A DNA stretch of 64,000 bases from a virus: the IMG/VR virus record IMGVR_UViG_3300042301_002266, positions 1 to 64,000 of that record; one strand, written 5' to 3'. A model generated the notes under the pieces. The model ran no database searches, was not told the DNA's origin, and saw only the letters and a program-made list of their open reading frames with translations. The translations under genes were made by a program, and so were the position numbers. Positions 1 to 64,000 of this stretch are shown here, in pieces. The stretch's first letter is position 1; each line of letters begins with the position of its first letter.

Positions 1-208
1 GTATCTAAATGCTTTTGTAGCAGCTATTGCACCAGTTGCCCTTCGTTACTTGAATAAGAACGATATTGCATTTGGTAAGGTTTCTGGTAACTCAACACCT
101 GACGAACTTGCTGCTGAAGTAACTAAGGCAGTTAAGGCTGTAGCTAAAAAGGCACCTGCCAAAGCTCCAGCAAAGAAATCTACAGCAAAGAAGACTACCT
201 CAAAGTAG
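1..208 (+). CDS. C-terminal part of a membrane-associated, Lys/Ala-tailed protein (5' end outside window)
   Basis: An open frame enters the window (codons begin at base 2) and stops with TAG at 206-208. The visible 68 residues start with a hydrophobic stretch containing FVAAIAPVALRYLNKND and end in a low-complexity Lys/Ala/Pro/Ser tail. A hydrophobic segment followed by a basic tail, next to another small membrane protein gene, is compatible with a phage holin, but the N-terminus is missing and this is inference only. Confidence 0.6.
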   Translation, partial: YLNAFVAAIAPVALRYLNKNDIAFGKVSGNSTPDELAAEVTKAVKAVAKKAPAKAPAKKSTAKKTTSK

Positions 209-222
209 CTTTCTTGGGGGTG

Positions 223-228
223 TATAAT
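223..228 (+). promoter_or_regulatory. TATAAT -10 box five bases before the start codon at 234
   Basis: Perfect -10 hexamer with only five bases before ATG, so transcription would begin at or next to the start codon. A GGGGG run at 216-220 lies upstream of the -10 and would be outside such a transcript; read-through from the upstream gene could still use it. Confidence 0.5.
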
Positions 229-233
229 TAAAT

Positions 234-539
234 ATGGGATCCACTAATTTTCTAATGATGTTGGCTGCAGTAGTAACTGCTATTACCGCAATTGGATATG
301 GGATTCATAAGGTCAGTATTCTGACTAAAAGATTTATACACTTCCTTGATGATTACTTTGGTGAAGAAGAAAGACCAGGATTTGATGGTCGTCCTGGATT
401 ACAAGAAAGACTAAGAATTATTGAAATGGAAATCGAACACATTTCATATGAGATGAGACCAAATTCTGGCACATCAATTAAAGATGCTATTGGTAGAATT
501 GAAAAACGTTTAGAACAACTAGAACAAAGAAAAGATTAA
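234..539 (+). CDS. Small membrane-anchored coiled-coil protein, holin-like (DUF2746-like)
   Basis: 101 residues. Residues 5-25 are a hydrophobic segment (FLMMLAAVVTAITAIGYGIH), followed by a short basic stretch and a GFDGRPG turn, then a charged helical region with MRPNSGTSIKDAIGRIEKRLEQLE. Small actinophage membrane proteins with one N-terminal helix, an RPG-type linker and a C-terminal coiled coil ending in a RPNGG/S-DA-RIE pattern are common and are variously annotated as holin or DUF2746. I infer an inner-membrane protein with its coiled coil in the cytoplasm. It sits directly upstream of, and shares TAATG with, a glycosyltransferase gene. The holin role is unproven; the lysis enzymes lie far away at 57-60 kb. 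Confidence 0.7.
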   Translation: MGSTNFLMMLAAVVTAITAIGYGIHKVSILTKRFIHFLDDYFGEEERPGFDGRPGLQERLRIIEMEIEHISYEMRPNSGTSIKDAIGRIEKRLEQLEQRKD

Positions 540-1489
540 TGAGATTTAGCATTACAAATGCTGCAAGTTCAGTACATACTGGTTATGGGTATGTTACTTC
601 TAAAATTATGCGTAACATTCTTGATACTGGTCATAAATTACTAATTGAAAGAGATGCAGATGTAGAGTTCTGTTTTAACCTACCAAAATTTTTTAAATTT
701 TCAGATAATCCTAGATCCCATAAAGTTGGATACATGGCTTGGGAATCTACAGAGCTTCAAGATGGATGGCAGGACATCATTAATGAAAAATGTGATGAAA
801 TCTGGGTACCAAGTAAATTTGTAAAAAGTGTTGTAGAAAAGTATACAGATAAAGAAATATATGTATTTGGTCATGGAGTTGATTCAACATTTGCTCCCCA
901 AAAAAAGGAACGTACAGATAAGATAAAATTTTTAAGTATGGGGCATCCTGCTCTTAGAAAAGATATTCCACATGTAATTGATTCATTCCTAGAGCTTTAT
1001 GCAGGTTCTAAGGATCACGAACTAACAATTAAGATTTATGAAAAATATAACAACTTAGAAATTAATGAGCCTAATATTAAAATTATTGACAAGACGGTAC
1101 CTTATGCAGAAGTAGCATCAATGATGGTAGAGCATGATGTTTTGTTATACCCATCTTGGGGTGAAGGATTTGGGCTTATCCCACTACAGACTATGGCTAC
1201 TGGAACCCCTTCGATCATAACAGGGGGTTGGGCTGATTACACAGAATTTTCTCAAGGTCTAGTAATACCATCAACATTGGAAGATAGTCCTTGGCAGAAC
1301 TACCATCCTGGAAAACAGTTTAAGCCAGATCATGAAGGCTTTATTAGACTTATTCAACATACAGTTTCTAATCTAGACTTTATTCAAAAAAATCAATTTG
1401 AACTAGCACAAGGTCTACATTTAAAGTACGACTGGAAGCGTGTAATTAAAGCACATTTTGATTCTGTTGAAGCCCGTTTAATGGTATAA
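539..1489 (+). CDS. Glycosyltransferase, GT-B fold, GT4-like family
   Basis: 316 residues; the start overlaps the previous stop (TAATG). The C-terminal half holds the nucleotide-sugar binding signature of GT4 enzymes: around residues 203-222 it reads YPSWGEGFGLIPLQTMATG, with the spaced acidic/Gly pattern that contacts the donor. HGVD near residue 117 also fits the linker region of this fold. The enzyme would transfer a sugar from an activated nucleotide donor; acceptor and sugar cannot be read from sequence. It is clearly related to the protein at 50569-51594, which carries the same YPSWGEGFG block. Its place among fibre and surface genes suggests virion or host envelope glycosylation, which is inference. 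Family assignment is firm. Confidence 0.88.
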   Translation: MRFSITNAASSVHTGYGYVTSKIMRNILDTGHKLLIERDADVEFCFNLPKFFKFSDNPRSHKVGYMAWESTELQDGWQDIINEKCDEIWVPSKFVKSVVEKYTDKEIYVFGHGVDSTFAPQKKERTDKIKFLSMGHPALRKDIPHVIDSFLELYAGSKDHELTIKIYEKYNNLEINEPNIKIIDKTVPYAEVASMMVEHDVLLYPSWGEGFGLIPLQTMATGTPSIITGGWADYTEFSQGLVIPSTLEDSPWQNYHPGKQFKPDHEGFIRLIQHTVSNLDFIQKNQFELAQGLHLKYDWKRVIKAHFDSVEARLMV

Positions 1490-1490
1490 T
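1482..1490 (+). promoter_or_regulatory. Extended -10 promoter (TGGTATAAT), leaderless start at 1497
   Basis: TGn plus a perfect TATAAT, then exactly six bases before ATG. The -10 lies over the last codons of the glycosyltransferase gene. No Shine-Dalgarno sequence precedes 1497, which supports a leaderless transcript. Confidence 0.6.
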
Positions 1491-1496
1491 CTAAAT

Positions 1497-1988
1497 ATGT
1501 CAGCCCCAGATTCAATTACAGTAGAAGTTTTAAATGAAATTACAACCGTTACGGTTGAACCTGTTGAAACCATTGATTCTATTGCTGTTAATACTATTCC
1601 AGAAGTAGATGTAGTTACAATTGAGGATCAAAGCCCAATTTCAAATATTGTTATTGATGACAATCAAGAAAACATTATTGTTGAAATTTCAATGGTAGAT
1701 ACCTCTGCTGCAGTACAGTCTGTAAATGGAATGACAGGTCATGTTTTACTAGATCTTCAGTTTGAAGATATTGAGCAATCTGACCCAGTAACTCATGTAA
1801 AATATGTTCATACACAGGCATCCATATCGTCCTCTTGGGTAATAAACCATAATTTAGGATTTTTTCCAAATATTACAGTTTTAGATAATTCTAATAGAAT
1901 ACTAGAAACATTTATTCAATATAATAATGTAAATACTGCTACAATTATTATGAATAGTGCTGCTAGTGGCAAAGCTTTTCTAACATAA
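1497..1988 (+). CDS. Putative virion or tail-fibre-associated protein
   Basis: 163 residues. The N-terminal half is a Val/Ile/Thr/Glu-rich repetitive stretch (repeated T-V-E and I-D-D units). Around residue 75 comes SVNGMTGHVLLD, a motif common in phage fibre proteins (VNG-TG-V-L). The C-terminal 60 residues contain SSWVINHNLGFFPNITVLD, the HNLG-x-P-x-V-x-V-x-D pattern seen at the ends of many tail fibre and collar-like domains. I infer a small fibre or fibre-attached protein. It starts from its own leaderless promoter and precedes the next fibre-like gene by 27 bases. Confidence 0.62.
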   Translation: MSAPDSITVEVLNEITTVTVEPVETIDSIAVNTIPEVDVVTIEDQSPISNIVIDDNQENIIVEISMVDTSAAVQSVNGMTGHVLLDLQFEDIEQSDPVTHVKYVHTQASISSSWVINHNLGFFPNITVLDNSNRILETFIQYNNVNTATIIMNSAASGKAFLT

Positions 1989-2015
1989 AATTTTTTAAAA
2001 AGGGTGGTGAAGTAA

Positions 2016-3038
2016 ATGGCAGAGAGATTGTTTGTTGTTGATCTTAACCTAAATGGCAATAAAGCCACAAACTTCAGAGTAGAAGATTATACAACCGATC
2101 CTACTTCTGGAAACTTTGCAGGTCGTCTTATCCATAATACAACGGGTACAGATAGACTTAAAATGCACGATGGCACAGAATTTAGAACCTTTGCATATAC
2201 TTCAGAACTAGGAGTAATCAGTCTTACTGGAACTGCAAATGAAATTCAAGTAAGCGGAACTGGTTCAGATCCTTATACAGGAGCAGTAACAATTGGTCTT
2301 CCAGACGATGTAACAATTGGTAGAAATCTTACTGTAACTGGAGACTTGACAGTAAATGGAGATGTAACAACTCTTAATACTGCAACAATGAATGTTGAAG
2401 ACAATATTTTTGTTCTTAACTCAAATGTTACTGGAACACCTTCTACTGATGCAGGTTTTGAAATTGAGCGTGGAACCTATACCAATGCATCCCTATTCTG
2501 GAAAGAAGCTTCCAATAAATGGTATTTAGGTACGCCAGTTGATAATACAGATGCTGTGGTTGAAGCAGAAATTTCTGTTGTAGGTCATATTCACTCTACA
2601 TCAGATATTACAGGTCTTCAAGAATATGTTGAAGATACAGTATCAACAGCATTTACCGATTCTGGAACAATTGATTTTACATACACAGATAATTCAGGTT
2701 CAGCAGGTACCATAAGTGCTGCAGTAATTCTTGCAAGTACAAATCCTTATCTTTCTACAACATCAGGTCTTGCAGTGGATATTTCTGCTCTTGAAACAAA
2801 ACTTACAACTGATGGTTACACAAAAAAGTACACAACTACAATTGGAAATGGAACTCTTCAAACTTTTACAGTAACACATAGCTTAAACACAAGAGCCGTG
2901 ACAGTACAGATTTATGAATCTGCATCACCTTATTCACAAGTAGAGGTAGAAGTTTTACATTCAACTGCTGATACTATTACAATTAACACAAACAGTGTGC
3001 CATCAGCATCCCAGTACACAGTGGTAGTAGTAGGCTAA
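2016..3038 (+). CDS. Tail fibre-like structural protein
   Basis: 340 residues, Thr/Gly/Asn/Val-rich and beta-repetitive. The N-terminus (VVDLNLNGNKATNFRVEDY, then DPTSGNFAGRLIHNT) resembles the start of fibre proteins that bind the tail. The middle has LTGTANEIQVSGTGSD and DDVTIGRNLTVTGDLTVNGD, the TVTGDLTVNGD repeat typical of trimeric beta-helical fibres. It ends with another HSLN-x-R-x-V-x-V block. The LTGTANEI module recurs in the large fibre gene beginning at 61612, so the two are mosaic relatives. SD-like GGTGGTG lies seven bases before the ATG. Confidence 0.75.
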   Translation: MAERLFVVDLNLNGNKATNFRVEDYTTDPTSGNFAGRLIHNTTGTDRLKMHDGTEFRTFAYTSELGVISLTGTANEIQVSGTGSDPYTGAVTIGLPDDVTIGRNLTVTGDLTVNGDVTTLNTATMNVEDNIFVLNSNVTGTPSTDAGFEIERGTYTNASLFWKEASNKWYLGTPVDNTDAVVEAEISVVGHIHSTSDITGLQEYVEDTVSTAFTDSGTIDFTYTDNSGSAGTISAAVILASTNPYLSTTSGLAVDISALETKLTTDGYTKKYTTTIGNGTLQTFTVTHSLNTRAVTVQIYESASPYSQVEVEVLHSTADTITINTNSVPSASQYTVVVVG

Positions 3039-3039
3039 A

Positions 3040-3372
3040 ATGCTTCCAGGATATAAGCCCTTCAAAATTTACAAGGGAGATACCTTTGCTTTTAGATTAA
3101 GTCTTGACTCAGGAGAATCTAACTACAATATTTCTAGCCACACCTTTCTTGCTCAAATTAAAGAAAAAGGTAAATCAACTGCAGTTGCATCGTTTACCTA
3201 TACTATTGAAAATGGAGTAGGTGGAGTGGTTCTATTAACATTACCTGCAACAGAGTCAGCAAAACTAACTGGTGGTAAAAAATATGAATACGATGTTCAA
3301 ATGACTGTTTCTGGAGTTGTTTCAACTATTCTTTATGGTCCAGTTGTTGTAGTATCTGATGTTAGCTCTTAG
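3040..3372 (+). CDS. Small baseplate or fibre-associated beta-domain protein
   Basis: 110 residues, one base after the previous stop. The N-terminus reads YKPFKIYKGDTFAFRLSL, a pattern of N-terminal baseplate domains (BppU-like) that begin with a short strand and a KGD turn. The remainder is strand-rich with alternating Val/Thr and ends in VVVVSDVSS. A single immunoglobulin-like or BppU_N-like domain is likely. I infer a virion accessory protein from fold and neighbours. The last 11 bases overlap the converging minus-strand gene. Confidence 0.6.
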   Translation: MLPGYKPFKIYKGDTFAFRLSLDSGESNYNISSHTFLAQIKEKGKSTAVASFTYTIENGVGGVVLLTLPATESAKLTGGKKYEYDVQMTVSGVVSTILYGPVVVVSDVSS

Positions 3373-3586
3373 TAAAACTTTCTAAAACAAATCTTATATA
3401 TCTTTCCATTTTATATCCAGGTGTTATTTTATAACTACATCCGAGACAATAAAAATATACTTCATCTTGTTCATTAAGTGACGGAAGTAAACTAGTGTGA
3501 TCTGAATCATTTCCACAAAGAATCTTTTTTGTAAAGCCATCACTTGCTAAGTTCATATATTTGTGCACTTCTTGTATTGTTAACAT
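3362..3586 (-). CDS. Small zinc-ribbon-like protein, the only minus-strand gene seen
   Basis: 74 residues on the minus strand, ATG at 3586-3584. Cys/His-bearing segments CGNDSDH (residues 34-40) and YCLGCSY (46-52) suggest a zinc site. The longer open frame continues upstream, but the start at 3586 is chosen because an extended -10 (TGC-TATTAT on the minus strand) ends six bases before this ATG, as in other genes here. It converges with the preceding gene by 11 bases and diverges from the ribonucleotide reductase, with both promoters packed between 3593 and 3633. The function is unknown; small Cys-pair proteins with a CGNDS/CGxD pattern occur in actinophages. Confidence 0.62.
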   Translation of the reverse strand: MLTIQEVHKYMNLASDGFTKKILCGNDSDHTSLLPSLNEQDEVYFYCLGCSYKITPGYKMERYIRFVLESFTKS

Positions 3587-3592
3587 GAAACA

Positions 3593-3601
3593 ATAATAGC
3601 A
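3593..3601 (-). promoter_or_regulatory. Minus-strand extended -10 promoter (TGCTATTAT), leaderless
   Basis: Read on the minus strand: TGC, TATTAT, six bases, then the ATG at 3586. It is arranged back to back with the ribonucleotide reductase promoter at 3605-3633, so a regulator bound here could affect both. Confidence 0.5.
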
Positions 3602-3604
3602 CAC

Positions 3605-3633
3605 TTGACCCCTAACGCTAGTTGATGTACAAT
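3605..3633 (+). promoter_or_regulatory. Promoter of ribonucleotide reductase gene (TTGACC-N17-TACAAT)
   Basis: -35 TTGACC (3605-3610) and -10 TACAAT (3628-3633) with a 17-base spacer. Initiation near 3640 leaves a leader of about 45 bases with an SD-like CGGAGTG before the ATG at 3685. The promoter rules out the longer frame starting at 3622. Confidence 0.7.
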
Positions 3634-3684
3634 AGTACTTACCCCATATTTGGGAATTTAAAAATAAACGGAGTGAATTTAAAA

Positions 3685-5628
3685 ATGATAGTTTCTTTGC
3701 CAACGGCATACCAACAAGTAATCCATAAGACAAGATATGCACGATGGAGAGAAGAAGATAATCGTAGAGAAAACTGGGATGAAACAGTTGATCGTTATAT
3801 GGACTATGTAACAGATGCAATTAAAAAGCATAACAACTTTGAGCTATCACAGGATATTAAATCACAACTTCGTAATGCTATTTTAGAAACAAAGGTAATG
3901 CCATCAATGCGTGGTCTTATGACAGCAGGACCTGCTCTTGATAGAGATAGTACATGCATTTACAACTGTGCCTACATGCCAGTTGATAGTTTAAGATCAT
4001 TTGATGAGGGTATGTATATCCTAATGTGTGGAACTGGAGTTGGATACTCCGTTGAGTCCCGTTATGTAAATCAACTACCAGAAATTTCTGAGCATTTTGA
4101 AAACACAGATACAACAATTGTTGTAGAAGATTCTAAAGCTGGTTGGGCACGTTCACTAAAAGAACTACTTGCACTTTTGTGGCAAGGTCAAGTTCCATCT
4201 TGGGACATGTCTCAGGTTCGTCCTGCAGGTGCTCGTCTAAAAACATTTGGTGGTCGTGCATCAGGTCCAGATCCACTAGATCGTTTGTTTAAGTTTTCTG
4301 TTTCTCTTATTAAGGGTGCAGCAGGTAGAAAATTAACTCCACTTGAAGCACACGACTTAATGTGTAAGATTGCAGAAGTAGTTGTTGTTGGCGGTGTTCG
4401 CCGTTCAGCGATGATCTCGCTATCAGACTTGGAAGACCGAAACATGGCAGCAGCTAAGTCTGGTTCCTGGTGGGAATACAGCGGTCAAAGAGCACTTGCC
4501 AACAACTCAGCAGTCTATAATACAAAACCAACTATGGAAGTGTTTATGGACGAATGGAAGGCTCTATATGATTCAAAGTCTGGAGAGCGTGGAATCTTTA
4601 GTCGTGAAGCAGCACAAAGAGTTGCATCAAAAAATGGTCGTAGAGATTCTACAGTAGACTTTGGAACCAACCCTTGTTCTGAAATTATCTTAAGACCAAA
4701 TCAGTTCTGTAATCTTACTGAAGTTATTGTTCGTGATACAGACACTCTTGAAGATCTTAAGGCAAAGGTAGAACTAGCTGCTATCCTTGGAACTATTCAG
4801 TCAACATTTACTCGCTTTAAGTACTTGAGAAAGATTTGGCAAAAGAATTCTGAGGAAGAAAGATTATTAGGTCTTTCTCTTACAGGTCAGCTATCTCATC
4901 CAGTTCTTAATGGTTCACAGGGCGTTGATTTACTATCAGCATGGCTAGATGAACTAAGAGAATATTCTGTTGTTATAAATAAAGAATGGTCTGAAAAGAT
5001 TGGTATTAATCAAGCATCAGCAATTACATGTGTTAAGCCATCAGGAACGGTGTCCCAGTTAGTAAATGCTTCATCTGGTATGCATCCATGGCACTCACAA
5101 TATTATGCCCGTACAATTCGTGGAGATATGAAAGATCCAATTACATCTTTCCTAGTTGATATGGGTGTAAAGAATGAGCCAGATGTTATGAAGCCAAATG
5201 ATACTATGGTATTTACATTCCCAATTGCAGCACCAGAAGGTGCAACACTTCGTCAAGATTTAACAGCAGTTCAGCATCTAGATATTTGGCTAACATACCA
5301 ACGTCATTGGGCAGAACACAAGCCTTCTATTACAGTATCTGTAAAAGAAAATGAATGGATGGCTGTAGGTGCATGGGTATTTGAACATATTGATGAAATG
5401 TCAGGAGTATCTTTCTTACCTTATTCAGAGCATACCTATCAACAAGCTCCTTACCAAGAAATTACTAAATCAGAATATGAAGTTCTTCTTTCAGAAACTC
5501 CATCTGATCTTGATTGGAAATGGCTTGAGATCTATGAAACATTTGATGCTACTACAAGCGTACAAGATCTAGCATGTGTTGCTGGAGCTTGCGATATAAG
5601 TGATTTTGGTACCGTTAAAGCTGTATAA
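3685..5628 (+). CDS. nrdJ: Class II (adenosylcobalamin-dependent) ribonucleoside-triphosphate reductase
   Basis: 647 residues from ATG 3685. Matches the monomeric B12-dependent reductases that make dNTPs from NTPs. Visible are NCAYMPVD near residue 94, GTGVGYSVE near 116 and the active-site block NPCSEI (Cys331 as thiyl cysteine, Glu333), followed by FCNL with Cys342, one of the substrate-reducing pair. CVKPSGTVSQL, near residue 450, fits the phosphate-binding loop. The C-terminus ends with Cys631-VAGA-Cys636, the mobile redox pair recharged by thioredoxin, and the phage encodes one at 61036. It is shorter than the roughly 740-residue lactobacillar enzyme. The start is set by an SD (GGAGTG) and an upstream promoter at 3605-3633; the longer frame from 3622 would start upstream of the transcript. 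Confidence 0.93.
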   Translation: MIVSLPTAYQQVIHKTRYARWREEDNRRENWDETVDRYMDYVTDAIKKHNNFELSQDIKSQLRNAILETKVMPSMRGLMTAGPALDRDSTCIYNCAYMPVDSLRSFDEGMYILMCGTGVGYSVESRYVNQLPEISEHFENTDTTIVVEDSKAGWARSLKELLALLWQGQVPSWDMSQVRPAGARLKTFGGRASGPDPLDRLFKFSVSLIKGAAGRKLTPLEAHDLMCKIAEVVVVGGVRRSAMISLSDLEDRNMAAAKSGSWWEYSGQRALANNSAVYNTKPTMEVFMDEWKALYDSKSGERGIFSREAAQRVASKNGRRDSTVDFGTNPCSEIILRPNQFCNLTEVIVRDTDTLEDLKAKVELAAILGTIQSTFTRFKYLRKIWQKNSEEERLLGLSLTGQLSHPVLNGSQGVDLLSAWLDELREYSVVINKEWSEKIGINQASAITCVKPSGTVSQLVNASSGMHPWHSQYYARTIRGDMKDPITSFLVDMGVKNEPDVMKPNDTMVFTFPIAAPEGATLRQDLTAVQHLDIWLTYQRHWAEHKPSITVSVKENEWMAVGAWVFEHIDEMSGVSFLPYSEHTYQQAPYQEITKSEYEVLLSETPSDLDWKWLEIYETFDATTSVQDLACVAGACDISDFGTVKAV

Positions 5629-5629
5629 T
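5624..5629 (+). promoter_or_regulatory. TATAAT -10 box upstream of the LamG tail gene
   Basis: A perfect -10 overlaps the stop codon of the reductase gene. The start at 5645 follows after 15 bases that include AAGAGGT, so the transcript would have a very short leader. Confidence 0.45.
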
Positions 5630-5644
5630 GTATAAGAGGTCCCT

Positions 5645-8533
5645 ATGTCTTATACTGATTTAATTTTACAAGATTCACCTGTCTCAATTTGGAGTTTATC
5701 TGAGGCAAGTGGCACTGTAGCAAATAATGATGGTTTTTTACTAGGAGATTCATATAACGGAACATATCTAGGTACCAGTGGAGCAAATTCAAAAAGAATT
5801 AAAGTTCCTCTTGTATATGGCGGTGGACAGTGTATAAAATTAGTAGGAAATAATATACCTTCTCTTAGAATACCATCTTTAGATAAAATGTCTTCCGCAA
5901 ATAGACAATACACATCAACCCTAGAGTTTTGGCTTAAAATAACAAACTCTGTAAAAGATGAAACAGTAATTCTTAGAAAACCAAATAGTGCTACTGGTCT
6001 TTATATTAAAGATAACTATTTAATATTTAGAGTTGGAGATCAAGACACAATAGCAGTTTCCTTGCCAGTAGATACTTTCAATAAACCACTTCATATTGCA
6101 ATGACCTATAGCCCAAAAGGTATTAGTCTTTTTGTAAATGGTGTTCAGTCTTCAGCCCCAATATCAAATTTAAGATATTTTACAAAAACCTATAGTTCCG
6201 CTGACGAGTACTTTGATTTTTTTGGAAGTTTATCTTTAGGAATTTATGTAGATAGTATTGCAATTTATAGCTACCCATTTAATCCTACAATAGCAAAAAG
6301 ACATTTTATTTATGGTGTAGGATATGATATTTCTAGATTTGCCATATCAGCAAAAGCTGGAACAATGTATTCAATGCATATGGAAAATACATCTAAGCTT
6401 TACTCTCTGTCCTATAATGATAAGTCATCATGGTCTAATAATTTAGTTATTGAAAATAATACATTACAGATTCAAAAAGACGGGTATCTAACAACCAATA
6501 ATTATTCAACAATAGAGCATGTTACTTTTTCAGATGTTAGTTACGAAACAATGTATGGAACTACTGACGGAGAAATTTCTTTCCCACATGGAACATCTTT
6601 ATATATTTCAGATAAAGTTAATTCATTCCCTAACGGAATGATATCAAAACTTGATTTTACAGGAGCTACCTGGACAACAAAGCAGTTATTGTTTAAAATA
6701 GATTCATTGACAAATTCAGGTTTATCTGTATATGCTGAAAAAATTGGAACAGATTATAAAATTTATTATTCAACAGAATATGTAAATGGAACCAAAAAGG
6801 TTGATACTACGCTTTTATCAACTGATACACAGATAACTGGAAAAGTTTATTTAGGTTTTTATGAATCAAACAATATCCTAAGTCTGTTTTTGTATACACC
6901 TTCAAACCAATATACAGAATCTGACACAAGCCTAGAACTACCTATTATGTCATCATCAATATCATTTGGTGGAGAAAGCATAAGCCCTTTTGCAAATACT
7001 GAAATTCTTCCTTCAACAGAAACAGAAACTAATAGATTTACTGGAAAGCTAAACCTTATTGGTGCCCTAAAAGATACATCATCTATACCACAAAATTTTA
7101 CTGAATTAGAAAACTATGACTACAACTATAAAATATCTCCAAGCAAAGAAAAAAGATTGCTTAGATACACAAAGGGTAAAGCTAAGTTTTATGTTGGAGT
7201 TAATTTTCTAGGAACAACAACAGTTCTTCCACATAGAATAGATTTAGGATATGGAGAGGTTGAAGGAGATAGTTTTGTTAAGGTAGAGGCTACCGTATAT
7301 AATGAGACATCAGAACTTTTAGCATCTCAAGAAATTTTAAATGGAGATCCAATAAAAGGTTTAGTTGGTCAGGCTATCACAGATTATGTTGTTAGATTTG
7401 ATATAACTATGGAGTCAGATGATTATGAGCTATATCCTCCCGTTTTACAATATTTTAATCTTAATGTATTTAACTCAACAAACTCATCTGTTGAAATGAG
7501 ATCAGATATTGGTAGTCAAAATATAACCATCACACCAAAATCTGGAAAAGATTTATATCTGCCAGAAGTTAAGAAAACACCTTCAATGTACTATGGAAAC
7601 ACCACTGGTCTAAAGATTGGTGATCAGTATGGAACAATAAATTATTCAGCAAAAGCCATCGGAACAGAATCAACTGAAGGAATTAGTACAATTATATTTA
7701 CAGCAAAACCAACAACTACATCTCAGTGCAGATTTATTTATTCTAATCCAGTTATAATTAGGCAGACATCAGGCACAGTAGCAATTGCAGGTAGTGGAAT
7801 TACTGGTACGGTTTATGTTAATGGACTAGCAACAACAACTGCAGAAACTAATGAGTGGAATCACTATACTATTGTTTTAGATAATCCAATCCCAATTAAT
7901 ACTCTCACTGGAACACCTATTGAAATTGGAAACTCCTCATCAACAACAGGAACATTCTATATTGATAATTTGTGTTTCTTAGAATCTCAATTAACAGCAT
8001 CTCAAGCCTTAAAGTATTACAATTTATTTTATTCATCTTACTCAGAATCAGTGAAAGATTCTAGTGTTCTTAATATTAATTTTTATGACAAAGAAGTAAG
8101 ACACGAAAATCTAGAATACGAACTTCTTCCAAATCAAAACTTAATAAAAGCTACAGTATCCCTAGCAGCCACAGAAAATTATACCCTTTCTTCTAATACA
8201 ATAAATTATTCTAATGATATAGATCTAATTGAAATTGATAGTGTTAGTGCCCCAGGATTAGCAAGACCAGTTACAGTTTTACTGGCAAATCAAACATCAG
8301 CAGCAGATAGAGGTGTTTATTCAATTGGATTTTCTGATGGAATTGCTACTTTTACAGCTAACACATCACTAGAAGCAGCAGACATAGCAACTGGAGATTT
8401 AATATATGTTCAAAATGGTGATGAAAATGGAAAAGAATTTTTACAAAAACAATCCAACGGAACATATAGTCAAGTATTTATGACAAACAAAATAGTTTCA
8501 TACAAAGAAACAGACTTGGTTAGTTCAGATTAA
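5645..8533 (+). CDS. Large minor tail protein with N-terminal LamG/concanavalin-like domain
   Basis: 962 residues. The N-terminus contains the pattern of LamG/laminin-G lectin-like domains: SIWSLSEASGTVANN near residue 15, STLEFWLKI near 97 and HIAMTYSPKGISLFVNG near 150. These beta-sandwiches often bind carbohydrate. The remainder is Ser/Thr/Asn-rich and strand-forming, with a second LamG-like stretch around residues 690-790 (EWNHYTIVLDNPIP, TFYIDNLCFLE). I infer a virion protein, perhaps receptor or glycan binding. It is unusual in lying upstream of the portal gene rather than downstream of the tape measure. The extremely AT-rich codon choice matches the neighbours. Confidence 0.75.
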   Translation: MSYTDLILQDSPVSIWSLSEASGTVANNDGFLLGDSYNGTYLGTSGANSKRIKVPLVYGGGQCIKLVGNNIPSLRIPSLDKMSSANRQYTSTLEFWLKITNSVKDETVILRKPNSATGLYIKDNYLIFRVGDQDTIAVSLPVDTFNKPLHIAMTYSPKGISLFVNGVQSSAPISNLRYFTKTYSSADEYFDFFGSLSLGIYVDSIAIYSYPFNPTIAKRHFIYGVGYDISRFAISAKAGTMYSMHMENTSKLYSLSYNDKSSWSNNLVIENNTLQIQKDGYLTTNNYSTIEHVTFSDVSYETMYGTTDGEISFPHGTSLYISDKVNSFPNGMISKLDFTGATWTTKQLLFKIDSLTNSGLSVYAEKIGTDYKIYYSTEYVNGTKKVDTTLLSTDTQITGKVYLGFYESNNILSLFLYTPSNQYTESDTSLELPIMSSSISFGGESISPFANTEILPSTETETNRFTGKLNLIGALKDTSSIPQNFTELENYDYNYKISPSKEKRLLRYTKGKAKFYVGVNFLGTTTVLPHRIDLGYGEVEGDSFVKVEATVYNETSELLASQEILNGDPIKGLVGQAITDYVVRFDITMESDDYELYPPVLQYFNLNVFNSTNSSVEMRSDIGSQNITITPKSGKDLYLPEVKKTPSMYYGNTTGLKIGDQYGTINYSAKAIGTESTEGISTIIFTAKPTTTSQCRFIYSNPVIIRQTSGTVAIAGSGITGTVYVNGLATTTAETNEWNHYTIVLDNPIPINTLTGTPIEIGNSSSTTGTFYIDNLCFLESQLTASQALKYYNLFYSSYSESVKDSSVLNINFYDKEVRHENLEYELLPNQNLIKATVSLAATENYTLSSNTINYSNDIDLIEIDSVSAPGLARPVTVLLANQTSAADRGVYSIGFSDGIATFTANTSLEAADIATGDLIYVQNGDENGKEFLQKQSNGTYSQVFMTNKIVSYKETDLVSSD

Positions 8534-8567
8534 TTTTTGACAAGTACTAGCAATAAGATTTAAAAAA

Positions 8568-8576
8568 TGGTATCAT
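8568..8576 (+). promoter_or_regulatory. Extended -10 promoter (TGGTATCAT), leaderless start at 8583
   Basis: TGG-TATCAT then exactly six bases before ATG, no SD. A TTGACA at 8537-8542 is 28 bases away, too far to serve as its -35. This promoter would serve the head gene block. Confidence 0.55.
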
Positions 8577-8582
8577 TGTGGT

Positions 8583-8918
8583 ATGTCAAAACCTAAAAAC
8601 AAAGTACAAGCAGTACAAAGCAATGCAGAATATGGAATTTATGTATGGCAACTGCCAAATGGATCTAACTTTCAAGACGATCAGGGTAATACTCTAAACG
8701 TACCTGCTCGCAAATATGATATTCAAAAGATGAAACAACTTGCAGATGCAGCAGCATACTGGGGCAAACCAGAAGGAAAAGCTGTGTTTATGCCAGGTGT
8801 TGGTAGGTCTTCTGATACTCAGGCTCAAGAAGATATTGATAGAATGGCAGAAGGTCTAACTCCATACGGAGACACAGATAACTGGAGAGAGGTGTTCCAC
8901 AATGCAAGAAATGCATGA
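8583..8918 (+). CDS. Conserved-looking hypothetical protein upstream of portal
   Basis: 111 residues, soluble and without obvious motifs. It has a YGIYVWQLPNGSNFQDDQGN stretch, then a helix (IQKMKQLADAAAYWGKPEG) and an acidic helical end. The gene overlaps the portal gene by 17 bases, so the two are probably translationally coupled, and it starts from its own leaderless promoter. The position just before the portal suggests a head-assembly role, but I do not recognise the family. Confidence 0.6.
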   Translation: MSKPKNKVQAVQSNAEYGIYVWQLPNGSNFQDDQGNTLNVPARKYDIQKMKQLADAAAYWGKPEGKAVFMPGVGRSSDTQAQEDIDRMAEGLTPYGDTDNWREVFHNARNA

Positions 8919-10473
8919 AATTAACGGTAGAGATATCGGAATGGACAGCGTAGCTAAGTCCAACTCTTTAATTGGAAACAATGAAGTGGATGAATTTGCA
9001 AAGAATCCAAATGAACTTATGAAGCTTGCTGGATTAGGTCACAACTTTAAAAGAAATGCTAAAAGAAAGCTTGAAAAAGCAGATCAAAACTCTTTAAATG
9101 GTGATGATTCAGAATCTAAGCAACTTATTCCAGATAAGTACGGCTATGGTCTTTTTGATGTTGTTGAACCACCATATAACTTAATTTCACTTTCTAGAAT
9201 TTATGAAGTATCCGCTGCAAACTTTGCTGCAATTAATGCAAAGGTAGCAAACATTGTTGGTCTAGGTTATAGCTTAGATCCAACCCTTCAAGTTTTACAA
9301 ATGCTTGAAGAAACAACAGACCCAGATCAGCTTGCTAGAAGAAGACGTAAGCTTGATAGAACAAAGCTTGAGATTGAAGAATGGCTAGAGTCAAGAAATG
9401 ATGAGGATACTTTTACCGCAACTCTTGTAAAAGCCTACATTGATAAAGAATCAACTGGAAATGGATACCTAGAAATTGGTCGCAAGGTAACAGGAGAAAT
9501 TGGTTACATTGGTCATATTCCAGCAGCAACTGTTAGAATTCGTAGACTTCGTGATGGTTTTGTTCAAATTGTAAACGGTAAGTCAGTATTCTTTAGAAAT
9601 TTTCAAGATCTATCTCAGCCAAATCCAATCGGTGTAGATGGTCGTCCAAATGAAATCATTCATCTAAAATCATACACTCCAACTAATACTTATTATGGAA
9701 TTCCTCCAATTGTTGCAGCAAAAAATGCAATGGCAGGTACTGAATTTGCATCCAGATTTAACCTTGAATACTTTGAAAACAAAGCAACCCCACGCTACAT
9801 TTTCTGGATCAAGGGAGCAAAGCTTTCAAAAGATGCTGAGGCAAAGTTATTTGAATTCTTCCAGAACAATCTTCGTGGGCAATCACACAGAACTTTAGTT
9901 ATCCCAATTCCTGGTGATGAAAATGGTCAAAAGATTGATGTAAAGATGGAAGCTGTAGAAAACGGAATTCAAGATTCTTCCTTTAATAACTATAGAAAAA
10001 CTAACTTAAGTGAAATCTTGATGGCACATAGAGTACCAATTTCAAAGGTTGGAACAGCCGAAAATATTTCTCTTGCAAATGCTCGTGAGGCAGATAGAAC
10101 CTTTAAGGATCAGGTTTGTCGTCCAGAACAGGATACTTTAGAAAAGTCTGTAAACAGAATTGTTTCAGAAAAAACAGATATGTTTAAGCTTAAGTTTAAT
10201 GAACTTACCCTTACAGATGAAGATACTCAGTCAAAGATTGATGAGCGTTATTTAAGAATGGGAGTCTATTTGCCTAATGAAGTTAGATCAAGAAAGGGCA
10301 TGACAGCACTACCATCTGGAGATGAACCAGTTCAATTAACTGCACAAGGTCAAGCAGAACAAAGAGCTCAGGCTAGTGGAAACAGGCTAAGAGATCAGCA
10401 ACGAGATGCTAATGCTGCAGACAGTGGAACAGGATCTAGAGTACCTCAAGGTGAAGGTAGACAACAAGCATAA
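8902..10473 (+). CDS. Portal protein (HK97/PBSX-type, Phage_portal)
   Basis: 523 residues. It forms the dodecameric ring at the capsid vertex for DNA packaging. Typical features: PYNLISLSRIYEVSAANFAAI near residue 90, a DKESTGNGYLEIGR stretch near 180 (the GN-Y-E-I hallmark), IPAATVRI, then EIIHLKSYTP followed by YYGIPPIVAAKNAM near 265, and RVPISKVG near 378. The C-terminal 40 residues are a Gln/Ala/Arg-rich tail. ATG 8902 has a strong GGAGAGAGGTG eight bases upstream, which favours it over the in-frame ATG at 8911. It is followed directly by the protease and capsid genes, as in HK97-type head operons. Confidence 0.9.
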   Translation: MQEMHEINGRDIGMDSVAKSNSLIGNNEVDEFAKNPNELMKLAGLGHNFKRNAKRKLEKADQNSLNGDDSESKQLIPDKYGYGLFDVVEPPYNLISLSRIYEVSAANFAAINAKVANIVGLGYSLDPTLQVLQMLEETTDPDQLARRRRKLDRTKLEIEEWLESRNDEDTFTATLVKAYIDKESTGNGYLEIGRKVTGEIGYIGHIPAATVRIRRLRDGFVQIVNGKSVFFRNFQDLSQPNPIGVDGRPNEIIHLKSYTPTNTYYGIPPIVAAKNAMAGTEFASRFNLEYFENKATPRYIFWIKGAKLSKDAEAKLFEFFQNNLRGQSHRTLVIPIPGDENGQKIDVKMEAVENGIQDSSFNNYRKTNLSEILMAHRVPISKVGTAENISLANAREADRTFKDQVCRPEQDTLEKSVNRIVSEKTDMFKLKFNELTLTDEDTQSKIDERYLRMGVYLPNEVRSRKGMTALPSGDEPVQLTAQGQAEQRAQASGNRLRDQQRDANAADSGTGSRVPQGEGRQQA

Positions 10474-10495
10474 CACTATAATAACAAATATGTTA

Positions 10496-10501
10496 TATAA
10501 T
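10496..10501 (+). promoter_or_regulatory. TATAAT -10 box ten bases before the protease start
   Basis: Perfect hexamer, with ATG at 10512. No SD is visible in the intervening bases, so the transcript would have a leader of only about four bases. Confidence 0.45.
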
Positions 10502-10511
10502 TAGAATTGTT

Positions 10512-12224
10512 ATGGTAGATTTACAAAAGGCATCCCTTACTACTAATGGTAATCAAGTTACTCTTACCATGCCTATCTCAAAGGTAGACGTAGAAAAAAG
10601 AATTGTTTCTGGCTTTGCAACCCTTGATAACATTGACCGTCAAGGTGATCGTGTTACAGCAGAAGCTTCACGAAAGGCATTTGAAAATTTCAGAGGAAAT
10701 GTACGCCTTATGCACCAGCCAATTCCAGCAGGTAAAGTTGTAAACTTTCGCACTGAAACATTTTTTGATCCAAACACAAACAAGCAATATAGCGGTGTTT
10801 ATGTAGATACATATGTTTCCAAAGGTGCACAAGAAGTATGGGAAATGGTTCTTGATGGAACCCTTACTGGATTCTCAATTGGTGGAAACGTAAAAGACTC
10901 AGAAAGCGTTCTTGATGGAGAATCAAAGAACAGCGTAAGAATTATCAAAGACTATGATCTAGTAGAACTATCATTAGTTGATTCCCCTGCAAATCACCTA
11001 GCAAATATTTTTTCAATTCAAAAAACAGACAGTGGAGATATCGCTACTGGAATTTTTAACAAGTCAAATATCCAAAATGTATTTTGGTGTGAAGTTGACG
11101 AACTAGCATACGTTGATGAAAATGAATCACACAAGTGTGCTAATTGCGATTCAGATCTAACCTCAATTGGTTGGATTGATGAGGTTTCTAAAGAAGATAT
11201 TGCCAAAGCAGTATTTTCTCTTATTCAAAAATCTAATGATAATGTCCTAACAAATGAAGAAACTCCAAATAAGTACCCAGAACAAAATGAACTAGAAGAT
11301 GAGCTATTAAAAGCAAAATATAAAGTTGGAGATTTTGTTCAATGGAACTCTTCAGGTGGTACCGCAAGAGGAAAGGTTACAAGAGTTGTAACTAATGGTA
11401 CAATAAAGGTACCCAACTCTGATTTCACTATTACTGGTACACAAGAAAATCCAGCAGTAGCTATTAGAGTTTACCAGAAGGATGGAAATTCTTGGAAACC
11501 ATCCGATACCACAGTAGGACATAGAATGAACACACTGAGATCTTGGGCAACAAAGGTTGCTAAATCTTTAGGTGTAACCACAGGTTTGCTACCATCAGAA
11601 GTAGTAAAAATGGCAGTTGACTTAGAATCAGTTGCCTACCAACAAAATGAAGGAGGTGTTGAAGTGGCTGAAAATACAGAGGTCGTAGAGACCAATGAAG
11701 ATATTATCAAGTCTGATGAAGTAGCTGAAGATGTTGTAGTTGATGAAGTTGTTGAAGAATCTGCAGAAATCGCAGAAGAAGCACCAGCAGAAGAAGCTCC
11801 AGTAGCAGAAGCACCAACAGAAGAATCTGTTGAAAAGTCTGATTCAGAAAATGTTGAAGCTACAGTAGCCTCCACCGATAACGGTGAGGTAACTGATATG
11901 GCTAAGGCTCTTGATGAGATTAAAAACTTCATTTCAGAAACAATTTCAACGAATACTGCAACAAATACAAATGCTATCAATGAGGTAGCAACATCTGTTG
12001 CAGAAGTAACAAAGGCTCTTGCAGATAAAAATGAAGAGTTAAACAAAGCTTTGGCTGATGTTAAAAGCACTTTGGAAAATCTAAATTCCAGAGTTGACTC
12101 GGTTGAGTCAGACACAGCCGTAAAGAAGTCTGGAGAATTGGAAAATGCTCCAGAACAGACTACCGTACTACGCAAGTCAGTATGGGGTGGACGCTTCCTC
12201 GGCTCCGCAGAATACCTAAATTAA
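10512..12224 (+). CDS. Prohead maturation protease fused to Tudor-like (DUF2945) domain and scaffold
   Basis: 570 residues in four parts. Residues 1-175 are an HK97/XkdF-type prohead protease (FATLDNIDRQGDRV; His68 in LMHQP; ELSLVDSP with Ser154). Residues 190-220 carry FWCEVDEL and KCANCD (Cys193, 209, 212), a possible small zinc knuckle. Residues 270-335 read KYKVGDFVQWNSSGGTARGKV and match the DUF2945/hypervirulence-associated Tudor-like fold. Residues 385-570 are acidic, then coiled-coil (LADKNEELNKALADVKSTLE), as expected of a scaffold. It would cleave scaffold and capsid delta regions during head maturation. Key observation: an internal in-frame GTG at 11664 with a perfect SD could make the scaffold separately. 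Confidence 0.85.
   Translation: MVDLQKASLTTNGNQVTLTMPISKVDVEKRIVSGFATLDNIDRQGDRVTAEASRKAFENFRGNVRLMHQPIPAGKVVNFRTETFFDPNTNKQYSGVYVDTYVSKGAQEVWEMVLDGTLTGFSIGGNVKDSESVLDGESKNSVRIIKDYDLVELSLVDSPANHLANIFSIQKTDSGDIATGIFNKSNIQNVFWCEVDELAYVDENESHKCANCDSDLTSIGWIDEVSKEDIAKAVFSLIQKSNDNVLTNEETPNKYPEQNELEDELLKAKYKVGDFVQWNSSGGTARGKVTRVVTNGTIKVPNSDFTITGTQENPAVAIRVYQKDGNSWKPSDTTVGHRMNTLRSWATKVAKSLGVTTGLLPSEVVKMAVDLESVAYQQNEGGVEVAENTEVVETNEDIIKSDEVAEDVVVDEVVEESAEIAEEAPAEEAPVAEAPTEESVEKSDSENVEATVASTDNGEVTDMAKALDEIKNFISETISTNTATNTNAINEVATSVAEVTKALADKNEELNKALADVKSTLENLNSRVDSVESDTAVKKSGELENAPEQTTVLRKSVWGGRFLGSAEYLN
11664..12224 (+). CDS. Putative nested in-frame capsid scaffold protein (internal start)
   Basis: The codon GTG at 11664 is in frame with the protease gene and sits five bases after AAGGAGGTG (11650-11658), the strongest Shine-Dalgarno match in the region. 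Initiation there gives 186 residues: an acidic Glu/Val/Ala-rich half and a coiled-coil half ending just before the capsid gene. This is the geometry of lambda C/Nu3, where a scaffold is made from an internal start of the protease gene. The alternative is a chance SD in a Gly-Gly-Val coding stretch. A second weaker internal start is ATG 11898 after GGTGAGG. Confidence 0.6.
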   Translation: MAENTEVVETNEDIIKSDEVAEDVVVDEVVEESAEIAEEAPAEEAPVAEAPTEESVEKSDSENVEATVASTDNGEVTDMAKALDEIKNFISETISTNTATNTNAINEVATSVAEVTKALADKNEELNKALADVKSTLENLNSRVDSVESDTAVKKSGELENAPEQTTVLRKSVWGGRFLGSAEYLN

Positions 12225-12251
12225 AAAGGAAAAGAAGGTGAAATAAATAAA

Positions 12252-13301
12252 ATGAGTGATATTATCGAAAAGGCTGCAGCAAGTGGTACAGTAATCTCTC
12301 CACTGGAATCCCCAGGTGCAATGACATCTTTTGATGTTAGCACAAACGAGGGTGGTGTACTTAACCCAGAGCAGTCACGTCAGTTTATCGACTATATTTT
12401 TGACGAGATGGTTCTCGCCAATGATGGTCGTAGAGTTGTAATGAGAGCAAATACAATGGAACTTGATAAGGTTCGTGTTGGTTCACGTCTTGTTGCTAAG
12501 GCAACACAGGCTGAGGATACAGGAAGCAATTCAGCTCCAGCGTTTACAAAAATCGAACTTACAACAACGAAGTTCCGTCTAGACTACGAACTTTCAACAG
12601 AATCCCTAGAGGATAACATTGAAGGTGAGCAGCTTGAGGATCACATCGTTCGCTTGATGGCAACTCAGTTCGGAAACGATCTTGAGGACATTGCTATCAA
12701 TGGTCGTCCAGCAACATCAGGAGATGGTTCTTACAATAACACCCTTGCAGGGTTCTATCGTCAGACACTTGATGCAACATATGCAGGAGCACACGAAGCT
12801 GCTGCTGCATCTGCAACAATGACCAACATTTGGGAGTCTACTCCTGAATCAAGCGATGGTTCAACAACGACACTTGGTTTGGACGCTATTGAAGCAATCT
12901 ACAATGCATTGCCTCGTAAGTTCAAGGCTCGCCGTCAGGACCTTAAGTTCTACATGAACAGCAAGCATCTATCAGAATTGCTTTCCGAGTTGAGAAACAT
13001 CGGAACAGTTCCAGATATGGTTGCTACCCGTGTAATCGATGGTGTAATTCCACAGGTTGGTGGATCCGCAGGTGCACAATACCTGATCTTCGGACTACCA
13101 GTTGTAGAAGTACCTTTGTATCCAGACAACTATGTTGATCTAACTCTACCAAGCAACAGAATCTGGGGCTTCCAGCGTGATGTAACCGTACATCGTGAAT
13201 TCAAGCCAAAGAAGGACACAGTAGAGTACACAGTATACGTCCGTATGGGTGTAGCAGTAGAAGAAAAGTCAGCGATTGCATACGCAACTCGTGCCAGCTA
13301 A
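12252..13301 (+). CDS. Major capsid protein (HK97 fold, XkdG-like)
   Basis: 349 residues. It lies straight after the protease/scaffold gene and is closed by a strong terminator, as expected for the most expressed head gene. The N-terminal arm (about 30 residues) precedes SRQFIDYIFDEMVLANDGRR. Then come TTTKFRLDYELSTESLEDNIEGEQLEDHI and FGNDLEDIAINGR, which fit the E-loop and spine helix of XkdG-type HK97-fold capsids. Codon use is visibly richer in C/G-ending codons than in neighbouring genes, as in highly expressed genes. GAAGGTG twelve bases before the ATG is a rather distant SD. Confidence 0.9.
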   Translation: MSDIIEKAAASGTVISPLESPGAMTSFDVSTNEGGVLNPEQSRQFIDYIFDEMVLANDGRRVVMRANTMELDKVRVGSRLVAKATQAEDTGSNSAPAFTKIELTTTKFRLDYELSTESLEDNIEGEQLEDHIVRLMATQFGNDLEDIAINGRPATSGDGSYNNTLAGFYRQTLDATYAGAHEAAAASATMTNIWESTPESSDGSTTTLGLDAIEAIYNALPRKFKARRQDLKFYMNSKHLSELLSELRNIGTVPDMVATRVIDGVIPQVGGSAGAQYLIFGLPVVEVPLYPDNYVDLTLPSNRIWGFQRDVTVHREFKPKKDTVEYTVYVRMGVAVEEKSAIAYATRAS

Positions 13302-13312
13302 TCTATCTATTA

Positions 13313-13350
13313 AAAACAGGGGCTGCTTCGGTAGCCCCTGTTTTACTTTT
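13313..13350 (+). terminator. Intrinsic terminator after major capsid gene
   Basis: A 14-bp stem (13313-13326 with 13331-13344, one G-U pair) closed by a TTCG tetraloop and followed by TTTTACTTTT. It is the clearest rho-independent terminator in the window. Confidence 0.88.
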
Positions 13351-13354
13351 AGTG

Positions 13355-13378
13355 TATAATTTATCATAGGAGGATTTT
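13355..13378 (+). promoter_or_regulatory. TATAAT promoter and strong SD for the post-capsid genes
   Basis: TATAAT at 13355-13360 lies just after the capsid terminator. AGGAGG then occurs with a five-base gap before the GTG start at 13379, so this is a conventional leadered start and transcription re-initiates here. Confidence 0.6.
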
Positions 13379-13801
13379 GTGTTTAACGATAAAACTGTTT
13401 ACGAATTAAAAAGCATCTGTATGATGTATGATATTGAATATCCAAAAACTGCTAAGAAAGCTGATATTATTAAGCTAATTAAAGAAGCAGGGATTACAGA
13501 AGAAAAATATGCAAAAGACCTTGAAGATGCATTTGGTATCAAAGAGGCAGAAAAAGTAGAAAAAGAAGTAGAAGTTGTAGAAAAGAAGCCAGTTGAGACT
13601 AAGACCGAAGAAAAGGTTGTACTAAAAATGGTATACCCAAGAGGTGCTTATAATGTTGGAAACGGAATTGTTTTTACAATAGACGAGCCTTTTAAGATGT
13701 TTTCAAGATCTGTTGCAGATGACATCTTAAGGAGAGCAAAAGACGAAGTAAGGGAGGCTACTCCAGAAGAAGTTGCAACATTCTATGGCGTTAATGTTTA
13801 A
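13379..13801 (+). CDS. Head-associated protein with N-terminal SAP/HeH-like domain
   Basis: 140 residues from GTG 13379, preceded by AGGAGG. Residues 4-38 (TVYELKSICMMYDIEYPKTA then KADIIKLIKEAG) have the helix-extended-helix pattern of SAP/LEM/HeH DNA-binding domains. A Lys/Glu/Val linker follows (residues 55-80). The C-terminal part contains VYPRGAYNVGNGIVFTID and a final helix. Such HeH-domain proteins are common between capsid and connector genes in phages, probably as head or head-tail components. The last base pair overlaps the next start (TAATG). Confidence 0.65.
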   Translation: MFNDKTVYELKSICMMYDIEYPKTAKKADIIKLIKEAGITEEKYAKDLEDAFGIKEAEKVEKEVEVVEKKPVETKTEEKVVLKMVYPRGAYNVGNGIVFTIDEPFKMFSRSVADDILRRAKDEVREATPEEVATFYGVNV

Positions 13802-14949
13802 TGAAAGAATACTTAAGAACCGAAGGTGATGCTGTAACCATTCCGTATACAGCACCATTAGGTACTGATGCGGTTGTTTTTAGTGTTTATGATCTTGATT
13901 TAGAAGAGTATGTTCAGTCCGATGAGTCATTGGCAAAAAGAGCAACTGTAACAGCAGCATCTGGTAATGGAACTATAATTACCTATACCGCATCAAATAC
14001 TTTTGCTGTTGGTGACACAGTTACCATCACTGGTCTATCAGTAACAACTGGACTTACTCTTAATAAAACAAATGTTGTAATTGCAACCAGATCAGATTCA
14101 CAATTTACAGTAACAGACTCAACAATTGGAACTTCTATAGCAACACAATCTGGTACAGCGTTGCAAACAACAAGTGATTTTGATTTAGTTTTAGATCAAG
14201 ATGTTACTACATATGATAGAAGATTAAGAATTGAGCTTCAAATTATTGATGCATCTTCATATACAGAAGATGAGATTTATGCAAGCATTATCAGACCATA
14301 TGCCACAACAACAGAACTGGCAGATTACGCTGGATTAGAAATCGTTAACGGCACTCCAGGCTTTGGTGAAATTACCGAAGCAGAACTAATAAAATTAGAA
14401 AGAAAAGCAAGGCTTTATATTAATTCAAGAATTAGTGACAGTTTTAATTTTAACTATAAAACAGTAGGTGTTCTAGGTCAAGGAACAGATGTACTTTATA
14501 TGGGACAAAGAATTCAATCTTTTGATAAAATAATTAAAGACGATGAAGTAATTTATGATATTACAGCAGATCCAGAAATTAATCTTTTAGATTATCCATT
14601 TGCTGTAACTAACGGAAAAAACTCTCTAAAGGTTGTTTGGGAAGGTGAAAACATTATTGAATGGTCTGACACTAGCGTTATTAATTCTTCAGGATACTTT
14701 GAAAGAAATAGTTTGTATCTAGTTCGTGGTGAGTACGGATGGAAGTATGTTCCAAATGATATTAATCAAGCCACACTAGAGCTTGTAAATGACATGATTT
14801 GTTCAGATTTTAATTATAGAAACCGTGGAGTAAAGTCTGTTAAAAACGATGCCTACACAATTGAGTTCCAGCCTGGAACAGGTATTGGAAGCATTTTAGT
14901 AGAATCACTAATTGCACCTTATAAAAGACTTGATCTTTGGGCGGTGTAA
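13801..14949 (+). CDS. Head-tail connector/adaptor protein with inserted beta-domain
   Basis: 382 residues. The C-terminal two thirds (IIRPYATTTELADYAG, then a helical ELIKLERKARLYINSRIS) resemble gp6/gp15-type connectors that dock on the portal. The N-terminal part carries an inserted module, residues 48-112, with TIITYTASNTFAVGDTVTI and TRSDSQFTVTDS. The same FCCH-like module occurs in at least three other virion proteins here (see findings). It lies second after the capsid, the usual place for the adaptor. Confidence 0.7.
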   Translation: MKEYLRTEGDAVTIPYTAPLGTDAVVFSVYDLDLEEYVQSDESLAKRATVTAASGNGTIITYTASNTFAVGDTVTITGLSVTTGLTLNKTNVVIATRSDSQFTVTDSTIGTSIATQSGTALQTTSDFDLVLDQDVTTYDRRLRIELQIIDASSYTEDEIYASIIRPYATTTELADYAGLEIVNGTPGFGEITEAELIKLERKARLYINSRISDSFNFNYKTVGVLGQGTDVLYMGQRIQSFDKIIKDDEVIYDITADPEINLLDYPFAVTNGKNSLKVVWEGENIIEWSDTSVINSSGYFERNSLYLVRGEYGWKYVPNDINQATLELVNDMICSDFNYRNRGVKSVKNDAYTIEFQPGTGIGSILVESLIAPYKRLDLWAV

Positions 14950-14952
14950 TAA

Positions 14953-15396
14953 ATGAGTTGTCTAGCTCATGCCTCATACACAATGAAGGCAGATATCTAT
15001 AGTCCTAGAAAAATACAGGATGTAAACAGTGGAACTTTTCAGAACATATGGACCTTAACATCTACGGTTGATTGTTTAGCCAAGGGTATAGTTAGAGATA
15101 CTATATCTCAAAACTCCAGTGCTGTTGATATCAAAAACTATTTAACTGCAGTTAGTAATATCGTAAAGGTAAGAACTGCAAATCCAATAAGCTCAGAAGA
15201 CAGAGTGGTTAACGTCAGGAATGCCTCAGGAACCATCTGGAGCGAATCTGGGGTCATTACAACAAGTGGTGGTGTTGAAGGAGCAACTATCTTTGAGCCT
15301 CGTGGTAGTACCCCAATTATTGATTTTGATGGTAAAGTTCTAGAATATGAAACAGTTCTTTACAGACAGGAAATCCAAACTCTGGAGACAGAGTAA
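14953..15396 (+). CDS. Putative head closure (neck) protein
   Basis: 147 residues, beta-rich, with ADIYSPRKIQDVNSG near residue 15 and VNVRNASGTIWSESG near residue 88. Length and order (adaptor, this protein, neck protein, tail terminator, major tail protein) match head-closure proteins that stop DNA leakage below the connector. No catalytic motif is seen. The assignment rests mainly on gene order. Confidence 0.55.
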   Translation: MSCLAHASYTMKADIYSPRKIQDVNSGTFQNIWTLTSTVDCLAKGIVRDTISQNSSAVDIKNYLTAVSNIVKVRTANPISSEDRVVNVRNASGTIWSESGVITTSGGVEGATIFEPRGSTPIIDFDGKVLEYETVLYRQEIQTLETE

Positions 15397-16124
15397 TGGC
15401 TAGAAGTATCAATACAGGACCTTTAAGGGCACTTGTAAAGCCTAAATCAAGAAAGCATATACGAACAGGCAACATAACAGAAAAAATCGCTGCTAGTGTT
15501 TTATTTAATTCAGAACTCATTAATAGAATAAATAATCAGGATAAGTCAAGAATTCAAGTAGCAGGGCTAAAAATGATTGCTACCTATTTTGAGGCATATG
15601 TAGATAACTTAGCAAGAATGAATCATTCTAAGTTTCATCATATTTATGAACCAGGAATGACGGGTATGAAAACAGGAAGACTTTTTGAGTCTTCAATAAC
15701 CTCATCTGCAATTAAACCAAACTTAGTATATAACTTTTTGCCATCAAGAGTTCCACCAGAAAGTGGATATGTTTTTAAAAACAAAGCATATGTCATGGAG
15801 AATCAAATACCTCTTACAATCACAGCCAGAAATGCTGAGTATCTTAGATTTGAATATGAGGGTGAATTCTATTCAAAGAAAACAGTATTTGTTGCAGAGC
15901 CTGGTGGATCAGATGTTGGTGGAGCATTCGTTGAAACATTTAATACATTCATGACTTCAATGGCAGGAGCAGCATTAGCTGACTTGTCATTCTTTGATAG
16001 AATTGAAAAAGGAATTTCAAATGAATCAAGAATTGCACTTGCTAGAGTTTCTGCTGGTAAAATAGAAGGTATGGCATCTGAAGCAGCAAAATCAGCAAAT
16101 AATATTGTTAGGAGATTAAAGTAA
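15396..16124 (+). CDS. Putative neck/minor head-tail joining protein
   Basis: 242 residues, sharing its ATG with the previous stop (TAATG). It has a basic N-terminus (RALVKPKSRKHIRTG), a helical core (AGLKMIATYFEAYVDNLARM) and a central PSRVPPESGYVFKNK stretch. The C-terminus is Ala/Ser-rich and helical. I do not recognise a named family. Position between head closure and tail terminator genes suggests a neck component. Confidence 0.55.
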   Translation: MARSINTGPLRALVKPKSRKHIRTGNITEKIAASVLFNSELINRINNQDKSRIQVAGLKMIATYFEAYVDNLARMNHSKFHHIYEPGMTGMKTGRLFESSITSSAIKPNLVYNFLPSRVPPESGYVFKNKAYVMENQIPLTITARNAEYLRFEYEGEFYSKKTVFVAEPGGSDVGGAFVETFNTFMTSMAGAALADLSFFDRIEKGISNESRIALARVSAGKIEGMASEAAKSANNIVRRLK

Positions 16125-16846
16125 TGACTTACAATAAGCTACCTATTCAATTAATAAATAAGTATATTTGGGATTTAGCAGCAGGTCTTGTAGATGGAAA
16201 TGTTGTTGATACTGGTGCAATAAACGTAGATAACTATTCTTTAAACGGAACAACATCAACTATTTCTGGAATAACATTTTCTGATGAGATATCCACAGTT
16301 ACAACAACTGAACCTCATGGAGTTATAGCCAACCAGCTATGTAAAGTATCTGGAGTAAATTCCTATTATGATAAGAATCATAGAGTTCTTTCAACGCCAA
16401 CACCAACAACCTTTACTATCGCTAGACCAGAACTAGGTTCAAATGCAGCAGGGGGAGGTACAGTCAAAGAAATAGGGCTATTCCCATTTTATCCAGTAGC
16501 AGAAAACTCTGGTGCAAATACAGACATTACACCATTCGTAATCTATGATTTCCTATTTACACCACCAAAAGATACTCAGTGGTTTATTGACTGTGAAAAA
16601 GCTGTATATACGATAGTAGGGGAGTTGCCTCAAATTTACTACTTTAGGAACTTTATCTACGAAACATTGAAAAAGTTTGATATTTCAGCTCAGGCAGTAA
16701 ATGAATATATTCAAGATGATGAGATTAAGTTCAAGTTTATCAAGTGTGAGCAATCAAACTATATGATTGATGAAAAAAGGGTTGATAGCTTTAAGCCTAA
16801 ATTTGTCACTTCTTTAATCTTAACTTACGATTATACTAAATCATAA
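16124..16846 (+). CDS. Putative tail terminator (tail completion) protein with beta-domain insert
   Basis: 240 residues, start overlapping the previous stop. The start (LPIQLINKYIWDLAAGLVD) and the C-terminal half (VIYDFLFTPPKDTQWFIDCE then EIKFKFIKCEQ) fit a small alpha/beta tail-terminator protein. Residues 45-112 contain the FCCH-like insert (STVTTTEPHGVIANQLCKVSG, F-T-I-A-R-P), shared with other virion genes. It lies directly before the major tail protein, as tail terminators usually do. Confidence 0.58.
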   Translation: MTYNKLPIQLINKYIWDLAAGLVDGNVVDTGAINVDNYSLNGTTSTISGITFSDEISTVTTTEPHGVIANQLCKVSGVNSYYDKNHRVLSTPTPTTFTIARPELGSNAAGGGTVKEIGLFPFYPVAENSGANTDITPFVIYDFLFTPPKDTQWFIDCEKAVYTIVGELPQIYYFRNFIYETLKKFDISAQAVNEYIQDDEIKFKFIKCEQSNYMIDEKRVDSFKPKFVTSLILTYDYTKS

Positions 16847-16853
16847 ACTTAAC

Positions 16854-16920
16854 TATGATACTATTAACTTGAGGAAGCAAGACCACAGCAAGTCATATAT
16901 CTAAAACATGACAGGAGGTG
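16854..16920 (+). promoter_or_regulatory. Candidate promoter and leader of the major tail protein gene
   Basis: TATGAT at 16854-16859 is a plausible -10 without a clear -35. The leader holds a five-base-pair hairpin (GTCAT 16892-16896 with ATGAC 16908-16912) and then AGGAGGTG at 16913-16920, fourteen bases before the ATG. That is a perfect SD at unusually long spacing. Confidence 0.4.
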
Positions 16921-16932
16921 TAAAAATACACT

Positions 16933-17604
16933 ATGGCAATTGGTAATGCAAAAAATATTATCGTAGGTGCTGGTGCTCTTTATGTAGGGTCTACCACAGG
17001 CACTGAATACGGTGAAAATACTCTACCAGCAGCATCTTCAACACTTTCGGGTTCCGTAAAGCGTTTGACAGATCCAGCTAACGTAGATCCAACAGATTGG
17101 AAATCCGTAGGCTATACATCAGAAGGTGCAGAACTTTCTTTTGAACCAGACTTCGGTGAAGTTCAAGTTGATCAACTTCTTGACGTTGCAAAGATCTTCA
17201 AGCAAGGTCAGCGAGTAATGGTTAACACAACCCTTACAGAAGCAACACTAGAAAACATGCTAATCGTTCTTGGTGCTGATGCAGATGACCTTTCGGGTGC
17301 ATCTACAGCAGACATTCAGACTTTCACAATTAACGGTGGTTCTCTTGGATATACTCCACTAGAACGTTCCATCGCAATTATTGGTCCAGGTCCAGATTCA
17401 AAGACAACAGCAGGTGAAGTAGTCGAAAGAGTCTACTTAGCTTATCGTGCTCTTTCAATGGACACAGTAACAGTTGGCATTAGAAGAAATGAAGCTACAG
17501 TTTTCCCTGTATCGTTCAGACTTCTAGCGTCTTCAACTAATACTGCATCCGATGGAAACGCAGCATATGGTAAGATCATCGACAGAGTATTTACTCCAGC
17601 GTAA
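16933..17604 (+). CDS. Major tail (tube) protein
   Basis: 223 residues. The N-terminus (KNIIVGAGALYVGSTTG) and DPTDWKSVGYTSEGAELSFEPD near residue 53 are the hallmark of siphovirus tail-tube proteins of the phi13/gpV type. GYTSEG near residue 60 precedes a beta-sheet core (QVDQLLDVAKIFKQGQR). The gene has a strong SD, favoured codons like the capsid gene and a hairpin after it, all consistent with high expression. It lies immediately before the tail chaperones and tape measure. Confidence 0.88.
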   Translation: MAIGNAKNIIVGAGALYVGSTTGTEYGENTLPAASSTLSGSVKRLTDPANVDPTDWKSVGYTSEGAELSFEPDFGEVQVDQLLDVAKIFKQGQRVMVNTTLTEATLENMLIVLGADADDLSGASTADIQTFTINGGSLGYTPLERSIAIIGPGPDSKTTAGEVVERVYLAYRALSMDTVTVGIRRNEATVFPVSFRLLASSTNTASDGNAAYGKIIDRVFTPA

Positions 17605-17619
17605 ACATAATTAAATAAT

Positions 17620-17657
17620 GTATAATAGGGTAGGCAGCAATGCCTACCCTATTATGT
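17620..17657 (+). terminator. Perfect hairpin after major tail protein gene
   Basis: 14-bp perfect stem (17623-17636 with 17641-17654) and a GCAA tetraloop, extendable by A-U and G-U pairs. The downstream tract is TGTTATAACG, a poor U-run, so it may be a weak terminator, an mRNA-stabilising hairpin or a processing site that partitions tube protein from chaperone expression. Confidence 0.6.
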
Positions 17658-17674
17658 TATAACGATAAATGCTA

Positions 17675-17680
17675 TATAAT
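17675..17680 (+). promoter_or_regulatory. TATAAT promoter for tail chaperone genes
   Basis: Perfect hexamer followed by a 25-base region with AAAGGAGA before the ATG at 17706. It indicates separate transcription of the chaperone and tape-measure block. Confidence 0.5.
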
Positions 17681-17705
17681 TAAAGAGAATCCAAAGGAGA
17701 AAAAT

Positions 17706-18041
17706 ATGGCAACGAAAGTATACGAAAGTGTTGAGCTAGAACTTCTAGATGGCACAATTGTAAATATTAAGCCTTTAAACCTAAAGAACTTAAGAGAACT
17801 AATGAAAGAATGGCAAAAGGCACAAGAAGCAAAAGATGAAGATGATTTCTTAAATATCTTAATCAATTGCACCCAGATTGCTTTTAAGCAATACAACGCA
17901 GAACTTGCTGGAGATAGAGAAGCACTTGAAAATGCACTTGACATCCAAACAATGTATAAAATCTTGGAGGTGGCTGCTGAAATCAAGCTGAACGACCCAA
18001 ACCTCGTAGCGATGGCTCAGGAACTGGTTGGAACGAACTAG
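17706..18041 (+). CDS. Tail assembly chaperone G (shorter, in-frame product)
   Basis: 111 residues starting at ATG 17706 after AAAGGAGA; an upstream frame from 17640 would begin inside the hairpin and is rejected. The protein is small, helical and charged (LKNLRELMKEWQKAQEAKDE), as are lambda gpG-type chaperones that coat the tape measure during tail assembly. Near its end the heptamer CCCAAAC (17996-18002) lies in the correct X-XXY-YYZ phase, so some ribosomes shift by -1 into the next frame to give the longer G-T product. Confidence 0.85.
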   Translation: MATKVYESVELELLDGTIVNIKPLNLKNLRELMKEWQKAQEAKDEDDFLNILINCTQIAFKQYNAELAGDREALENALDIQTMYKILEVAAEIKLNDPNLVAMAQELVGTN

Positions 18042-18379
18042 ATCTTGCAGAGCTAGAGGCAGAAGTGTTCTTGCTTGGACATTGGAAAGATTACGAAGAA
18101 CTTGAGGAAAATATCTCAATGCCTGAGTTAACAGCAACGTTAAAAGCAATTTACAAAGTGGAAAATAGAAAAAATAAATTCATTGCAGCAATGCAAGGAG
18201 TAGACCTAGACTCTGACAATACTTCTTCTGACTCTACAGAAAAGCCATCGACTTTTCAAGAAATACAGGCAAGGGCAATATCAAAGCTAACTAACAACGA
18301 AAACGTTGCTGGTGCAGCCGAGCTTGGAATAACCCCAGACATGGGTATTGGTTATGCAATATTAAGGAGTGGTGAGTAA
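17706..18379 (+). CDS. Tail assembly chaperone G-T (frameshift product, join 17706..18002 and 18002..18379)
   Basis: The second frame (mod-3 phase of 18002) is open from the slippery site through to TAA at 18379, without a good start of its own; the only candidate is GTG 18065 with no SD. Slippage of -1 on CCCAAAC makes a 224-residue fusion. The T part contains ELDLAELEAEVFLLGHWKD and a Ser/Thr/Asp stretch. The length of the shared region and the position between tube protein and tape measure are the standard arrangement in long-tailed phages. No obvious downstream pseudoknot was seen by eye. Confidence 0.85.
17996..18002 (+). promoter_or_regulatory. CCCAAAC -1 ribosomal frameshift site
   Basis: Zero-frame codons are GAC-CCA-AAC, so the heptamer C-CCA-AAC is in slippery phase. 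Shifting by -1 re-pairs to CCC and AAA and continues at 18002 in the T frame, which is open for 377 bases. Confidence 0.88.
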
Positions 18380-21300
18380 TGGCTGATGTGAACGCAACAT
18401 TTAATTATGATGCCAATTTCGGATCAGCCTTATCACAAATCAAGGCTCTCTCAAAAGAGCTTAGTGTTCTTAATAATTCTTTTAACTCACTAGATAAAAA
18501 TGCTCGTGTTTTAAGGAATGACATAGCCAATACCTTTACGTCTGCAGTAGGACAAATTGGTGGTTTTAGTGCTAAAACCGTAACCATTACATCTGATCTA
18601 GATAACTTTGGAAAGTCTCTTGATAGAAGCAAATTAAAACTAAGAGATTATTACAGAGAAGCAACTAGAGCATTTTCTGCAAATAGCAATGCTAGAAAGC
18701 TTGCTGAAGATCAGGTAAGAAGAACAAAAGGACAACTAGTTGAACTTGGCATGGATGCTGAGGGAAGACGTAAGGGTATTCTTGTAACCCCAATGCGACT
18801 TGATATGACTGATATGAATAATCAGTTACAGGTTGCTAGAAAACAATTTGATATATTTAATAGACTTATTCAAGATGGTGCTACCTCACTTATTAACTGG
18901 GGTAAAAATACACAGTGGGCAGGTAGACAGCTTACAGTAGGTCTTACAGTACCTATGACCATCTTTGCAACAACAACAATTAAGGCTTTTAATGATGTTG
19001 ATAAAGAATTAACAAGATTCCAAAAGGTATACGGTGCAGACCTTGTTGGAACAACAAAAGAAGCATCTATGGAAATGCGAAATGCAATTCAAGCAGTTGC
19101 AATTGATATTGCTAAGAGCTATGGTATAGCAGCAAAAGAAACTGCAGGTCTTGCTGCAGATTTAGCAGCAACTGGTCTTGAGGGTAAAAAATTAGTTGAC
19201 TCTGTTAAGCAAACATCAAGACTAGCAGTTCTTGGTGAACTTGATAGACAAGATGCTATGGCAACAACCCTGTCTCTTCAAAATGCTTTTAACATGAGTA
19301 CACAAGAGCTTGCAGAATCTATTGACTTTCTTAACGCAGTAGAAAACCAAACTTCTGTATCTTTGCAAGATTTAACTACAGCAATTCCAAAAGTTGGACC
19401 TGTTATGCAGTCCCTTGGTGGAGATGTAAAAGATCTTTCTGTTTTGCTTGTAGCAATGAAAGAAGGTGGCATCAATGCTGCTGAAAGTGCTAACGCATTA
19501 AAGTCTGGTCTTGCATCTCTTATTAATCCAACCAAAGCAGGTTCCGCAGTTGCAAAGCAATATGGTATTGATCTTGAAGGTATTGTAACTAGAAATAAGG
19601 GACAGTTAATGCCAACCCTTTTAGAATTCCAGGCATCACTTCAAACTCTTGATGATTTTGGTAAAGCAAAGATCATTGAACAGCTTTTTGGTAAATATCA
19701 GTTTGCTAGAATTTCTGCACTATTTGATAACCTTAATGCACAAGGATCACAAACAGTTGAAGTTATGAAATTAATGGGTGCTTCTTCCGAAGAACTTGCA
19801 AAGATTGCTGATGCTGAAATTAAAACTTTAACAGAGTCCACATCTATGAGATTCCAACGTTCTATGGAAGGAATTAAAGCAGCACTTCTTCCAGTTGGAG
19901 AAACTATTACAAGAGCAGTTATTCCATTTATGGAAAAGTTTGCAGAATTAATTGGTAGGGTTGTAGAGATTGGTAAAGGTCTTCCAGAGCCAGTTAAAAA
20001 TTTCTTAAAATTTGCAGCAGGATTAACTGCAATTGCAGGACCAGTAGTTATGATTACTGGTGTACTTGCTAACTTCCTTGGATATGTAACCAAGGGATCA
20101 ATGGGATTTGTTAACTTGGGTAGGAGGCTGGCTGGTCTCCCAACAAAACAATTTAGCTTACTTGATGATCAACAAATAGCAGCAGCAAAAGCAACAGATA
20201 CACTAACGGTTTCTATTCAAAATCAAGCTAGTGCAATGACTAGATTGGTTCAGTTAATGAGAGATTATAATGCAACTCTTCTTGCACAAAAATCTGCAAC
20301 TCCAGGTGCATTTTCAAGTACACCTTTAGTTAATCCTCCAAGAAGAGGTGGTAAGCCACCGCCTGGAACACCAATTAGAAGACAACAAGGATCATGGGTC
20401 CCAGGCTCTGGTAGCGGAGATAAGGTAAAAGCACTACTTGAGCCAGGAGAGTTTGTTGTAAATCGTAATGCAGCAAAACAATATGGTGGCTTATTGGAAA
20501 ATATTAATAATGGTACTCCAAGATTTCAAAATGGTGGAATCCTTCGTGCACAAGAGGGTGTTGATACTGCTCGTCAAGGTGCTAGAAGACCTCTTGTTTA
20601 TCAAGATCTAGAATCATCTGCTGCAAGATCACATATAATTGATCCAGCAAAACTTTATGATTTAATTATGGATGATCCAGATCTAAGCGATCTAAAACCA
20701 TTTTTAACTGCAGGAAATAAAAAGGCTGCCATGTCAGCATATGGATATTCAACAACTATGCTAGATATGCAATATGTTAATAATGCACTTAATCAAATAG
20801 GATCTAGTTCAGGAAGTGCGTCTATGCCAGTAACCCTTTCTGGAGTAGATGAAACTATTGGACTTTTGAAAGAAAAGCTTTTAAGTGAATCTATTTCTCC
20901 AAATACTACAGTAATGTTAGATGAATCATTAAAGCATTTTGAAGGAATTAAAAAAAGACATAAAAATGATAGAAGCTATCAAAGATTTCTAGCTAGACAA
21001 ATTGCGGTATCAAATATTGCAACTGGAACAGGTATTTCAGAGTCTATAAATGACGAGTATGAAAGAATTTATAGAGCAATAGAAGGATCAACATCACCCG
21101 AAGATTTACAAAAAAGATTGTTGCTGTTAGAAAAAGAAAGAATAAAGCAACTCGGAACTGGAAGAGGAAGAGCATTACAGTCTTATGATTCTGAAGCAGA
21201 AAAGAAAGCAATTGCAAGAAAAGGTCTTAGAGGTAGAAAAGTTGGTGACTATTTTAACTTAATAAAAGTCTATGGAGGAGCCGAAGAAAGATACAATATT

Positions 21301-24300
21301 CCTTCAGAAAGAAGAAGACAAGCTGAAGGTAGAGCACCTGTAGTTAGAATACCTAGAGTTAGAAGACCTGTAAGACGTGAAGAGTTTCCAATGGTTGATC
21401 CTGTTGGAACCATGGGTATGCAATCTGGTGGTCCATGGGTTCCTGGAAAGGGAACTGGGGACAGGATACCTGCGTTATTAGAACCAGGAGAATTTGTAGT
21501 CAATAAAAAAGCTGCCATGAAGCATGGTGGACTTTTAAATGATATCAACTTTAACAAAGCACCAAGATTCCAAGAAGGTGGAAGCTCTGATGAAATGAGA
21601 CAAAGTTCTGGGTTCTCAAAAAATCAAAGAATATCTGCAGGTACTGGAGCAGTAGGTATGATGGCTAGTTTTATGCCAATGCTTGCTCCAACAAATGAAG
21701 GTCTTGCAAAGTTTTCTAATAACCTTGCAGCAGCATCCTTTACGATATCAGCACTATCTGGTGTAGTGGATATGTTCGGTAAAAAATTAAATGCACAATC
21801 ATTGTCAGGAGTGCTTGAACGTGGTGCTGGTAAAAGAGCTAGTGGCTTAGAAGCCATTAAGGGAACTGGTGCAGCTGGTAAATCTGCTGGAGTTGTTGGT
21901 CGTGGTGCTCAAATGGCAAGTGGTGTAGGTAGGCTTGCAATGGGTGCCCTAATGTCTGGACCTGGAATAGCAGTAGCAGCAGGAGTAGCCCTTGCAGCAG
22001 CAGCGTGGGTTAAATATAAAAAAGAAGTTAATGAAGCAAAAAAGGCTACTCAGGAAGCCTACTCAGTTGGTCAAAAAACAGCACAAGCTTACGGATACGA
22101 ACTAACTCAAATTAGTGATAAAATTAAAGAAAATGCACAGCTTACAAAAGATCTTGGAATTGGTTTTACTCAAACAACCAATACTGCTGTTTCTGAAGAA
22201 AAGAAAGCTGCTATTAAAGAAGATAACGCAAACTTAATTGCAGATCTTACAGAAAATGAAAAAAGACTAGTTGAGTCTTCTGCAGGAAATGATTATTTTG
22301 ATAAAAATGCAACTAAGGTAAAGAGTCAATTAATTACTAAGTATGCAACTTTAAGACAGCAGGGTGTAAGTGTTGAAGATGCAGATGAAATTATTACAAC
22401 AATTGCAAGAGAAACTGGAGATGAAACTCTAAGCATTCTTAGCAACTTGAGACCACAACTTGAACAAATGAATAGTGATAATGTTAATGAAGTTTTTCAA
22501 GCTGCTCAACAAGCACAACTAAATGCATTAAAAGCACAAAACGAGTTTGGTCTGGGTGGTCCTGCAGGTGCTGATGCAGCATTTAAAGAAGCAATGAAAG
22601 GATCTATGGCTGTAATTCAGTATGCACCACCAGAAGATCAGCTTTCTGCATTAAATAATTTAATTAATAACATGAGAGACTTTAGTGCTGATCAGGTTGT
22701 TAGAGGAGCAGAAGCATTAAAAGAAGCAGCAGCAGCAGCCTATGGAACTCAAAGTGGAATGGGTGCCACCTTAGAACAACTATTTGGTACTACAACAGAA
22801 GATGGATATACAAAAACTGAAGATCAACAACAACAAGACTTAGTTCTTGGAACAAGAATTATGAATGCAGAACAGCAAGGAATTATTAACGAGTCTCAGC
22901 AAAGAATTATTAGTGTTGCTCTTGCAGAAGGAGACATAGAAAAAGTCAATTCAATTCTTGATGAGGTAGAAAGAAATAGAGATGTTAAAATAAACATTGA
23001 TATTCAAAATAAGGAAGCAGCAGAAGCTGCACTCAAGGATCTTGACAAACAAATAACGGCACAACAAGCAAAATTTGATAGTGAAATAATTGCTAATGAA
23101 AATGCAGTTGAGGCTGAAAATAAAAGATATGAAAATGCTCAAAAAGCATCTGCAAAATTTATTAAGCAAAAGCAAGATGAAATTGAAGCAATTGATAAGA
23201 GTGCTGATGCTTACATTAAGGCTCTTCAAGATGAACAAAGGGCAGATGATTTTGCACAACAACAAAGAGACACCGCAGTTGGCGGTTTAAAGTCTCTTGC
23301 AAGTGGAGATGTATTTGGTTTTGTTCAGTCTCAACAAGAGATGGCTGGTGCAGCACAACAGTTTGGTTTTGAGTCTGAAATTAAAGCAATTGATGAAAGA
23401 CGACAAGCAGCAATAGACGCAAAGCAAGAAGAAATAAAGAAAGAACAAGAACTTGCTGCACTAGCAGATGAACGTCATCAAAAGAGATTAGACGCAATTC
23501 AGGCTCAAAGAGATGCCTTAGTAGCAGCAAATGCTGCTGAAATGAAATCTTTGCAAGACCAACAAGGTGCCTGGAGCTCATTAAGTACAATGTCTGGTGG
23601 AGCATTTGACACAATGATGGGTGGATATAGCAAGGCAGCATCAGAAGCTGGAAAGGTTGTAGCCGTTCAAATTGCAATTGCTGAATTAGCCAAGGGAAAA
23701 ACTATTGAAGAAGCAATAGCTGCTGGTCAAGCATACATGAAGCAAACCTATGGAGTTCAAAACTCTGCTGGAGGAGAAGGATCTTCTGCTTACACCACAA
23801 CAGGAACAACTGCAGGAAATACTGGATCAGGAGTTAGCCCTACATCTGGAGGAGAGTCAAAGGGTGGGTATGCTATGGGTGGATACATCTCAGGTGCAGG
23901 TGGTCCAAAATCTGATTTGATTCCTGCTCGCCTATCTAATGGAGAATATGTTGTGCAAGCATCTGCAGTAGATCAATATGGCGTTGGAATGATGAATGCA
24001 ATTAATGAGCAAAAATTTGCTGATGGAGGATTAGTAGAACTTAATCCAAATAAACCAGGAAAGCTTGGAGATCCTAGCACAAAAAGAAAAATTAAAATTG
24101 CTGAACAAGAGTGGGGACAAAGTTTTAATATTGTTAAGGGGGGGTATCTAAAATCTGATAAGTATTCTGGTTCTACACATACTGGAGGTGGAGTATTTGA
24201 TGCCTACTATAGTGGAGGGTCTAAGCTTTTCCCTGTTGAAGCGGTAAAAGCTCTTAGAAAAGCAGGTTTTGCAGCATGGAATAGATGGCAGTTTGGAAAT

Positions 24301-24861
24301 AACAATAAGCACATTCATGCTATTGAAATTGGTAATTCAAAGCTAAGTAAGTCAGCAGCATCACAAGTTAGATCATACTTGCGTGGAGAAGACGGATTAG
24401 GTGGAAAAGATACCTTGTCTAATGATTATAAAATAGACACTACACCAACTTCACCAGATAGTGCATCTATTCCAGATGAGGTTGCTCCTAATCTTGATAA
24501 AATTGCAACAGCAATGGGAACTACAGCAGCTACATACAATAAAGTTATGAACGAGGGAGTCGCATCTCTAGTTGGTCGTCAATTTGGTGGATCAATGACA
24601 ATGAACAAGCCTTATATGGTTGGTGAAAATGGTCCTGAAATCGTAATGCCTTATGGTTCAGGTGGAAAAGTTGTTCCTATTAAATATAATGTTCCAGCGA
24701 TGGCTAGTGGTGGTATAATAAATGGTAGCATGGCTTCATCATCACCACAGATTAATGTTACTGTAAATGGTGTTAATGATCCTAAACAGGCAGCAGATAG
24801 AGCAGCCCAATTAATTAATTCAGAAATGAATAGAAGAAAGTTTAGCAGGAGCATAGGATAA
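18379..24861 (+). CDS. Tape measure protein with C-terminal M15-like peptidase motif
   Basis: 2160 residues. It sets tail length and is ejected during infection. Residues 150-500 are the TP901-type core (MTIFATTTIKAFNDVDKEL, KEGGINAAESANALKSGL, IIEQLFGKYQFARISALF). Hydrophobic segments lie near 540-570 (FLKFAAGLTAIAGPVVMITG) and 1180-1210. Four GEFVV/GPEIV-type motifs recur, near residues 687, 1033, 1848 and 2081. A coiled coil with many Lys/Glu/Ala lies near 1540-1740. Residues about 1895-2000 have THTGGGVFDA (His1934, Asp1941) and KHIHAIEIG (His1978, His1980), the zinc-ligand layout of M15 D,D-peptidases. This would help cross peptidoglycan. At about 0.15 nm per residue a tail near 320 nm is expected. 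Confidence 0.93.
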   Translation: MADVNATFNYDANFGSALSQIKALSKELSVLNNSFNSLDKNARVLRNDIANTFTSAVGQIGGFSAKTVTITSDLDNFGKSLDRSKLKLRDYYREATRAFSANSNARKLAEDQVRRTKGQLVELGMDAEGRRKGILVTPMRLDMTDMNNQLQVARKQFDIFNRLIQDGATSLINWGKNTQWAGRQLTVGLTVPMTIFATTTIKAFNDVDKELTRFQKVYGADLVGTTKEASMEMRNAIQAVAIDIAKSYGIAAKETAGLAADLAATGLEGKKLVDSVKQTSRLAVLGELDRQDAMATTLSLQNAFNMSTQELAESIDFLNAVENQTSVSLQDLTTAIPKVGPVMQSLGGDVKDLSVLLVAMKEGGINAAESANALKSGLASLINPTKAGSAVAKQYGIDLEGIVTRNKGQLMPTLLEFQASLQTLDDFGKAKIIEQLFGKYQFARISALFDNLNAQGSQTVEVMKLMGASSEELAKIADAEIKTLTESTSMRFQRSMEGIKAALLPVGETITRAVIPFMEKFAELIGRVVEIGKGLPEPVKNFLKFAAGLTAIAGPVVMITGVLANFLGYVTKGSMGFVNLGRRLAGLPTKQFSLLDDQQIAAAKATDTLTVSIQNQASAMTRLVQLMRDYNATLLAQKSATPGAFSSTPLVNPPRRGGKPPPGTPIRRQQGSWVPGSGSGDKVKALLEPGEFVVNRNAAKQYGGLLENINNGTPRFQNGGILRAQEGVDTARQGARRPLVYQDLESSAARSHIIDPAKLYDLIMDDPDLSDLKPFLTAGNKKAAMSAYGYSTTMLDMQYVNNALNQIGSSSGSASMPVTLSGVDETIGLLKEKLLSESISPNTTVMLDESLKHFEGIKKRHKNDRSYQRFLARQIAVSNIATGTGISESINDEYERIYRAIEGSTSPEDLQKRLLLLEKERIKQLGTGRGRALQSYDSEAEKKAIARKGLRGRKVGDYFNLIKVYGGAEERYNIPSERRRQAEGRAPVVRIPRVRRPVRREEFPMVDPVGTMGMQSGGPWVPGKGTGDRIPALLEPGEFVVNKKAAMKHGGLLNDINFNKAPRFQEGGSSDEMRQSSGFSKNQRISAGTGAVGMMASFMPMLAPTNEGLAKFSNNLAAASFTISALSGVVDMFGKKLNAQSLSGVLERGAGKRASGLEAIKGTGAAGKSAGVVGRGAQMASGVGRLAMGALMSGPGIAVAAGVALAAAAWVKYKKEVNEAKKATQEAYSVGQKTAQAYGYELTQISDKIKENAQLTKDLGIGFTQTTNTAVSEEKKAAIKEDNANLIADLTENEKRLVESSAGNDYFDKNATKVKSQLITKYATLRQQGVSVEDADEIITTIARETGDETLSILSNLRPQLEQMNSDNVNEVFQAAQQAQLNALKAQNEFGLGGPAGADAAFKEAMKGSMAVIQYAPPEDQLSALNNLINNMRDFSADQVVRGAEALKEAAAAAYGTQSGMGATLEQLFGTTTEDGYTKTEDQQQQDLVLGTRIMNAEQQGIINESQQRIISVALAEGDIEKVNSILDEVERNRDVKINIDIQNKEAAEAALKDLDKQITAQQAKFDSEIIANENAVEAENKRYENAQKASAKFIKQKQDEIEAIDKSADAYIKALQDEQRADDFAQQQRDTAVGGLKSLASGDVFGFVQSQQEMAGAAQQFGFESEIKAIDERRQAAIDAKQEEIKKEQELAALADERHQKRLDAIQAQRDALVAANAAEMKSLQDQQGAWSSLSTMSGGAFDTMMGGYSKAASEAGKVVAVQIAIAELAKGKTIEEAIAAGQAYMKQTYGVQNSAGGEGSSAYTTTGTTAGNTGSGVSPTSGGESKGGYAMGGYISGAGGPKSDLIPARLSNGEYVVQASAVDQYGVGMMNAINEQKFADGGLVELNPNKPGKLGDPSTKRKIKIAEQEWGQSFNIVKGGYLKSDKYSGSTHTGGGVFDAYYSGGSKLFPVEAVKALRKAGFAAWNRWQFGNNNKHIHAIEIGNSKLSKSAASQVRSYLRGEDGLGGKDTLSNDYKIDTTPTSPDSASIPDEVAPNLDKIATAMGTTAATYNKVMNEGVASLVGRQFGGSMTMNKPYMVGENGPEIVMPYGSGGKVVPIKYNVPAMASGGIINGSMASSSPQINVTVNGVNDPKQAADRAAQLINSEMNRRKFSRSIG

Positions 24862-25382
24862 TGGCAACATATAGTTCATTAGATAAGGTTTGGAGAAGAC
24901 CCTCCCTAATTGTTTTTTCTACAGTAGAGCCAGAAGAAGGCATTGGAATAAATGCAAATAAGTGGGATTTCAAAGGTGGAACTACTTTATATTTAACAGA
25001 TGACAATAGGGCTCCTTTGCAAATTAACCCAGAAAGAATTGAATATAAAAGAAGAATGATTGATGGCACCATGCGTTCATACCATGTTGCAGATAAGAAA
25101 ACATTCTCTACATCTTGGTCGGATATTCCATCAAGAAAATTAAATGGTTCAGAATCACTAACCTCAGACACATTTGGTGCAGGTCTGGACATTAAAAATT
25201 GGCATGAAACAAATACTGGAGATTTCTGGATGCTGCTTGTATATGATACAGATGAATCAGACAATGTAGACGTTTCCGCAGAAATGTATCATGTCTTCTT
25301 CCAGTCTTTTGATTATTCCGTGTCTAGAAGAGGGCACTACAACGATCTTTGGAATGTAAATATTTCTTTGGTGGAGGTCTAG
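24861..25382 (+). CDS. Distal tail-type minor tail protein
   Basis: 173 residues, start overlapping the tape-measure stop (TAATG). A beta-rich protein with KWDFKGGTTLYLTDDNRAPLQ (residues 34-53) and DFWMLLVYDTDESDN near residue 130, then a Phe/Tyr/Ser-rich end. The gene immediately after the tape measure is usually the distal tail protein or a tube-like adaptor, which is inference here. Its stop overlaps the GTG start of the next gene. Confidence 0.55.
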   Translation: MATYSSLDKVWRRPSLIVFSTVEPEEGIGINANKWDFKGGTTLYLTDDNRAPLQINPERIEYKRRMIDGTMRSYHVADKKTFSTSWSDIPSRKLNGSESLTSDTFGAGLDIKNWHETNTGDFWMLLVYDTDESDNVDVSAEMYHVFFQSFDYSVSRRGHYNDLWNVNISLVEV

Positions 25383-28300
25383 TGAAAACCACAGGAAGTA
25401 GTTTTGTAGATTTATTGTTTGATAGAGAGGCATCTCTTAAATCATCTCATGTTGTAGTTGCTGAGTTCAATATGAATTCATACTATGAAATTGCAAAGCT
25501 TGGATGCTACACTGGTGCACCCTCAGCTGTTCCACAAACCTACACGGCAAGTGGATGGGATAATGGAAATGATAAAAATGCATTTGGTTCAGATGACATA
25601 GGTAATATCTATACTGATAACGATGATAGATTAAAGGTAAGTCCATTAAGAGAATGCTTTAAGCCAAATAGACCAGATGCTGGTCTTATTCATGGAATAG
25701 CAATTAATGGATATCAAAAAAGAATAATCTCTAGTAATGAGTATATAAAGCAATCAGGTTTTTCAAATTCAGAGACCAGGCTTTACCCAGTATCTTCAGA
25801 CTCATCTTTTAAGTATTGGAACTCTTACAGAAGTTTAAATAAAACACAGGTTGGTTTATCTAACGGTTCTTTAAATATATCAAATGCTAATCCTTTTGTT
25901 GTTTATTCAAATAGCTTTAAGGCTAACAAGATAACAATTAAAACTCAAAAAGATAAAGGATATCCAAATAAGTTTAAAATTCAATATTTAAATACAAGTA
26001 ATAACTGGGTAACAGCAATTGATAGATCATCATCTGCAAGTACTGCTGGTATTAATGGAAAGATTGAGATATCTTATGATGGAACAAGTTGGTACTTTGT
26101 AAACTCATCAAATGCTCAGTCTTATTTAGATCAGTTTTCTGAGAACACAACACAGGCTGTAACAATGAAGGGTATAAGACTTCTTGTTTATGGAATGTCA
26201 AGACAGTATACCCCACTAGAACTTATTGAAATTTCACCAAGGTTGGTTGTAAATATGACAAACCATGTTATGTCTTTTTCCATAAGTTCAAGCATTGGAG
26301 ATAGTCAGTATGGATTGCCTTTAGGATCGCTTGTAAGCTCTAATGGAAGCATGGTCTTGTCAAATGAAACTAGAATATTTGACAAAATGAATCCAGATTC
26401 TATTTTTACATATGTAAAAGATTCTAGTGTAGAAAATTATGAACTAGAAACAATGCTAAGGGCAAATGTTAAGTTTGTATTTTATCAAATACTTATAAAT
26501 GATTTAAATGAGTATGCCGTTCCAATTAAAACTATGTATTCAACACAATGGTCTCAGGCTTCAGAATTTACTACATCAGTAAACCTAGAAGACTATATTA
26601 AATTCTTTAGAGAAACTCAGGCACCAAACTTACTTATTGGATACAAGAATCCACTAAAGTCATCACTAGCTATTAGAATGCTATTGGATAACATTGGATA
26701 TAATAAGTTTTCTTTTGAAACAAAAGATAGTATTGATCCAGAAATGAATTTCTTTTATTCCTCAAATGATTTTACAGTTGCAGAAGCACTTAATGATATT
26801 GCAACTTCGGTACAACTATCAATGTTTATGGATGCAGATAATAACTTTGTAGTTATGACAAAAGATAGAATATCTTCTAGAACTGCATTTGATATAAACT
26901 CCGCAGAAATAGAGGGAAAGAATTACTGGTTTATTGGAAACCAACCCGTTTCTAGTGATGCTGAATATTCTTATATTCAGGATAAGTTTTCTAACATTGA
27001 GTCAATTAGTGAAACATCTATTCCTCCAGTTACCGATGGTACCGTTCAATATAAAATTATTAATATTAAAAAGGAGCCAACAGCACTTGCAGAAGAATTT
27101 GATCCAGTAAAAAGACAAGAGCTTATTGATAAAGCATCCACTAGCCCAACTACAGTTTTAACAGAGCTTTCTTTTGTTCCAGGAATTCTTTGGGAAGCAA
27201 CTCAATCAGATAGTTCTCAATCAGTTTTGATTTCAGCAATCTTAGAAAAAAGTATGTCAAAAGATGGCAGACCATTAAAAGCACTATCTGGAAAAGTAAT
27301 CCCTGCCATAAATGAAGAAGATGCCATAAGGAAAGCTTTTAGTGCCACATATCAAAATCCTGGATATACAGATGCTGATCTTTTAATTAATATTGACAAC
27401 GACTCAGCATATCTATTTTTACAATCAAATAAATATGAAGGATATGTTTACATTAATAATGAAGTTATTAAATATAACGGAATCCTTGTTAGCGTTACAG
27501 AGCCTACAAAATCATATTCTAGATTTATTTTTAATCAAGATGAGCTTGAATCCCTTAGAGGAACTATCCCTAGCGGATCAAAAGTATTGCCAAAAGCCTT
27601 AATAGTTTATATGAACTTTAAGTTTGTTGGAAAGCCAACTCTTTCAGATAATAGTTTTAGATATACTATTCAAAGCGATGGAAGAGCTCAAAATGGTACT
27701 AGTGCTCAAAAACATGTTGCAAGGTCCTCATCAGATTTTAACGATGACTGGAAAAAAATGTCAACAATTATTGCTGATAAGAAATTAGATGGACTAGGAA
27801 ACAGAGAAGCTTCCTTATCTTACACACTTAATGGAAATCAATCAGGATATGCTAGGCTTTCAGGACCATCAAGTTTAAAGAAAGAAAATCAAAAACCAGG
27901 TGCATCAGTAAAGAACTTACAAATAGATGATTACGGTCAAAGATTTATTCATGGATATTCAAACAACTTAGAGGCTATTCCAGAAGCAGTTGGAACAAGA
28001 ATGAGACTTGTAATGACTGACGGTGATCCTAAAAAAGATACCTCGTCTCATATTGCAGGAATAGCAATGCACCTAACGGACTCTGGAATAGTTGGCGATG
28101 GCAAATATATGAGTGGATACTTTCTTGAAGTTGCACCATCAAGAGACGGAGAAGCAACTGGAAACATAAGACTTTACAGAATGACAACTACCTCTAATAC
28201 AACTGAATGCTTTGTTTTAGGAACTGCTAGAGCCAATATAAGTACAACTAATTTTGTTGGAAGTGTGTCTGAAAACTCAAAATCCTTAAAGGATGGAGTT

Positions 28301-29260
28301 ACTGCTACAATCTTTGAATTAGATTTAAAGTGTAAAGTAGTAAATAAAAAGGGATCCAAATTTGATTTAGAATTCAGCGTCCACTGGCAAGGTGAAAGAT
28401 TGTTTAAGATTATTGACAAAAACGCATCAAGACTGCCAAGAACAAACAGAATTGGAATGTTTGTTAGAGATGATAGTCAAGCAATATATGATCACATTTA
28501 TGCTTATTCTGATGCAGAAAATAAAATTACATCATCCTTTGAGGACTCACTTGGGTACCGCAAGATGAGCGTGGGTAAAGCAGTAAAGATGGCTGCTATA
28601 GGATCACAGAATAATAAAAAGGTTTACTTTGAAGACTTTGCTACAATGGCTAGAGAAATTAAAAAGTTTGATGTTAAGTTTGATGCACCAACATTTACTT
28701 CATCTATGATAGATTTTTCATCAGTAAGTTCAGATTACCTTGTTAAAAACTACTATCCAAATGCCTTTGGTGCTAAGTTTTGGGTATACAACACATCAAA
28801 CTCTACAATAACTCTTGGAGAAGATTCCCTAACACCACTATTTATTAGTGGGATTAAATTAGATTATGTTGCAGACGGAGAAATAAGTCTAAAGAAATAT
28901 ATTGAAGATCTTGAAGATAATAACGAATACGATATTTTACAGAATAGGTTGTATCAAAATAAACAAATGTATGGTGATGTTTCTGTAGGTATTGCATCTG
29001 AGTATATTGCAACAGAAAGACAGGCAGAAAAAATGATGCAATGGATTGTTAAGAATGCATCTCAAGAAAGAAAAGAATTAAATATTTCAGCTTTTTGCAA
29101 TCCCCTACTAGAACTAGGTGACAAGGTAGGAGTATTTTACTCAGATGCAGGTTACTCAGTAGATGATATTGGAAACAAGACCTATGTTGTTGCTGAAATT
29201 AACAGGGAAGTAAACGAAGCTGGTCCAACAACTTCTATCGTTATTAGGGAGTGTCCATAA
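25382..29260 (+). CDS. Large minor tail/baseplate protein (tail-associated, Tal-like)
   Basis: 1292 residues from GTG 25382. The longer frame to 25349 is rejected because GGAGG lies directly before the GTG and the start overlaps the previous stop (TAGTG). No recognisable hydrolase motif. Residues 430-560 have MLLDNIGYNKFSFE and ALNDIATSVQLSMFMDADNNFVVMT, the pattern of central tail-hub (gp27/gp44-like) domains. Towards the end comes SQERKELNISAFCNPLLELGDKVGVFY, which resembles the repeated ELGD-V-V hub motif. Position after the distal tail protein suits the tail hub. Confidence 0.7.
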   Translation: MKTTGSSFVDLLFDREASLKSSHVVVAEFNMNSYYEIAKLGCYTGAPSAVPQTYTASGWDNGNDKNAFGSDDIGNIYTDNDDRLKVSPLRECFKPNRPDAGLIHGIAINGYQKRIISSNEYIKQSGFSNSETRLYPVSSDSSFKYWNSYRSLNKTQVGLSNGSLNISNANPFVVYSNSFKANKITIKTQKDKGYPNKFKIQYLNTSNNWVTAIDRSSSASTAGINGKIEISYDGTSWYFVNSSNAQSYLDQFSENTTQAVTMKGIRLLVYGMSRQYTPLELIEISPRLVVNMTNHVMSFSISSSIGDSQYGLPLGSLVSSNGSMVLSNETRIFDKMNPDSIFTYVKDSSVENYELETMLRANVKFVFYQILINDLNEYAVPIKTMYSTQWSQASEFTTSVNLEDYIKFFRETQAPNLLIGYKNPLKSSLAIRMLLDNIGYNKFSFETKDSIDPEMNFFYSSNDFTVAEALNDIATSVQLSMFMDADNNFVVMTKDRISSRTAFDINSAEIEGKNYWFIGNQPVSSDAEYSYIQDKFSNIESISETSIPPVTDGTVQYKIINIKKEPTALAEEFDPVKRQELIDKASTSPTTVLTELSFVPGILWEATQSDSSQSVLISAILEKSMSKDGRPLKALSGKVIPAINEEDAIRKAFSATYQNPGYTDADLLINIDNDSAYLFLQSNKYEGYVYINNEVIKYNGILVSVTEPTKSYSRFIFNQDELESLRGTIPSGSKVLPKALIVYMNFKFVGKPTLSDNSFRYTIQSDGRAQNGTSAQKHVARSSSDFNDDWKKMSTIIADKKLDGLGNREASLSYTLNGNQSGYARLSGPSSLKKENQKPGASVKNLQIDDYGQRFIHGYSNNLEAIPEAVGTRMRLVMTDGDPKKDTSSHIAGIAMHLTDSGIVGDGKYMSGYFLEVAPSRDGEATGNIRLYRMTTTSNTTECFVLGTARANISTTNFVGSVSENSKSLKDGVTATIFELDLKCKVVNKKGSKFDLEFSVHWQGERLFKIIDKNASRLPRTNRIGMFVRDDSQAIYDHIYAYSDAENKITSSFEDSLGYRKMSVGKAVKMAAIGSQNNKKVYFEDFATMAREIKKFDVKFDAPTFTSSMIDFSSVSSDYLVKNYYPNAFGAKFWVYNTSNSTITLGEDSLTPLFISGIKLDYVADGEISLKKYIEDLEDNNEYDILQNRLYQNKQMYGDVSVGIASEYIATERQAEKMMQWIVKNASQERKELNISAFCNPLLELGDKVGVFYSDAGYSVDDIGNKTYVVAEINREVNEAGPTTSIVIRECP

Positions 29261-29796
29261 TGGCATCTAAATACTTTACATCAAGAGCTAAAGCTTCAAA
29301 GAAGATAACTCCTGCAGGATCAAGCAAGGTTTTTAATGATCCAAATGTTGATGAAAAATACAAAGAAGTTATTAATCAATTTCAAATGTCTCTTATAAAA
29401 AGCGGTGAAGGGTTATTAAATACATTTACTGCTAGTACTGTAAACTCTATTCCAGAATCAATTATTCCAGCGAATGATAGTATAACTAGGCTAAATGATA
29501 GAACTATTCCACAGGCATTTGCAGCAGCAACTGCACAGGTTAGTATAACTAAAAACCAATACCTTGAAAAAATAAATATAATCACAAGGTCTATAGAATC
29601 ATTGGTAAAGTTTGGTAAAAGTAATAAGGCTTCCCTGATTGACTATTTTGGTAAGATAGATACAGCTTCGGGAACCTTTTACCCAACAATTATAAAATAT
29701 GATGCTGAGGGTAATCCTGTGTACGATATGAGGGTATCTATTGGCAATACCATAGGTGAAATAGAAGCTGAAGTTAGGACAGAACATGTATCCTAA
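29260..29796 (+). CDS. Hypothetical tail protein
   Basis: 178 residues starting at ATG 29260, overlapping the previous stop (TAATG). The N-terminus is basic (KYFTSRAKASKKITPAGSSK). A helical central part follows, and the C-terminus has YDAEGNPVYDMRVSIGNTIG. No recognised domain. By position it belongs to the tail tip or fibre attachment set. Confidence 0.5.
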   Translation: MASKYFTSRAKASKKITPAGSSKVFNDPNVDEKYKEVINQFQMSLIKSGEGLLNTFTASTVNSIPESIIPANDSITRLNDRTIPQAFAAATAQVSITKNQYLEKINIITRSIESLVKFGKSNKASLIDYFGKIDTASGTFYPTIIKYDAEGNPVYDMRVSIGNTIGEIEAEVRTEHVS

Positions 29797-29801
29797 TAAG
29801 G

Positions 29802-29810
29802 TGGTAAAAT
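29802..29810 (+). promoter_or_regulatory. Extended -10 promoter (TGGTAAAAT), nearly leaderless
   Basis: TGG-TAAAAT with eight bases to the ATG at 29819 and no SD in that interval. Confidence 0.45.
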
Positions 29811-29818
29811 AGTATATT

Positions 29819-30757
29819 ATGAGAGGTTTTTATAGAATTTATAAGGGAGACACTCTTGTATGTGAACAAGATAATGCTTTAACAGTAGTTGGAAGATCCC
29901 TTATCCTTAAAAGTTTGCTAGGTCTTATTCCTTCAGTGGGAGGATCTATTGCTATTGGAGTTGACAGTCAAGCAAATCCAGCACTAAATGCCAATAAGTT
30001 AATTGACCTAAATACAATGGGGTTTTCAATTGGTCAATCCCCAGTACAACTTGCAACATTAAATAGAACAGATAATGTTGATGCCTTAATTTTTAAAACA
30101 ACAATTAACGACCCGTTAAAATACACAATCTATGAGGTTGGTCTTTATCCAGAAGCTATACAAAATCAGATTATTCAATTTTCAGATTTACTTTTATTTA
30201 ATGGAGAAAGCGATGATGGCTGGACGGAGGGAGTAGAAGAACTATCATCAAAAACAACTGGATCAAGAATGATTTCAGAAAACATTGCCAATGGCACATA
30301 CAGGATTGGAAACGAAGCAGTATACATAGATGCTGGATCAACAGTCTTTAGTACCGTATTTTCTAAAAACTTTACAGACTTTAGCGATAAAGATTTACTT
30401 AAACTAGCAGTTGACCCAACAGGTACAAGTGGAACTTTATTAATTAAGTTTGAAACAAATGATACAAACTTTTATTCAAAAACTTTTACAATAGCCTCTG
30501 GAGGATATCAAATATTAAATTGTGCAAAAGATGAAATCCTGGCAACTGGAGCACCTTCATGGGCAAACATAAATAAGATATCAATCACAATGACATCAAC
30601 TGGATTGGTTCTTGATGGAATTAAATTTGATGATACAGATAACGTAGATGTAAACTACGGATTAATTTCTAGAACAGCACTTGCAACACCTATTCAAAAA
30701 TCAGCAGGAGAGCCTATTACAATTGAATATTACTTAGTTTTAGGATTTAATGAATAA
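29819..30757 (+). CDS. Putative tail/baseplate protein
   Basis: 312 residues. The opening GFYRIYKGDTLVCEQDNALT and later SIAIGVDSQANPAL and YTIYEVGLYPEA resemble baseplate proteins that begin with a YKGD hairpin and a domain that caps fibres. The second half is a carbohydrate-binding-like beta-sandwich (GNEAVYIDAGSTVF, LDGIKFDDTDNV). It starts from a promoter of its own and overlaps the next gene (TAATG). Function by context only. Confidence 0.55.
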   Translation: MRGFYRIYKGDTLVCEQDNALTVVGRSLILKSLLGLIPSVGGSIAIGVDSQANPALNANKLIDLNTMGFSIGQSPVQLATLNRTDNVDALIFKTTINDPLKYTIYEVGLYPEAIQNQIIQFSDLLLFNGESDDGWTEGVEELSSKTTGSRMISENIANGTYRIGNEAVYIDAGSTVFSTVFSKNFTDFSDKDLLKLAVDPTGTSGTLLIKFETNDTNFYSKTFTIASGGYQILNCAKDEILATGAPSWANINKISITMTSTGLVLDGIKFDDTDNVDVNYGLISRTALATPIQKSAGEPITIEYYLVLGFNE

Positions 30758-31593
30758 TGGATATTACAATACCAAACTTAAAACCAGGAAAACATAGAGT
30801 TCTTTTAAAATACTCTGATCCATTTTCTGTAACAGATTCTTCATTTAGTAGAGCTTTGTTTATTGAAACACCAAAAGCTCCACCACTTATTTCTAATCCA
30901 GAATTTGCACCTATAGTGACAAAAAAAGTTGTAAAGAAACAAATAACACGAACATACAATGATACTGTTAGATATAGACAAAGATCAAAAAATGTAGTTA
31001 CTTTATGGACTACCGCAAATCACGGTCTTAAAAAAGGAAACAGGATAACTGTATCTGGAATGAATGGAACCGCAGCAGCAAACTTAAATGCAAGTCATGT
31101 AGTTACAACCGTACCAAATTCAAAAATGATTAAGTTTAATAGAAAAGGTACAACTTTTGCTAAAGCTGCAGACACTGGCACCATATCTTTATCTGAAACA
31201 CTAAGTGTTCCAGACTATTTTATAATTAAAACATTTCTTCCAAATAATCTTAAAAATACTTTAGAGTGGACCTCTACTTTAAGAGATGTCGTTTTCTTTT
31301 TATGGGAAGAAGATGACAACCCTGGAGAGCTTTATTATTTAGATTCAGACATATCAAATGGATCAACAGAATTTACCACGACACCCCCAGCATATCCTGT
31401 AGGCATAACTAGAAAAAGAGCCAATGCTGAAACTAGAATTGAGTCTGGAAATTATAAGTTTAGATATGTTATAGTTAGATACTATAAAAATTCTTCAGGA
31501 TCTTGGGTTGGATATTTTCCAATGCTTTTAGGAGATTCTGTAAGTGTATCATCAATTGACGATATTATAGTATCAGCAGCAGGAGTAGCATAA
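30757..31593 (+). CDS. Putative tail fibre/baseplate protein with FCCH-like module
   Basis: 278 residues. Residues about 68-140 contain NVVTLWTTANHGLKKGNRITVSG then AANLNASHVVTTVPNSKMIKF, the same FCCH-like module found in other virion proteins here. The N-terminal part is Pro/Lys-rich. The C-terminal part has Ig-like strands (LEWTSTLRDVVFFLWEE, YKFRYVIVRYYKNSSGSW). The start shares its A with the previous stop. Likely a tail-fibre connector. Confidence 0.55.
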   Translation: MDITIPNLKPGKHRVLLKYSDPFSVTDSSFSRALFIETPKAPPLISNPEFAPIVTKKVVKKQITRTYNDTVRYRQRSKNVVTLWTTANHGLKKGNRITVSGMNGTAAANLNASHVVTTVPNSKMIKFNRKGTTFAKAADTGTISLSETLSVPDYFIIKTFLPNNLKNTLEWTSTLRDVVFFLWEEDDNPGELYYLDSDISNGSTEFTTTPPAYPVGITRKRANAETRIESGNYKFRYVIVRYYKNSSGSWVGYFPMLLGDSVSVSSIDDIIVSAAGVA

Positions 31594-34500
31594 TGACTAA
31601 TCAAACACAGGACTCTTTAAGCTCTCCACAATCTAGCTACTTAGAAGCAATTTTTGACCCTTTTGATGGATCATCCAAATTACTTTCAACAATTTCTTCT
31701 GCAAACTTTAACGGGGCAATCCCAGACTTAGTTATACAATATCCAGATGCCGTAACAGATGACTTAATTCCAGGAAGATTTTTCTTAATAACAGATACCT
31801 ATTATTTAATTACTAGGGTTGATGAAAATATTGATCCCATAACAACTGATACCATATCTTATAATGTTTGGTATACAGCAGGTGGAGTAGAAAGATATAA
31901 AACTATTTTAAACGGTGTAAAGATATTTACAGACGGAACTGAGCTTCAAATTAGAAAAGATGATTGGGACAATAAATCCATAGGCTCTTCTGGATGGACA
32001 ATAACTACAGAAGGAAACTCGGTATTTTCAAATGTTGCTGTAAGAGGAACCATTGAAGCAACAGATGGTTACTTTGATGGGTTTTTAGTAATTGGTGATC
32101 CAAATGATCCAGAATTCCCAGGATCTATGAAAATTGGAACAAACGTAAATAGTACAAATGATGGTATTTATATTAATGCAAACAACTACTGGTATGATAA
32201 TGGATTGTTCAAGGTTGGTAATGCTACAAAGAATGTTACCTGGAACAATAATGACTTATCAGTAACTGGAGACATAAATGCTACTGGTGGAGTTTTCCAA
32301 GGAAAAATTCAAATAGGTAGCATGTTTCTTGGAGTAGATGCTTCGCCAACATTAGAAAATGGTATCTATATCGATGGAACAAATTATTGGTATGACGATG
32401 GAAACTTTTCGCTGGGAACGGGAACAAACACTATTTCCTTTAATGGGTCTAATATTGTTGTAGGAACTGGTGTTAACATTGCTGGTGAAATTAGTGCTAA
32501 CTCATTGCTTCTTACAAATGGTAGCTTTAGTATGTCTATTAAATCAAACCATACTCCAATCACATCTTCTATAAGAAATATAACAAAAGTAATTTTATCT
32601 GGAACATCTCCTCAATTAGCAGAGTTTACAACATCATCATCTCATCCTTTTGTAGAAGGAGACTTTATTTATGTTTCGGGTTTAAGTAATAGTGGTGGTG
32701 GACTGGGATCATTAAACAAAGTTTTTCAGGTATCTAGTGTAAGCTCAAATACGATAAATGTAAATGCAAGTAGTTCAACAAAAGTGGTAACTGTTAATGC
32801 GGATATTACAGATACAACACTATCTGTAATATCTTCAACTGGAGTTTTTGCAGGTATGGCTGTGTCTGGAACTGGAATACCACCTGGCACTACAGTAGTA
32901 AGTACAACCGCAACAGTAATAACAATATCGAATGATACAACACAAGCATTGTCTGATGCTCCAATTACTTTTTCTCCAATAAATGGTACATATGATTCTA
33001 CTGATACAGGATGGACCAATGGACAAGCAGAATTATCTTATGATGGAATTTATGTAAATCAACACAACTACTGGTATAGCAATGGTTTATTTGGAATTGG
33101 TGATGGAACCAAAGGACTAACTTGGAATGGATCAGCACTAAACGTAACTGGAGTTATTAACGCCTCAGCTGGTGGAACTATGGCAGGATGGGAAATTGGA
33201 ACAGATGAAATCTTTAAAGGAACTGGATCATCAAAGATTGCATTAAATGCAGGTGCAAACCCTAAAATATATATAGGTTCAGGATTTCACTCTAGTGCAG
33301 GTACAGGATTCTATGTAGATTCAACAGGTAAGTTTTCATTGTCAAACCTACTTACTTTTAGTCCAAGTGTTGATATTCCAGAAGCTACTACTACAGGAAC
33401 ATTTAATAGTGGAACAAATACAATAACTGTGACTAGTGCATCTGGAATTGTAAGAGGCATGACGGTTCTTGGAACTGGCATAGCATCAAACTCAACAGTA
33501 ACTAATATATCTGGAACAACAATTACTACTAGCAATAATGCAATTGCAAATGGTACAGGAGTTTCTTTAACATTTATTCTTGATGATTTCTCAGAACTTC
33601 AAGTAAATGGAAGAATTAAGGGCGTTTTAGAATCAACAAGCTCAATTGTAACACCAAGGCTTGCTACCACCGCAACCTCTGTGGTAGTTTCAGGATCTGT
33701 AGGATCTCAAATTGCAACAATAACAACAACAGGTCATGCATTTATTACAGGTGAAAAGATATTAATTGAAAATCTTCCAGCAACTAATGGATTAAATAAT
33801 CTTAACAGAGAGTTTGCTATTTTATCAATTACTGATAGTATAACACTTGTAATAAGTTTATCAGGTATAACTGGAGTAACTAGCTCAACAAATACCAGCC
33901 TAACAGGATCAATAACTTTAAGAGAACTCACAATGGGTCTTCATCCCGCTCAAGGCACAGAATCGTATGCACATAACGCTGGAACAGGAATTAGGCTCGA
34001 TAAGTTTAACTGGTGGTTTACAAATAATCAATTTAGAGTTGGCTCAGTAGATTCATATATTAAATGGACAACAGATCCTACCCCACTCCTTGACGTGGTT
34101 GGTCAAATTAGGGCTACCTCAGGGTATTTAGGTGGGACTGAAGATGGATGGTTAATAGAAACTGGTGTTATTAAGTCTAGTGGTTCTGGAAGTCCAGACT
34201 CTCAAGTGCACCTAGAATCTGGAAACAATGATAACAATCCAAAAATTTATATTGGACCAGACGGTGGTCAGTGGAATGATATAGATACTCCATTTTATGT
34301 AAATTCACAAGGAGAATTTTCGGTTGGTTCTGGAGACTCTTCTTTAACTTATGAGCCAGGAATTGGTGGTAAAGGTTTAATTACGGTAACTGGTAAAGTT
34401 CAGGCATCTGCTGGATATATTGGAGGCAAGGCTCTTGGATGGCAGTTTGGAAGCAACGGAATTCTACAAACTGGAGAAGGAGCAGGAAGACTGGCTCTAG

Positions 34501-36308
34501 CATCATCCGTAACACAGTTTTCTGGTGGATTGGCATCGATTAATATTCAAAGAATTATTGTTGATGATGAGTTTGAAGACTATGAAGAAAATTTTGCTTC
34601 TCTTTACGTTACGGTAGCAACATCAGGTTTTTCTGCAGGGCTGCAAGCACAATTGCCAGATATATTATTTGACACAATTATGAAATTTGATTTTCAGTTA
34701 CTTCCAACAAGCAACTTAAAAACACTTTTGGATGGAAAGAGCATCCCAGTTACTGATGTTCTTGAACAACAAAGAGTATTTTTTGTAAAAGAAATAGATA
34801 ATTATGATCCAGATGGTGGTTTTCCAGAAATAAGTTCGCCACAAGCTGCTGTAGATATTTATCCAGTATATGGATCTGCAACAACAACCCAGCTTTTCTT
34901 ATATTTTACAGAAATATTTACAGATGATGAGTTTACAACTTCTACTGGAGGTTTAGCAGTAGGTAATACCGTTGTGCTTGAATCAGGGGTGCTTCCTGGA
35001 GTAGCAGCTGGAAACTATGTAATTGCAGGAATTGGAACACAAGACCTTGATGAAGGAGTAATTTTATATGGAGAGCCTGATGAGTACAATGCAAGATTTG
35101 GAAGGCTTACCTTAACAAGAAGTGGAAGTGCAATATCTTTACAGGAAACGGGTGAAGGGGGTCTTACCCTGTTAGATACTCCTGGATACTATACGCTAGT
35201 GTTTTACCCAGAAGACTCTGGCATTATTGTTCACGATTCAGGCACAGAAGGATTTTATTCTTACACCACAACAAAGCCAAAATTATCATTTTATGATGAA
35301 TTGGCAGAAGTTCTTACATCAGATGGATACTATTACATGTGGGCAGGTGCAGATGATCCAGATCTAGCTTCATTTGCAATTAAAAAGTCCAATGCCGTGG
35401 GAGCAGATAATCTTACAATTCAGAATAAATCTTTGGGTCAAAGTTACGCATCCCAAGCATTAGAAACAACATTTGCTCCGTTTACAGCAAAAGCAACTGG
35501 AATATCAGGATCTAGTTTTGTTCCAATGGTAAAATCAAGAGTAGGTGGTGCAACAAAAACAAGAATATCTGTTTTAGGACAAATACATAACACAGATAAC
35601 ACAATTCATACAGTATTACATAATTTAAATAGCAGTGGAACAGAAGATCATAAATTCTATTTTAGAAATGATGGAATTTTACAAGCACCAGAATTTTTAG
35701 GAAAGGGTGCTGTTCCAGTAGGATCTATTGTTATGTGGTATACAGCAACACCACCTACAGGATGGTTATTGTGTAATGGTCAAGCAGTTGATTCAGGATT
35801 GTATCCATCACTTCGTGCAATAATGGCAACAACACCAGACCTAAGAGGAAGATTCCCAGTAGGATCTGGTGGAACTACGGGGGAGGTTGTAGCCAATCTT
35901 GGAACGATAGGTGGTGCTGTTAGTGCAACATACACAACTGTAACAGCACACTCACATACACTTAATGCATTTAACGTAAGCATTACAGAAGGAACAATTG
36001 CTACTAATAATACAAACCACAGCCACGGCGTAGTTGGTAACTCTTCTATTGCAGGAAATACCGATGCTGGCTCAAGAGGAATTAGCGGAACAACTATTTT
36101 AACTCCTACTGTTAACCACGCTCACGGAGACGGAAACTATGGAACAACTTCTGCAGGTGGAACAGATGACACAGATCATAGCCATGGCATTAATGCATTT
36201 ACTGGTTCTATTACAGAGGGAACAAACGATAATAATACGGCAGCAACATCTACAGTTGCAACAGTTCCACCATATGTTGCTGTAAACTTTATTATTTATG
36301 CAGGATAG
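31593..36308 (+). CDS. Long tail fibre with tail-collar domain and receptor-binding tip
   Basis: 1571 residues, start overlapping the previous stop. The shaft holds repeats with NGIYI-x-x-x-NYWY-x-x-G-x-F-x-VG (residues about 190, 255, 480 and, diverged, 790) that suggest fibre segments duplicated in tandem. Two families of small beta-modules are inserted: FCCH-like (near 333-395 and 690-765) and a GM-x-V-x-GTGI module (near 393-457 and 595-660). The C-terminus is a Phage Tail Collar domain (PVGSIVMWY, GWLLCNG, PDLRGRFPVG) followed by HSH/HAH pairs that in T4 gp12-type tips bind metal, and ends in PPYVAVNFIIYAG. It likely contacts the host receptor. Confidence 0.85.
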   Translation: MTNQTQDSLSSPQSSYLEAIFDPFDGSSKLLSTISSANFNGAIPDLVIQYPDAVTDDLIPGRFFLITDTYYLITRVDENIDPITTDTISYNVWYTAGGVERYKTILNGVKIFTDGTELQIRKDDWDNKSIGSSGWTITTEGNSVFSNVAVRGTIEATDGYFDGFLVIGDPNDPEFPGSMKIGTNVNSTNDGIYINANNYWYDNGLFKVGNATKNVTWNNNDLSVTGDINATGGVFQGKIQIGSMFLGVDASPTLENGIYIDGTNYWYDDGNFSLGTGTNTISFNGSNIVVGTGVNIAGEISANSLLLTNGSFSMSIKSNHTPITSSIRNITKVILSGTSPQLAEFTTSSSHPFVEGDFIYVSGLSNSGGGLGSLNKVFQVSSVSSNTINVNASSSTKVVTVNADITDTTLSVISSTGVFAGMAVSGTGIPPGTTVVSTTATVITISNDTTQALSDAPITFSPINGTYDSTDTGWTNGQAELSYDGIYVNQHNYWYSNGLFGIGDGTKGLTWNGSALNVTGVINASAGGTMAGWEIGTDEIFKGTGSSKIALNAGANPKIYIGSGFHSSAGTGFYVDSTGKFSLSNLLTFSPSVDIPEATTTGTFNSGTNTITVTSASGIVRGMTVLGTGIASNSTVTNISGTTITTSNNAIANGTGVSLTFILDDFSELQVNGRIKGVLESTSSIVTPRLATTATSVVVSGSVGSQIATITTTGHAFITGEKILIENLPATNGLNNLNREFAILSITDSITLVISLSGITGVTSSTNTSLTGSITLRELTMGLHPAQGTESYAHNAGTGIRLDKFNWWFTNNQFRVGSVDSYIKWTTDPTPLLDVVGQIRATSGYLGGTEDGWLIETGVIKSSGSGSPDSQVHLESGNNDNNPKIYIGPDGGQWNDIDTPFYVNSQGEFSVGSGDSSLTYEPGIGGKGLITVTGKVQASAGYIGGKALGWQFGSNGILQTGEGAGRLALASSVTQFSGGLASINIQRIIVDDEFEDYEENFASLYVTVATSGFSAGLQAQLPDILFDTIMKFDFQLLPTSNLKTLLDGKSIPVTDVLEQQRVFFVKEIDNYDPDGGFPEISSPQAAVDIYPVYGSATTTQLFLYFTEIFTDDEFTTSTGGLAVGNTVVLESGVLPGVAAGNYVIAGIGTQDLDEGVILYGEPDEYNARFGRLTLTRSGSAISLQETGEGGLTLLDTPGYYTLVFYPEDSGIIVHDSGTEGFYSYTTTKPKLSFYDELAEVLTSDGYYYMWAGADDPDLASFAIKKSNAVGADNLTIQNKSLGQSYASQALETTFAPFTAKATGISGSSFVPMVKSRVGGATKTRISVLGQIHNTDNTIHTVLHNLNSSGTEDHKFYFRNDGILQAPEFLGKGAVPVGSIVMWYTATPPTGWLLCNGQAVDSGLYPSLRAIMATTPDLRGRFPVGSGGTTGEVVANLGTIGGAVSATYTTVTAHSHTLNAFNVSITEGTIATNNTNHSHGVVGNSSIAGNTDAGSRGISGTTILTPTVNHAHGDGNYGTTSAGGTDDTDHSHGINAFTGSITEGTNDNNTAATSTVATVPPYVAVNFIIYAG

Positions 36309-36317
36309 GAGGAAAAA

Positions 36318-36542
36318 ATGAATAAAGAAGATAAGTTATTATTTTTAAACAAACAGTTAGAATTTAATAATTCAGAAAAAGAAACTTACTACGGTATTTT
36401 TAATTATTTTGAAGGAGTACCACATGAAGATATTCCATGGTTTTATCTTGACTTTAACCAAGTAAAGGATCAAATAATTGAATCTTTAGAGTCAAAACAC
36501 GTTTGGCTACAAGAAAGAATTCAAGAAATAGAAGCAGAATAA
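36318..36542 (+). CDS. Hypothetical small acidic helical protein
   Basis: 74 residues with AGGAGG seven bases before the ATG. Rich in Glu, Lys, Phe and Asn, with a predicted helical end (VWLQERIQEIEAE). It has GVPHEDIPWFYLDFNQVK in the centre. No family recognised. Confidence 0.5.
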   Translation: MNKEDKLLFLNKQLEFNNSEKETYYGIFNYFEGVPHEDIPWFYLDFNQVKDQIIESLESKHVWLQERIQEIEAE

Positions 36543-36546
36543 AGGG

Positions 36547-36575
36547 TTGCAGAAACACTTTATAAATGATATAAT
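36547..36575 (+). promoter_or_regulatory. Promoter TTGCAG-N17-TATAAT
   Basis: Good -35 and perfect -10 with TGA extension; leader about 18 bases with AAAGGAGA before the ATG at 36600. Confidence 0.6.
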
Positions 36576-36599
36576 GTACAAGAGACAAAGGAGACAGTA

Positions 36600-36764
36600 A
36601 TGTCAAAAACACTGGAACTAGTAGTACAAGAACTGCAAAGCAGAATTGGACAAATGACTAGTAATTATGAAACACAAATGGCTGTGCTTAAGGCACAAGC
36701 AACAGAGGCACTTGAGGCAAAGGATGCAGAAATTGCAAGTCTCAAGGAATCTAAAGGAGAATAA
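36600..36764 (+). CDS. 54-residue coiled-coil protein
   Basis: A short gene with its own promoter and a strong SD (AAAGGAGA, six bases to ATG). The whole protein is helical with heptad-like spacing: TLELVVQELQSRIGQM followed by AVLKAQATEALEAKDAEIASL. A homotrimeric or dimeric coiled coil is likely. It precedes a virion-like protein with a similar N-terminal helix, so it may be a small adaptor or chaperone. No family known to me. Confidence 0.6.
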   Translation: MSKTLELVVQELQSRIGQMTSNYETQMAVLKAQATEALEAKDAEIASLKESKGE

Positions 36765-36769
36765 ATTTA

Positions 36770-37228
36770 ATGGCAGCACAACTAAGTGACGGACAACCAA
36801 TTACTTTTGAGTGGTTGAATAGTCTTGTGTCTGAAATTAATACCTTGCAATCACAACTTGCAGCTAACACTAAAGCAGATGCAGAGAACAGGGCAAGACC
36901 AATTACATATGCTGGAGATGCAATAGCCTCTGCAGGTAAAATTAAAGTAATTGCTGATCAACAAAAAATTGGTGATGCTAGAAAATCTAAAGCAGCATTT
37001 AATGCATACGTTGACTTCCCTGGAAATGGTTTTAAAGATGCAAGTGTAATTGTTGTTGCTACTGCAGATATGCGTAAGAACAAAACATCAGCAGAGCAAC
37101 TTGCTGTATCAGTAGCTAATGTTACAAAAAATGGTTTTACATGTACAGTTACTCCAATTGACGGTGAATCGCTAAAAGCAGGACAGGATGTAATTATTAA
37201 TTACATTGCGGTTGGGGATGCTCCATAA
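36770..37228 (+). CDS. Putative virion structural protein with N-terminal coiled coil
   Basis: 152 residues. The start (FEWLNSLVSEINTLQSQLAA) is a coiled coil, then a beta-rich domain with AFNAYVDFPGNGFKDASVIVV and GFTCTVTPIDGESL. That layout is common in short fibre or baseplate-associated proteins. It lies five bases after a 54-residue coiled-coil gene, and its last bases overlap the HNH gene. Confidence 0.55.
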   Translation: MAAQLSDGQPITFEWLNSLVSEINTLQSQLAANTKADAENRARPITYAGDAIASAGKIKVIADQQKIGDARKSKAAFNAYVDFPGNGFKDASVIVVATADMRKNKTSAEQLAVSVANVTKNGFTCTVTPIDGESLKAGQDVIINYIAVGDAP

Positions 37229-37694
37229 AATACTAAATGGTTATGTTTTGGTAAAAGAGCCAAAACATCCAAAAGCCTTGCATGGAGGCTGGTATTTTGA
37301 GCACGTTATAAATATAGAAAAAGAACTTGGAAGATACTTAAAAGAGTATGAATCCGTTCACCATATAAATGAAATAAAAACAGATAACAGAACAGATAAT
37401 CTTTTTGTTTGTCATAGGGAAGAGCATGATAAAGCTCACGGAATGAAAAATGTATCCTTATACAGAATGCATGAAACTTGGGTTGGAAAACAATGTGAGT
37501 CCTGTGGCAAAACATTTTATGGCACACCAAGTGTTATGAAAAAAAGAAAAAGATGTAACTCTATGTGCAAATCTAAAAAAACTATTGATAAAATTTGCTC
37601 ACACTGTTACACTAGTTACACTATACCTGCATCTGCAGATAAGCACTACAAGTATTGCTCTAAGGTTTGTCGCCTTAGAGCCAAAGCTGCGTAA
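37218..37694 (+). CDS. HNH homing-type endonuclease with zinc fingers
   Basis: 158 residues from ATG 37218, overlapping the previous gene by 11 bases; a TTG at 37206 would also be in frame. The catalytic region is YESVHHINEIKTDNRTDNL then VCHREEH, the HNH (His-His-Asn-His) layout. The C-terminal part has CESCGKTF, CNSMCKSK, CSHCYTSY and CSKVCRL, four Cys-pair segments consistent with zinc-stabilised DNA binding. Such free-standing HNH genes are often mobile and insert between phage genes. No intron is apparent around it. Confidence 0.8.
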   Translation: MLHKILNGYVLVKEPKHPKALHGGWYFEHVINIEKELGRYLKEYESVHHINEIKTDNRTDNLFVCHREEHDKAHGMKNVSLYRMHETWVGKQCESCGKTFYGTPSVMKKRKRCNSMCKSKKTIDKICSHCYTSYTIPASADKHYKYCSKVCRLRAKAA

Positions 37695-37709
37695 ACAGAA
37701 AGGTTTACA

Positions 37710-38519
37710 ATGACAAACGATTTAAAGTGGATGATATCATCCGATCAGCAATTCCCATATCAAGATGATAAAATGATTGAGTTATGGTTTAAGGTAATGA
37801 GATGGTTTAAGCCAGACGTTGTTGATTACTTAGGTGATACTGACGATCAGGCTTGCTATAGCAAGTACACAGAAGGACGGTCAGCAGAGTTTTTAAAGAT
37901 GCACAAGGATAACAATGGCGATGCTATTGTTCCTCTTATGAAGCATGAAGCAAAACTAGCAAGAGATTTCTACACTAAGACACGCAAGGTTGCTAAAAAT
38001 GCACAGCTATTTTCTGCACTTGGAAATCATGATATTCGTGTGTTTGATTATGTAGATGCAAAGTTACCAGATTATATTGAAGTAACTACACCAGAAAGTT
38101 TGTGGAACCTGGATAGTCTTGGATATGATTACATCTATTACAACCAACCACCTGCTCATAGGTTTGGAGATATTCACGTTCATCATGGTAACGCTATTTC
38201 ACAAAATGCAGGTGAGTCAGTTCGTAAAGATGTAGATAACTTTGGCGTATCTTTAATTCGTGGACACTCTCATCGTGCAGGTGTATACTTTAATACCTAT
38301 GAACTTAGAAACGGTGGTAAGGGTGAAACCTTACGAGGTTATGAGATTGGTCATATGTGTGATGAAAAATCTACAGGAATGATGTATACAAATAATCATA
38401 ACTGGCAGAAAGCATTTGCTATTGCTCACATTGAAAATGGTAATTATCCACACATTCAACTAGTTCATGTATCACCAGACTACTCTTGTATCGTTGATGG
38501 AAAGATGTTTAAAGTATAA
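37710..38519 (+). CDS. Calcineurin-like metallophosphoesterase
   Basis: 269 residues. Metal-binding blocks in order: SSDQQFPYQD near residue 10 (a D-x-Q variant of the usual D-x-H), YLGDTDDQ near 44, LGNHDIR near 107, HHGN near 156 and GHSHR near 186. These are the canonical five blocks with a change in the first. Substrate is unknown; phage relatives are nucleases or phosphodiesterases used in DNA metabolism. It lies between an HNH gene and small regulators. Confidence 0.85.
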   Translation: MTNDLKWMISSDQQFPYQDDKMIELWFKVMRWFKPDVVDYLGDTDDQACYSKYTEGRSAEFLKMHKDNNGDAIVPLMKHEAKLARDFYTKTRKVAKNAQLFSALGNHDIRVFDYVDAKLPDYIEVTTPESLWNLDSLGYDYIYYNQPPAHRFGDIHVHHGNAISQNAGESVRKDVDNFGVSLIRGHSHRAGVYFNTYELRNGGKGETLRGYEIGHMCDEKSTGMMYTNNHNWQKAFAIAHIENGNYPHIQLVHVSPDYSCIVDGKMFKV

Positions 38520-38527
38520 CTTTACGC

Positions 38528-38533
38528 TATAAT
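38528..38533 (+). promoter_or_regulatory. TATAAT -10 box, leaderless start at 38540
   Basis: Perfect hexamer, six bases, then ATG. No SD. A -35 is not evident. Confidence 0.55.
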
Positions 38534-38539
38534 TTAACA

Positions 38540-38752
38540 ATGTGGTGTAAAGTATGCAATGGCAGGGTGCTTGTTGATAGAGTTTTTAGTTCTGAAACAC
38601 ATATAGAATTATATTGTTTTACATGTGGAAAAAGATGGATCTTTAATCACCCCCAAAATAGAGGAAGTTTTGCAGTATGGATATGGAAAAAAGAAAGAGA
38701 AGTCCTAAAGCTTTCAGCGATGGGCAGTTGGTCAAGAAAAACCACAATTTAA
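38540..38752 (+). CDS. Small zinc-ribbon protein, leaderless
   Basis: 70 residues. Two Cys pairs, CKVC (residues 3-6) and CFTC (26-29), make a treble-clef or zinc-ribbon fold. The last 25 residues are basic and overlap the next gene by 76 bases in another frame. The overlap makes the C-terminus doubtful as a selected sequence, while the leaderless promoter and the Cys pairs support the N-terminus. Likely nucleic-acid or RNA polymerase binding, which is inference. Confidence 0.6.
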   Translation: MWCKVCNGRVLVDRVFSSETHIELYCFTCGKRWIFNHPQNRGSFAVWIWKKEREVLKLSAMGSWSRKTTI

Positions 38753-39219
38753 TATTCTTTCTTAATGGAGAATTACATAGGGTTGTTAGGACTAATGCCT
38801 CTGCAAACATTTGCCACGCACTTAACTATAATCAAAACAAGATAGTTAAATATACTTACAGTGACTACAAGAAGTTTAGAAAGCCAGCATTTAGAATCGG
38901 TGAGGTAGCCAGTATTCTAAAAAGACATGAAGATAGAATTAGAAGAGCCATTTGGAACCTAGATGTTTCCAGACCATTTATTGTAGAGTATGAAAATAGA
39001 AGTGGCGTATATTACTTTTCTGAAGAAAACATTTATGAGTTAAGAGAATTCTTTGCAAATGTTCATCGTGGCAGACCAAGAAAAGATGGCATAGTTGTAT
39101 CAAAGAATGTCCCAACGGTATCTGAGATAGATGCTGTACTGGGCAAGAAACCAATTTTATATATGAGAACGAAAGAAGGAAACTTTGTTCCAGTTTGGAG
39201 TGCTGAAGAATATGAGTAA
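38677..39219 (+). CDS. Putative DNA-binding regulator with MerR-like helix-turn-helix
   Basis: 180 residues. The central region reads FRIGEVASILKRHEDRIRRAIWNLD, which matches the first two helices of MerR-type or excisionase-like winged helices (F-x-IGEVA), followed by a wing-like strand pair and YFSEENIYELREFF. A GRPRKDG AT-hook-like stretch follows at about residue 131. The start at 38677 overlaps the preceding gene by 76 bases; ATG 38683 is an alternative. It may regulate early or replication genes. Confidence 0.68.
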   Translation: MDMEKRKRSPKAFSDGQLVKKNHNLIFFLNGELHRVVRTNASANICHALNYNQNKIVKYTYSDYKKFRKPAFRIGEVASILKRHEDRIRRAIWNLDVSRPFIVEYENRSGVYYFSEENIYELREFFANVHRGRPRKDGIVVSKNVPTVSEIDAVLGKKPILYMRTKEGNFVPVWSAEEYE

Positions 39220-39532
39220 ACATAAGAAGAAAAACAAAGACAAAGAAGAAGTGTTGACAATAACTCAAGACTATGCAATAATTAACGCAGCAAGCTCTTT
39301 ACTATACGCTGAGGAACTAGCAAGACTAAATGCAGATACTGAAATGCTATTAGCAATATCAGATAGATGGCTTAATGTCTCTAAGGTTCTTGTACTTGAA
39401 GAAGAGTTTTCTAGGAACAAAGCATTTGGCTTTGTTGGATCAATGGAAGAAAGTGAATTAAATGGAGAAATCGGTACAGAAAGATCTGACACGGGTAAAG
39501 GTAGATCTAAAGTTCGTAAAAAATCTAGGTAA
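39212..39532 (+). CDS. Hypothetical basic-tailed protein
   Basis: 106 residues starting at ATG 39212; the longer upstream frame is rejected because it would overlap the previous gene more and has no SD. The N-terminus is Lys-rich (SKHKKKNKDKEE), the middle is helical (AIINAASSLLYAEELARLN), the C-terminus basic (GKGRSKVRKKSR). It overlaps the next gene by 71 bases. No family recognised. Confidence 0.5.
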   Translation: MSKHKKKNKDKEEVLTITQDYAIINAASSLLYAEELARLNADTEMLLAISDRWLNVSKVLVLEEEFSRNKAFGFVGSMEESELNGEIGTERSDTGKGRSKVRKKSR

Positions 39533-39683
39533 CTATGAAAGCATTCACATTGACATTGGTGTAGATGATTTCGTTCGTGACATTGATGCTAACACAGATG
39601 CTGCAGTAGATCGTATCTATGAATTTGTTTCATCAAAGCTTGTAGAAAAAGTTCAAGAAATTGAAAAGGATCTTGGTAAGTGA
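39462..39683 (+). CDS. Small conserved phage protein upstream of helicase genes
   Basis: 73 residues. The central part is strand-like (VKVDLKFVKNLGNYESIHID) and is followed by GVDDFVRD and a helix. The K-NLGNYES-x-x-(I/V) pattern is one I know from small proteins in replication regions of actinophages and cyanophages, of unknown role. The first 71 bases lie within the previous gene in another frame. The stop overlaps the GTG start of the next gene (GTGA). Confidence 0.55.
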   Translation: MEKSVQKDLTRVKVDLKFVKNLGNYESIHIDIGVDDFVRDIDANTDAAVDRIYEFVSSKLVEKVQEIEKDLGK

Positions 39684-40015
39684 CAAAAGAATCGGTAGGT
39701 GCTGCTTTTGGCATCCTTGCTCATTATGAAAAGTGTTACGAGAATAAGTATGGCAAGAAACCATCTTTAAATAAGTACAAAGAAAAGTGGGGAGCCATAT
39801 CTTTGTTAGATGACTATGGCAAAGAAAAAGTAACTAAGGGTATTGAATATTACTTTAAGTTAAATAAAGATGGTCATCCTTTAGGTTGGCTATTCAATAA
39901 TTTTGATGTAGTGTATAATTCTTATGAATCAAACATTAGAGATGAACAATTAAGAGCAGAACGTAGAGCACAAACAGCAAAGTTGAAGCAGGAGTTTTTT
40001 AATGGGAATGCGTGA
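39680..40015 (+). CDS. Putative replication accessory protein (possible helicase loader)
   Basis: 111 residues from GTG 39680. The protein is helical and charged: KYGKKPSLNKYKEKWGA near residue 25 and GIEYYFKLNKDGHPLGWLFNNFD near 58. The C-terminus is basic (RAERRAQTAKLKQEF). It immediately precedes and overlaps the DnaB-type helicase gene by 14 bases; phage helicase loaders are often encoded there. That role is positional inference. Confidence 0.5.
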   Translation: MTKESVGAAFGILAHYEKCYENKYGKKPSLNKYKEKWGAISLLDDYGKEKVTKGIEYYFKLNKDGHPLGWLFNNFDVVYNSYESNIRDEQLRAERRAQTAKLKQEFFNGNA

Positions 40016-41222
40016 AGAAGTAGAAGTAATTTCTGCAGTATGTAAGAATAAAGATATTCATGTTTTGTATGAAAACAATATTGACTCAATGCTTAAAAGC
40101 TGTGCAGATGTATGGGATTTTGTTAAAGAATATTACAACGAAACAAAGCAGATTCCAGATAAGGATTTACTTGCAACTAGGTTTCGTGACTTTGAACCAG
40201 TAGATGCTGGACCAACCATTTATCATGTGAATAGACTAAAAGAAACATTTCTTGATGACTCATTAAGAAGTGCTGTTAAGAAAGCTGCTCAACTACTTCA
40301 AGATAATCAATCTTCTAACGCATTGAGTTCTTTAAACTTTGATATTTCTTCTATCTCTAGACTTACTGCAAAGGTAAGAGACATTGATGTAACTGATGTT
40401 GATGATGCACTTGCACACTTTGAAAAGACTCGTCAGGCTGCAAAGAATGGTGACGTAGGAATTAAAACTGGAATTGCTGCTTTTGATATTTGTTTGCCAA
40501 TGGGAATATCAAAGGGACAACTAGGTATCCTCCTTGCATACCCTGCTATTGGTAAGTCATGGATGGCTATGTACCTTGCTGTGAAGGCATGGGAAAATGG
40601 TCGTGTGCCAATGATCTTGTCTCTTGAAATGACAGAGCAAGAAGTTCGTAATCGTATTTTTACAATTGCAGGTGATGGAAAGTTTAGCCATCGTGCAATT
40701 AGTGCTGGTCGTATAGATGAGCAAGAGTTCAAAGACTGGGCAGATAAAAACGTTGTAGGAAAACAGCCATTTAAGATTATTTCAAATGATGGTGGTAGTG
40801 AAGTAACGCCAAACGTTATTAGAGCAAAGATTGATCAGTATAAGCCTGATATTGTATTTATTGATTACTTACAGTTGATGCAAGACAATGCAGGTACAAG
40901 TCAAAACGAGACTGTTAAGATTAAGAATCTATCTAGAGAGCTTAAACTTTTAGCCATATCTGAACAAGTACCTATCATTGCAATTGCCTCTGCGACCCCT
41001 GACGATGCCTCAGACCTTGAATCTGTGCCACAGTTAGGTCAGGTAGCATGGTCTAGACAAATTGCTTATGATGCTGACTGGGTTCTTGCTATGGGTAGAA
41101 AACAAAATTCTGATGCACTTGAATGTGCATTTAGAAAGAATCGCCACGGATTCCTTGGTGACTTTATTATGTTTGCTGATTTTGATAAAGGAAAGTTTGA
41201 GGAAATTGACGATCCTTCATAG
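40002..41222 (+). CDS. dnaB: Replicative DNA helicase, DnaB-type
   Basis: 406 residues. The N-terminal domain is helical, followed by a RecA-fold ATPase: Walker A AYPAIGKSW near residue 179, Walker B IVFIDYLQLM near 284, LSLEMTEQEVRNRI between them and the SRQIAYDADWVLAMGR end typical of DnaB motif H4. Unwinds DNA ahead of the phage polymerase and interacts with the primase. It belongs to a replication block (helicase, primase, SSB, polymerase). The second ATG at 40008 is an equally possible start. Confidence 0.9.
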   Translation: MGMREEVEVISAVCKNKDIHVLYENNIDSMLKSCADVWDFVKEYYNETKQIPDKDLLATRFRDFEPVDAGPTIYHVNRLKETFLDDSLRSAVKKAAQLLQDNQSSNALSSLNFDISSISRLTAKVRDIDVTDVDDALAHFEKTRQAAKNGDVGIKTGIAAFDICLPMGISKGQLGILLAYPAIGKSWMAMYLAVKAWENGRVPMILSLEMTEQEVRNRIFTIAGDGKFSHRAISAGRIDEQEFKDWADKNVVGKQPFKIISNDGGSEVTPNVIRAKIDQYKPDIVFIDYLQLMQDNAGTSQNETVKIKNLSRELKLLAISEQVPIIAIASATPDDASDLESVPQLGQVAWSRQIAYDADWVLAMGRKQNSDALECAFRKNRHGFLGDFIMFADFDKGKFEEIDDPS

Positions 41223-41240
41223 TCTTTAGTACAATATAAT
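41206..41240 (+). promoter_or_regulatory. Promoter with overlapping -10 boxes, leaderless start at 41247
   Basis: TTGACG (41206-41211), TACAAT after 18 bases (41230-41235) and an overlapping perfect TATAAT (41235-41240) that ends six bases before the ATG. There is no SD. Confidence 0.6.
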
Positions 41241-41246
41241 GGATAT

Positions 41247-41582
41247 ATGGAGTTCGCAGGACACAGGAAAATTAAAGACTTTTCAATAGATGGACAGATC
41301 TATGATGATGCTGATTTTCCAAGACTTAGAGCTCAATATGAAATAATTGTTGAAGAATATATGAGAATTAAGGGTTATGTTCCTCATCTTGATTTAGATC
41401 CAGCATTTAGTACAAGTTACAATGGACATTCGTTCGAATTTAAGATAACATGGTACGGTATATATCTAGGAAAGGTAAAAGCTAAATGTTACAAAGGAGT
41501 AGTTGGAAACAAGCTAGTTCCAATGAGTCCTACGACCCAGACCAAATCAGAGAAATCCTCAAAGTCTGTGGAATCGAAGTAG
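41247..41582 (+). CDS. Hypothetical protein, leaderless, overlapping primase gene
   Basis: 111 residues from a leaderless promoter. FAGHRKIKDFSIDGQIYDD, then a helix (RLRAQYEIIVEEYMRIKG) and a strand pair (GHSFEFKITWYGIYLGKVKA). The last 97 bases overlap the primase gene in another frame and encode a Ser/Lys-rich tail. The sequence before the overlap looks like a folded domain; I do not recognise it. Confidence 0.6.
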   Translation: MEFAGHRKIKDFSIDGQIYDDADFPRLRAQYEIIVEEYMRIKGYVPHLDLDPAFSTSYNGHSFEFKITWYGIYLGKVKAKCYKGVVGNKLVPMSPTTQTKSEKSSKSVESK

Positions 41583-42436
41583 GAACAGAGTTAGACTCTG
41601 ACTATCTAGTATTCTGCCCATTTCACTATAATAAAAATACACCAGCGTGTGAAGTAAGCAAAGAAAAAGGTTTGTTTGTATGCTTCTCTTGTGGTGAGCG
41701 TGGAAACCTATTAGATCTTGTTATGAGAACTACTAATAGAAATTATTTTGAAGCAAGTAGAATTATTTCTTCAGCAGAAAGAAGCATTGACTTCTCTTCT
41801 GTTATTGAAAAAGATATTGAAGTTAAAGAAGAGTTTCAGGAGTTTGACCCTGGAACTGTAACAAGATTACATTCATCCTTAATGCAAGACGAAAGGGCAC
41901 TAAGTTATTTTAATCGTAGAAACATTCTTTCAGATGCAATGAAACACTTTAGGCTTGGATACTCAGAAAAGCAAGATATGGTAACTGTTCCAGTTTATTC
42001 TCACACAAACATATGTGTTGGATTCGTTGGTCGTTCAATTGAAGGAAAGTCTTTTAAGAATTCTACAGGTCTGCCAAGAAACAAAGTTTTGTTTAATCTA
42101 AACAATTGCAAGTTTAAAGATATTGTTATTGTAGAGTCATCTTTTGATGCAATTAGATTATGGCAACTTAACATCCCTGCTGTAGCAACTCTCGGTGCAA
42201 ATTTAGGAAAGAATCAGATTAAGCTTTTAAACAAGTATGCAGTTAGAGTTATACTTGCTATGGATCAAGATGAAGCAGGAATGAAGTTAATGACCAACTT
42301 AAACAATAACTTAACTGTACCAGTCCTGGCAATGGACTTCCCAGATGAAGTAAAAGATATTGGAGATATGACAGATGAGCAAATTTTATCTTCATACAAA
42401 CAAATTAAATCACTTGACTTAGCATTGTCAATCTGA
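41486..42436 (+). CDS. dnaG: DNA primase, DnaG-type (zinc-binding and Toprim domains)
   Basis: 316 residues. An N-terminal CHC2-type zinc site (CPFH near residue 44, CFSCG near 66) is followed by a fold with RLHSSLMQDERALSYFNRR and GYSEKQDMVTVPVY. The Toprim part has IVIVESSFDAIRLW near 215 and AMDQDEAG near 258, the Glu and Asp-x-Asp metal ligands. It is about half the length of host DnaG, so it lacks the C-terminal helicase-binding domain, as several phage primases do. The start overlaps the preceding gene by 97 bases; a GGAAAGG lies upstream of it. Confidence 0.9.
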   Translation: MLQRSSWKQASSNESYDPDQIREILKVCGIEVGTELDSDYLVFCPFHYNKNTPACEVSKEKGLFVCFSCGERGNLLDLVMRTTNRNYFEASRIISSAERSIDFSSVIEKDIEVKEEFQEFDPGTVTRLHSSLMQDERALSYFNRRNILSDAMKHFRLGYSEKQDMVTVPVYSHTNICVGFVGRSIEGKSFKNSTGLPRNKVLFNLNNCKFKDIVIVESSFDAIRLWQLNIPAVATLGANLGKNQIKLLNKYAVRVILAMDQDEAGMKLMTNLNNNLTVPVLAMDFPDEVKDIGDMTDEQILSSYKQIKSLDLALSI

Positions 42437-42442
42437 TACAAT
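42414..42442 (+). promoter_or_regulatory. Strong promoter of SSB gene (TTGACT-N17-TACAAT)
   Basis: Near-consensus with a TGA extension. The predicted start is near 42449, and a hairpin follows at once (GGTTC 42452-42456 with GAACC 42464-42468), then AAGGAGAAAT before the ATG at 42491. Confidence 0.7.
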
Positions 42443-42490
42443 GTTTAGACAGGTTCACTTACCGAACCAACTATTAAGGAGAAATATATT

Positions 42491-43147
42491 ATGGCAAGTA
42501 TTACAGGTTTAGCAAATATTAAAAACCTAATTGATCGCCCAAGAAGCGAAAGTGGTCCAAAGGCTCGCTGGCTAAAGCTAGAAGATGGACAGTCCGTTAA
42601 GATTCGTTTTCTTAACGAAGTAGATGCAGATTCAAAAAATTACAATACAGAACGTGGTTTAGCAATTGTATGTGCAGAACATACAAACCCTAAGGACTAT
42701 CGCCGTAAGTGTGTATGCACTATGGACGAAGAAGGTCGCTGTTATGGTTGTGAGATGAACCGCCGTGATCCAAAAGCAGGATGGAAAGCTCGTCTTCGCT
42801 ACTACACAAACGTGTTGGTAGACGAGGGTACTGATGAACCATACGTTGCTATTTGGTCTCAAGGCGTTGGTCCAAAGTCACCAACAACAACAACAATTGT
42901 TGAATATGCTGGTGATACAGGGTCAATCACAAATGTCATTTGGAGATTAAAGCGAACAGGAACTGGAACACAAACCAGTTACTCCCTATTCCCACTAACT
43001 ACAGATGAGTCACCATTTGATTTTAAGGGTCTTGACCTTTACAATCTTGATGAAACTGCTGTACGTCAAGTAAAGTATTCAGACCAAGAAGCATTCTTCA
43101 TGGGTCTTGATGCAGACGTAAATGCAAGTGCATCAGTTGACTGGTAA
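42491..43147 (+). CDS. Single-stranded DNA-binding protein (phage type, zinc-containing)
   Basis: 218 residues. An N-terminal basic segment (LIDRPRSESGPKARWLKL) leads into an OB-like core (DGQSVKIRFLNE). A Cys/His cluster follows: CAEHTN, CVCTMD and CYGCEMN, a zinc site in the position of the gp32 zinc loop. The end is acidic (GLDADVNASASVDW), the usual protein-partner tail of SSBs. It has its own strong promoter with a leader hairpin, consistent with the high amounts needed. The position between primase and polymerase fits. Confidence 0.82.
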   Translation: MASITGLANIKNLIDRPRSESGPKARWLKLEDGQSVKIRFLNEVDADSKNYNTERGLAIVCAEHTNPKDYRRKCVCTMDEEGRCYGCEMNRRDPKAGWKARLRYYTNVLVDEGTDEPYVAIWSQGVGPKSPTTTTIVEYAGDTGSITNVIWRLKRTGTGTQTSYSLFPLTTDESPFDFKGLDLYNLDETAVRQVKYSDQEAFFMGLDADVNASASVDW

Positions 43148-43154
43148 AAGTTAG

Positions 43155-43200
43155 TTGACAATCGTGAGGGTGATGGGCTATAATTGCTTGTCACCCTCAC
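43155..43200 (+). promoter_or_regulatory. Consensus promoter whose -10 sits in the loop of a 10-bp inverted repeat
   Basis: TTGACA (43155-43160), 18 bases, TATAAT (43179-43184). The arms GTGAGGGTGA (43164-43173) and TCACCCTCAC (43191-43200) are perfectly complementary, with the -10 in the 17-base loop. It can act as the promoter of the polymerase gene, an operator, and in RNA form a hairpin ending the SSB transcript. Confidence 0.75.
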
Positions 43201-43219
43201 TCATTATTATTGGAGAAAA

Positions 43220-46200
43220 ATGTATCACAATCACCACTCGCACTCATACTATAGTTTGCTAGATGGTTTCTCCTCACCAGAAGAACTTCTGAAACGTGCA
43301 GAAGAGGTGGGGATGACAGCCCTATCGCTCACAGACCACGGAACACTTAGTGGTCATAGAGACTTTCTTATTGCTGCCAAAGACACAAAGGTAAAACCAA
43401 TTCTTGGTCTTGAGGCATACTTTACACCTGACCGTTTAGACAAAAGAGCAAAGAAAGATCGTGGAGCAGAAGATCAAATCTATAACCACTTAATTGTTCT
43501 TGCACAAAATGAAAATGGTTTACAGAACTTATCTAAGCTATCTGAAATTGGTTGGAACGAAGGCTTCTTTTCTAAGCCTAGAATTGACTTTGATGTCCTA
43601 GAAAAGTATTCATCAGACTTGGTAATTGTCTCTGGATGTATGAATGGTATTATTGCTAAGGCAATTCAAAATGGCAACATGGAGATGGCTAAGAAGCACA
43701 CAGCGTGGTTTAAAGAGGTGTTTGGAGATAACTTCTACATGGAGTTGCAGCCTCATAATCCTGCAGAACTAAATCATCAAATGTTAGAACTAGCAGACAA
43801 CATGGGTATCAAGAGTACAGTAACACTTGATTGCCACTATGCTTCTCCAGAGGATCGGATAGCAGAAGAAATTATGCTTATCCTTGGAACACACCCAAAC
43901 ATTCGCAAAGAAGCAAAGTTTGAAGATAGCCGTAAGATTAAAGACCTTATTGAAAGATTAGATTATCTTTATGGAGATCGCTTTATGTCATTCAAGGACT
44001 TAGACATTTTCCTTATGGGTCATAAAGATGTTAAAGACTTAATGATTGATCAAGGAATTGATCGTGATGATTTATATGAAAACTCAGTTGAGATTTCTGA
44101 AAAGATTGGCTCCTATGACTTTAAAGAAAATCTTGATTTGCTTCCTGCTGAATACAAAGATCCAGATTACGAACTTGAGCAGTTAGCACTTACAGGTCTT
44201 GCCAAGCGTGGGTTTGCAGACAATGAAGAATACCTTGCAAGACTAAATGAAGAATTAGATATTATTAAGTCAAAGAACTTCTCATCTTACTTTATTGTTG
44301 TAGGCAATATGATTAACTGGTCAAAAGATAATAACATCTTAGTTGGTCCAGGTCGTGGATCAGCAGCAGGTTCTTTAGTTTGTTATGCACTAGGAATTAC
44401 AGAAGTAGACCCAATTAAGTATGGCTTACTATTCTTCCGTTTTATTAATCCAGAACGTAATGACTTTCCAGATATTGATACAGACTATGAAGATCGTAAG
44501 CGTGGTCAAGTTAAAGAATATCTTTCTGACCAATACACTCACGTTGCATCTATCGCAACATTCTTAACATTCAAAGATAAGGGTGTTGTAAGAGACGTTG
44601 CTAGAGCTTTTCACGTTCCTTTGCCTGAGGTTAACAAGGCACTTAAAGGTGTTGAAACTTGGGATGAGTTTATGACAGCATCAGCATGTAAAGAGTTCCG
44701 TGAAAAATATCCAGAGGTCGTAAAGTATGCTGAAAGACTTCGTGGTCGTATTCGTGGAACAGGAATGCATGCAGCTGGTATTGTAGCCTCTAAGGATGAA
44801 ATCTGGCGTTATGCTCCAATGGAAACTCGTAAAGATACTCAGTCTGATGAAAGAGTACAGGTAGTTGCTGTTGATATGGAACAGGCTGCAGATATTGGTT
44901 TGATTAAAATTGATGCACTTGGTCTAAAAACTTTAACAGTAATTCACGATACATTAGATATTATTGTAGAGCGTAAAAAGAAGAAAGTTAATTTGCGTGA
45001 AATTCCTCTTGATGATAAAGAAGTTTATGCAGACCTAACAGCAGGGTTTACTCAGGGTGTATTCCAAGCAGAAGCAGTACCATATACAAACCTTTTGATT
45101 AAGATGGGTGTCTATAACTTTGACGAACTTGCTGCATCTAACGCACTAGTTAGACCAGGTGCCATGAATACTATTGGTGCAGAATACATTAAGCGTAAAA
45201 AGGGTAAGGCTCCAGTTAACTATGTACACGAAATTGTAAAAGACTTTACAAAGGATACCTATGGCTGTATCTTATATCAGGAACAAGTCATGCTTGCCTG
45301 TGTGCATCTTGGTGGCATGTCTATGGCAGAAGCTGACAAGGTAAGAAAGATTATTGGTAAGAAAAAAGATGCTCGTGAGTTTGATCAGTACAAGGAACAG
45401 TTCGTTACTGGTGCCTCAAAGCATATTGAAAAGAAGCAAGCAGAAAAGTTATGGCATGACTTTGAAGCACACGCAGGATACTCATTTAATAAATCACATG
45501 CTGTGGCTTACTCAATGTTATCTTACTGGACGGCTTGGTTAAAGAAATATTATCCACACGAATTTATGTATTCTCTTCTTAAGAATGAAAAGGATAAGGA
45601 TACTCGTACAGACTACCTGATTGAAGCAAAGCGTATGGGTATATCTATTAGACTTCCACATATTAACGAGTCTGACATTGACTTTTCCCTGGACGGAGAT
45701 GCTATACGATTTGGACTTGGCAACATTAAGTTTATTTCAGAAAACATTGGTAGCAAGATTATCGCTGAAAGACCATTTAGCAGTTATCAACAGTTTAAGG
45801 AATTTGTAACGGCTAAAGGTTCTGGAGTAAACAACAGAGCAGTAGAATCATTAAATAAGGTTGGTGCTGCAGCGTTTACGGATAATCCAAGAATTGGTGA
45901 TGAGAAGGATAACTATTATGAGTACCTTAACATTCCTGAGTTTACTAGTGACATGCCAAGATGGGTTGAAGCTTATGCAAGACCACTTGAAGAATACTCA
46001 GAAGAGGGTTCCTTCCTTGTAATGGCTATGGTAAAATCTATTAAGCGTGGTGACGGCTGGAGCAGAATTGAGATTGTAGACAAAACAGGTTCGGTTGGTA
46101 TCTTTGATAGATCAGATACAGTAATTGAACCAGGAAAGATCTACATATTCTTAGTTGCAGATAATCGAATTGGAGCATATGCAACTGCAGAAAACATGAA

Positions 46201-46480
46201 GGACCTAAGTGATCCATTTATTAAATATATACAGGCTAAGACAATGACTCTTGCTGACAATGAGCTATACACAATTAGTTTTATTCCAAGAAAAACAAAG
46301 AGTGGTCAGAAAATGGCTAATGCAGTATTAGCAGATAGAGATAAAGAGTTATATTCTCTTGTAATTTTCCCTAATATGTATGCAACTGCATTAATTAATA
46401 TGAAGCCAGGTACACATTGCAAGCCAGTATTACAAACAACAACATCAGGAAGCGTAACAGTAAAGGAGTTTGAAAGATGA
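43220..46480 (+). CDS. dnaE: DNA polymerase III alpha subunit (DnaE-type, C family)
   Basis: 1086 residues from ATG 43220 (SD GGAG); a TTG at 43184 overlaps the -10 and is rejected. The N-terminal PHP domain has HNHHSHSYYSLLDG and LTDHGTL. The active site of C-family polymerases is visible: GPGRGSAAGSLVCYALGIT near residue 383, FPDIDTDY with catalytic Asp420 and Asp422, and IGLIKIDALGLKT with Asp565. GTGMHAAGIVAS and YQEQVMLACVHLGGMS are also typical. The C-terminal part includes an OB-like region (DGWSRIEIVDKTGSVGIF). It replicates the phage genome and is unusual in that most phages use A- or B-family enzymes. Confidence 0.95.
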   Translation: MYHNHHSHSYYSLLDGFSSPEELLKRAEEVGMTALSLTDHGTLSGHRDFLIAAKDTKVKPILGLEAYFTPDRLDKRAKKDRGAEDQIYNHLIVLAQNENGLQNLSKLSEIGWNEGFFSKPRIDFDVLEKYSSDLVIVSGCMNGIIAKAIQNGNMEMAKKHTAWFKEVFGDNFYMELQPHNPAELNHQMLELADNMGIKSTVTLDCHYASPEDRIAEEIMLILGTHPNIRKEAKFEDSRKIKDLIERLDYLYGDRFMSFKDLDIFLMGHKDVKDLMIDQGIDRDDLYENSVEISEKIGSYDFKENLDLLPAEYKDPDYELEQLALTGLAKRGFADNEEYLARLNEELDIIKSKNFSSYFIVVGNMINWSKDNNILVGPGRGSAAGSLVCYALGITEVDPIKYGLLFFRFINPERNDFPDIDTDYEDRKRGQVKEYLSDQYTHVASIATFLTFKDKGVVRDVARAFHVPLPEVNKALKGVETWDEFMTASACKEFREKYPEVVKYAERLRGRIRGTGMHAAGIVASKDEIWRYAPMETRKDTQSDERVQVVAVDMEQAADIGLIKIDALGLKTLTVIHDTLDIIVERKKKKVNLREIPLDDKEVYADLTAGFTQGVFQAEAVPYTNLLIKMGVYNFDELAASNALVRPGAMNTIGAEYIKRKKGKAPVNYVHEIVKDFTKDTYGCILYQEQVMLACVHLGGMSMAEADKVRKIIGKKKDAREFDQYKEQFVTGASKHIEKKQAEKLWHDFEAHAGYSFNKSHAVAYSMLSYWTAWLKKYYPHEFMYSLLKNEKDKDTRTDYLIEAKRMGISIRLPHINESDIDFSLDGDAIRFGLGNIKFISENIGSKIIAERPFSSYQQFKEFVTAKGSGVNNRAVESLNKVGAAAFTDNPRIGDEKDNYYEYLNIPEFTSDMPRWVEAYARPLEEYSEEGSFLVMAMVKSIKRGDGWSRIEIVDKTGSVGIFDRSDTVIEPGKIYIFLVADNRIGAYATAENMKDLSDPFIKYIQAKTMTLADNELYTISFIPRKTKSGQKMANAVLADRDKELYSLVIFPNMYATALINMKPGTHCKPVLQTTTSGSVTVKEFER

Positions 46481-46821
46481 ATCTAGATAATTTAGCAAAA
46501 GAAATTCATAAGAATGCAACAGAAAAAGGTTTTTGGGACTACATGTACTCAAATGCTGAACCAGTAGGAGATACATTTATCTTTTTTGGAAAGCAACTTG
46601 CAATGATTCATTCTGAAGTTACAGAAGTGCTTGAGGCTCTTCGTAAGCAAAAAGGTGAGCAAGAGGTAGTTGAAGAACTTGCTGACATTTTAATCCGTGT
46701 TCTTGATCTTTATGAGGGACTAAGAATGCATGGAGATGTAAAGGACTCTCTAGAAGATACTTTAATGAAGAAGATTAATATTAATACAGAACGCCCAAAA
46801 ATGCATGGCGTACTGGGATGA
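46477..46821 (+). CDS. MazG-like nucleotide pyrophosphohydrolase
   Basis: 114 residues, ATGA overlap with the polymerase gene. The hallmark is the all-helical E-x2-E / E-x2-D arrangement: IHSEVTEVLEALRK near residue 46 and EELADILIRVLDL near 67. These bind Mg and hydrolyse NTPs to NMPs plus pyrophosphate. Roles include cleaning the nucleotide pool or reducing host (p)ppGpp; which applies here is not known. Coupling to the polymerase supports pool sanitation. Confidence 0.85.
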   Translation: MNLDNLAKEIHKNATEKGFWDYMYSNAEPVGDTFIFFGKQLAMIHSEVTEVLEALRKQKGEQEVVEELADILIRVLDLYEGLRMHGDVKDSLEDTLMKKININTERPKMHGVLG

Positions 46822-46827
46822 TATAAT
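46819..46827 (+). promoter_or_regulatory. Extended -10 promoter (TGATATAAT), leaderless start at 46834
   Basis: TGA-TATAAT, six bases, ATG; it overlaps the stop of the MazG-like gene. No SD. Confidence 0.6.
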
Positions 46828-46833
46828 AGACAG

Positions 46834-47112
46834 ATGAAAATAAGAGGATATCTTCTAGAAGGAGTAAATGAAGAATTACTACTTGTAATTAGAGGATACG
46901 ATGAAGAGCAAATGTATTCTATTATTAAAAAATTAGAATCTATGCGTGATCAAGAAGTAAAAGAATTAGCGGAAGTATTGGAGAATCATTTAAATGACCG
47001 AATTAGCAATGGAAGAAATTCTGTCAAAGCTAGACCCCAAAACAAGAAAAAGGGTTCAGGCAGCAACAGAAGTAGAAATAGAAAAACAATCAACACCAAG
47101 CCTCAGTCTTAA
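46834..47112 (+). CDS. Hypothetical leaderless protein overlapping recA
   Basis: 92 residues. The first 55 residues are a helical domain (GVNEELLLVIRGYDEEQMYS then LESMRDQEVKELAEVLENHL). The last 37 residues are strongly basic and low complexity and coincide with 119 bases of the recA gene in another frame. The N-terminus is supported by a leaderless promoter. I do not recognise the family. Confidence 0.6.
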   Translation: MKIRGYLLEGVNEELLLVIRGYDEEQMYSIIKKLESMRDQEVKELAEVLENHLNDRISNGRNSVKARPQNKKKGSGSNRSRNRKTINTKPQS

Positions 47113-48001
47113 CGTTGGACTAAAGGGTGGTTTTGGATATGGACGGCAGATCCTAGTATGGGGAAACAAGTCTGCTGGTAAATCATCTTTTTGTTTACAG
47201 ATGATTGGTGAAGCACAAAAAGCTGGAAAGACATGTGCGTGGATTGACTCTGAAGCATCATACTCTCCAGAGTGGGCAGAAAAACTAGGAGTAGATTCTA
47301 GCAAGTTAATTTACTCTTCTGCTAAAACAATTAATGACATGGTAGACGTTTCAGTAGACTTAATGAAAGCTGGAGTAGACATTCTTGTTGTTGATTCAAT
47401 TTCTGCATTACTTCCTGCTATCTATTTTGAAAAAGATGGTAACGAACTAAAAGACTTGCAGGATACTAAGCAAATTGGTGCAGAAGCAAAAGATATGACT
47501 CACGCAGTCAAAATGCTTAACTATGTAAATGAAAATACCTTGCTTGTTTTAATTTCACAGCAACGTAATAGTTTTGGTGGAATGCATGCAACTCACATCC
47601 CCACTGGTGGTATGGCTGTAAAGTTCTTTTCATCAACAATTGTAAAATTATGGTCATCAGAATCCGAAGCAAGTTCTATCAAAGACAAAGTATCTGTTGG
47701 AGATAGACTAATTGAACAGCGTGTTGGTCGTCCAGTAAATTGGACAATTGATTACAATAAGACAGGACCACAATTTATTAGTGGATCGTATGACTTCTAT
47801 TTCCAGGGAGACCATGTTGGTGTAGATAAGGTTGCAGACCTTGTTGATACAGCAGAGCTTATGGGAATCATTGAACGTGGTGGTGCTTGGTATACCGTAC
47901 TAGACCAGAGACTGCAGGGTCGTGCAAAGGTTGTTGAGTATGTAAGAGAAAACCAAGAAGTGTTTGATACTTTAGAGTCACAGGTATATTCAAAGCTATG
48001 A
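46994..48001 (+). CDS. recA: RecA-family recombinase
   Basis: 335 residues. Walker A WGNKSAGKSS near residue 55, DSEASYSPEWAEKLGVD near 80, Walker B ILVVDSISALLPA near 131, LISQQRNSFGG near 190 in the loop-1/loop-2 region and RPVNWTIDYNKTGPQF near 247. It is a compact RecA core without the host C-terminal domain. It would mediate strand exchange and recombination-dependent replication together with the Cas4-like nuclease and RuvC-like resolvase downstream. The start overlaps the previous gene by 119 bases; ATG 47009 is an alternative. Confidence 0.92.
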   Translation: MTELAMEEILSKLDPKTRKRVQAATEVEIEKQSTPSLSLNVGLKGGFGYGRQILVWGNKSAGKSSFCLQMIGEAQKAGKTCAWIDSEASYSPEWAEKLGVDSSKLIYSSAKTINDMVDVSVDLMKAGVDILVVDSISALLPAIYFEKDGNELKDLQDTKQIGAEAKDMTHAVKMLNYVNENTLLVLISQQRNSFGGMHATHIPTGGMAVKFFSSTIVKLWSSESEASSIKDKVSVGDRLIEQRVGRPVNWTIDYNKTGPQFISGSYDFYFQGDHVGVDKVADLVDTAELMGIIERGGAWYTVLDQRLQGRAKVVEYVRENQEVFDTLESQVYSKL

Positions 48002-48183
48002 GTATAAATCCAGAAGACTTTATTAAGTTAAAAAAGAATGATGAATCAGAAGGACTAAAGGTAACTGGAACATTTGTTTGCCAAATCTGCATGGAGTCAA
48101 TTGGATTTGCTGTTCTTAATGAAGATGAAATGGTTCTTAAGTATACTTGTGCTGCAGGTCATAACAATGAGGCAAAGCTATGA
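47998..48183 (+). CDS. Small zinc-finger protein downstream of recA
   Basis: 61 residues, ATGA overlap on both sides. It has an acidic N-terminus, then CQICMES (Cys28, Cys31) and CAAGHNNE (Cys51, His55) that can form a zinc site. Function is unknown; coupling to recA and the nuclease block suggests a recombination or replication accessory role. Confidence 0.6.
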   Translation: MSINPEDFIKLKKNDESEGLKVTGTFVCQICMESIGFAVLNEDEMVLKYTCAAGHNNEAKL

Positions 48184-48485
48184 GTGAAGCAGGAGAACTA
48201 AAAAGAATAGGTGCTAAAGCACACAAGAACTCTGGTCGTGGTCAGTATCAAAAAGGTGATGGGTCATGGGAAGAGTTTATTGTAGATGTAAAAGAGGCAG
48301 GTAAAAGCTTTACACTGAATGAAAATGTCTGGTCTAAGATTGTTACAGATACCTTAAGAACAGATATGAATAAATCACCAGCGTTACTCTTATCAATTGG
48401 TGAGAAAAGAAAGATAAGATTAGCAGTCATTGAATGGGCTGCTCTAGAAGATTTAATGGAGAGAGCAAATGGAATCAACACTTGA
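48180..48485 (+). CDS. Putative small nuclease-like (possible PD-(D/E)XK) protein
   Basis: 101 residues. NSGRGQYQKGDGSWEEFIVDVKEAGKSFTL contains the D-x-K-x3-K-S layout that in small resolvase/nuclease families contributes the D and K of the active site. The C-terminal half (PALLLSIGEKRKIRLAVIEW) is a strand-turn-strand. I recall similar sequences in recombination regions of actinophages. The nuclease assignment is tentative. Confidence 0.5.
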   Translation: MSEAGELKRIGAKAHKNSGRGQYQKGDGSWEEFIVDVKEAGKSFTLNENVWSKIVTDTLRTDMNKSPALLLSIGEKRKIRLAVIEWAALEDLMERANGINT

Positions 48486-48804
48486 TTATATTAACCAAGT
48501 AACAGAGTTTAATGACATTCATGAGTTTATGAATGATCCAGAACTTGATGAAGCAATGGCAATTATTGTTAAGATTATGATGAAGCCAGATATTCCATCT
48601 GTTCAGGCAGTAGCCCTAATTGGCAAACTACAAGCAATGAGTGTTAAGTTTGCTGTACTTGCAACATACTATACAACGGTAGCAAAAGGTCCATCTGGAA
48701 GCATTAATAACACAAAGAAAAACGTTTACTATACAATGAAAGATAGTCTTGATAAAATGGTAGATGCATTGAAGTATGTAGCAAGATATAACTTAGGAGC
48801 ATAA
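48469..48804 (+). CDS. Hypothetical helical protein
   Basis: 111 residues, mostly helix: MAIIVKIMMKPDIPSVQAVALIGKLQAM and a C-terminal YYTMKDSLDKMVDALKYVARY. It overlaps the previous gene by 17 bases and the next by one. Conservation between recA and Cas4-like genes in related phages is my recollection, not evidence. Unknown role. Confidence 0.55.
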   Translation: MESTLDYINQVTEFNDIHEFMNDPELDEAMAIIVKIMMKPDIPSVQAVALIGKLQAMSVKFAVLATYYTTVAKGPSGSINNTKKNVYYTMKDSLDKMVDALKYVARYNLGA

Positions 48805-49580
48805 TGGCAAAGAATTTAATTAAAACACTAACAACAAAACCAAGAAACACAAAGGTAGATGCTAAAAAGCTTCGTCTTGCAATCGGTAAGTCTTATCTAC
48901 AGGGTAAGAATGGAACAGATTTTAAGAAAAAGAAAACCTTCTCACCATCCACAGTTGGTTATGGGTATGGTACTTGTGCCAGATACTGGAGCCTAGCGTT
49001 TACTGGAACTGAATTTAAAGATAGTTTTAATGCTCAGGGTATGGCTGCAATGAATGCAGGTACACAGGCTCATGAGCGTATTCAGGGTGCAATGGAAAAG
49101 GCTGGACTAGTTAAAGAACTAGAACGTGAAATTAAGTCAGTCAATCCACCAATTCGTGGGTTTGCAGATATTATCATGGAAATAGATGGCGAAGAAGTTG
49201 TAGGAGAGATTAAAACAATAAAGGCAGAAAGTTTTGATATTCGTAAAGACACATCAACTGGAGCAGACAGCCACGTTGTACAGCTTTTAATTTATATGAA
49301 AGTTCTAGGATTGGAAGAAGGATTCTTCTTGTATGAGAATAAGAATTCACATGAGATTGCAGTAATTCCAATTGTAATGTCTGAAGAAAATAAAGTTTAT
49401 GCTGATTACATCTTTGACTGGATGAAAGAAGTATATCAGGCTTGGGTAGATGGTAAAAACATTAAAAGACCATTTAAAGAAAATGCATTCCCTTGCACAT
49501 ACTGCCCAATCAAGGATTCTTGCTGGTCAAAACCAGATGGTAGAACTAAAATTGATTCATTAAAGGTACGCAGTCAATGA
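48804..49580 (+). CDS. Cas4/RecB-like PD-(D/E)XK exonuclease with Fe-S cluster
   Basis: 258 residues. Cys58 in YGTCARYW and the C-terminal trio Cys231, Cys234, Cys240 (CTYCPIKDSCW) are placed to bind a 4Fe-4S cluster as in Cas4/AddB-like nucleases. The active site is RGFADIIMEIDG and EVVGEIKTIK (D, E-x-K), followed by SHVVQLLIYMKVLG (the Q-x3-Y motif). It degrades or trims DNA ends for recombination or packaging. It is not accompanied by any CRISPR array here. Confidence 0.88.
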   Translation: MAKNLIKTLTTKPRNTKVDAKKLRLAIGKSYLQGKNGTDFKKKKTFSPSTVGYGYGTCARYWSLAFTGTEFKDSFNAQGMAAMNAGTQAHERIQGAMEKAGLVKELEREIKSVNPPIRGFADIIMEIDGEEVVGEIKTIKAESFDIRKDTSTGADSHVVQLLIYMKVLGLEEGFFLYENKNSHEIAVIPIVMSEENKVYADYIFDWMKEVYQAWVDGKNIKRPFKENAFPCTYCPIKDSCWSKPDGRTKIDSLKVRSQ

Positions 49581-49879
49581 TCAAAGCTTGTATTGAATGT
49601 GGAAATGATTTTGAGTTTAAGACTCATAATCAAAAGTATTGTTCTCAAACATGCTGCAGAATTTCTACAAACAAAAGAATTATGGAAAAGTATTATGCAA
49701 AAAAGGAAAGGCTTGCAGGTAAGCAAAGACTTTGTTCCTGTGGATCAACCCTAAGTATGCATAATCCAGATTCTATATGTGTTCTTTGCCAAAATAAAAA
49801 GAAAAGAGAAAGAGCAAATACCGCTAAGGAGGCAATAAAGAATGCAATTGTCAAAACTTCTAAAACAAAAAGCAGATAG
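49577..49879 (+). CDS. Multi-Cys zinc-binding protein
   Basis: 100 residues, ATGA overlap. Cys pairs: CIECGNDF near residue 5, KYCSQTCC near 22, CSCGS near 53 and CVLCQNK near 68, with a basic C-terminal end. It has two zinc sites, the first like the N-terminal zinc fold of HNH or homing proteins. It overlaps the RuvC-like gene by 38 bases. Probably nucleic-acid binding. Confidence 0.6.
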   Translation: MIKACIECGNDFEFKTHNQKYCSQTCCRISTNKRIMEKYYAKKERLAGKQRLCSCGSTLSMHNPDSICVLCQNKKKRERANTAKEAIKNAIVKTSKTKSR

Positions 49880-50411
49880 AGTACTTGGAATAGATGCCTC
49901 AACTGCCTCTGTTGCATTTTGTTTGTTTGAAGATGGAGTGCCAACTAAGATGGGCAAGCTTCCAATAGTCGGAACAGATATCTATGAAAAGATTAAAGAT
50001 GCCAATAATAAGGCAAAAGCAATCCATAAGCTTTGTAATCCTGAGTATGTCGCTGTTGAGTCTGCTATAATGGTCAGATCTGCAGATGCAGGTCTAAAGA
50101 TTGCTATGATTGTAGGTGCTATCTTGTCTGTAATTCTAAAGCCACAGACTAAAGTGGTCACAGTTGCACCCATTTCTTGGCAGTCCCATATTGGCAATAA
50201 AAACTTTACTAATGCAGAAAAGATGCAGGTACAAAAAGATTTCCCTGGAAAGTCAGCATCTTGGTATAAGAATAAGATCAGAGAAATAAGAAAACAAAGA
50301 ACAATGGATTTCTTCAATGATAAGTTTGGTACATCAATTTCAGACAATGATGTGGGAGATGCTACAGGAATAGCCTATTATGCATATAAAACGCTTACGG
50401 AGCGTCTGTGA
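49842..50411 (+). CDS. ruvC: RuvC-like Holliday junction resolvase
   Basis: 189 residues. RNase H-fold acidic residues are visible: LGIDAST near residue 16, VAVESAI near 73, and a C-terminal DNDVGDATGIAYY with two Asp. Helix and length match RuvC. A strong AAGGAGG lies eight bases before the ATG. It resolves recombination or replication junctions prior to packaging, together with RecA and the Cas4-like enzyme. The stop overlaps the GTG start of the next gene. Confidence 0.87.
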   Translation: MQLSKLLKQKADRVLGIDASTASVAFCLFEDGVPTKMGKLPIVGTDIYEKIKDANNKAKAIHKLCNPEYVAVESAIMVRSADAGLKIAMIVGAILSVILKPQTKVVTVAPISWQSHIGNKNFTNAEKMQVQKDFPGKSASWYKNKIREIRKQRTMDFFNDKFGTSISDNDVGDATGIAYYAYKTLTERL

Positions 50412-50572
50412 AGCTTTATAAGTCAAAATCATGGCTTACCAAGAGGTACGTTTTAGATAAAAAGACAATAGAAGAGATTGCAAAAGAATGCGAAACTAGT
50501 CACCAAACGATATACAGACATCTGGTAGAATATGGTTTAATCAAAAATCAAAGAACATGGAAAAAAAGATGA
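50408..50572 (+). CDS. 54-residue helix-turn-helix protein
   Basis: GTG start 50408 overlapping the ruvC stop (GTGA). The central part, TIEEIAKECETSHQTIYRHL, is a clear homeodomain-like HTH (resolvase or RNA polymerase sigma type), followed by VEYGLIKNQRTW and a basic tail. A small regulator or an HNH/recombinase remnant is possible. It was found because the gap between ruvC and the glycosyltransferase was otherwise unexplained. Confidence 0.65.
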   Translation: MKLYKSKSWLTKRYVLDKKTIEEIAKECETSHQTIYRHLVEYGLIKNQRTWKKR

Positions 50573-51594
50573 AGTTAAATTTAACAGGAGTAAACCTTCA
50601 TAAGGGATTTAAGAATCAGGATATGGGATATCCAACTGCTGCTGCAAACATGGCTCAGGGCTTTGTTGATAATGGATTTAAGATATCTAATTTTGATTTA
50701 AATTCTAAAGTTAATATCTCGTTTGCCACACCAAATCAACACATAATGTTTTCTGGAGCGTATAATATTTTATATTCTTCTCACGAAACAACAGAGATAT
50801 CAGATTACTGGGCTGAGTGTTTGAATAAGGGTGACGAAGTTTGGGCAGCATCAACATGGACTGCAGATGTATTCAGGAAAAAGGTTGATAAGCCAATCAA
50901 TGTTTATCCTCATGGTGTGTCTGGAAAGTTTGTCCCAGCAAAAAGAAAACTAAGAGAAGATAAATTTTTCTTTTTACATACTGGAGAGCCTTATGTTCGT
51001 AAAGGTGGACAGGTAGCAGTTGAAGCTTTCTTAGAAGAGTTTGCAGACAACGAAGATGTAATTATGATTATCAAAGCCTATGATCGTGGTCATACAATTC
51101 TTGTTGATGATGGAACAGGAAAAAAAGTTGCACCAGAAGTAGCTTATAAGAATGTTAAAACAATTAAACAGTCTTTAGGATTTAATGACTATCTTAAGAT
51201 GTTGCATAACACACATTGCCTTGTGTATCCGTCATGGGGTGAGGGGTTTGGAATGATGCCACTAGAAGCAATGGCAACGGGTCTACCAACAATTACAACT
51301 TGGGAATGGGCAGAATATAAAGACCTAATTGATTATAAGATTGATAGCACATTGTCTGATGTACCAGATGGCTTACCAGAATACCTTACAGACACTTATC
51401 TGGGAAAAATCTATCTTCCAGATATTAACTCTATAAGATATAATATGAAACAGGTTTATGAAAACAAGGAAGAAGAGTTTAAGAAATCTTTTGACAAGTC
51501 TATTGAAGTACACAAACAATGGAACTGGGAAGATATAACTGCTAAACATGCGGTACCAAGAATTAAAGAAATATATGGAGAGTTAAATGTTTGA
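50569..51594 (+). CDS. Glycosyltransferase, GT4-like, second copy
   Basis: 341 residues from ATG 50569 (overlapping TGA; a poly-A-rich GGAAAAAA upstream). A start at 50557 is possible. It has HGVSGKFVPAKR near residue 118, GEPYVRKGG near 139 and YPSWGEGFGMMPLEAMATG near 219, the donor-binding block shared with the protein at 539-1489. A likely retaining GT-B enzyme. Acceptor unknown: virion proteins, DNA or cell wall are all possible. It sits between an HTH gene and small genes of unknown role. Confidence 0.85.
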   Translation: MKLNLTGVNLHKGFKNQDMGYPTAAANMAQGFVDNGFKISNFDLNSKVNISFATPNQHIMFSGAYNILYSSHETTEISDYWAECLNKGDEVWAASTWTADVFRKKVDKPINVYPHGVSGKFVPAKRKLREDKFFFLHTGEPYVRKGGQVAVEAFLEEFADNEDVIMIIKAYDRGHTILVDDGTGKKVAPEVAYKNVKTIKQSLGFNDYLKMLHNTHCLVYPSWGEGFGMMPLEAMATGLPTITTWEWAEYKDLIDYKIDSTLSDVPDGLPEYLTDTYLGKIYLPDINSIRYNMKQVYENKEEEFKKSFDKSIEVHKQWNWEDITAKHAVPRIKEIYGELNV

Positions 51595-51850
51595 ATATAA
51601 AGATAAAGAAAAGTTTCACATTGAAGTAGATCAGGTAAATCATCCTGAGCATTATACATCTGATCCGTCTGGGGTAGAGTGTATTCAGATTACAAGACAC
51701 AGAAACTTTAATATTGGAAATGCCTTTAAGTACCTATGGAGAGCTGGCATTAAAGATGATAGAAAGCAAATAGAAGACTTGCAGAAAGCAATCTTTTATA
51801 TCAATGATGAAATTAATAGACTAGAAGGAAAATACAATGCCAACGTATGA
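51587..51850 (+). CDS. DUF3310-like protein
   Basis: 87 residues. VNHPEHYTSDPSGVECIQI and FNIGNAFKYLWRAGIKDD, followed by EDLQKAIFYINDEI, are the signature of phage DUF3310 proteins (sometimes annotated as nucleotide kinase). Molecular role unproven. It overlaps the genes on both sides by 8 and 14 bases. Confidence 0.8.
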   Translation: MFEYKDKEKFHIEVDQVNHPEHYTSDPSGVECIQITRHRNFNIGNAFKYLWRAGIKDDRKQIEDLQKAIFYINDEINRLEGKYNANV

Positions 51851-52010
51851 GTATACCTGTATTGAATGTGATAAGACTATTACAAAGTCAAATGTTAGGG
51901 TAGATGACAGAGATCATCAGCAATGTGGAGAATGTGAAAATGTTCTTACAAGAAGTTGGACAGTTGGACACGTTTCTGTTTGGGCTCCAACATCTGGTGG
52001 ATATCGTTAA
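51837..52010 (+). CDS. FmdB-like zinc-ribbon protein
   Basis: 57 residues starting at ATG 51837. PTYEYTCIECDKT and QQCGECENV make a Cys4 zinc ribbon of the FmdB type, preceded by the typical M-P-x-Y-E-Y. It overlaps the previous gene by 14 bases and ends with the TAATG that starts the next gene. Regulatory or RNA polymerase interaction is possible. Confidence 0.7.
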   Translation: MPTYEYTCIECDKTITKSNVRVDDRDHQQCGECENVLTRSWTVGHVSVWAPTSGGYR

Positions 52011-52279
52011 TGTCAAAAAGAAAGGTACAGTTAAAGTATAATCCTAATTGGGATGTTAAGTTTGAATACCAGCATGGAAAAGATACTATTGTGCCAGGAA
52101 CATTAGTTAAAATAAAGAATGTTCGTGGGGAATTTAAGTTTGAAAAGTATGTCAAAAATATAGAATCAGGTATGGAATGGATTGATGTTATTGGCAATAC
52201 AGGATACAGATCCTTTTATTTGCACGACTTTAAGGGTATAATTAAACCTAAGAAGAAAAGGATTAAAAAAGATGTCTGA
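52010..52279 (+). CDS. Hypothetical beta-rich basic protein
   Basis: 89 residues from ATG 52010 (TAATG overlap); a longer frame from 51956 is rejected. Lys-rich ends and a strand-rich core with GKDTIVPGTLVKIKNVRGEF, like a small SH3/KOW-type barrel. Unknown role; it precedes the terminase genes. Confidence 0.5.
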   Translation: MSKRKVQLKYNPNWDVKFEYQHGKDTIVPGTLVKIKNVRGEFKFEKYVKNIESGMEWIDVIGNTGYRSFYLHDFKGIIKPKKKRIKKDV

Positions 52280-52787
52280 AATTGAACTAGCTAATCGCTG
52301 GGAAAACATTAACAGAGTTGCAGAAGAGTTTTTGAGGGGAAATACAAACCCTACAGTTATTGCTAAAGCAACAGGCTTTAAAAGGGCTGAGGTTATTGAG
52401 TACCTTGATGAATGGCGTATGGTTATTCGTAGCGATAGACAAGTTCAAGTTCGTGCTCGTGAAGCACTAGCAGGAGCAGACCAACACTACTCAATGCTTA
52501 TCAAAGAAGCATGGGAAGTTATTGAAGAAGCCAAGAGGCAGGGTCAACTTCCTCAACAGACTGCAGCATTAAAGCTAGTAGCAGATGTTCAGCAAAAGCA
52601 AATTGATATGTTACAAAAAGCAGGTATGCTTGACAACAATGAGATGGCAGAAAAGATTGTAGAAACAGAAGAAAAACAACACGTTCTTGTAGAAATTATT
52701 CGTGATGTTGTTTCAGGCTGTGAAAGATGTAAGCCAATTGTGTTTGGAAAACTTAGCAAAGTAACAGGTCAAGCAGAGGAAATTTAA
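52272..52787 (+). CDS. terS: Probable terminase small subunit
   Basis: 171 residues directly upstream of the large terminase gene, sharing TAATG with it. An N-terminal HTH-like region (GNTNPTVIAKATGFKRAEV) would recognise the packaging site. A long helical middle (EAWEVIEEAKRQGQLPQQTA) follows, then VQQKQIDMLQKAGM, an oligomerisation helix, and a CERCKPI near the end. Small terminases are poorly conserved, so the assignment rests on HTH plus position. Confidence 0.75.
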   Translation: MSEIELANRWENINRVAEEFLRGNTNPTVIAKATGFKRAEVIEYLDEWRMVIRSDRQVQVRAREALAGADQHYSMLIKEAWEVIEEAKRQGQLPQQTAALKLVADVQQKQIDMLQKAGMLDNNEMAEKIVETEEKQHVLVEIIRDVVSGCERCKPIVFGKLSKVTGQAEEI

Positions 52788-54568
52788 TGTTTGAAGATAT
52801 TATTGATCTTCTTGGTGGCGAAGAGTTTGAAGAAAAGCCAGTTCAGCTAGAAGAATTTGTTACATCTGAAGACTTCTTAGGTCTACCACCTCTTTCCAAG
52901 TATCAATATGATGCTATTAAAGCAATGAGTCAAATTTATAAAAAACAAACTTTAATAAACTTGTATGGAGAACAAATAGGAACAAAGATATGGAATCAAA
53001 CATGTAATGAAGTTATCTTACAGTTAGGTAAGGGATCTGGTAAAGATTATATGTCAACAATTGCTGTATCCTATATGGTTTATTTACTACTGTGTTTAAA
53101 AGATCCTGCAAAGTACTTTGGTAAACCTCCAGGTGACTCTATTGATATTCTTAATATTGCTATTAACTCTGAACAGGCAAAGAATGTTTTCTTTAAAGGA
53201 TTTAAAACAAGACTAGATAAGTCACCCTGGTTTCAAGGAAGGTACACCCCAACTGCTGGTTCTGTTACTTTTGATAAAGGCATTACCTGTCATTCAGGTC
53301 ACTCTGAAAGAGAATCATTTGAAGGATACAACGTACTGTGTGTAATTCTTGATGAGATTTCAGGCTTTGCAACAGAATCAACTTCTGGCTCTGATCAGGC
53401 AAAAACTGCTTCTGCTATTTATGAAATGTATCGTGCATCTGTTGACTCTCGTTTTCCAGACTTTGGAAAGGTGGTTTTACTTTCTTTTCCTAGATATAAA
53501 AATGATTACATACAAACAAGATACGAATCTGTTATTGCAGATAAAACTGTTGAGATAAAAGAGCATACATTTAAGCTTGATGAAACAATAGATGATGGAG
53601 TTTCTTCTAATGAGTTTACTGTTGAATGGGAAGAAGATAAAATTAATGCTTACAAGTTTCCAAAGGTATTTGCATTACGCAGACCAACGTGGGAGATTAA
53701 TCCTACAAGAAGCATAGATGATTTTAAGATTGCATTCTATAAAAATTCAATTGATGCCTTGTCTCGTTTTGCTTGTATGCCACCTGATGCTGTTGATGCC
53801 TTTTTCCGTTCAAGAGAAAAGATTGAAACTTGTTTTAGTGGAACTAATGGTGTAGATTCAACAGGAAGATTCTTTGAGTCATTTAAACCACAAGAAGATA
53901 AAGAATACTATGTTCACGTTGACCTTGCACAAAAGCATGACCACTGTGCGGTAGCACTTGCACACGTTGATAAGTGGGTAACTCTTAGTACCTTTAATGA
54001 TCATGAAGTAATTAATCCATTTGTGGTTGTAGATGCAGTTAGATGGTGGACTCCAACAGCAGATAAGACAGTAGAGTTTAAAGATGTAAAGAATTATATT
54101 CTTGAGTTAAGATCACGAGGGTTTAGAATTAAAAAGGTAACATTTGATAGATGGAACTCATTTGACATCATGAATGAACTTAAATCCCTTGGAATGAATT
54201 CAGAAACATTGTCTGTAGCAAAGAAGCATTATGAAGATATGCAAATGCTTGTAGCAGAGGAAAGAATCTATGGACCAAGAATTGATTTGCTTGTAGATGA
54301 ACTATTGCAATTACGCATTATTCGTGATAAAGTTGATCACCCAAGAAAAGGTTCTAAGGATCTAGCAGATGCTGTTTGTGGTGCGATATACAACTCAATT
54401 CTAAACACTTCTCGTGGAACTAGAGAAATTGAAGTTCATACTTTTAGAGACTCAAGAGACACAAGCCATAAAGAAAAAGCAGATACTTTTTATCAAGAAC
54501 CAAAGAAAAGCATGAAGGACATGCCAAATGATATATCAGATTTCCTAAGTGGAATTGGTTTTATTTAG
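52787..54568 (+). CDS. terL: Terminase large subunit
   Basis: 593 residues. ATPase: Walker A-type LGKGSGKD near residue 80, Walker B VILDEISG near 187, coupling motif LSFPRYKND near 227. Nuclease (RNase H fold): YYVHVDLAQKHD near 378, VTFDRWNS near 452, KDLADAVCG near 525. It cuts concatemers and drives DNA into the prohead. It lies far from the portal gene (about 42 kb), unusual for HK97-type gene order and suggesting rearranged modules or a circularly permuted genome. Confidence 0.92.
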   Translation: MFEDIIDLLGGEEFEEKPVQLEEFVTSEDFLGLPPLSKYQYDAIKAMSQIYKKQTLINLYGEQIGTKIWNQTCNEVILQLGKGSGKDYMSTIAVSYMVYLLLCLKDPAKYFGKPPGDSIDILNIAINSEQAKNVFFKGFKTRLDKSPWFQGRYTPTAGSVTFDKGITCHSGHSERESFEGYNVLCVILDEISGFATESTSGSDQAKTASAIYEMYRASVDSRFPDFGKVVLLSFPRYKNDYIQTRYESVIADKTVEIKEHTFKLDETIDDGVSSNEFTVEWEEDKINAYKFPKVFALRRPTWEINPTRSIDDFKIAFYKNSIDALSRFACMPPDAVDAFFRSREKIETCFSGTNGVDSTGRFFESFKPQEDKEYYVHVDLAQKHDHCAVALAHVDKWVTLSTFNDHEVINPFVVVDAVRWWTPTADKTVEFKDVKNYILELRSRGFRIKKVTFDRWNSFDIMNELKSLGMNSETLSVAKKHYEDMQMLVAEERIYGPRIDLLVDELLQLRIIRDKVDHPRKGSKDLADAVCGAIYNSILNTSRGTREIEVHTFRDSRDTSHKEKADTFYQEPKKSMKDMPNDISDFLSGIGFI

Positions 54569-54594
54569 TTGTATACTATTAGTATGGAGGTATT

Positions 54595-54966
54595 ATGTTT
54601 GACGAATTAAACAGCTTTGATGAAGAAGAATTTGATGAAGAAGAAATGTTTACCTACATGATTGAAAATGGTTACATAGAGATTGCTGGTATAGATCCAG
54701 ATGGTGACTTTGTTTATAAAATGACTAGAAAGATGGGAGAGCATTTTCCTGAAGTTTTTGAAGAGCATTTGGCTATTACTAATGCCCTGGTTTTTGATGT
54801 TTGGCAAAAGGGACTCCTTGAAGTTGTAATGAATCCTAATGGCACTTGGACCATTCAAGAAAACGAAAAAACAAGGAAGTTTGAAGATTATGAAAATGAT
54901 CTTACTAAAGAAGAATGGCTTTTAATGGCTGAAGTCAACGCTATGATTGACGAAAATAGTATATAA
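54595..54966 (+). CDS. Small acidic hypothetical protein
   Basis: 123 residues with GGAGG five bases before the ATG and a TATACT -10 at 54572-54577. Very acidic N-terminus (FDEEEFDEEEMF) and acidic C-terminus. Its middle has IAGIDPDGDFVYKMTRKM and PEVFEEHLAITNALV, a pattern that recurs in actinophages next to terminase or lysis genes. DNA-mimic or phage capsid-assembly roles are possible but unsupported. Its stop overlaps the -10 of the next gene. Confidence 0.6.
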   Translation: MFDELNSFDEEEFDEEEMFTYMIENGYIEIAGIDPDGDFVYKMTRKMGEHFPEVFEEHLAITNALVFDVWQKGLLEVVMNPNGTWTIQENEKTRKFEDYENDLTKEEWLLMAEVNAMIDENSI

Positions 54967-54967
54967 T
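54962..54967 (+). promoter_or_regulatory. TATAAT -10 box, leaderless start at 54974
   Basis: Perfect hexamer, six bases, ATG; overlaps the previous stop codon (54964-54966). No SD. Confidence 0.6.
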
Positions 54968-54973
54968 ATTATT

Positions 54974-55930
54974 ATGAATGAATTAGAAAACCTACTAACA
55001 CCTGACGAAAAAGCCTTGCATGACGCATTAGTAGAAATTGCCCAACAATACGGAAAGTTTGATGAAGACGGTTCTGGAATTTGGGCAGGTTATGAATCTG
55101 CTGAAGAAAATGATGAAAAAGAAATTGGAGTCAAGTGCTCAAACTGTGCATTATATGCAGGTGGAAACGTCTGTGAGATTATTGCTTTTGAAGTAGAAGC
55201 TGAGGGCAAATGCAGACTAGCAGTAATCCCTGATGGCTATGTAAACATGTCTGGTCAAATGGATGATGACATGGACGATGATATGTCTAAAGCAGATATT
55301 AGTTTAACACCAACAGATGGAATGAAGTCAGCAGCCAGAAGAGCATTGGAATGGAAAAAAGAAGGTAGGCGTGGTGGAACCAGAGTTGGTTTAGCCAGAG
55401 CAAATCAAATTGTAAATGGAACAGAGCTATCAGAGTCTACTGTTGCTCGCATGTACTCATTCTTTTCACGTCACGAAGTTGATAAGAAAGCCACTGGATT
55501 TAGTTCTGGTGAAGAGGGGTTTCCAAGTCCAGGAAGAGTTGCATGGGATCTTTGGGGTGGAGATGCAGGATACTCATGGTCAACTGCTAAGTGGAACAGT
55601 ATTAAAAACAGAAGAGAAAACAAATCTGATACAATTGTAACCACGGAGGCAGACGCAGTACAAAAAAGAGATTACTCCCCTAAGCAACGCAGAGCAATGG
55701 CAGCAAGAGGTCAGGCAATGGCAGATGGATCTTTCCCAATTGCAGACAGAGCAGACCTATCAAACGCAATTCAATCGGTAGGTCGTGCTTCAAGTTATGA
55801 AGCAGCAAAGAGACACATTATTCGTAGAGCTCGTGCATTAGGTCTTACAGAGATGCTCCCAGAAGACTGGAAGAAGTCCATGAGCAAGTCAGCAAATTAT
55901 TCCGATTCAAGATTTATGAAGTATATGTAG
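54974..55930 (+). CDS. Multi-domain virion or processing protein with Fe-S/zinc N-terminus
   Basis: 318 residues from ATG 54974. Residues about 43-70 have VKCSNCALYAGGNVCEI and KCRLAV, a four-Cys HiPIP-like or zinc site. The middle has SAARRALEWKKEGRRGGTRVG, then ARANQIVNGTELSESTVARM with SFFSRHEVDKK and VAWDLWGGDAGYSW. This conserved domain is often found at the ends of phage protease or portal-associated proteins (DUF6321-like). The end has SPKQRRAMAARGQAMADGSF then HIIRRARALGLTEMLPEDW (DUF6582-like). The domain combination suggests a structural or DNA-associated component; no catalysis is assigned. Confidence 0.65.
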   Translation: MNELENLLTPDEKALHDALVEIAQQYGKFDEDGSGIWAGYESAEENDEKEIGVKCSNCALYAGGNVCEIIAFEVEAEGKCRLAVIPDGYVNMSGQMDDDMDDDMSKADISLTPTDGMKSAARRALEWKKEGRRGGTRVGLARANQIVNGTELSESTVARMYSFFSRHEVDKKATGFSSGEEGFPSPGRVAWDLWGGDAGYSWSTAKWNSIKNRRENKSDTIVTTEADAVQKRDYSPKQRRAMAARGQAMADGSFPIADRADLSNAIQSVGRASSYEAAKRHIIRRARALGLTEMLPEDWKKSMSKSANYSDSRFMKYM

Positions 55931-55932
55931 TT

Positions 55933-56508
55933 ATGGAATGGAAACTATTTAAAGATAGTTCTGAATACATTACTGCTGAATGGTACGAAGATCGTGATGC
56001 AGCACATCACCTAGAGCAACCAGGACATCGTGAAAGACTATTAGCTGCACATCAATTTGTATTAGATGCAATTGAAATGGGAGCAAAAACAGTTGTTGAT
56101 TTAGGTTGTGGTGATGGCGGTATGCTATCTCTACTTAAAGAAAGCAACATTAAATCTTGGGGATATGACCTAGCACCCAATAATATTAAACATGCAACTG
56201 AGGTTCGCAAAGTAGATGCTAGGTATACAGATTTTAATAATGACTCTACTATTGAGTATGCAGACATTGCAATTATGACAGAGGTTCTTGAGCATCTTGA
56301 AGACCCACATGGTGTTGTAAGAGACCTACCCTCAAAGTATTTAATTGCATCTAGTCCATATCACGAAACTGATAAAAATTATTACGAATTTCACTTGTGG
56401 GCTTGGGATGTTGTAGGGTATAATAATCTACTAGAAGACAACGGATACAAAGTTTTAAAAACAGAACTTATTGACGGTTCGCAAGTATTATTAGGAGTTA
56501 GGAAATGA
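55933..56508 (+). CDS. Class I SAM-dependent methyltransferase
   Basis: 191 residues. Motif I is VVDLGCGDGGM near residue 56; GYDLAPNNI near 78 binds the ribose; ADIAIMTEVLEHLEDPHGV near 112 is motif IV with the H-x-E-H-like features of Methyltransf_11/23. Substrate unknown: sugars, small molecules or DNA. Its neighbours do not identify it. The stop overlaps the next start (ATGATGA). Confidence 0.8.
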   Translation: MEWKLFKDSSEYITAEWYEDRDAAHHLEQPGHRERLLAAHQFVLDAIEMGAKTVVDLGCGDGGMLSLLKESNIKSWGYDLAPNNIKHATEVRKVDARYTDFNNDSTIEYADIAIMTEVLEHLEDPHGVVRDLPSKYLIASSPYHETDKNYYEFHLWAWDVVGYNNLLEDNGYKVLKTELIDGSQVLLGVRK

Positions 56509-56717
56509 TGACAGAATCAAAAGAACGACAACTACAAATTGCAGATCGTTGTGACAGATGTGCAGCACAAGCCTTTGTTTTAGTTAAAGGTGTAACTGGA
56601 GAACTATATTTTTGCGGTCATCACTTTAAGAAAAATGAAGAAGCCTTAACTAAGTTTGCTTTTGAAATTGTTGATGAAAGAGATTTTATTAACGATCATT
56701 CTGCTTCTTCCGTATAG
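56505..56717 (+). CDS. DUF7455-like zinc protein
   Basis: 70 residues. DRCDRCAAQAFVLV and YFCGHHFKKNE match the DUF7455 family, small proteins with CxxC and CGHH ligands that I know from Actinobacteria and their phages. This supports an actinobacterial host. The gene overlaps the methyltransferase by four bases and ends five bases before tRNA-Tyr. Confidence 0.72.
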   Translation: MMTESKERQLQIADRCDRCAAQAFVLVKGVTGELYFCGHHFKKNEEALTKFAFEIVDERDFINDHSASSV

Positions 56718-56721
56718 CAAA

Positions 56722-56802
56722 GGTAGAGTTGGGCAGGTGGTGAGCCCCATTGACTGTAAATCAATCGCTTTAGCTGTGTAGGTTCGATTCCTATCTCTAC
56801 CA
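56722..56802 (+). tRNA. tRNA-Tyr (GTA)
   Basis: Class II tRNA: seven-pair acceptor GGTAGAG/CTCTACC, D stem GGGC/GCCC, anticodon stem ATTGA/TCAAT with loop CTGTAAA (anticodon GTA at 56756-56758), extended variable arm and TTCGATT T-loop. CCA is not encoded. Confidence 0.9.
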
Positions 56803-56821
56803 CGATATAATTAAATATCAT

Positions 56822-56894
56822 TCCCCAATAGCTCAATTGGCAGAGCGTTAAACTGTTAATTTAAATGTTCCTGGTTCAAGTCCAGGTTGGGGAG
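56822..56894 (+). tRNA. tRNA-Asn (GTT)
   Basis: Acceptor TCCCCAA/TTGGGGA, anticodon stem TTAAA/TTTAA with loop CTGTTAA (anticodon GTT, 56855-56857), T arm CCTGG-TTCAAGT-CCAGG. CCA not encoded. Confidence 0.9.
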
Positions 56895-56898
56895 CAAG

Positions 56899-56971
56899 CC
56901 CTTCGTAGCTCAGTGGATAGAGCAATAGGTTTCTACCCTACAGGTCGGGAGTTCGAATCTCTCCGAAGGGA
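56899..56971 (+). tRNA. tRNA-Arg (TCT)
   Basis: Acceptor CCCTTCG/CGAAGGG, D stem GCTC/GAGC, anticodon loop TTTCTAC (anticodon TCT, 56932-56934; one mismatch at the outer end of the stem), T arm GGGAG-TTCGAAT-CTCTC. Reads AGA, very common in this genome. Confidence 0.88.
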
Positions 56972-57010
56972 CAATGTATAACTAAATAATCAGTCTTTTA
57001 ACTTTCTTTA

Positions 57011-57019
57011 TGCTAGGAT
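57011..57019 (+). promoter_or_regulatory. Extended -10 (TGCTAGGAT) after the tRNA cluster
   Basis: It precedes the secreted-protein gene; a leader with AGGGGAG (57037-57043) follows before the ATG at 57052. Confidence 0.5.
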
Positions 57020-57051
57020 AGATATATAGCATTTTAAGGGGAGAAAAAAAA

Positions 57052-57558
57052 ATGAATATTTATAAAACAATTGTTGCATTTATTATTGCTTTTGCACTAA
57101 TTTTGTCAACATCAGTTACTGCAAATGCAGAAGAATCTGTTAGAAAAAAGGCTGACTTTAACCAATCTATTAAAAAAGATAGATGGGTAACTCTTAAGTT
57201 TAAAGGTAATAGCCACTTAAAAGGTAATGGAAATAGGTCTCTATTTTGCTACCAATCATCAATAAAAATGAAAGGCAAAAAGAAGCCTAAATATGTTAAG
57301 CTAAGACTGGTTAGGCTTAAGGGTGGTAATAATGATTCAACAGCCACCAATACATACTATGTGGGATCAAAGCCAAAAAGCACTTTAGTATTTTCAAATT
57401 GTTGGGTAATTGAAACAAATTCCCCAGTAGTTGTACAAATTAGAATTACTGGTGGGAGCAAGTCTTATACTTCAGATATGAGACAGTTTAAAATGTGGAC
57501 TCCAGGGGCTGATTATCCTGCAGATTTTTCTGACTTTATTCCAGAGGGTACACTTTAG
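57052..57558 (+). CDS. Secreted protein with FKMW C-terminal beta-domain
   Basis: 168 residues. Residues 1-26 are a Sec signal peptide (basic start, hydrophobic core AFIIAFALILSTSV, cleavage ANA|EE). The mature part is basic and beta-rich (KYVKLRLVRLKGG) and ends with MRQFKMWTPG. The protein at 58062-58451 ends with TREFKMWIP and has a similar strand pattern, so the two appear to be distant paralogues flanking an M23 endolysin. I infer a cell-envelope-binding or lysis accessory role. Confidence 0.65.
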   Translation: MNIYKTIVAFIIAFALILSTSVTANAEESVRKKADFNQSIKKDRWVTLKFKGNSHLKGNGNRSLFCYQSSIKMKGKKKPKYVKLRLVRLKGGNNDSTATNTYYVGSKPKSTLVFSNCWVIETNSPVVVQIRITGGSKSYTSDMRQFKMWTPGADYPADFSDFIPEGTL

Positions 57559-57560
57559 GA

Positions 57561-57566
57561 TATAAT
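57561..57566 (+). promoter_or_regulatory. TATAAT -10 box upstream of M23 peptidase gene
   Basis: Perfect hexamer in the gap before 57614; a small GGGA/TCCC hairpin lies in the leader. The SD of the peptidase gene is weak (GAGTGG). Confidence 0.45.
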
Positions 57567-57613
57567 AAAGGTGGGAATTAATCCCTAATTTATTATGAAA
57601 AGAGTGGTTCTAA

Positions 57614-58003
57614 ATGGGTTTACCTATTAAGGGTGGTAAGGTTACAACACCTTACAAGAAGCTTGGAAAGATGTGGTCCAAGGGCTACCACACAGGAGTA
57701 GATTTTGCAGTTCCAACTGGAACAGACATCATTGCTGTTGCGGATGGCAAGATTGAAAATGCATCCTGGGGTGCCAGCTACGGCACACAGTTGGTACAAA
57801 AAGTTGAAGGTGGATGGGTAATCTATGCACACCTTTCAAAGGCTCTAGTCAAGGCTGGAGATAAAGTAAAGAAGGGTCAGCACATTGGTGAGTCTGGTAA
57901 TACAGGCAACTCCTCTGGTCCACATCTTCACTTTGAAATGAGAGATAACATTAGATGGAGTGCAGGTAAGGACATTGATCCTGCCAAGATTCTTGCATCT
58001 TAA
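57614..58003 (+). CDS. M23-family endopeptidase (endolysin)
   Basis: 129 residues, a single LytM/M23 domain. Zinc ligands: YHTGVDFA (His26, Asp30) and HLHFE (His104, His106), with YAHLS near residue 72 supplying another conserved His. It cleaves peptide cross-links in peptidoglycan. There is no signal peptide, so release would need a holin. It is flanked by two related accessory proteins and followed by a terminator-like hairpin. Confidence 0.9.
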   Translation: MGLPIKGGKVTTPYKKLGKMWSKGYHTGVDFAVPTGTDIIAVADGKIENASWGASYGTQLVQKVEGGWVIYAHLSKALVKAGDKVKKGQHIGESGNTGNSSGPHLHFEMRDNIRWSAGKDIDPAKILAS

Positions 58004-58015
58004 TTAAATAGTTTT

Positions 58016-58044
58016 AGCCCCTGACTTGATTTTGTCAGGGGCTT
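58016..58044 (+). terminator. Terminator-like hairpin after the M23 gene
   Basis: A 10-bp stem (A-GCCCCTGAC with GTCAGGGGC-T) and an eight-base TTGATTTT loop, followed by TTCTGCT. The U-run is weak. Confidence 0.65.
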
Positions 58045-58045
58045 C

Positions 58046-58054
58046 TGCTATACT
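58046..58054 (+). promoter_or_regulatory. Extended -10 promoter (TGCTATACT), leaderless start at 58062
   Basis: TGC-TATACT, seven bases, ATG; immediately downstream of the terminator hairpin. Confidence 0.55.
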
Positions 58055-58061
58055 GTTACAC

Positions 58062-58451
58062 ATGAGTGAATATGTATCATGGAAAGCTGGAGATCCAAAA
58101 ATAAAACCAGCACCCCAGAAAATTCGTCCTAAGACATGGACGCAGTTAGATTTTGGAGCACAAGATTCTATTGTTCCAAAAACCACAGGAATTGCAAACT
58201 GGGCTTTTTACATTAATGTATCAGAGCTTGGTGGAGCAACCGATATGAAGATTCGTTTTACTAGAAATATTGGAACTAAAGAAGCAGACTTTACAGGTCA
58301 AAGAATGCTTGATCTAAAGCTAGACAATATCCACAGTGGAACATGGTTTTTCAAAGCAAATAAAGGACAGCCAGTAGGTCTTGAAGTTTATCACGCAGGT
58401 AAAACAGATATGACAGTTATTACCCGTGAATTTAAAATGTGGATTCCTTAA
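58062..58451 (+). CDS. Beta-sandwich protein paralogous to the secreted FKMW protein
   Basis: 129 residues from ATG 58062 (the longer frame from 58026 lies inside the terminator). YVSWKAGDPKIKPAPQK at the start, then strands with WTQLDFGAQDS, NWAFYINVSELGG and GTWFFKANKGQPVGLEVYHAG, and the ending TREFKMWIP. The last block matches the end of the protein at 57052-57558. No signal peptide. Likely a carbohydrate- or wall-binding accessory of the lysis module, which is inference. Confidence 0.62.
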   Translation: MSEYVSWKAGDPKIKPAPQKIRPKTWTQLDFGAQDSIVPKTTGIANWAFYINVSELGGATDMKIRFTRNIGTKEADFTGQRMLDLKLDNIHSGTWFFKANKGQPVGLEVYHAGKTDMTVITREFKMWIP

Positions 58452-58455
58452 ACTA

Positions 58456-58484
58456 TTGACATTAATTTATTGTTATGATAACAT
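58456..58484 (+). promoter_or_regulatory. Candidate promoter TTGACA-N17-TAACAT
   Basis: A consensus -35 with a weak -10; it would serve the small-gene cluster from 58515, whose SD (AAGGA) lies at 58505-58509. Confidence 0.4.
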
Positions 58485-58514
58485 TTACTATAACAACACT
58501 TAATAAGGATTTTA

Positions 58515-58667
58515 ATGGATAAAGGATTTCAATACGACTTCTTTGCACAAGAATGGTCACACGTTTGTGGTGCCTGTAAAACTGAACTATATGCTCCAAC
58601 CAAAAAACACATGGAAGGCAACTTCTGGTTACACACCCACTCAAATGATTGTTTGGGTGGCTGGTAA
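58515..58667 (+). CDS. 50-residue zinc-binding protein
   Basis: FDFFAQEW-like start (FQYDFFAQEWSHVCGACKTE) with CGAC, then H-x-H (HTHSNDC) ligands: a C2HC-like zinc site. Its TAATG stop/start couples it to the next gene. Unknown role. Confidence 0.55.
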   Translation: MDKGFQYDFFAQEWSHVCGACKTELYAPTKKHMEGNFWLHTHSNDCLGGW

Positions 58668-58915
58668 TGGCAGCAGGTAGTGCATCAGATATTCCAGATT
58701 CCAAGTCTGATTACTGTCCTTGCAATAGATGTACTCTAGCTCGTAAACAAGGCAGACAAGAAATTATTAGACTTGTTCGTGAATTACACACACCAGTAAC
58801 TGATGGTGGCTGCGGTGATCCTGAGTGTTGTTCTTCAAGTGATTCTGAAGAATTTTGTAGCGAGTGTAACAACTATGATTATCCCTGCTCAACTATTAAA
58901 GCATTAGAAGGATAG
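58667..58915 (+). CDS. Cys-rich small protein
   Basis: 82 residues from ATG 58667. Cys pairs: YCPCNRC near residue 17, GCGDPECC near 49 and FCSECNNYDYPCST near 64. The final EFCSECN-x-x-YPCST pattern recurs in actinophage small proteins of unknown function. Several zinc sites are likely. Confidence 0.6.
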   Translation: MAAGSASDIPDSKSDYCPCNRCTLARKQGRQEIIRLVRELHTPVTDGGCGDPECCSSSDSEEFCSECNNYDYPCSTIKALEG

Positions 58916-58917
58916 AA

Positions 58918-59196
58918 ATGAATAAAACAGAATTAGAAAGCTTAATTTATTACGAAACAGATGAAGAGATTATGCTCATGGACGGATTTGAAGAAGCATT
59001 TATTGGTTTCTCTAGACGTTGTGGTCAACCTACGTTAGCAACTTATTCTTTTGACAAGATGATTCAGGTACTTGTTGAGCGTGATGACATGGACGTAATA
59101 GAAGCTGAAGAATATATTTCTTACAACTGTGCTGGTGCCTGGATGGGTGAACTAACCCCAGTTATTTTATATGAACATGGAGAGTATAATGGTTAA
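58918..59196 (+). CDS. Conserved phage hypothetical protein
   Basis: 92 residues. DGFEEAFIGFSRRCGQPTLA near residue 21 and DVIEAEEYISYNCAGAWMGE near 59 form the pattern of a small phage protein family (D-x-A-x-x-G ... EA-EY-x-x-N-x-x-GAW-GE). I recall its presence in many phages without assigned function. It overlaps the next gene by eight bases. Confidence 0.62.
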   Translation: MNKTELESLIYYETDEEIMLMDGFEEAFIGFSRRCGQPTLATYSFDKMIQVLVERDDMDVIEAEEYISYNCAGAWMGELTPVILYEHGEYNG

Positions 59197-59392
59197 GGAA
59201 ACACCAAGAAAAAGTTATTTTATTAAGTCAACAGATGAACTAACTGATATTTATATAAATGGTCTAAGAACCTATGTTAAAAATCGTTTAGGTGAAACTG
59301 AGATGCACATGGAAGACTTTGCGGTAGAAGCAGCAAACTTTGCAGAATGTTTTTATGCAACAATGACTGCTCTGCCAAGGGACAATGCGTGA
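59189..59392 (+). CDS. Small hypothetical protein
   Basis: 67 residues starting at ATG 59189 with GGAG upstream. A basic N-terminus (KETPRKSYFIK) then helical and acidic (EDFAVEAANFAECFYATM). No family recognised. Its stop overlaps the GTG start of a tiny membrane protein. Confidence 0.5.
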   Translation: MVKETPRKSYFIKSTDELTDIYINGLRTYVKNRLGETEMHMEDFAVEAANFAECFYATMTALPRDNA

Positions 59393-59502
59393 AGCTTTCA
59401 CACTCAGTTGCTGAGTTATTAATTTTAACCTTTGTAGCATTAAACTGCTATGTAAATGTAAGAAGATATGTATGGGATAGGAGGAAGCGTAATGGAATTT
59501 GA
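59389..59502 (+). CDS. 37-residue single-pass membrane peptide
   Basis: GTG start 59389 overlapping TGA (GTGA). A hydrophobic segment (AELLILTFVALNCYVNV) is followed by a basic stretch (RRYVWDRRKRN), giving an N-out/C-in topology by the positive-inside rule. It overlaps the next start. Possibly a pinholin-like or regulatory peptide; it is not listed by length-limited ORF calling. Confidence 0.5.
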   Translation: MKLSHSVAELLILTFVALNCYVNVRRYVWDRRKRNGI

Positions 59503-59734
59503 GCTTCACCACGAAAAAGATGCTGGTCCAGTAGTCCGTTGGTTTGCAACAAAACTATTAAGTATTATGCACAAAATAGAAAAGCCCCTATATGACTATG
59601 CAGATATGTACACAGCAGTATGGGATGACTATGAAGATGAAGATAGCCTTTCTGTGCCACACAATCAAATGGGAATATTTGACAACTTAGAAACTTTACC
59701 ACAATTTGAACAACTAACAGAGGACTTAATTTAA
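59492..59734 (+). CDS. Small acidic hypothetical protein
   Basis: 80 residues from ATG 59492 with AGGAGG seven bases upstream; the longer frame from 59468 is rejected. Mostly helical and acidic in the second half (WDDYEDEDSLS), ending in FEQLTEDLI. Unknown. Confidence 0.5.
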   Translation: MEFELHHEKDAGPVVRWFATKLLSIMHKIEKPLYDYADMYTAVWDDYEDEDSLSVPHNQMGIFDNLETLPQFEQLTEDLI

Positions 59735-59904
59735 TGTCTGAAAATGAATATTATTACAGAGATCAAATGCGTGAACTGCAAAATGTAAATATGTTTGTAA
59801 GAGTAAATACTTTAAGAAGTGTTTTGAATAAACTTGAATGGATTAAAGAAAATGATGGAAGCATAGATCATGCTATTGAATTTATTAAATCGGAGTTAAA
59901 GTGA
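59734..59904 (+). CDS. 56-residue hypothetical protein
   Basis: TAATG-coupled to the previous gene. Helical (RDQMRELQNVNMFVRVNTLR) with Tyr/Glu-rich N-terminus. The last residues are IKSELK and the TGA overlaps the GTG start of the next gene. Confidence 0.48.
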   Translation: MSENEYYYRDQMRELQNVNMFVRVNTLRSVLNKLEWIKENDGSIDHAIEFIKSELK

Positions 59905-60038
59905 TACAAAAAGTTTTAAGGTATGCAGAACATTTAGGTTTAGATAAAGAAGAGTTATTAGAAATGACAATGTTAGAAGCAATGTTATTAATTGAACAAA
60001 CAAAAGATATGTGGAAGGAAGTAAAACAAATTGGGTAA
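59901..60038 (+). CDS. 45-residue helical hypothetical protein
   Basis: GTG start overlapping TGA. VLRYAEHLGLDKEELLEMTM then LEAMLLIEQTKDMWKE, an all-helical peptide. It overlaps the next TTG start. Part of a chain of tiny coupled genes. Confidence 0.42.
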   Translation: MIQKVLRYAEHLGLDKEELLEMTMLEAMLLIEQTKDMWKEVKQIG

Positions 60039-60159
60039 GCATCACGATAAAGTTGCAAGAGCATTAGAAATTAGAATTAAAAATGTTCCTAATAGAAGCG
60101 GATATAATACTCCTGGATCAATGAATAAAAGAAAAACTGGATACAGTAAATCAAGATAA
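60031..60159 (+). CDS. 42-residue basic hypothetical peptide
   Basis: TTG start 60031, chain-coupled to the previous gene with GGAAGG upstream. Basic (KHHDKVARALEIRIK ... MNKRKTGYSKSR). The start codon is uncertain, so the gene is the least secure in the chain. Confidence 0.35.
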   Translation: MGKHHDKVARALEIRIKNVPNRSGYNTPGSMNKRKTGYSKSR

Positions 60160-60160
60160 C

Positions 60161-60190
60161 TTGACATTCTATTATTAACTATGTTAAGAT
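60161..60190 (+). promoter_or_regulatory. Promoter TTGACA-N18-TAAGAT, leaderless start at 60197
   Basis: Perfect -35, TGT-extended -10, six bases, ATG. It is the clearest full example of the leaderless arrangement in the window. Confidence 0.72.
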
Positions 60191-60196
60191 AGAATA

Positions 60197-60700
60197 ATGC
60201 GATTCAAAACCTTGGTTTTGATTCCCGTTATTGCGGTTCTTGCAACATTTGTTGTATCCCTACCAGTAACCCAGAATCAAACCAGTGCTAATGAGGCACC
60301 GCAAAAAATAAAGTTAGTTGTAAGAACAACTGACACAGATAGAACAAGGCAAGTTGCAGCATCAAGATCTGCACAAAGATTTGCCTTCGGAACCCCAGCA
60401 TATAATAAACAGTTCGCTGCTTTTTATATGAAAGATAAATATAAGTGGGGTAACAAAGAACATTCCTGTTTAGTAAAGCTCTGGAACCGTGAAAGCGGTT
60501 GGCGACAAAACGCACATAATAAGAGCTCTGGAGCACATGGAATACCTCAGTCCCTGCCAGGTAAGAAGATGGCATCAATGGGTTCTGATTGGAAAACAAA
60601 TCCTGAAACACAAATAAAATGGGGTTTGAAATATATAAAGGGGAGATATAAAACACCATGTAATGCTTTAGGGCATTCTAATAAACACAACTGGTACTAA
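60197..60700 (+). CDS. Secreted lytic transglycosylase (SLT/Rpf-like)
   Basis: 167 residues. A signal peptide (about residues 1-31; basic start and LVLIPVIAVLATFVV core). The mature domain has LWNRESGWRQNAHNK with catalytic Glu99, SGAHGIPQSLPGKKMASMG and WGLKYIKGRYKTPCNALGHS. This matches the lysozyme-fold transglycosylase domain common in actinobacterial resuscitation-promoting and phage wall hydrolases. It cleaves glycan strands. It complements the M23 endopeptidase, and secretion by the host Sec system would not need a holin. Confidence 0.87.
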   Translation: MRFKTLVLIPVIAVLATFVVSLPVTQNQTSANEAPQKIKLVVRTTDTDRTRQVAASRSAQRFAFGTPAYNKQFAAFYMKDKYKWGNKEHSCLVKLWNRESGWRQNAHNKSSGAHGIPQSLPGKKMASMGSDWKTNPETQIKWGLKYIKGRYKTPCNALGHSNKHNWY

Positions 60701-60702
60701 CC

Positions 60703-60740
60703 AGATGTCCTGAGCAAAGACATTAAACTGCTCACCATCT
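60703..60740 (+). other. Two-part hairpin before the second tRNA cluster
   Basis: AGATG (60703-60707) pairs with CATCT (60736-60740), and TGAGCA (60711-60716) with TGCTCA (60729-60734). It follows the transglycosylase gene by three bases and abuts tRNA-CAT, so it may be a weak terminator or a processing signal. Confidence 0.5.
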
Positions 60741-60741
60741 A

Positions 60742-60815
60742 GGGGTGTTAGCTTAGTTGGTTAAAGCCCTGAACTCATAATTCAGTAATCGTTGGTTCAA
60801 GTCCAACACACCCTA
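60742..60815 (+). tRNA. tRNA with CAT anticodon (elongator Met or Ile2)
   Basis: Acceptor GGGGTGT/ACACCCT (one G-U), D arm GCTT/AAGC, anticodon stem CTGAA/TTCAG with loop CTCATAA (CAT at 60776-60778), T arm GTTGG-TTCAAGT-CCAAC. The stem lacks the three G-C pairs of initiator tRNA. Elongator Met versus lysidine-modified Ile cannot be decided by eye. Confidence 0.85.
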
Positions 60816-60841
60816 CGTTAATGTAGTATAATTTAATACAC

Positions 60842-60913
60842 GCCTCTTTAGCTCAGTGGTAGAGCAACGCTCTTGTAAAGCGTAGGTCTTCAGTTCAAGT
60901 CTGAAAAGGGGCT
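60842..60913 (+). tRNA. tRNA-Thr (TGT)
   Basis: Acceptor GCCTCTT/AAGGGGC (one T-G pair), D stem GCTC/GAGC, anticodon stem ACGCT/AGCGT with loop CTTGTAA (TGT, 60874-60876), T arm TTCAG-TTCAAGT-CTGAA. CCA is not encoded. Confidence 0.88.
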
Positions 60914-60916
60914 CTA

Positions 60917-61014
60917 GGTGGCAGGAAGTCGTCCTTAGTGATGGTTGATAGTTACAGTTACGAGTCCAGAGAGACACGTTTGCCAGTGTAGGTAAATAAG
61001 GTCTTCCTGTCACC
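60917..61014 (+). ncRNA. Candidate structured RNA, about 98 bases, of unknown class
   Basis: Ends pair in a 12-bp stem (60917-60928 with 61003-61014, one G-U). Inside are CCTTA/TAAGG (60933-60937 with 60997-61001) and ACAC/GTGT (60974-60977 with 60986-60989), and the rest is not coding. It does not fold as a tRNA (no T-loop consensus). It lies three bases after tRNA-Thr, with the thioredoxin gene starting 21 bases after its end, so it may be a processed small RNA or a leader structure. Confidence 0.55.
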
Positions 61015-61035
61015 GTTTATTTAAAAGGAGAAAGT

Positions 61036-61329
61036 ATGAATATCGAAGAGTTTAATGAATTAGTTAAAGAAGGAACTACAATTGTAGATTTCTGGGCAGA
61101 GTGGTGTGGTCCATGTAAAATGGTTTCACCAGTACTAGATGAAATTGCACAAGAAACTGGATCAAAGCTAATTAAGATTGATGTAGACAATGAGCCAGAG
61201 TTAGCAAAAGAGTTTGGAATTTCTGGAATTCCAGCAATTATGATATATAATGATGGAGTAAGAACAAAATCAATTGTTGGTGCAAAACCAAAACCAGCTT
61301 TAAAGAAAGTACTATTTGACAATGTTTAA
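61036..61329 (+). CDS. trxA: Thioredoxin
   Basis: 97 residues, SD AAAAGGAGAAAG. Active site WCGPC (near residues 22-26) and cis-Pro in GISGIPAIMIY. It reduces disulfides; the likely client is the class II ribonucleotide reductase at 3685, whose C-terminal Cys pair needs a reductant. It directly follows the structured RNA and overlaps the next gene by eight bases. Confidence 0.93.
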   Translation: MNIEEFNELVKEGTTIVDFWAEWCGPCKMVSPVLDEIAQETGSKLIKIDVDNEPELAKEFGISGIPAIMIYNDGVRTKSIVGAKPKPALKKVLFDNV

Positions 61330-61594
61330 GAAAAAAAAGCAAGATATCATGTTGGTAGAAGAGTATCAGTATCGTGCAGTAATTACTTACATGGCACAGA
61401 AGCAAGTGTATAGAGCATCCGTACAACGTAGAATTGGTATTAATGAATGGGTAAAAGTACAATGCGGTCTTAAAGGTGTTAACTTTGCATCTAAAGAACA
61501 AGCAGAAGGTGCTGCAAAACATAAAATTAGAGTACAAAAAAGTCTTGATGATCAAGTTAAGAGTCCTATTTCTTATATCATCTATGACGATTAA
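61322..61594 (+). CDS. Small basic hypothetical protein
   Basis: 90 residues from ATG 61322, overlapping the thioredoxin stop. Basic N-terminus (FKKKKQD), then strand-rich EEYQYRAVITYMAQKQVYR and basic helix. Unknown family; an ATG at 61349 is an alternative start. Confidence 0.5.
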   Translation: MFKKKKQDIMLVEEYQYRAVITYMAQKQVYRASVQRRIGINEWVKVQCGLKGVNFASKEQAEGAAKHKIRVQKSLDDQVKSPISYIIYDD

Positions 61595-61595
61595 A

Positions 61596-61604
61596 TGGTA
61601 AAAT
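61596..61604 (+). promoter_or_regulatory. Extended -10 promoter (TGGTAAAAT), leaderless start at 61612
   Basis: TGG-TAAAAT, seven bases, ATG; the same box as at 29802 in front of another tail gene. No SD. Confidence 0.55.
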
Positions 61605-61611
61605 AGGTATT

Positions 61612-64000
61612 ATGGCTTCTAAGCAATTTAAGGTACCAATTAATTTAGTTAATTTAACTTCTGATCCCTCAGGAGCAATAGAGGGTGACATTTACTGGAA
61701 CTCTGCAGACAATAAACTTAGAATATATTATGATTCAGCATGGAATGACGTATCCTCTGGTGGGGGTGGTGAAGGTGTAGCATCTGATAGCTTTAAAACT
61801 ATATCAGTAACTGGTCAATCTAATGTTGTAGCAGACTCATCTACAGATACTTTAAGCCTTGTAGCAGGTACAAACGTATCTATTACAACAGATGCTATCA
61901 ATGACTCCATAACCATTAACTCTACTGCAGCACTTACATCTGTTGATTCTATTACATATCCAGATTATATTACATTTGATACCACCCCAGAAACCGTTCC
62001 AACTGCAACAGGCTCTATTTTTTGGGACGATGGAGACGGTCTTTTAGCAACAGTTTTAAATGCAAATGTAACTATTGGATTAGGACAAGAACAGGTAGCC
62101 TTAGTTAAAAATGCTACAGGTGCATCTATTGCTAAGGGTAAAGTTGTATACATAAATGGTGCTGCTGGTCAAAGACCAACGATTGCACTATCTGATGCTG
62201 ATACAGAAGCAACATCTTCTAAAACATTTGGCTTAACAGCAGAAGCGATTGCAGACGGTGCAGAAGGATTTGTAGCAACCTTTGGGGTTTTGCGTGGAGT
62301 TAATACTCTTGGATTAACTGCAGGTGCTGCTTTGTGGCTATCTTCAACCGCAGGTTCATATACAACAACGGTACCAGCAGAGCCAGCACACTCTGTATTT
62401 CTTGGATATGTAGTTAAGGCTCATCAAACAGCAGGTGAAATTTTTGTAAACATTCAAAATGGCTATGAGCTAACAGAACTTCATGGTGTAGTAATTGAAG
62501 CAGATGAAAGTTTAACAGACAATGAGGTTCTTGCTTATGATACAACATCAGGACTATGGAAAAATCAAACAGCAGTAGAAGCAGGACTTTTAGATACTTC
62601 TGCAACAGAACAAACAAAGGCTGGTAATTTAATCCTTAGTGGAGACCTTACCGTAGCAACTGACATTTTTTCAACAGGATTAAATCTTGTTATATCAAAT
62701 GATGAAGTTGTTTCATTTAGTACATTAAATAATAATGCAGGTATTTCAGAAGATACTGGATTTACTATTACAACAAATGGAATTGCAACTTCAAAAGTCT
62801 GGATATTTGACAATAGCGGAAATCTTACATTTCCAGATGCTTCAAATCAGACCACCGCATTCCTGGGAATGTCTGCTTATAGCACAACAAACCTATCTGA
62901 AGGAACCAATCTTTATTACACGGACGAAAGAGCACAAGATGCAGTTGGAAATAATCTTGGAACTGGATTGTCCTACAACGACAGCACAGGAGCAATATCC
63001 AATTCTGGAGTCCTTGACCTAACTGGCACAGCAAATGAAATTGTTGTAAGTGCTTCAACTGGTAGTATTACAATTGGAATCCCAGACTCCCCAATTTTTG
63101 TTACCCCAACCATTGGTGTTGCAACAGCAACATCTATAAATGGAACAACCATTCCATCCTCAAAAACTTTAGTTGTAACAACTGATATTGGTTCATCTGT
63201 TCAAGCATATAGTGCTGTTCTAGCAGGAATAAATACTCTTGGAGCAGGAACTGGTTTCTTAAAAAATACTGGAGGTACATGGTCATATGATAATTCAACA
63301 TACGCACCTCTGGCTTCCCCAACATTCACTGGTACAGTAACAATTCCTGCAGGTGCAGATATTTCTGGGTACCTAACAACATCTTCTGCTGCCTCTACAT
63401 ATGCAACAACAGCATCTCTGTCTAACTACCAAACATTAGATGGAGATCTTAGTGCGATTGGAGCGATATCAAGTGGGGTAGGTTTATTAAAAAGAGTTGC
63501 TCAAGACACATGGACTATTGATACAAACACATATATAACAGCAAGCTCTCCAACCATAAATACGTCAATAATTTCAGGAACATCTACCTTTAACTTAATA
63601 AACACAACTGCAACTACAGTAAACTTTGCAGGTGCTGCAACAGCACTAACCATTGGATCAAATGATGCTGCAGCAATATTAACATTAAAGGCTCCAACAA
63701 TTGTAGGAACAGCAACATCTCAGGATATATTTAATACTGTTGCAACTACCGTTAATATTGCAGGTGCCACAACTACCCTTGTGATCGGTGGCACTCCAAC
63801 AGGGGCTGTTTCAGCAACTTTATTTGGTAACACAACATCAAGTGGAAATACTAAAACTATAAACATAGGAACTGGCGGTGCATCAGGATCTGTTACTAAC
63901 ATAAACATTGGATCTTCAACATCAGGTGCAACTGGAACAGTAAGCGTTTATCCAACAACAACATTTAGTGGAGTTGTAAATGTGCCTTACCCAACAAGTG
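61612..64000 (+). CDS. Large tail fibre protein, 3' end outside window
   Basis: The frame is open from ATG 61612 to the window end (at least 796 residues). The N-terminus FKVPINLVNLTSDPSGAIEG then GDIYWNSADNKLRIYYD is a fibre N-terminal domain. Inside are LTGTANEIVVSAST near residue 470 (as at 2219-2330), FLGYVVKAHQTAGEIFVNI near 263 and STYAPLASPTFTGTVTIPAG near 562, the last being the 'ASP-x-FTGTV' motif of many fibres. From about residue 650 there are repeats with T-x-NFAGA-x-T-x-LTIG / VNIAGATTTLVIGG. It is likely trimeric and may continue into receptor-binding modules. Confidence 0.85.
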   Translation, partial: MASKQFKVPINLVNLTSDPSGAIEGDIYWNSADNKLRIYYDSAWNDVSSGGGGEGVASDSFKTISVTGQSNVVADSSTDTLSLVAGTNVSITTDAINDSITINSTAALTSVDSITYPDYITFDTTPETVPTATGSIFWDDGDGLLATVLNANVTIGLGQEQVALVKNATGASIAKGKVVYINGAAGQRPTIALSDADTEATSSKTFGLTAEAIADGAEGFVATFGVLRGVNTLGLTAGAALWLSSTAGSYTTTVPAEPAHSVFLGYVVKAHQTAGEIFVNIQNGYELTELHGVVIEADESLTDNEVLAYDTTSGLWKNQTAVEAGLLDTSATEQTKAGNLILSGDLTVATDIFSTGLNLVISNDEVVSFSTLNNNAGISEDTGFTITTNGIATSKVWIFDNSGNLTFPDASNQTTAFLGMSAYSTTNLSEGTNLYYTDERAQDAVGNNLGTGLSYNDSTGAISNSGVLDLTGTANEIVVSASTGSITIGIPDSPIFVTPTIGVATATSINGTTIPSSKTLVVTTDIGSSVQAYSAVLAGINTLGAGTGFLKNTGGTWSYDNSTYAPLASPTFTGTVTIPAGADISGYLTTSSAASTYATTASLSNYQTLDGDLSAIGAISSGVGLLKRVAQDTWTIDTNTYITASSPTINTSIISGTSTFNLINTTATTVNFAGAATALTIGSNDAAAILTLKAPTIVGTATSQDIFNTVATTVNIAGATTTLVIGGTPTGAVSATLFGNTTSSGNTKTINIGTGGASGSVTNINIGSSTSGATGTVSVYPTTTFSGVVNVPYPTS

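Follow-up and report, generated by a model that had tools for sequence, protein, structure and literature searches.

The window, that is the whole 64,000-nucleotide stretch of DNA analysed here and part of an 85.8-kb virus record, carries between a tRNA-Thr gene and a thioredoxin gene a 98-nt element (positions 60917–61014, + strand) that is predicted to be a structured RNA; it is very strongly conserved and belongs to no catalogued family. It very probably has a function, because by sequence comparison its conservation far exceeds that of the flanking genes. We read it most economically as a small structured phage RNA gene, transcribed together with tRNA-Thr and giving rise on release to a stable RNA of about 100 nt; we put the probability of this at about 50%.

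Position and predicted structure of the element

The upstream neighbour, tRNA-Thr(UGU), lies on the + strand at 60842–60914 according to ARAGORN and at 60842–60913 according to Rfam (RF00005, 69.2 bits), and the downstream neighbour, trxA (61036–61329, +), encodes a 97-aa thioredoxin (Pfam PF00085, E 5.5e-27; PHROG 22) from an ATG at 61036. These calls agree with an earlier note on this DNA, which had placed the element between the two genes. On the + strand the element has a predicted folding energy of −33.9 kcal/mol (z −4.10), which none of 200 shuffled sequences equalled, whereas the − strand folds more weakly (−24.9 kcal/mol, z −2.54). The fold is closed by a 12-bp stem, P1, formed by GGUGGCAGGAAG (60917–60928) and CUUCCUGUCACC (61003–61014) through 11 Watson-Crick pairs and one G-U, and both strands are invariant in all seven full-length variants described below. 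Within it are an internal loop, UCGU, a 4-bp helix, P2, supported by the fold and by pairing counts (CCUU at 60933–60936 with AAGG at 60998–61001), and three hairpins. P3 (60938–60955; GUGAU-GGUUGAUA-GUUAC) is invariant in sequence, P4 (60961–60978; CG.GUC-loop-GAC.CG) has a variable loop, and P5 (60979–60996; UUUGCC-loop-GGUAAA) varies in its loop and 3' strand. The other six variants fold too, with z-scores of −2.8 to −4.1. A 12-bp terminal stem with inner helices, as proposed in the earlier note, is thus borne out by the predicted fold.

The further claim that the element contains no open frame is not strictly correct, since there is a 16-codon ATG ORF at 60941–60991. It holds in the sense that no conserved gene is present, because contig L035 has lost a net 1 nt in the P4 loop and L033 has deletions, each of which breaks the frame, and we rejected a coding role on these grounds. 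Rfam 15 has no family on 60917–61014, whether the gathering score is applied or, with lax filters, E≤10; a known family, one of the outcomes that the earlier note had set against its own proposal, is excluded for that release. ARAGORN called no tRNA or tmRNA in the element, its only calls nearby being tRNA-Met and tRNA-Thr. With neither program matching, the view that this is not a tRNA stands, and the description as a structured RNA of unknown class is upheld by the significant fold, the extreme conservation, the location on the tRNA strand and the lack of an Rfam family.

Homologues, distribution and conservation

Homologues are present in 16 IMG/VR contigs besides the window's own record; the full-length copies fall into seven distinct variants, and one copy is truncated. 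A search of IMG/VR with trxA returned 80 neighbourhoods. Three exact patterns taken from separate parts of the element recovered one common set of 16 contigs, although such searches may miss homologues that have diverged beyond the pattern tolerance; the only exceptions concern the third pattern, which misses two true carriers (changed bases at its 5' end; a cut at the contig end) and matches L097 and L098, where the surrounding sequence is unrelated to the element and the match is due to chance. Nineteen extra contigs with a 16-nt core were likewise discarded as chance matches, and L225, the single new contig found with a gapped pattern, proved to be unrelated sequence. With a covariance model built on six variants, every carrier record yields a single copy, and nothing credible is matched in records of non-carriers or in two Streptomyces phages, Gilson and Faust; a match to Faust consisted essentially of tRNA-Thr alone. 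Distant blastn searches of named phages and plasmids gave only spurious partial matches of 19–28 nt and not the element, and an exact 18-nt core had three matches in 84,980 bacterial and archaeal genomes, with nothing in common beyond the core. We found no description of the element in the literature. As far as seen, it is confined to one group of related phages.

Carrier records have a single copy each, always 2–3 nt 3' of tRNA-Thr(UGU), and trxA follows wherever the contig extends that far, its ATG lying 21–25 nt beyond the element. All full variants are identical over the last 16 positions of the element and over a block of 42 that opens with the first G of P1 and ends just past P3, taking in the 5' strands of P1 and P2, the internal loop and P3; variable sites occur only in the P4/P5 region and in the junction that precedes P2. 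Between the window and L023 the element shows no substitutions and one gap, as against 12 of 72 differing positions in tRNA-Thr and 85 of 285 in trxA; compared with L015 there is one substitution, against 13 and 74 differences, respectively. Because both flanks have diverged, selection on the element explains its conservation better than would repeated exchange ending exactly at its edges, although some exchange may have taken place, as the element variants track the trxA tree poorly.

Several near relatives (L010, L021, L024 and L027–L031) lack the element cleanly and have tRNA-Thr directly upstream of trxA, with a spacing of about 26 nt. Carrier L032 and non-carriers L029 and L031 encode nearly the same TrxA, and on the terminase tree presence and absence change at least three times. 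The element is therefore optional, dispensable both for this neighbourhood and for retention of trxA. We note that in non-carriers L008, L009 and L019 a conserved basic ORF of about 65–70 codons (MRQPRKPRQPRKPREKKQKF...) replaces it between tRNA-Thr and trxA.

Support for the predicted fold

The earlier note had called for a check on covariation in homologous loci. No compensatory substitutions were found: across the variants, no pair has both of its bases changed, and P1 and P3 are constant throughout. This is because the stems hardly vary at all. Pairing is kept in 99.1% of cells, compared with at most 58.6% for slid versions of the structure, and the P5 pairs survive one-sided changes from U-A to U-G and from G-U to G-C. 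In L033, 7 nt and 2 nt are missing, such that the outer CG/CG helix of P4 is gone on both sides, and the fold of this single sequence retains P1 to P5; this apparent two-sided deletion backs the fold, albeit suggestively only, as the alignment is biased towards the model structure. The predicted fold thus draws its support from its energy, from pairs changed on one side and from a single deletion that apparently took both sides of a helix.

Transcription signals and surrounding sequence

A promoter-like motif, GTATAATTTAATA, lies just before tRNA-Thr at 60826–60838 (+). It is of a type, GTATAATTWAATA, of which the window has five copies with up to one mismatch where 0.67 would be expected, at + strand positions 222, 38283, 56805, 56976 and 60826; one copy precedes tRNA-Thr, one precedes tRNA-Asn, one follows tRNA-Arg and two are elsewhere. 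A similar motif is in the same place in carriers L003, L005, L007, L013, L026, L032, L035 and L095 and in non-carriers L010, L029 and L031, and is absent before tRNA-Thr in carriers L015, L023 and L033. Between tRNA-Thr and trxA the + strand has no terminator-like site. When the region is folded jointly, the element is predicted to form independently and the trxA ribosome-binding site to be unpaired, and therefore no expression platform can be seen. A role as an antisense regulator of phage mRNAs found no support, as six carrier genomes share no target beyond chance, a comparison whose scope is phage transcripts and not protein or host-RNA partners.

A second conserved non-coding motif, TGTCCTGAGCAAAGACATTAAACTGCTCA, is located at 60706–60734 (+), 5 nt past the stop codon of a transglycosylase ORF (60197–60700). 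It can form an H-type pseudoknot (UGUC/GACA and UGAGCA/UGCUCA), and has no Rfam match at E≤10. The exact pattern is found in 32 IMG/VR contigs, mostly 4–18 nt past an ORF stop, and occurs in both carriers and non-carriers of the 98-nt RNA. L006 and L007 have a second copy of this type 5 nt upstream of their tmRNA gene, with the compensatory change UGAGUA/UACUCA. The motif looks like an mRNA 3'-end structure or a boundary element between mRNA and stable RNA.

The phage and a candidate partner gene

The large terminase shares 61% identity with its counterpart in Gilson, a Streptomyces phage of the family Stanwilliamsviridae, and on this basis we infer an actinobacterial host; a freshwater habitat is a guess. 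tmRNA genes are encoded in L003, L006, L007, L023, L029, L031 and L037 (with tags such as GTTQTALALAA), and RF00023 has no match in the window's whole 85.8-kb record.

A small gene at 46834–47112 (+) encodes 92 aa and overlaps the start of recA. It was found in all six carriers that span the site and in none of the six site-spanning non-carriers, a contrast that was picked out post hoc and amounts to one or two phylogenetically independent comparisons. For these reasons its product is a possible partner of the RNA as a lead only. Nine further records with the gene end before trxA, and so neither support nor contradict the link.

Proposed mechanism and alternatives

We propose that the element would be transcribed together with tRNA-Thr; in many carriers the promoter-like motif that immediately precedes this tRNA would probably drive transcription. 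As host nucleases trim the tRNA to its mature 3' end, an RNA 5' end would be left 2–3 nt ahead of P1, and a cut in the AU-rich spacer GUUUAUUUAAA before trxA would yield an RNA of about 100 nt closed by that stem. A single conserved host partner, probably a protein or RNP, would then be bound by the core that does not vary, made up of P1, the UCGU internal loop, P2, and P3 with its GGUUGAUA loop, with P4 and P5 serving as variable struts. The analysis itself shows the predicted fold, the strand and position, the homologues, the pattern of conservation and the optional presence; where transcription starts, how the RNA is processed and released, that it acts in trans and what type of partner it has are inferred. 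Release of such an RNA is consistent with a significant + strand fold in all seven variants, with the much stronger conservation of the element than of its neighbours and the restriction of variation to P4/P5 and the junction before P2, with the close abutment to the tRNA 3' end, with independent folding that leaves the trxA ribosome-binding site free, and with close relatives that lack the element and still keep tRNA-Thr beside trxA; a precedent for the layout is provided by T4 rnaD and rnaC. Less comfortable for it are the constant location directly upstream of trxA, as expected of a cis leader, the want of a conserved antisense target in six carrier genomes, the three carriers with no promoter-like motif, and the absence of compensatory base changes.

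The main rival is that the element is a cis-acting leader of trxA, whose fold would stay on the 5' end of the mRNA after tRNA-Thr is removed and either block 5' exonucleases or sense a ligand, with P1, the junction and the hairpins as the aptamer. We regard this as a real contender that falls short of probable. The fixed site and orientation 21–25 nt ahead of the ATG would be explained, as would the riboswitch-like anatomy, with a stem that closes off a conserved core and hairpins whose loops vary, and the presence of a 12-bp stem 2–3 nt from the tRNA 3' end; it is harder to account for the many close relatives that retain trxA without the element, for the free ribosome-binding site and lack of a terminator-like site, or for an invariant interior, which a plain protective hairpin does not need. 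A site acting at the DNA level, in replication origin, packaging or recombination, could be served by an invariant 12-bp imperfect inverted repeat at one copy per genome, but we consider it unlikely given that the + strand folds much better than the − strand, that the conserved G-U pairs and the U-A to U-G change in P5 pair only in + strand RNA, that GC skew has no sign change near the element in the window, and that close relatives do without it. That the element is a functionless spacer with a chance hairpin, near-identical only through recent exchange by recombination within the flanks, is very improbable: such phages are mosaic and the element variants follow the trxA tree only loosely, yet carriers whose elements are identical or nearly so differ strongly in both tRNA-Thr and trxA, and therefore exchange would have to stop repeatedly at the element edges, and the fold is significant in every variant. 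We give hardly any weight to a mobile, MITE-like inverted-repeat element inserted once beside tRNA-Thr; terminal inverted repeats, clean presence or absence in relatives and near identity between distant phages recall such elements, although each carrier record has exactly one copy at the same site, no target-site duplication is seen, and the variation respects the hairpins.

The interpretation in the earlier note is thus partly supported: the structured RNA of unknown class is upheld, and the data do not separate the three roles put forward for it (a phage small RNA, a processing element of the tRNA cluster, or a regulator of thioredoxin expression). Close relatives with tRNA-Thr next to trxA and no element weaken the processing-element and required-thioredoxin-regulator readings relative to a stand-alone phage RNA. 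More speculatively, and with rather less confidence than we attach to a leader, the element may represent a new phage RNA family whose invariant core takes up a three-dimensional fold that binds or inhibits one conserved host machine as an RNA mimic, or which in cis resists 5'-to-3' exonucleases at the mRNA end left by excision of tRNA-Thr, as a phage counterpart of exonuclease-resistant viral RNAs. What makes the element useful is that it is an independent, very strongly conserved non-tRNA RNA beside a phage tRNA gene, that seven natural variants separate its fixed from its free positions, and that some relatives naturally lack it; with such clear boundaries, variants and element-free relatives, pull-down and deletion tests would be straightforward given a host-phage pair.

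Comparison with known RNAs

The closing stem and three hairpins give the element an arm count like that of a cloverleaf, and it adjoins a tRNA. It differs from tRNA (RF00005) and tmRNA (RF00023) in having no ARAGORN call and no match at E≤10; neither program recognises in it the cloverleaf with T-loop and anticodon loop and covariance score above 29 bits that define a tRNA, or the tRNA-like domain and tag reading frame of a tmRNA. Riboswitches and other leader RNAs share with it the location 5' of a gene, a multi-branch fold closed by P1 and a conserved core, whereas the element has no Rfam match and no visible expression platform, and its gene is kept without it in relatives.

The closest parallel in layout is with the small stable RNAs of T4, RNAC and RNAD (species 1 and species 2). 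These belong to another phage family and have no trxA context in T4, and Rfam has no family on rnaC or rnaD either; the best hit of the element's covariance model in the T4 tRNA region in an unfiltered cmsearch, 7.9 bits, is not significant and is at neither gene. RNAC and RNAD have been detected by Northern blot, and their functions are called yet unknown (PMC9697503). Like the element, they are non-tRNA species on the tRNA strand that adjoin a tRNA 3' end, rnaD starting 1 nt after tRNA-Arg with rnaC next, and at 139 and 119 nt they fall in a similar size class to its 98 nt. The element thus resembles RNAs of the RNAC/RNAD kind in its layout, a likeness that, with unrelated sequences, is at most an analogy.
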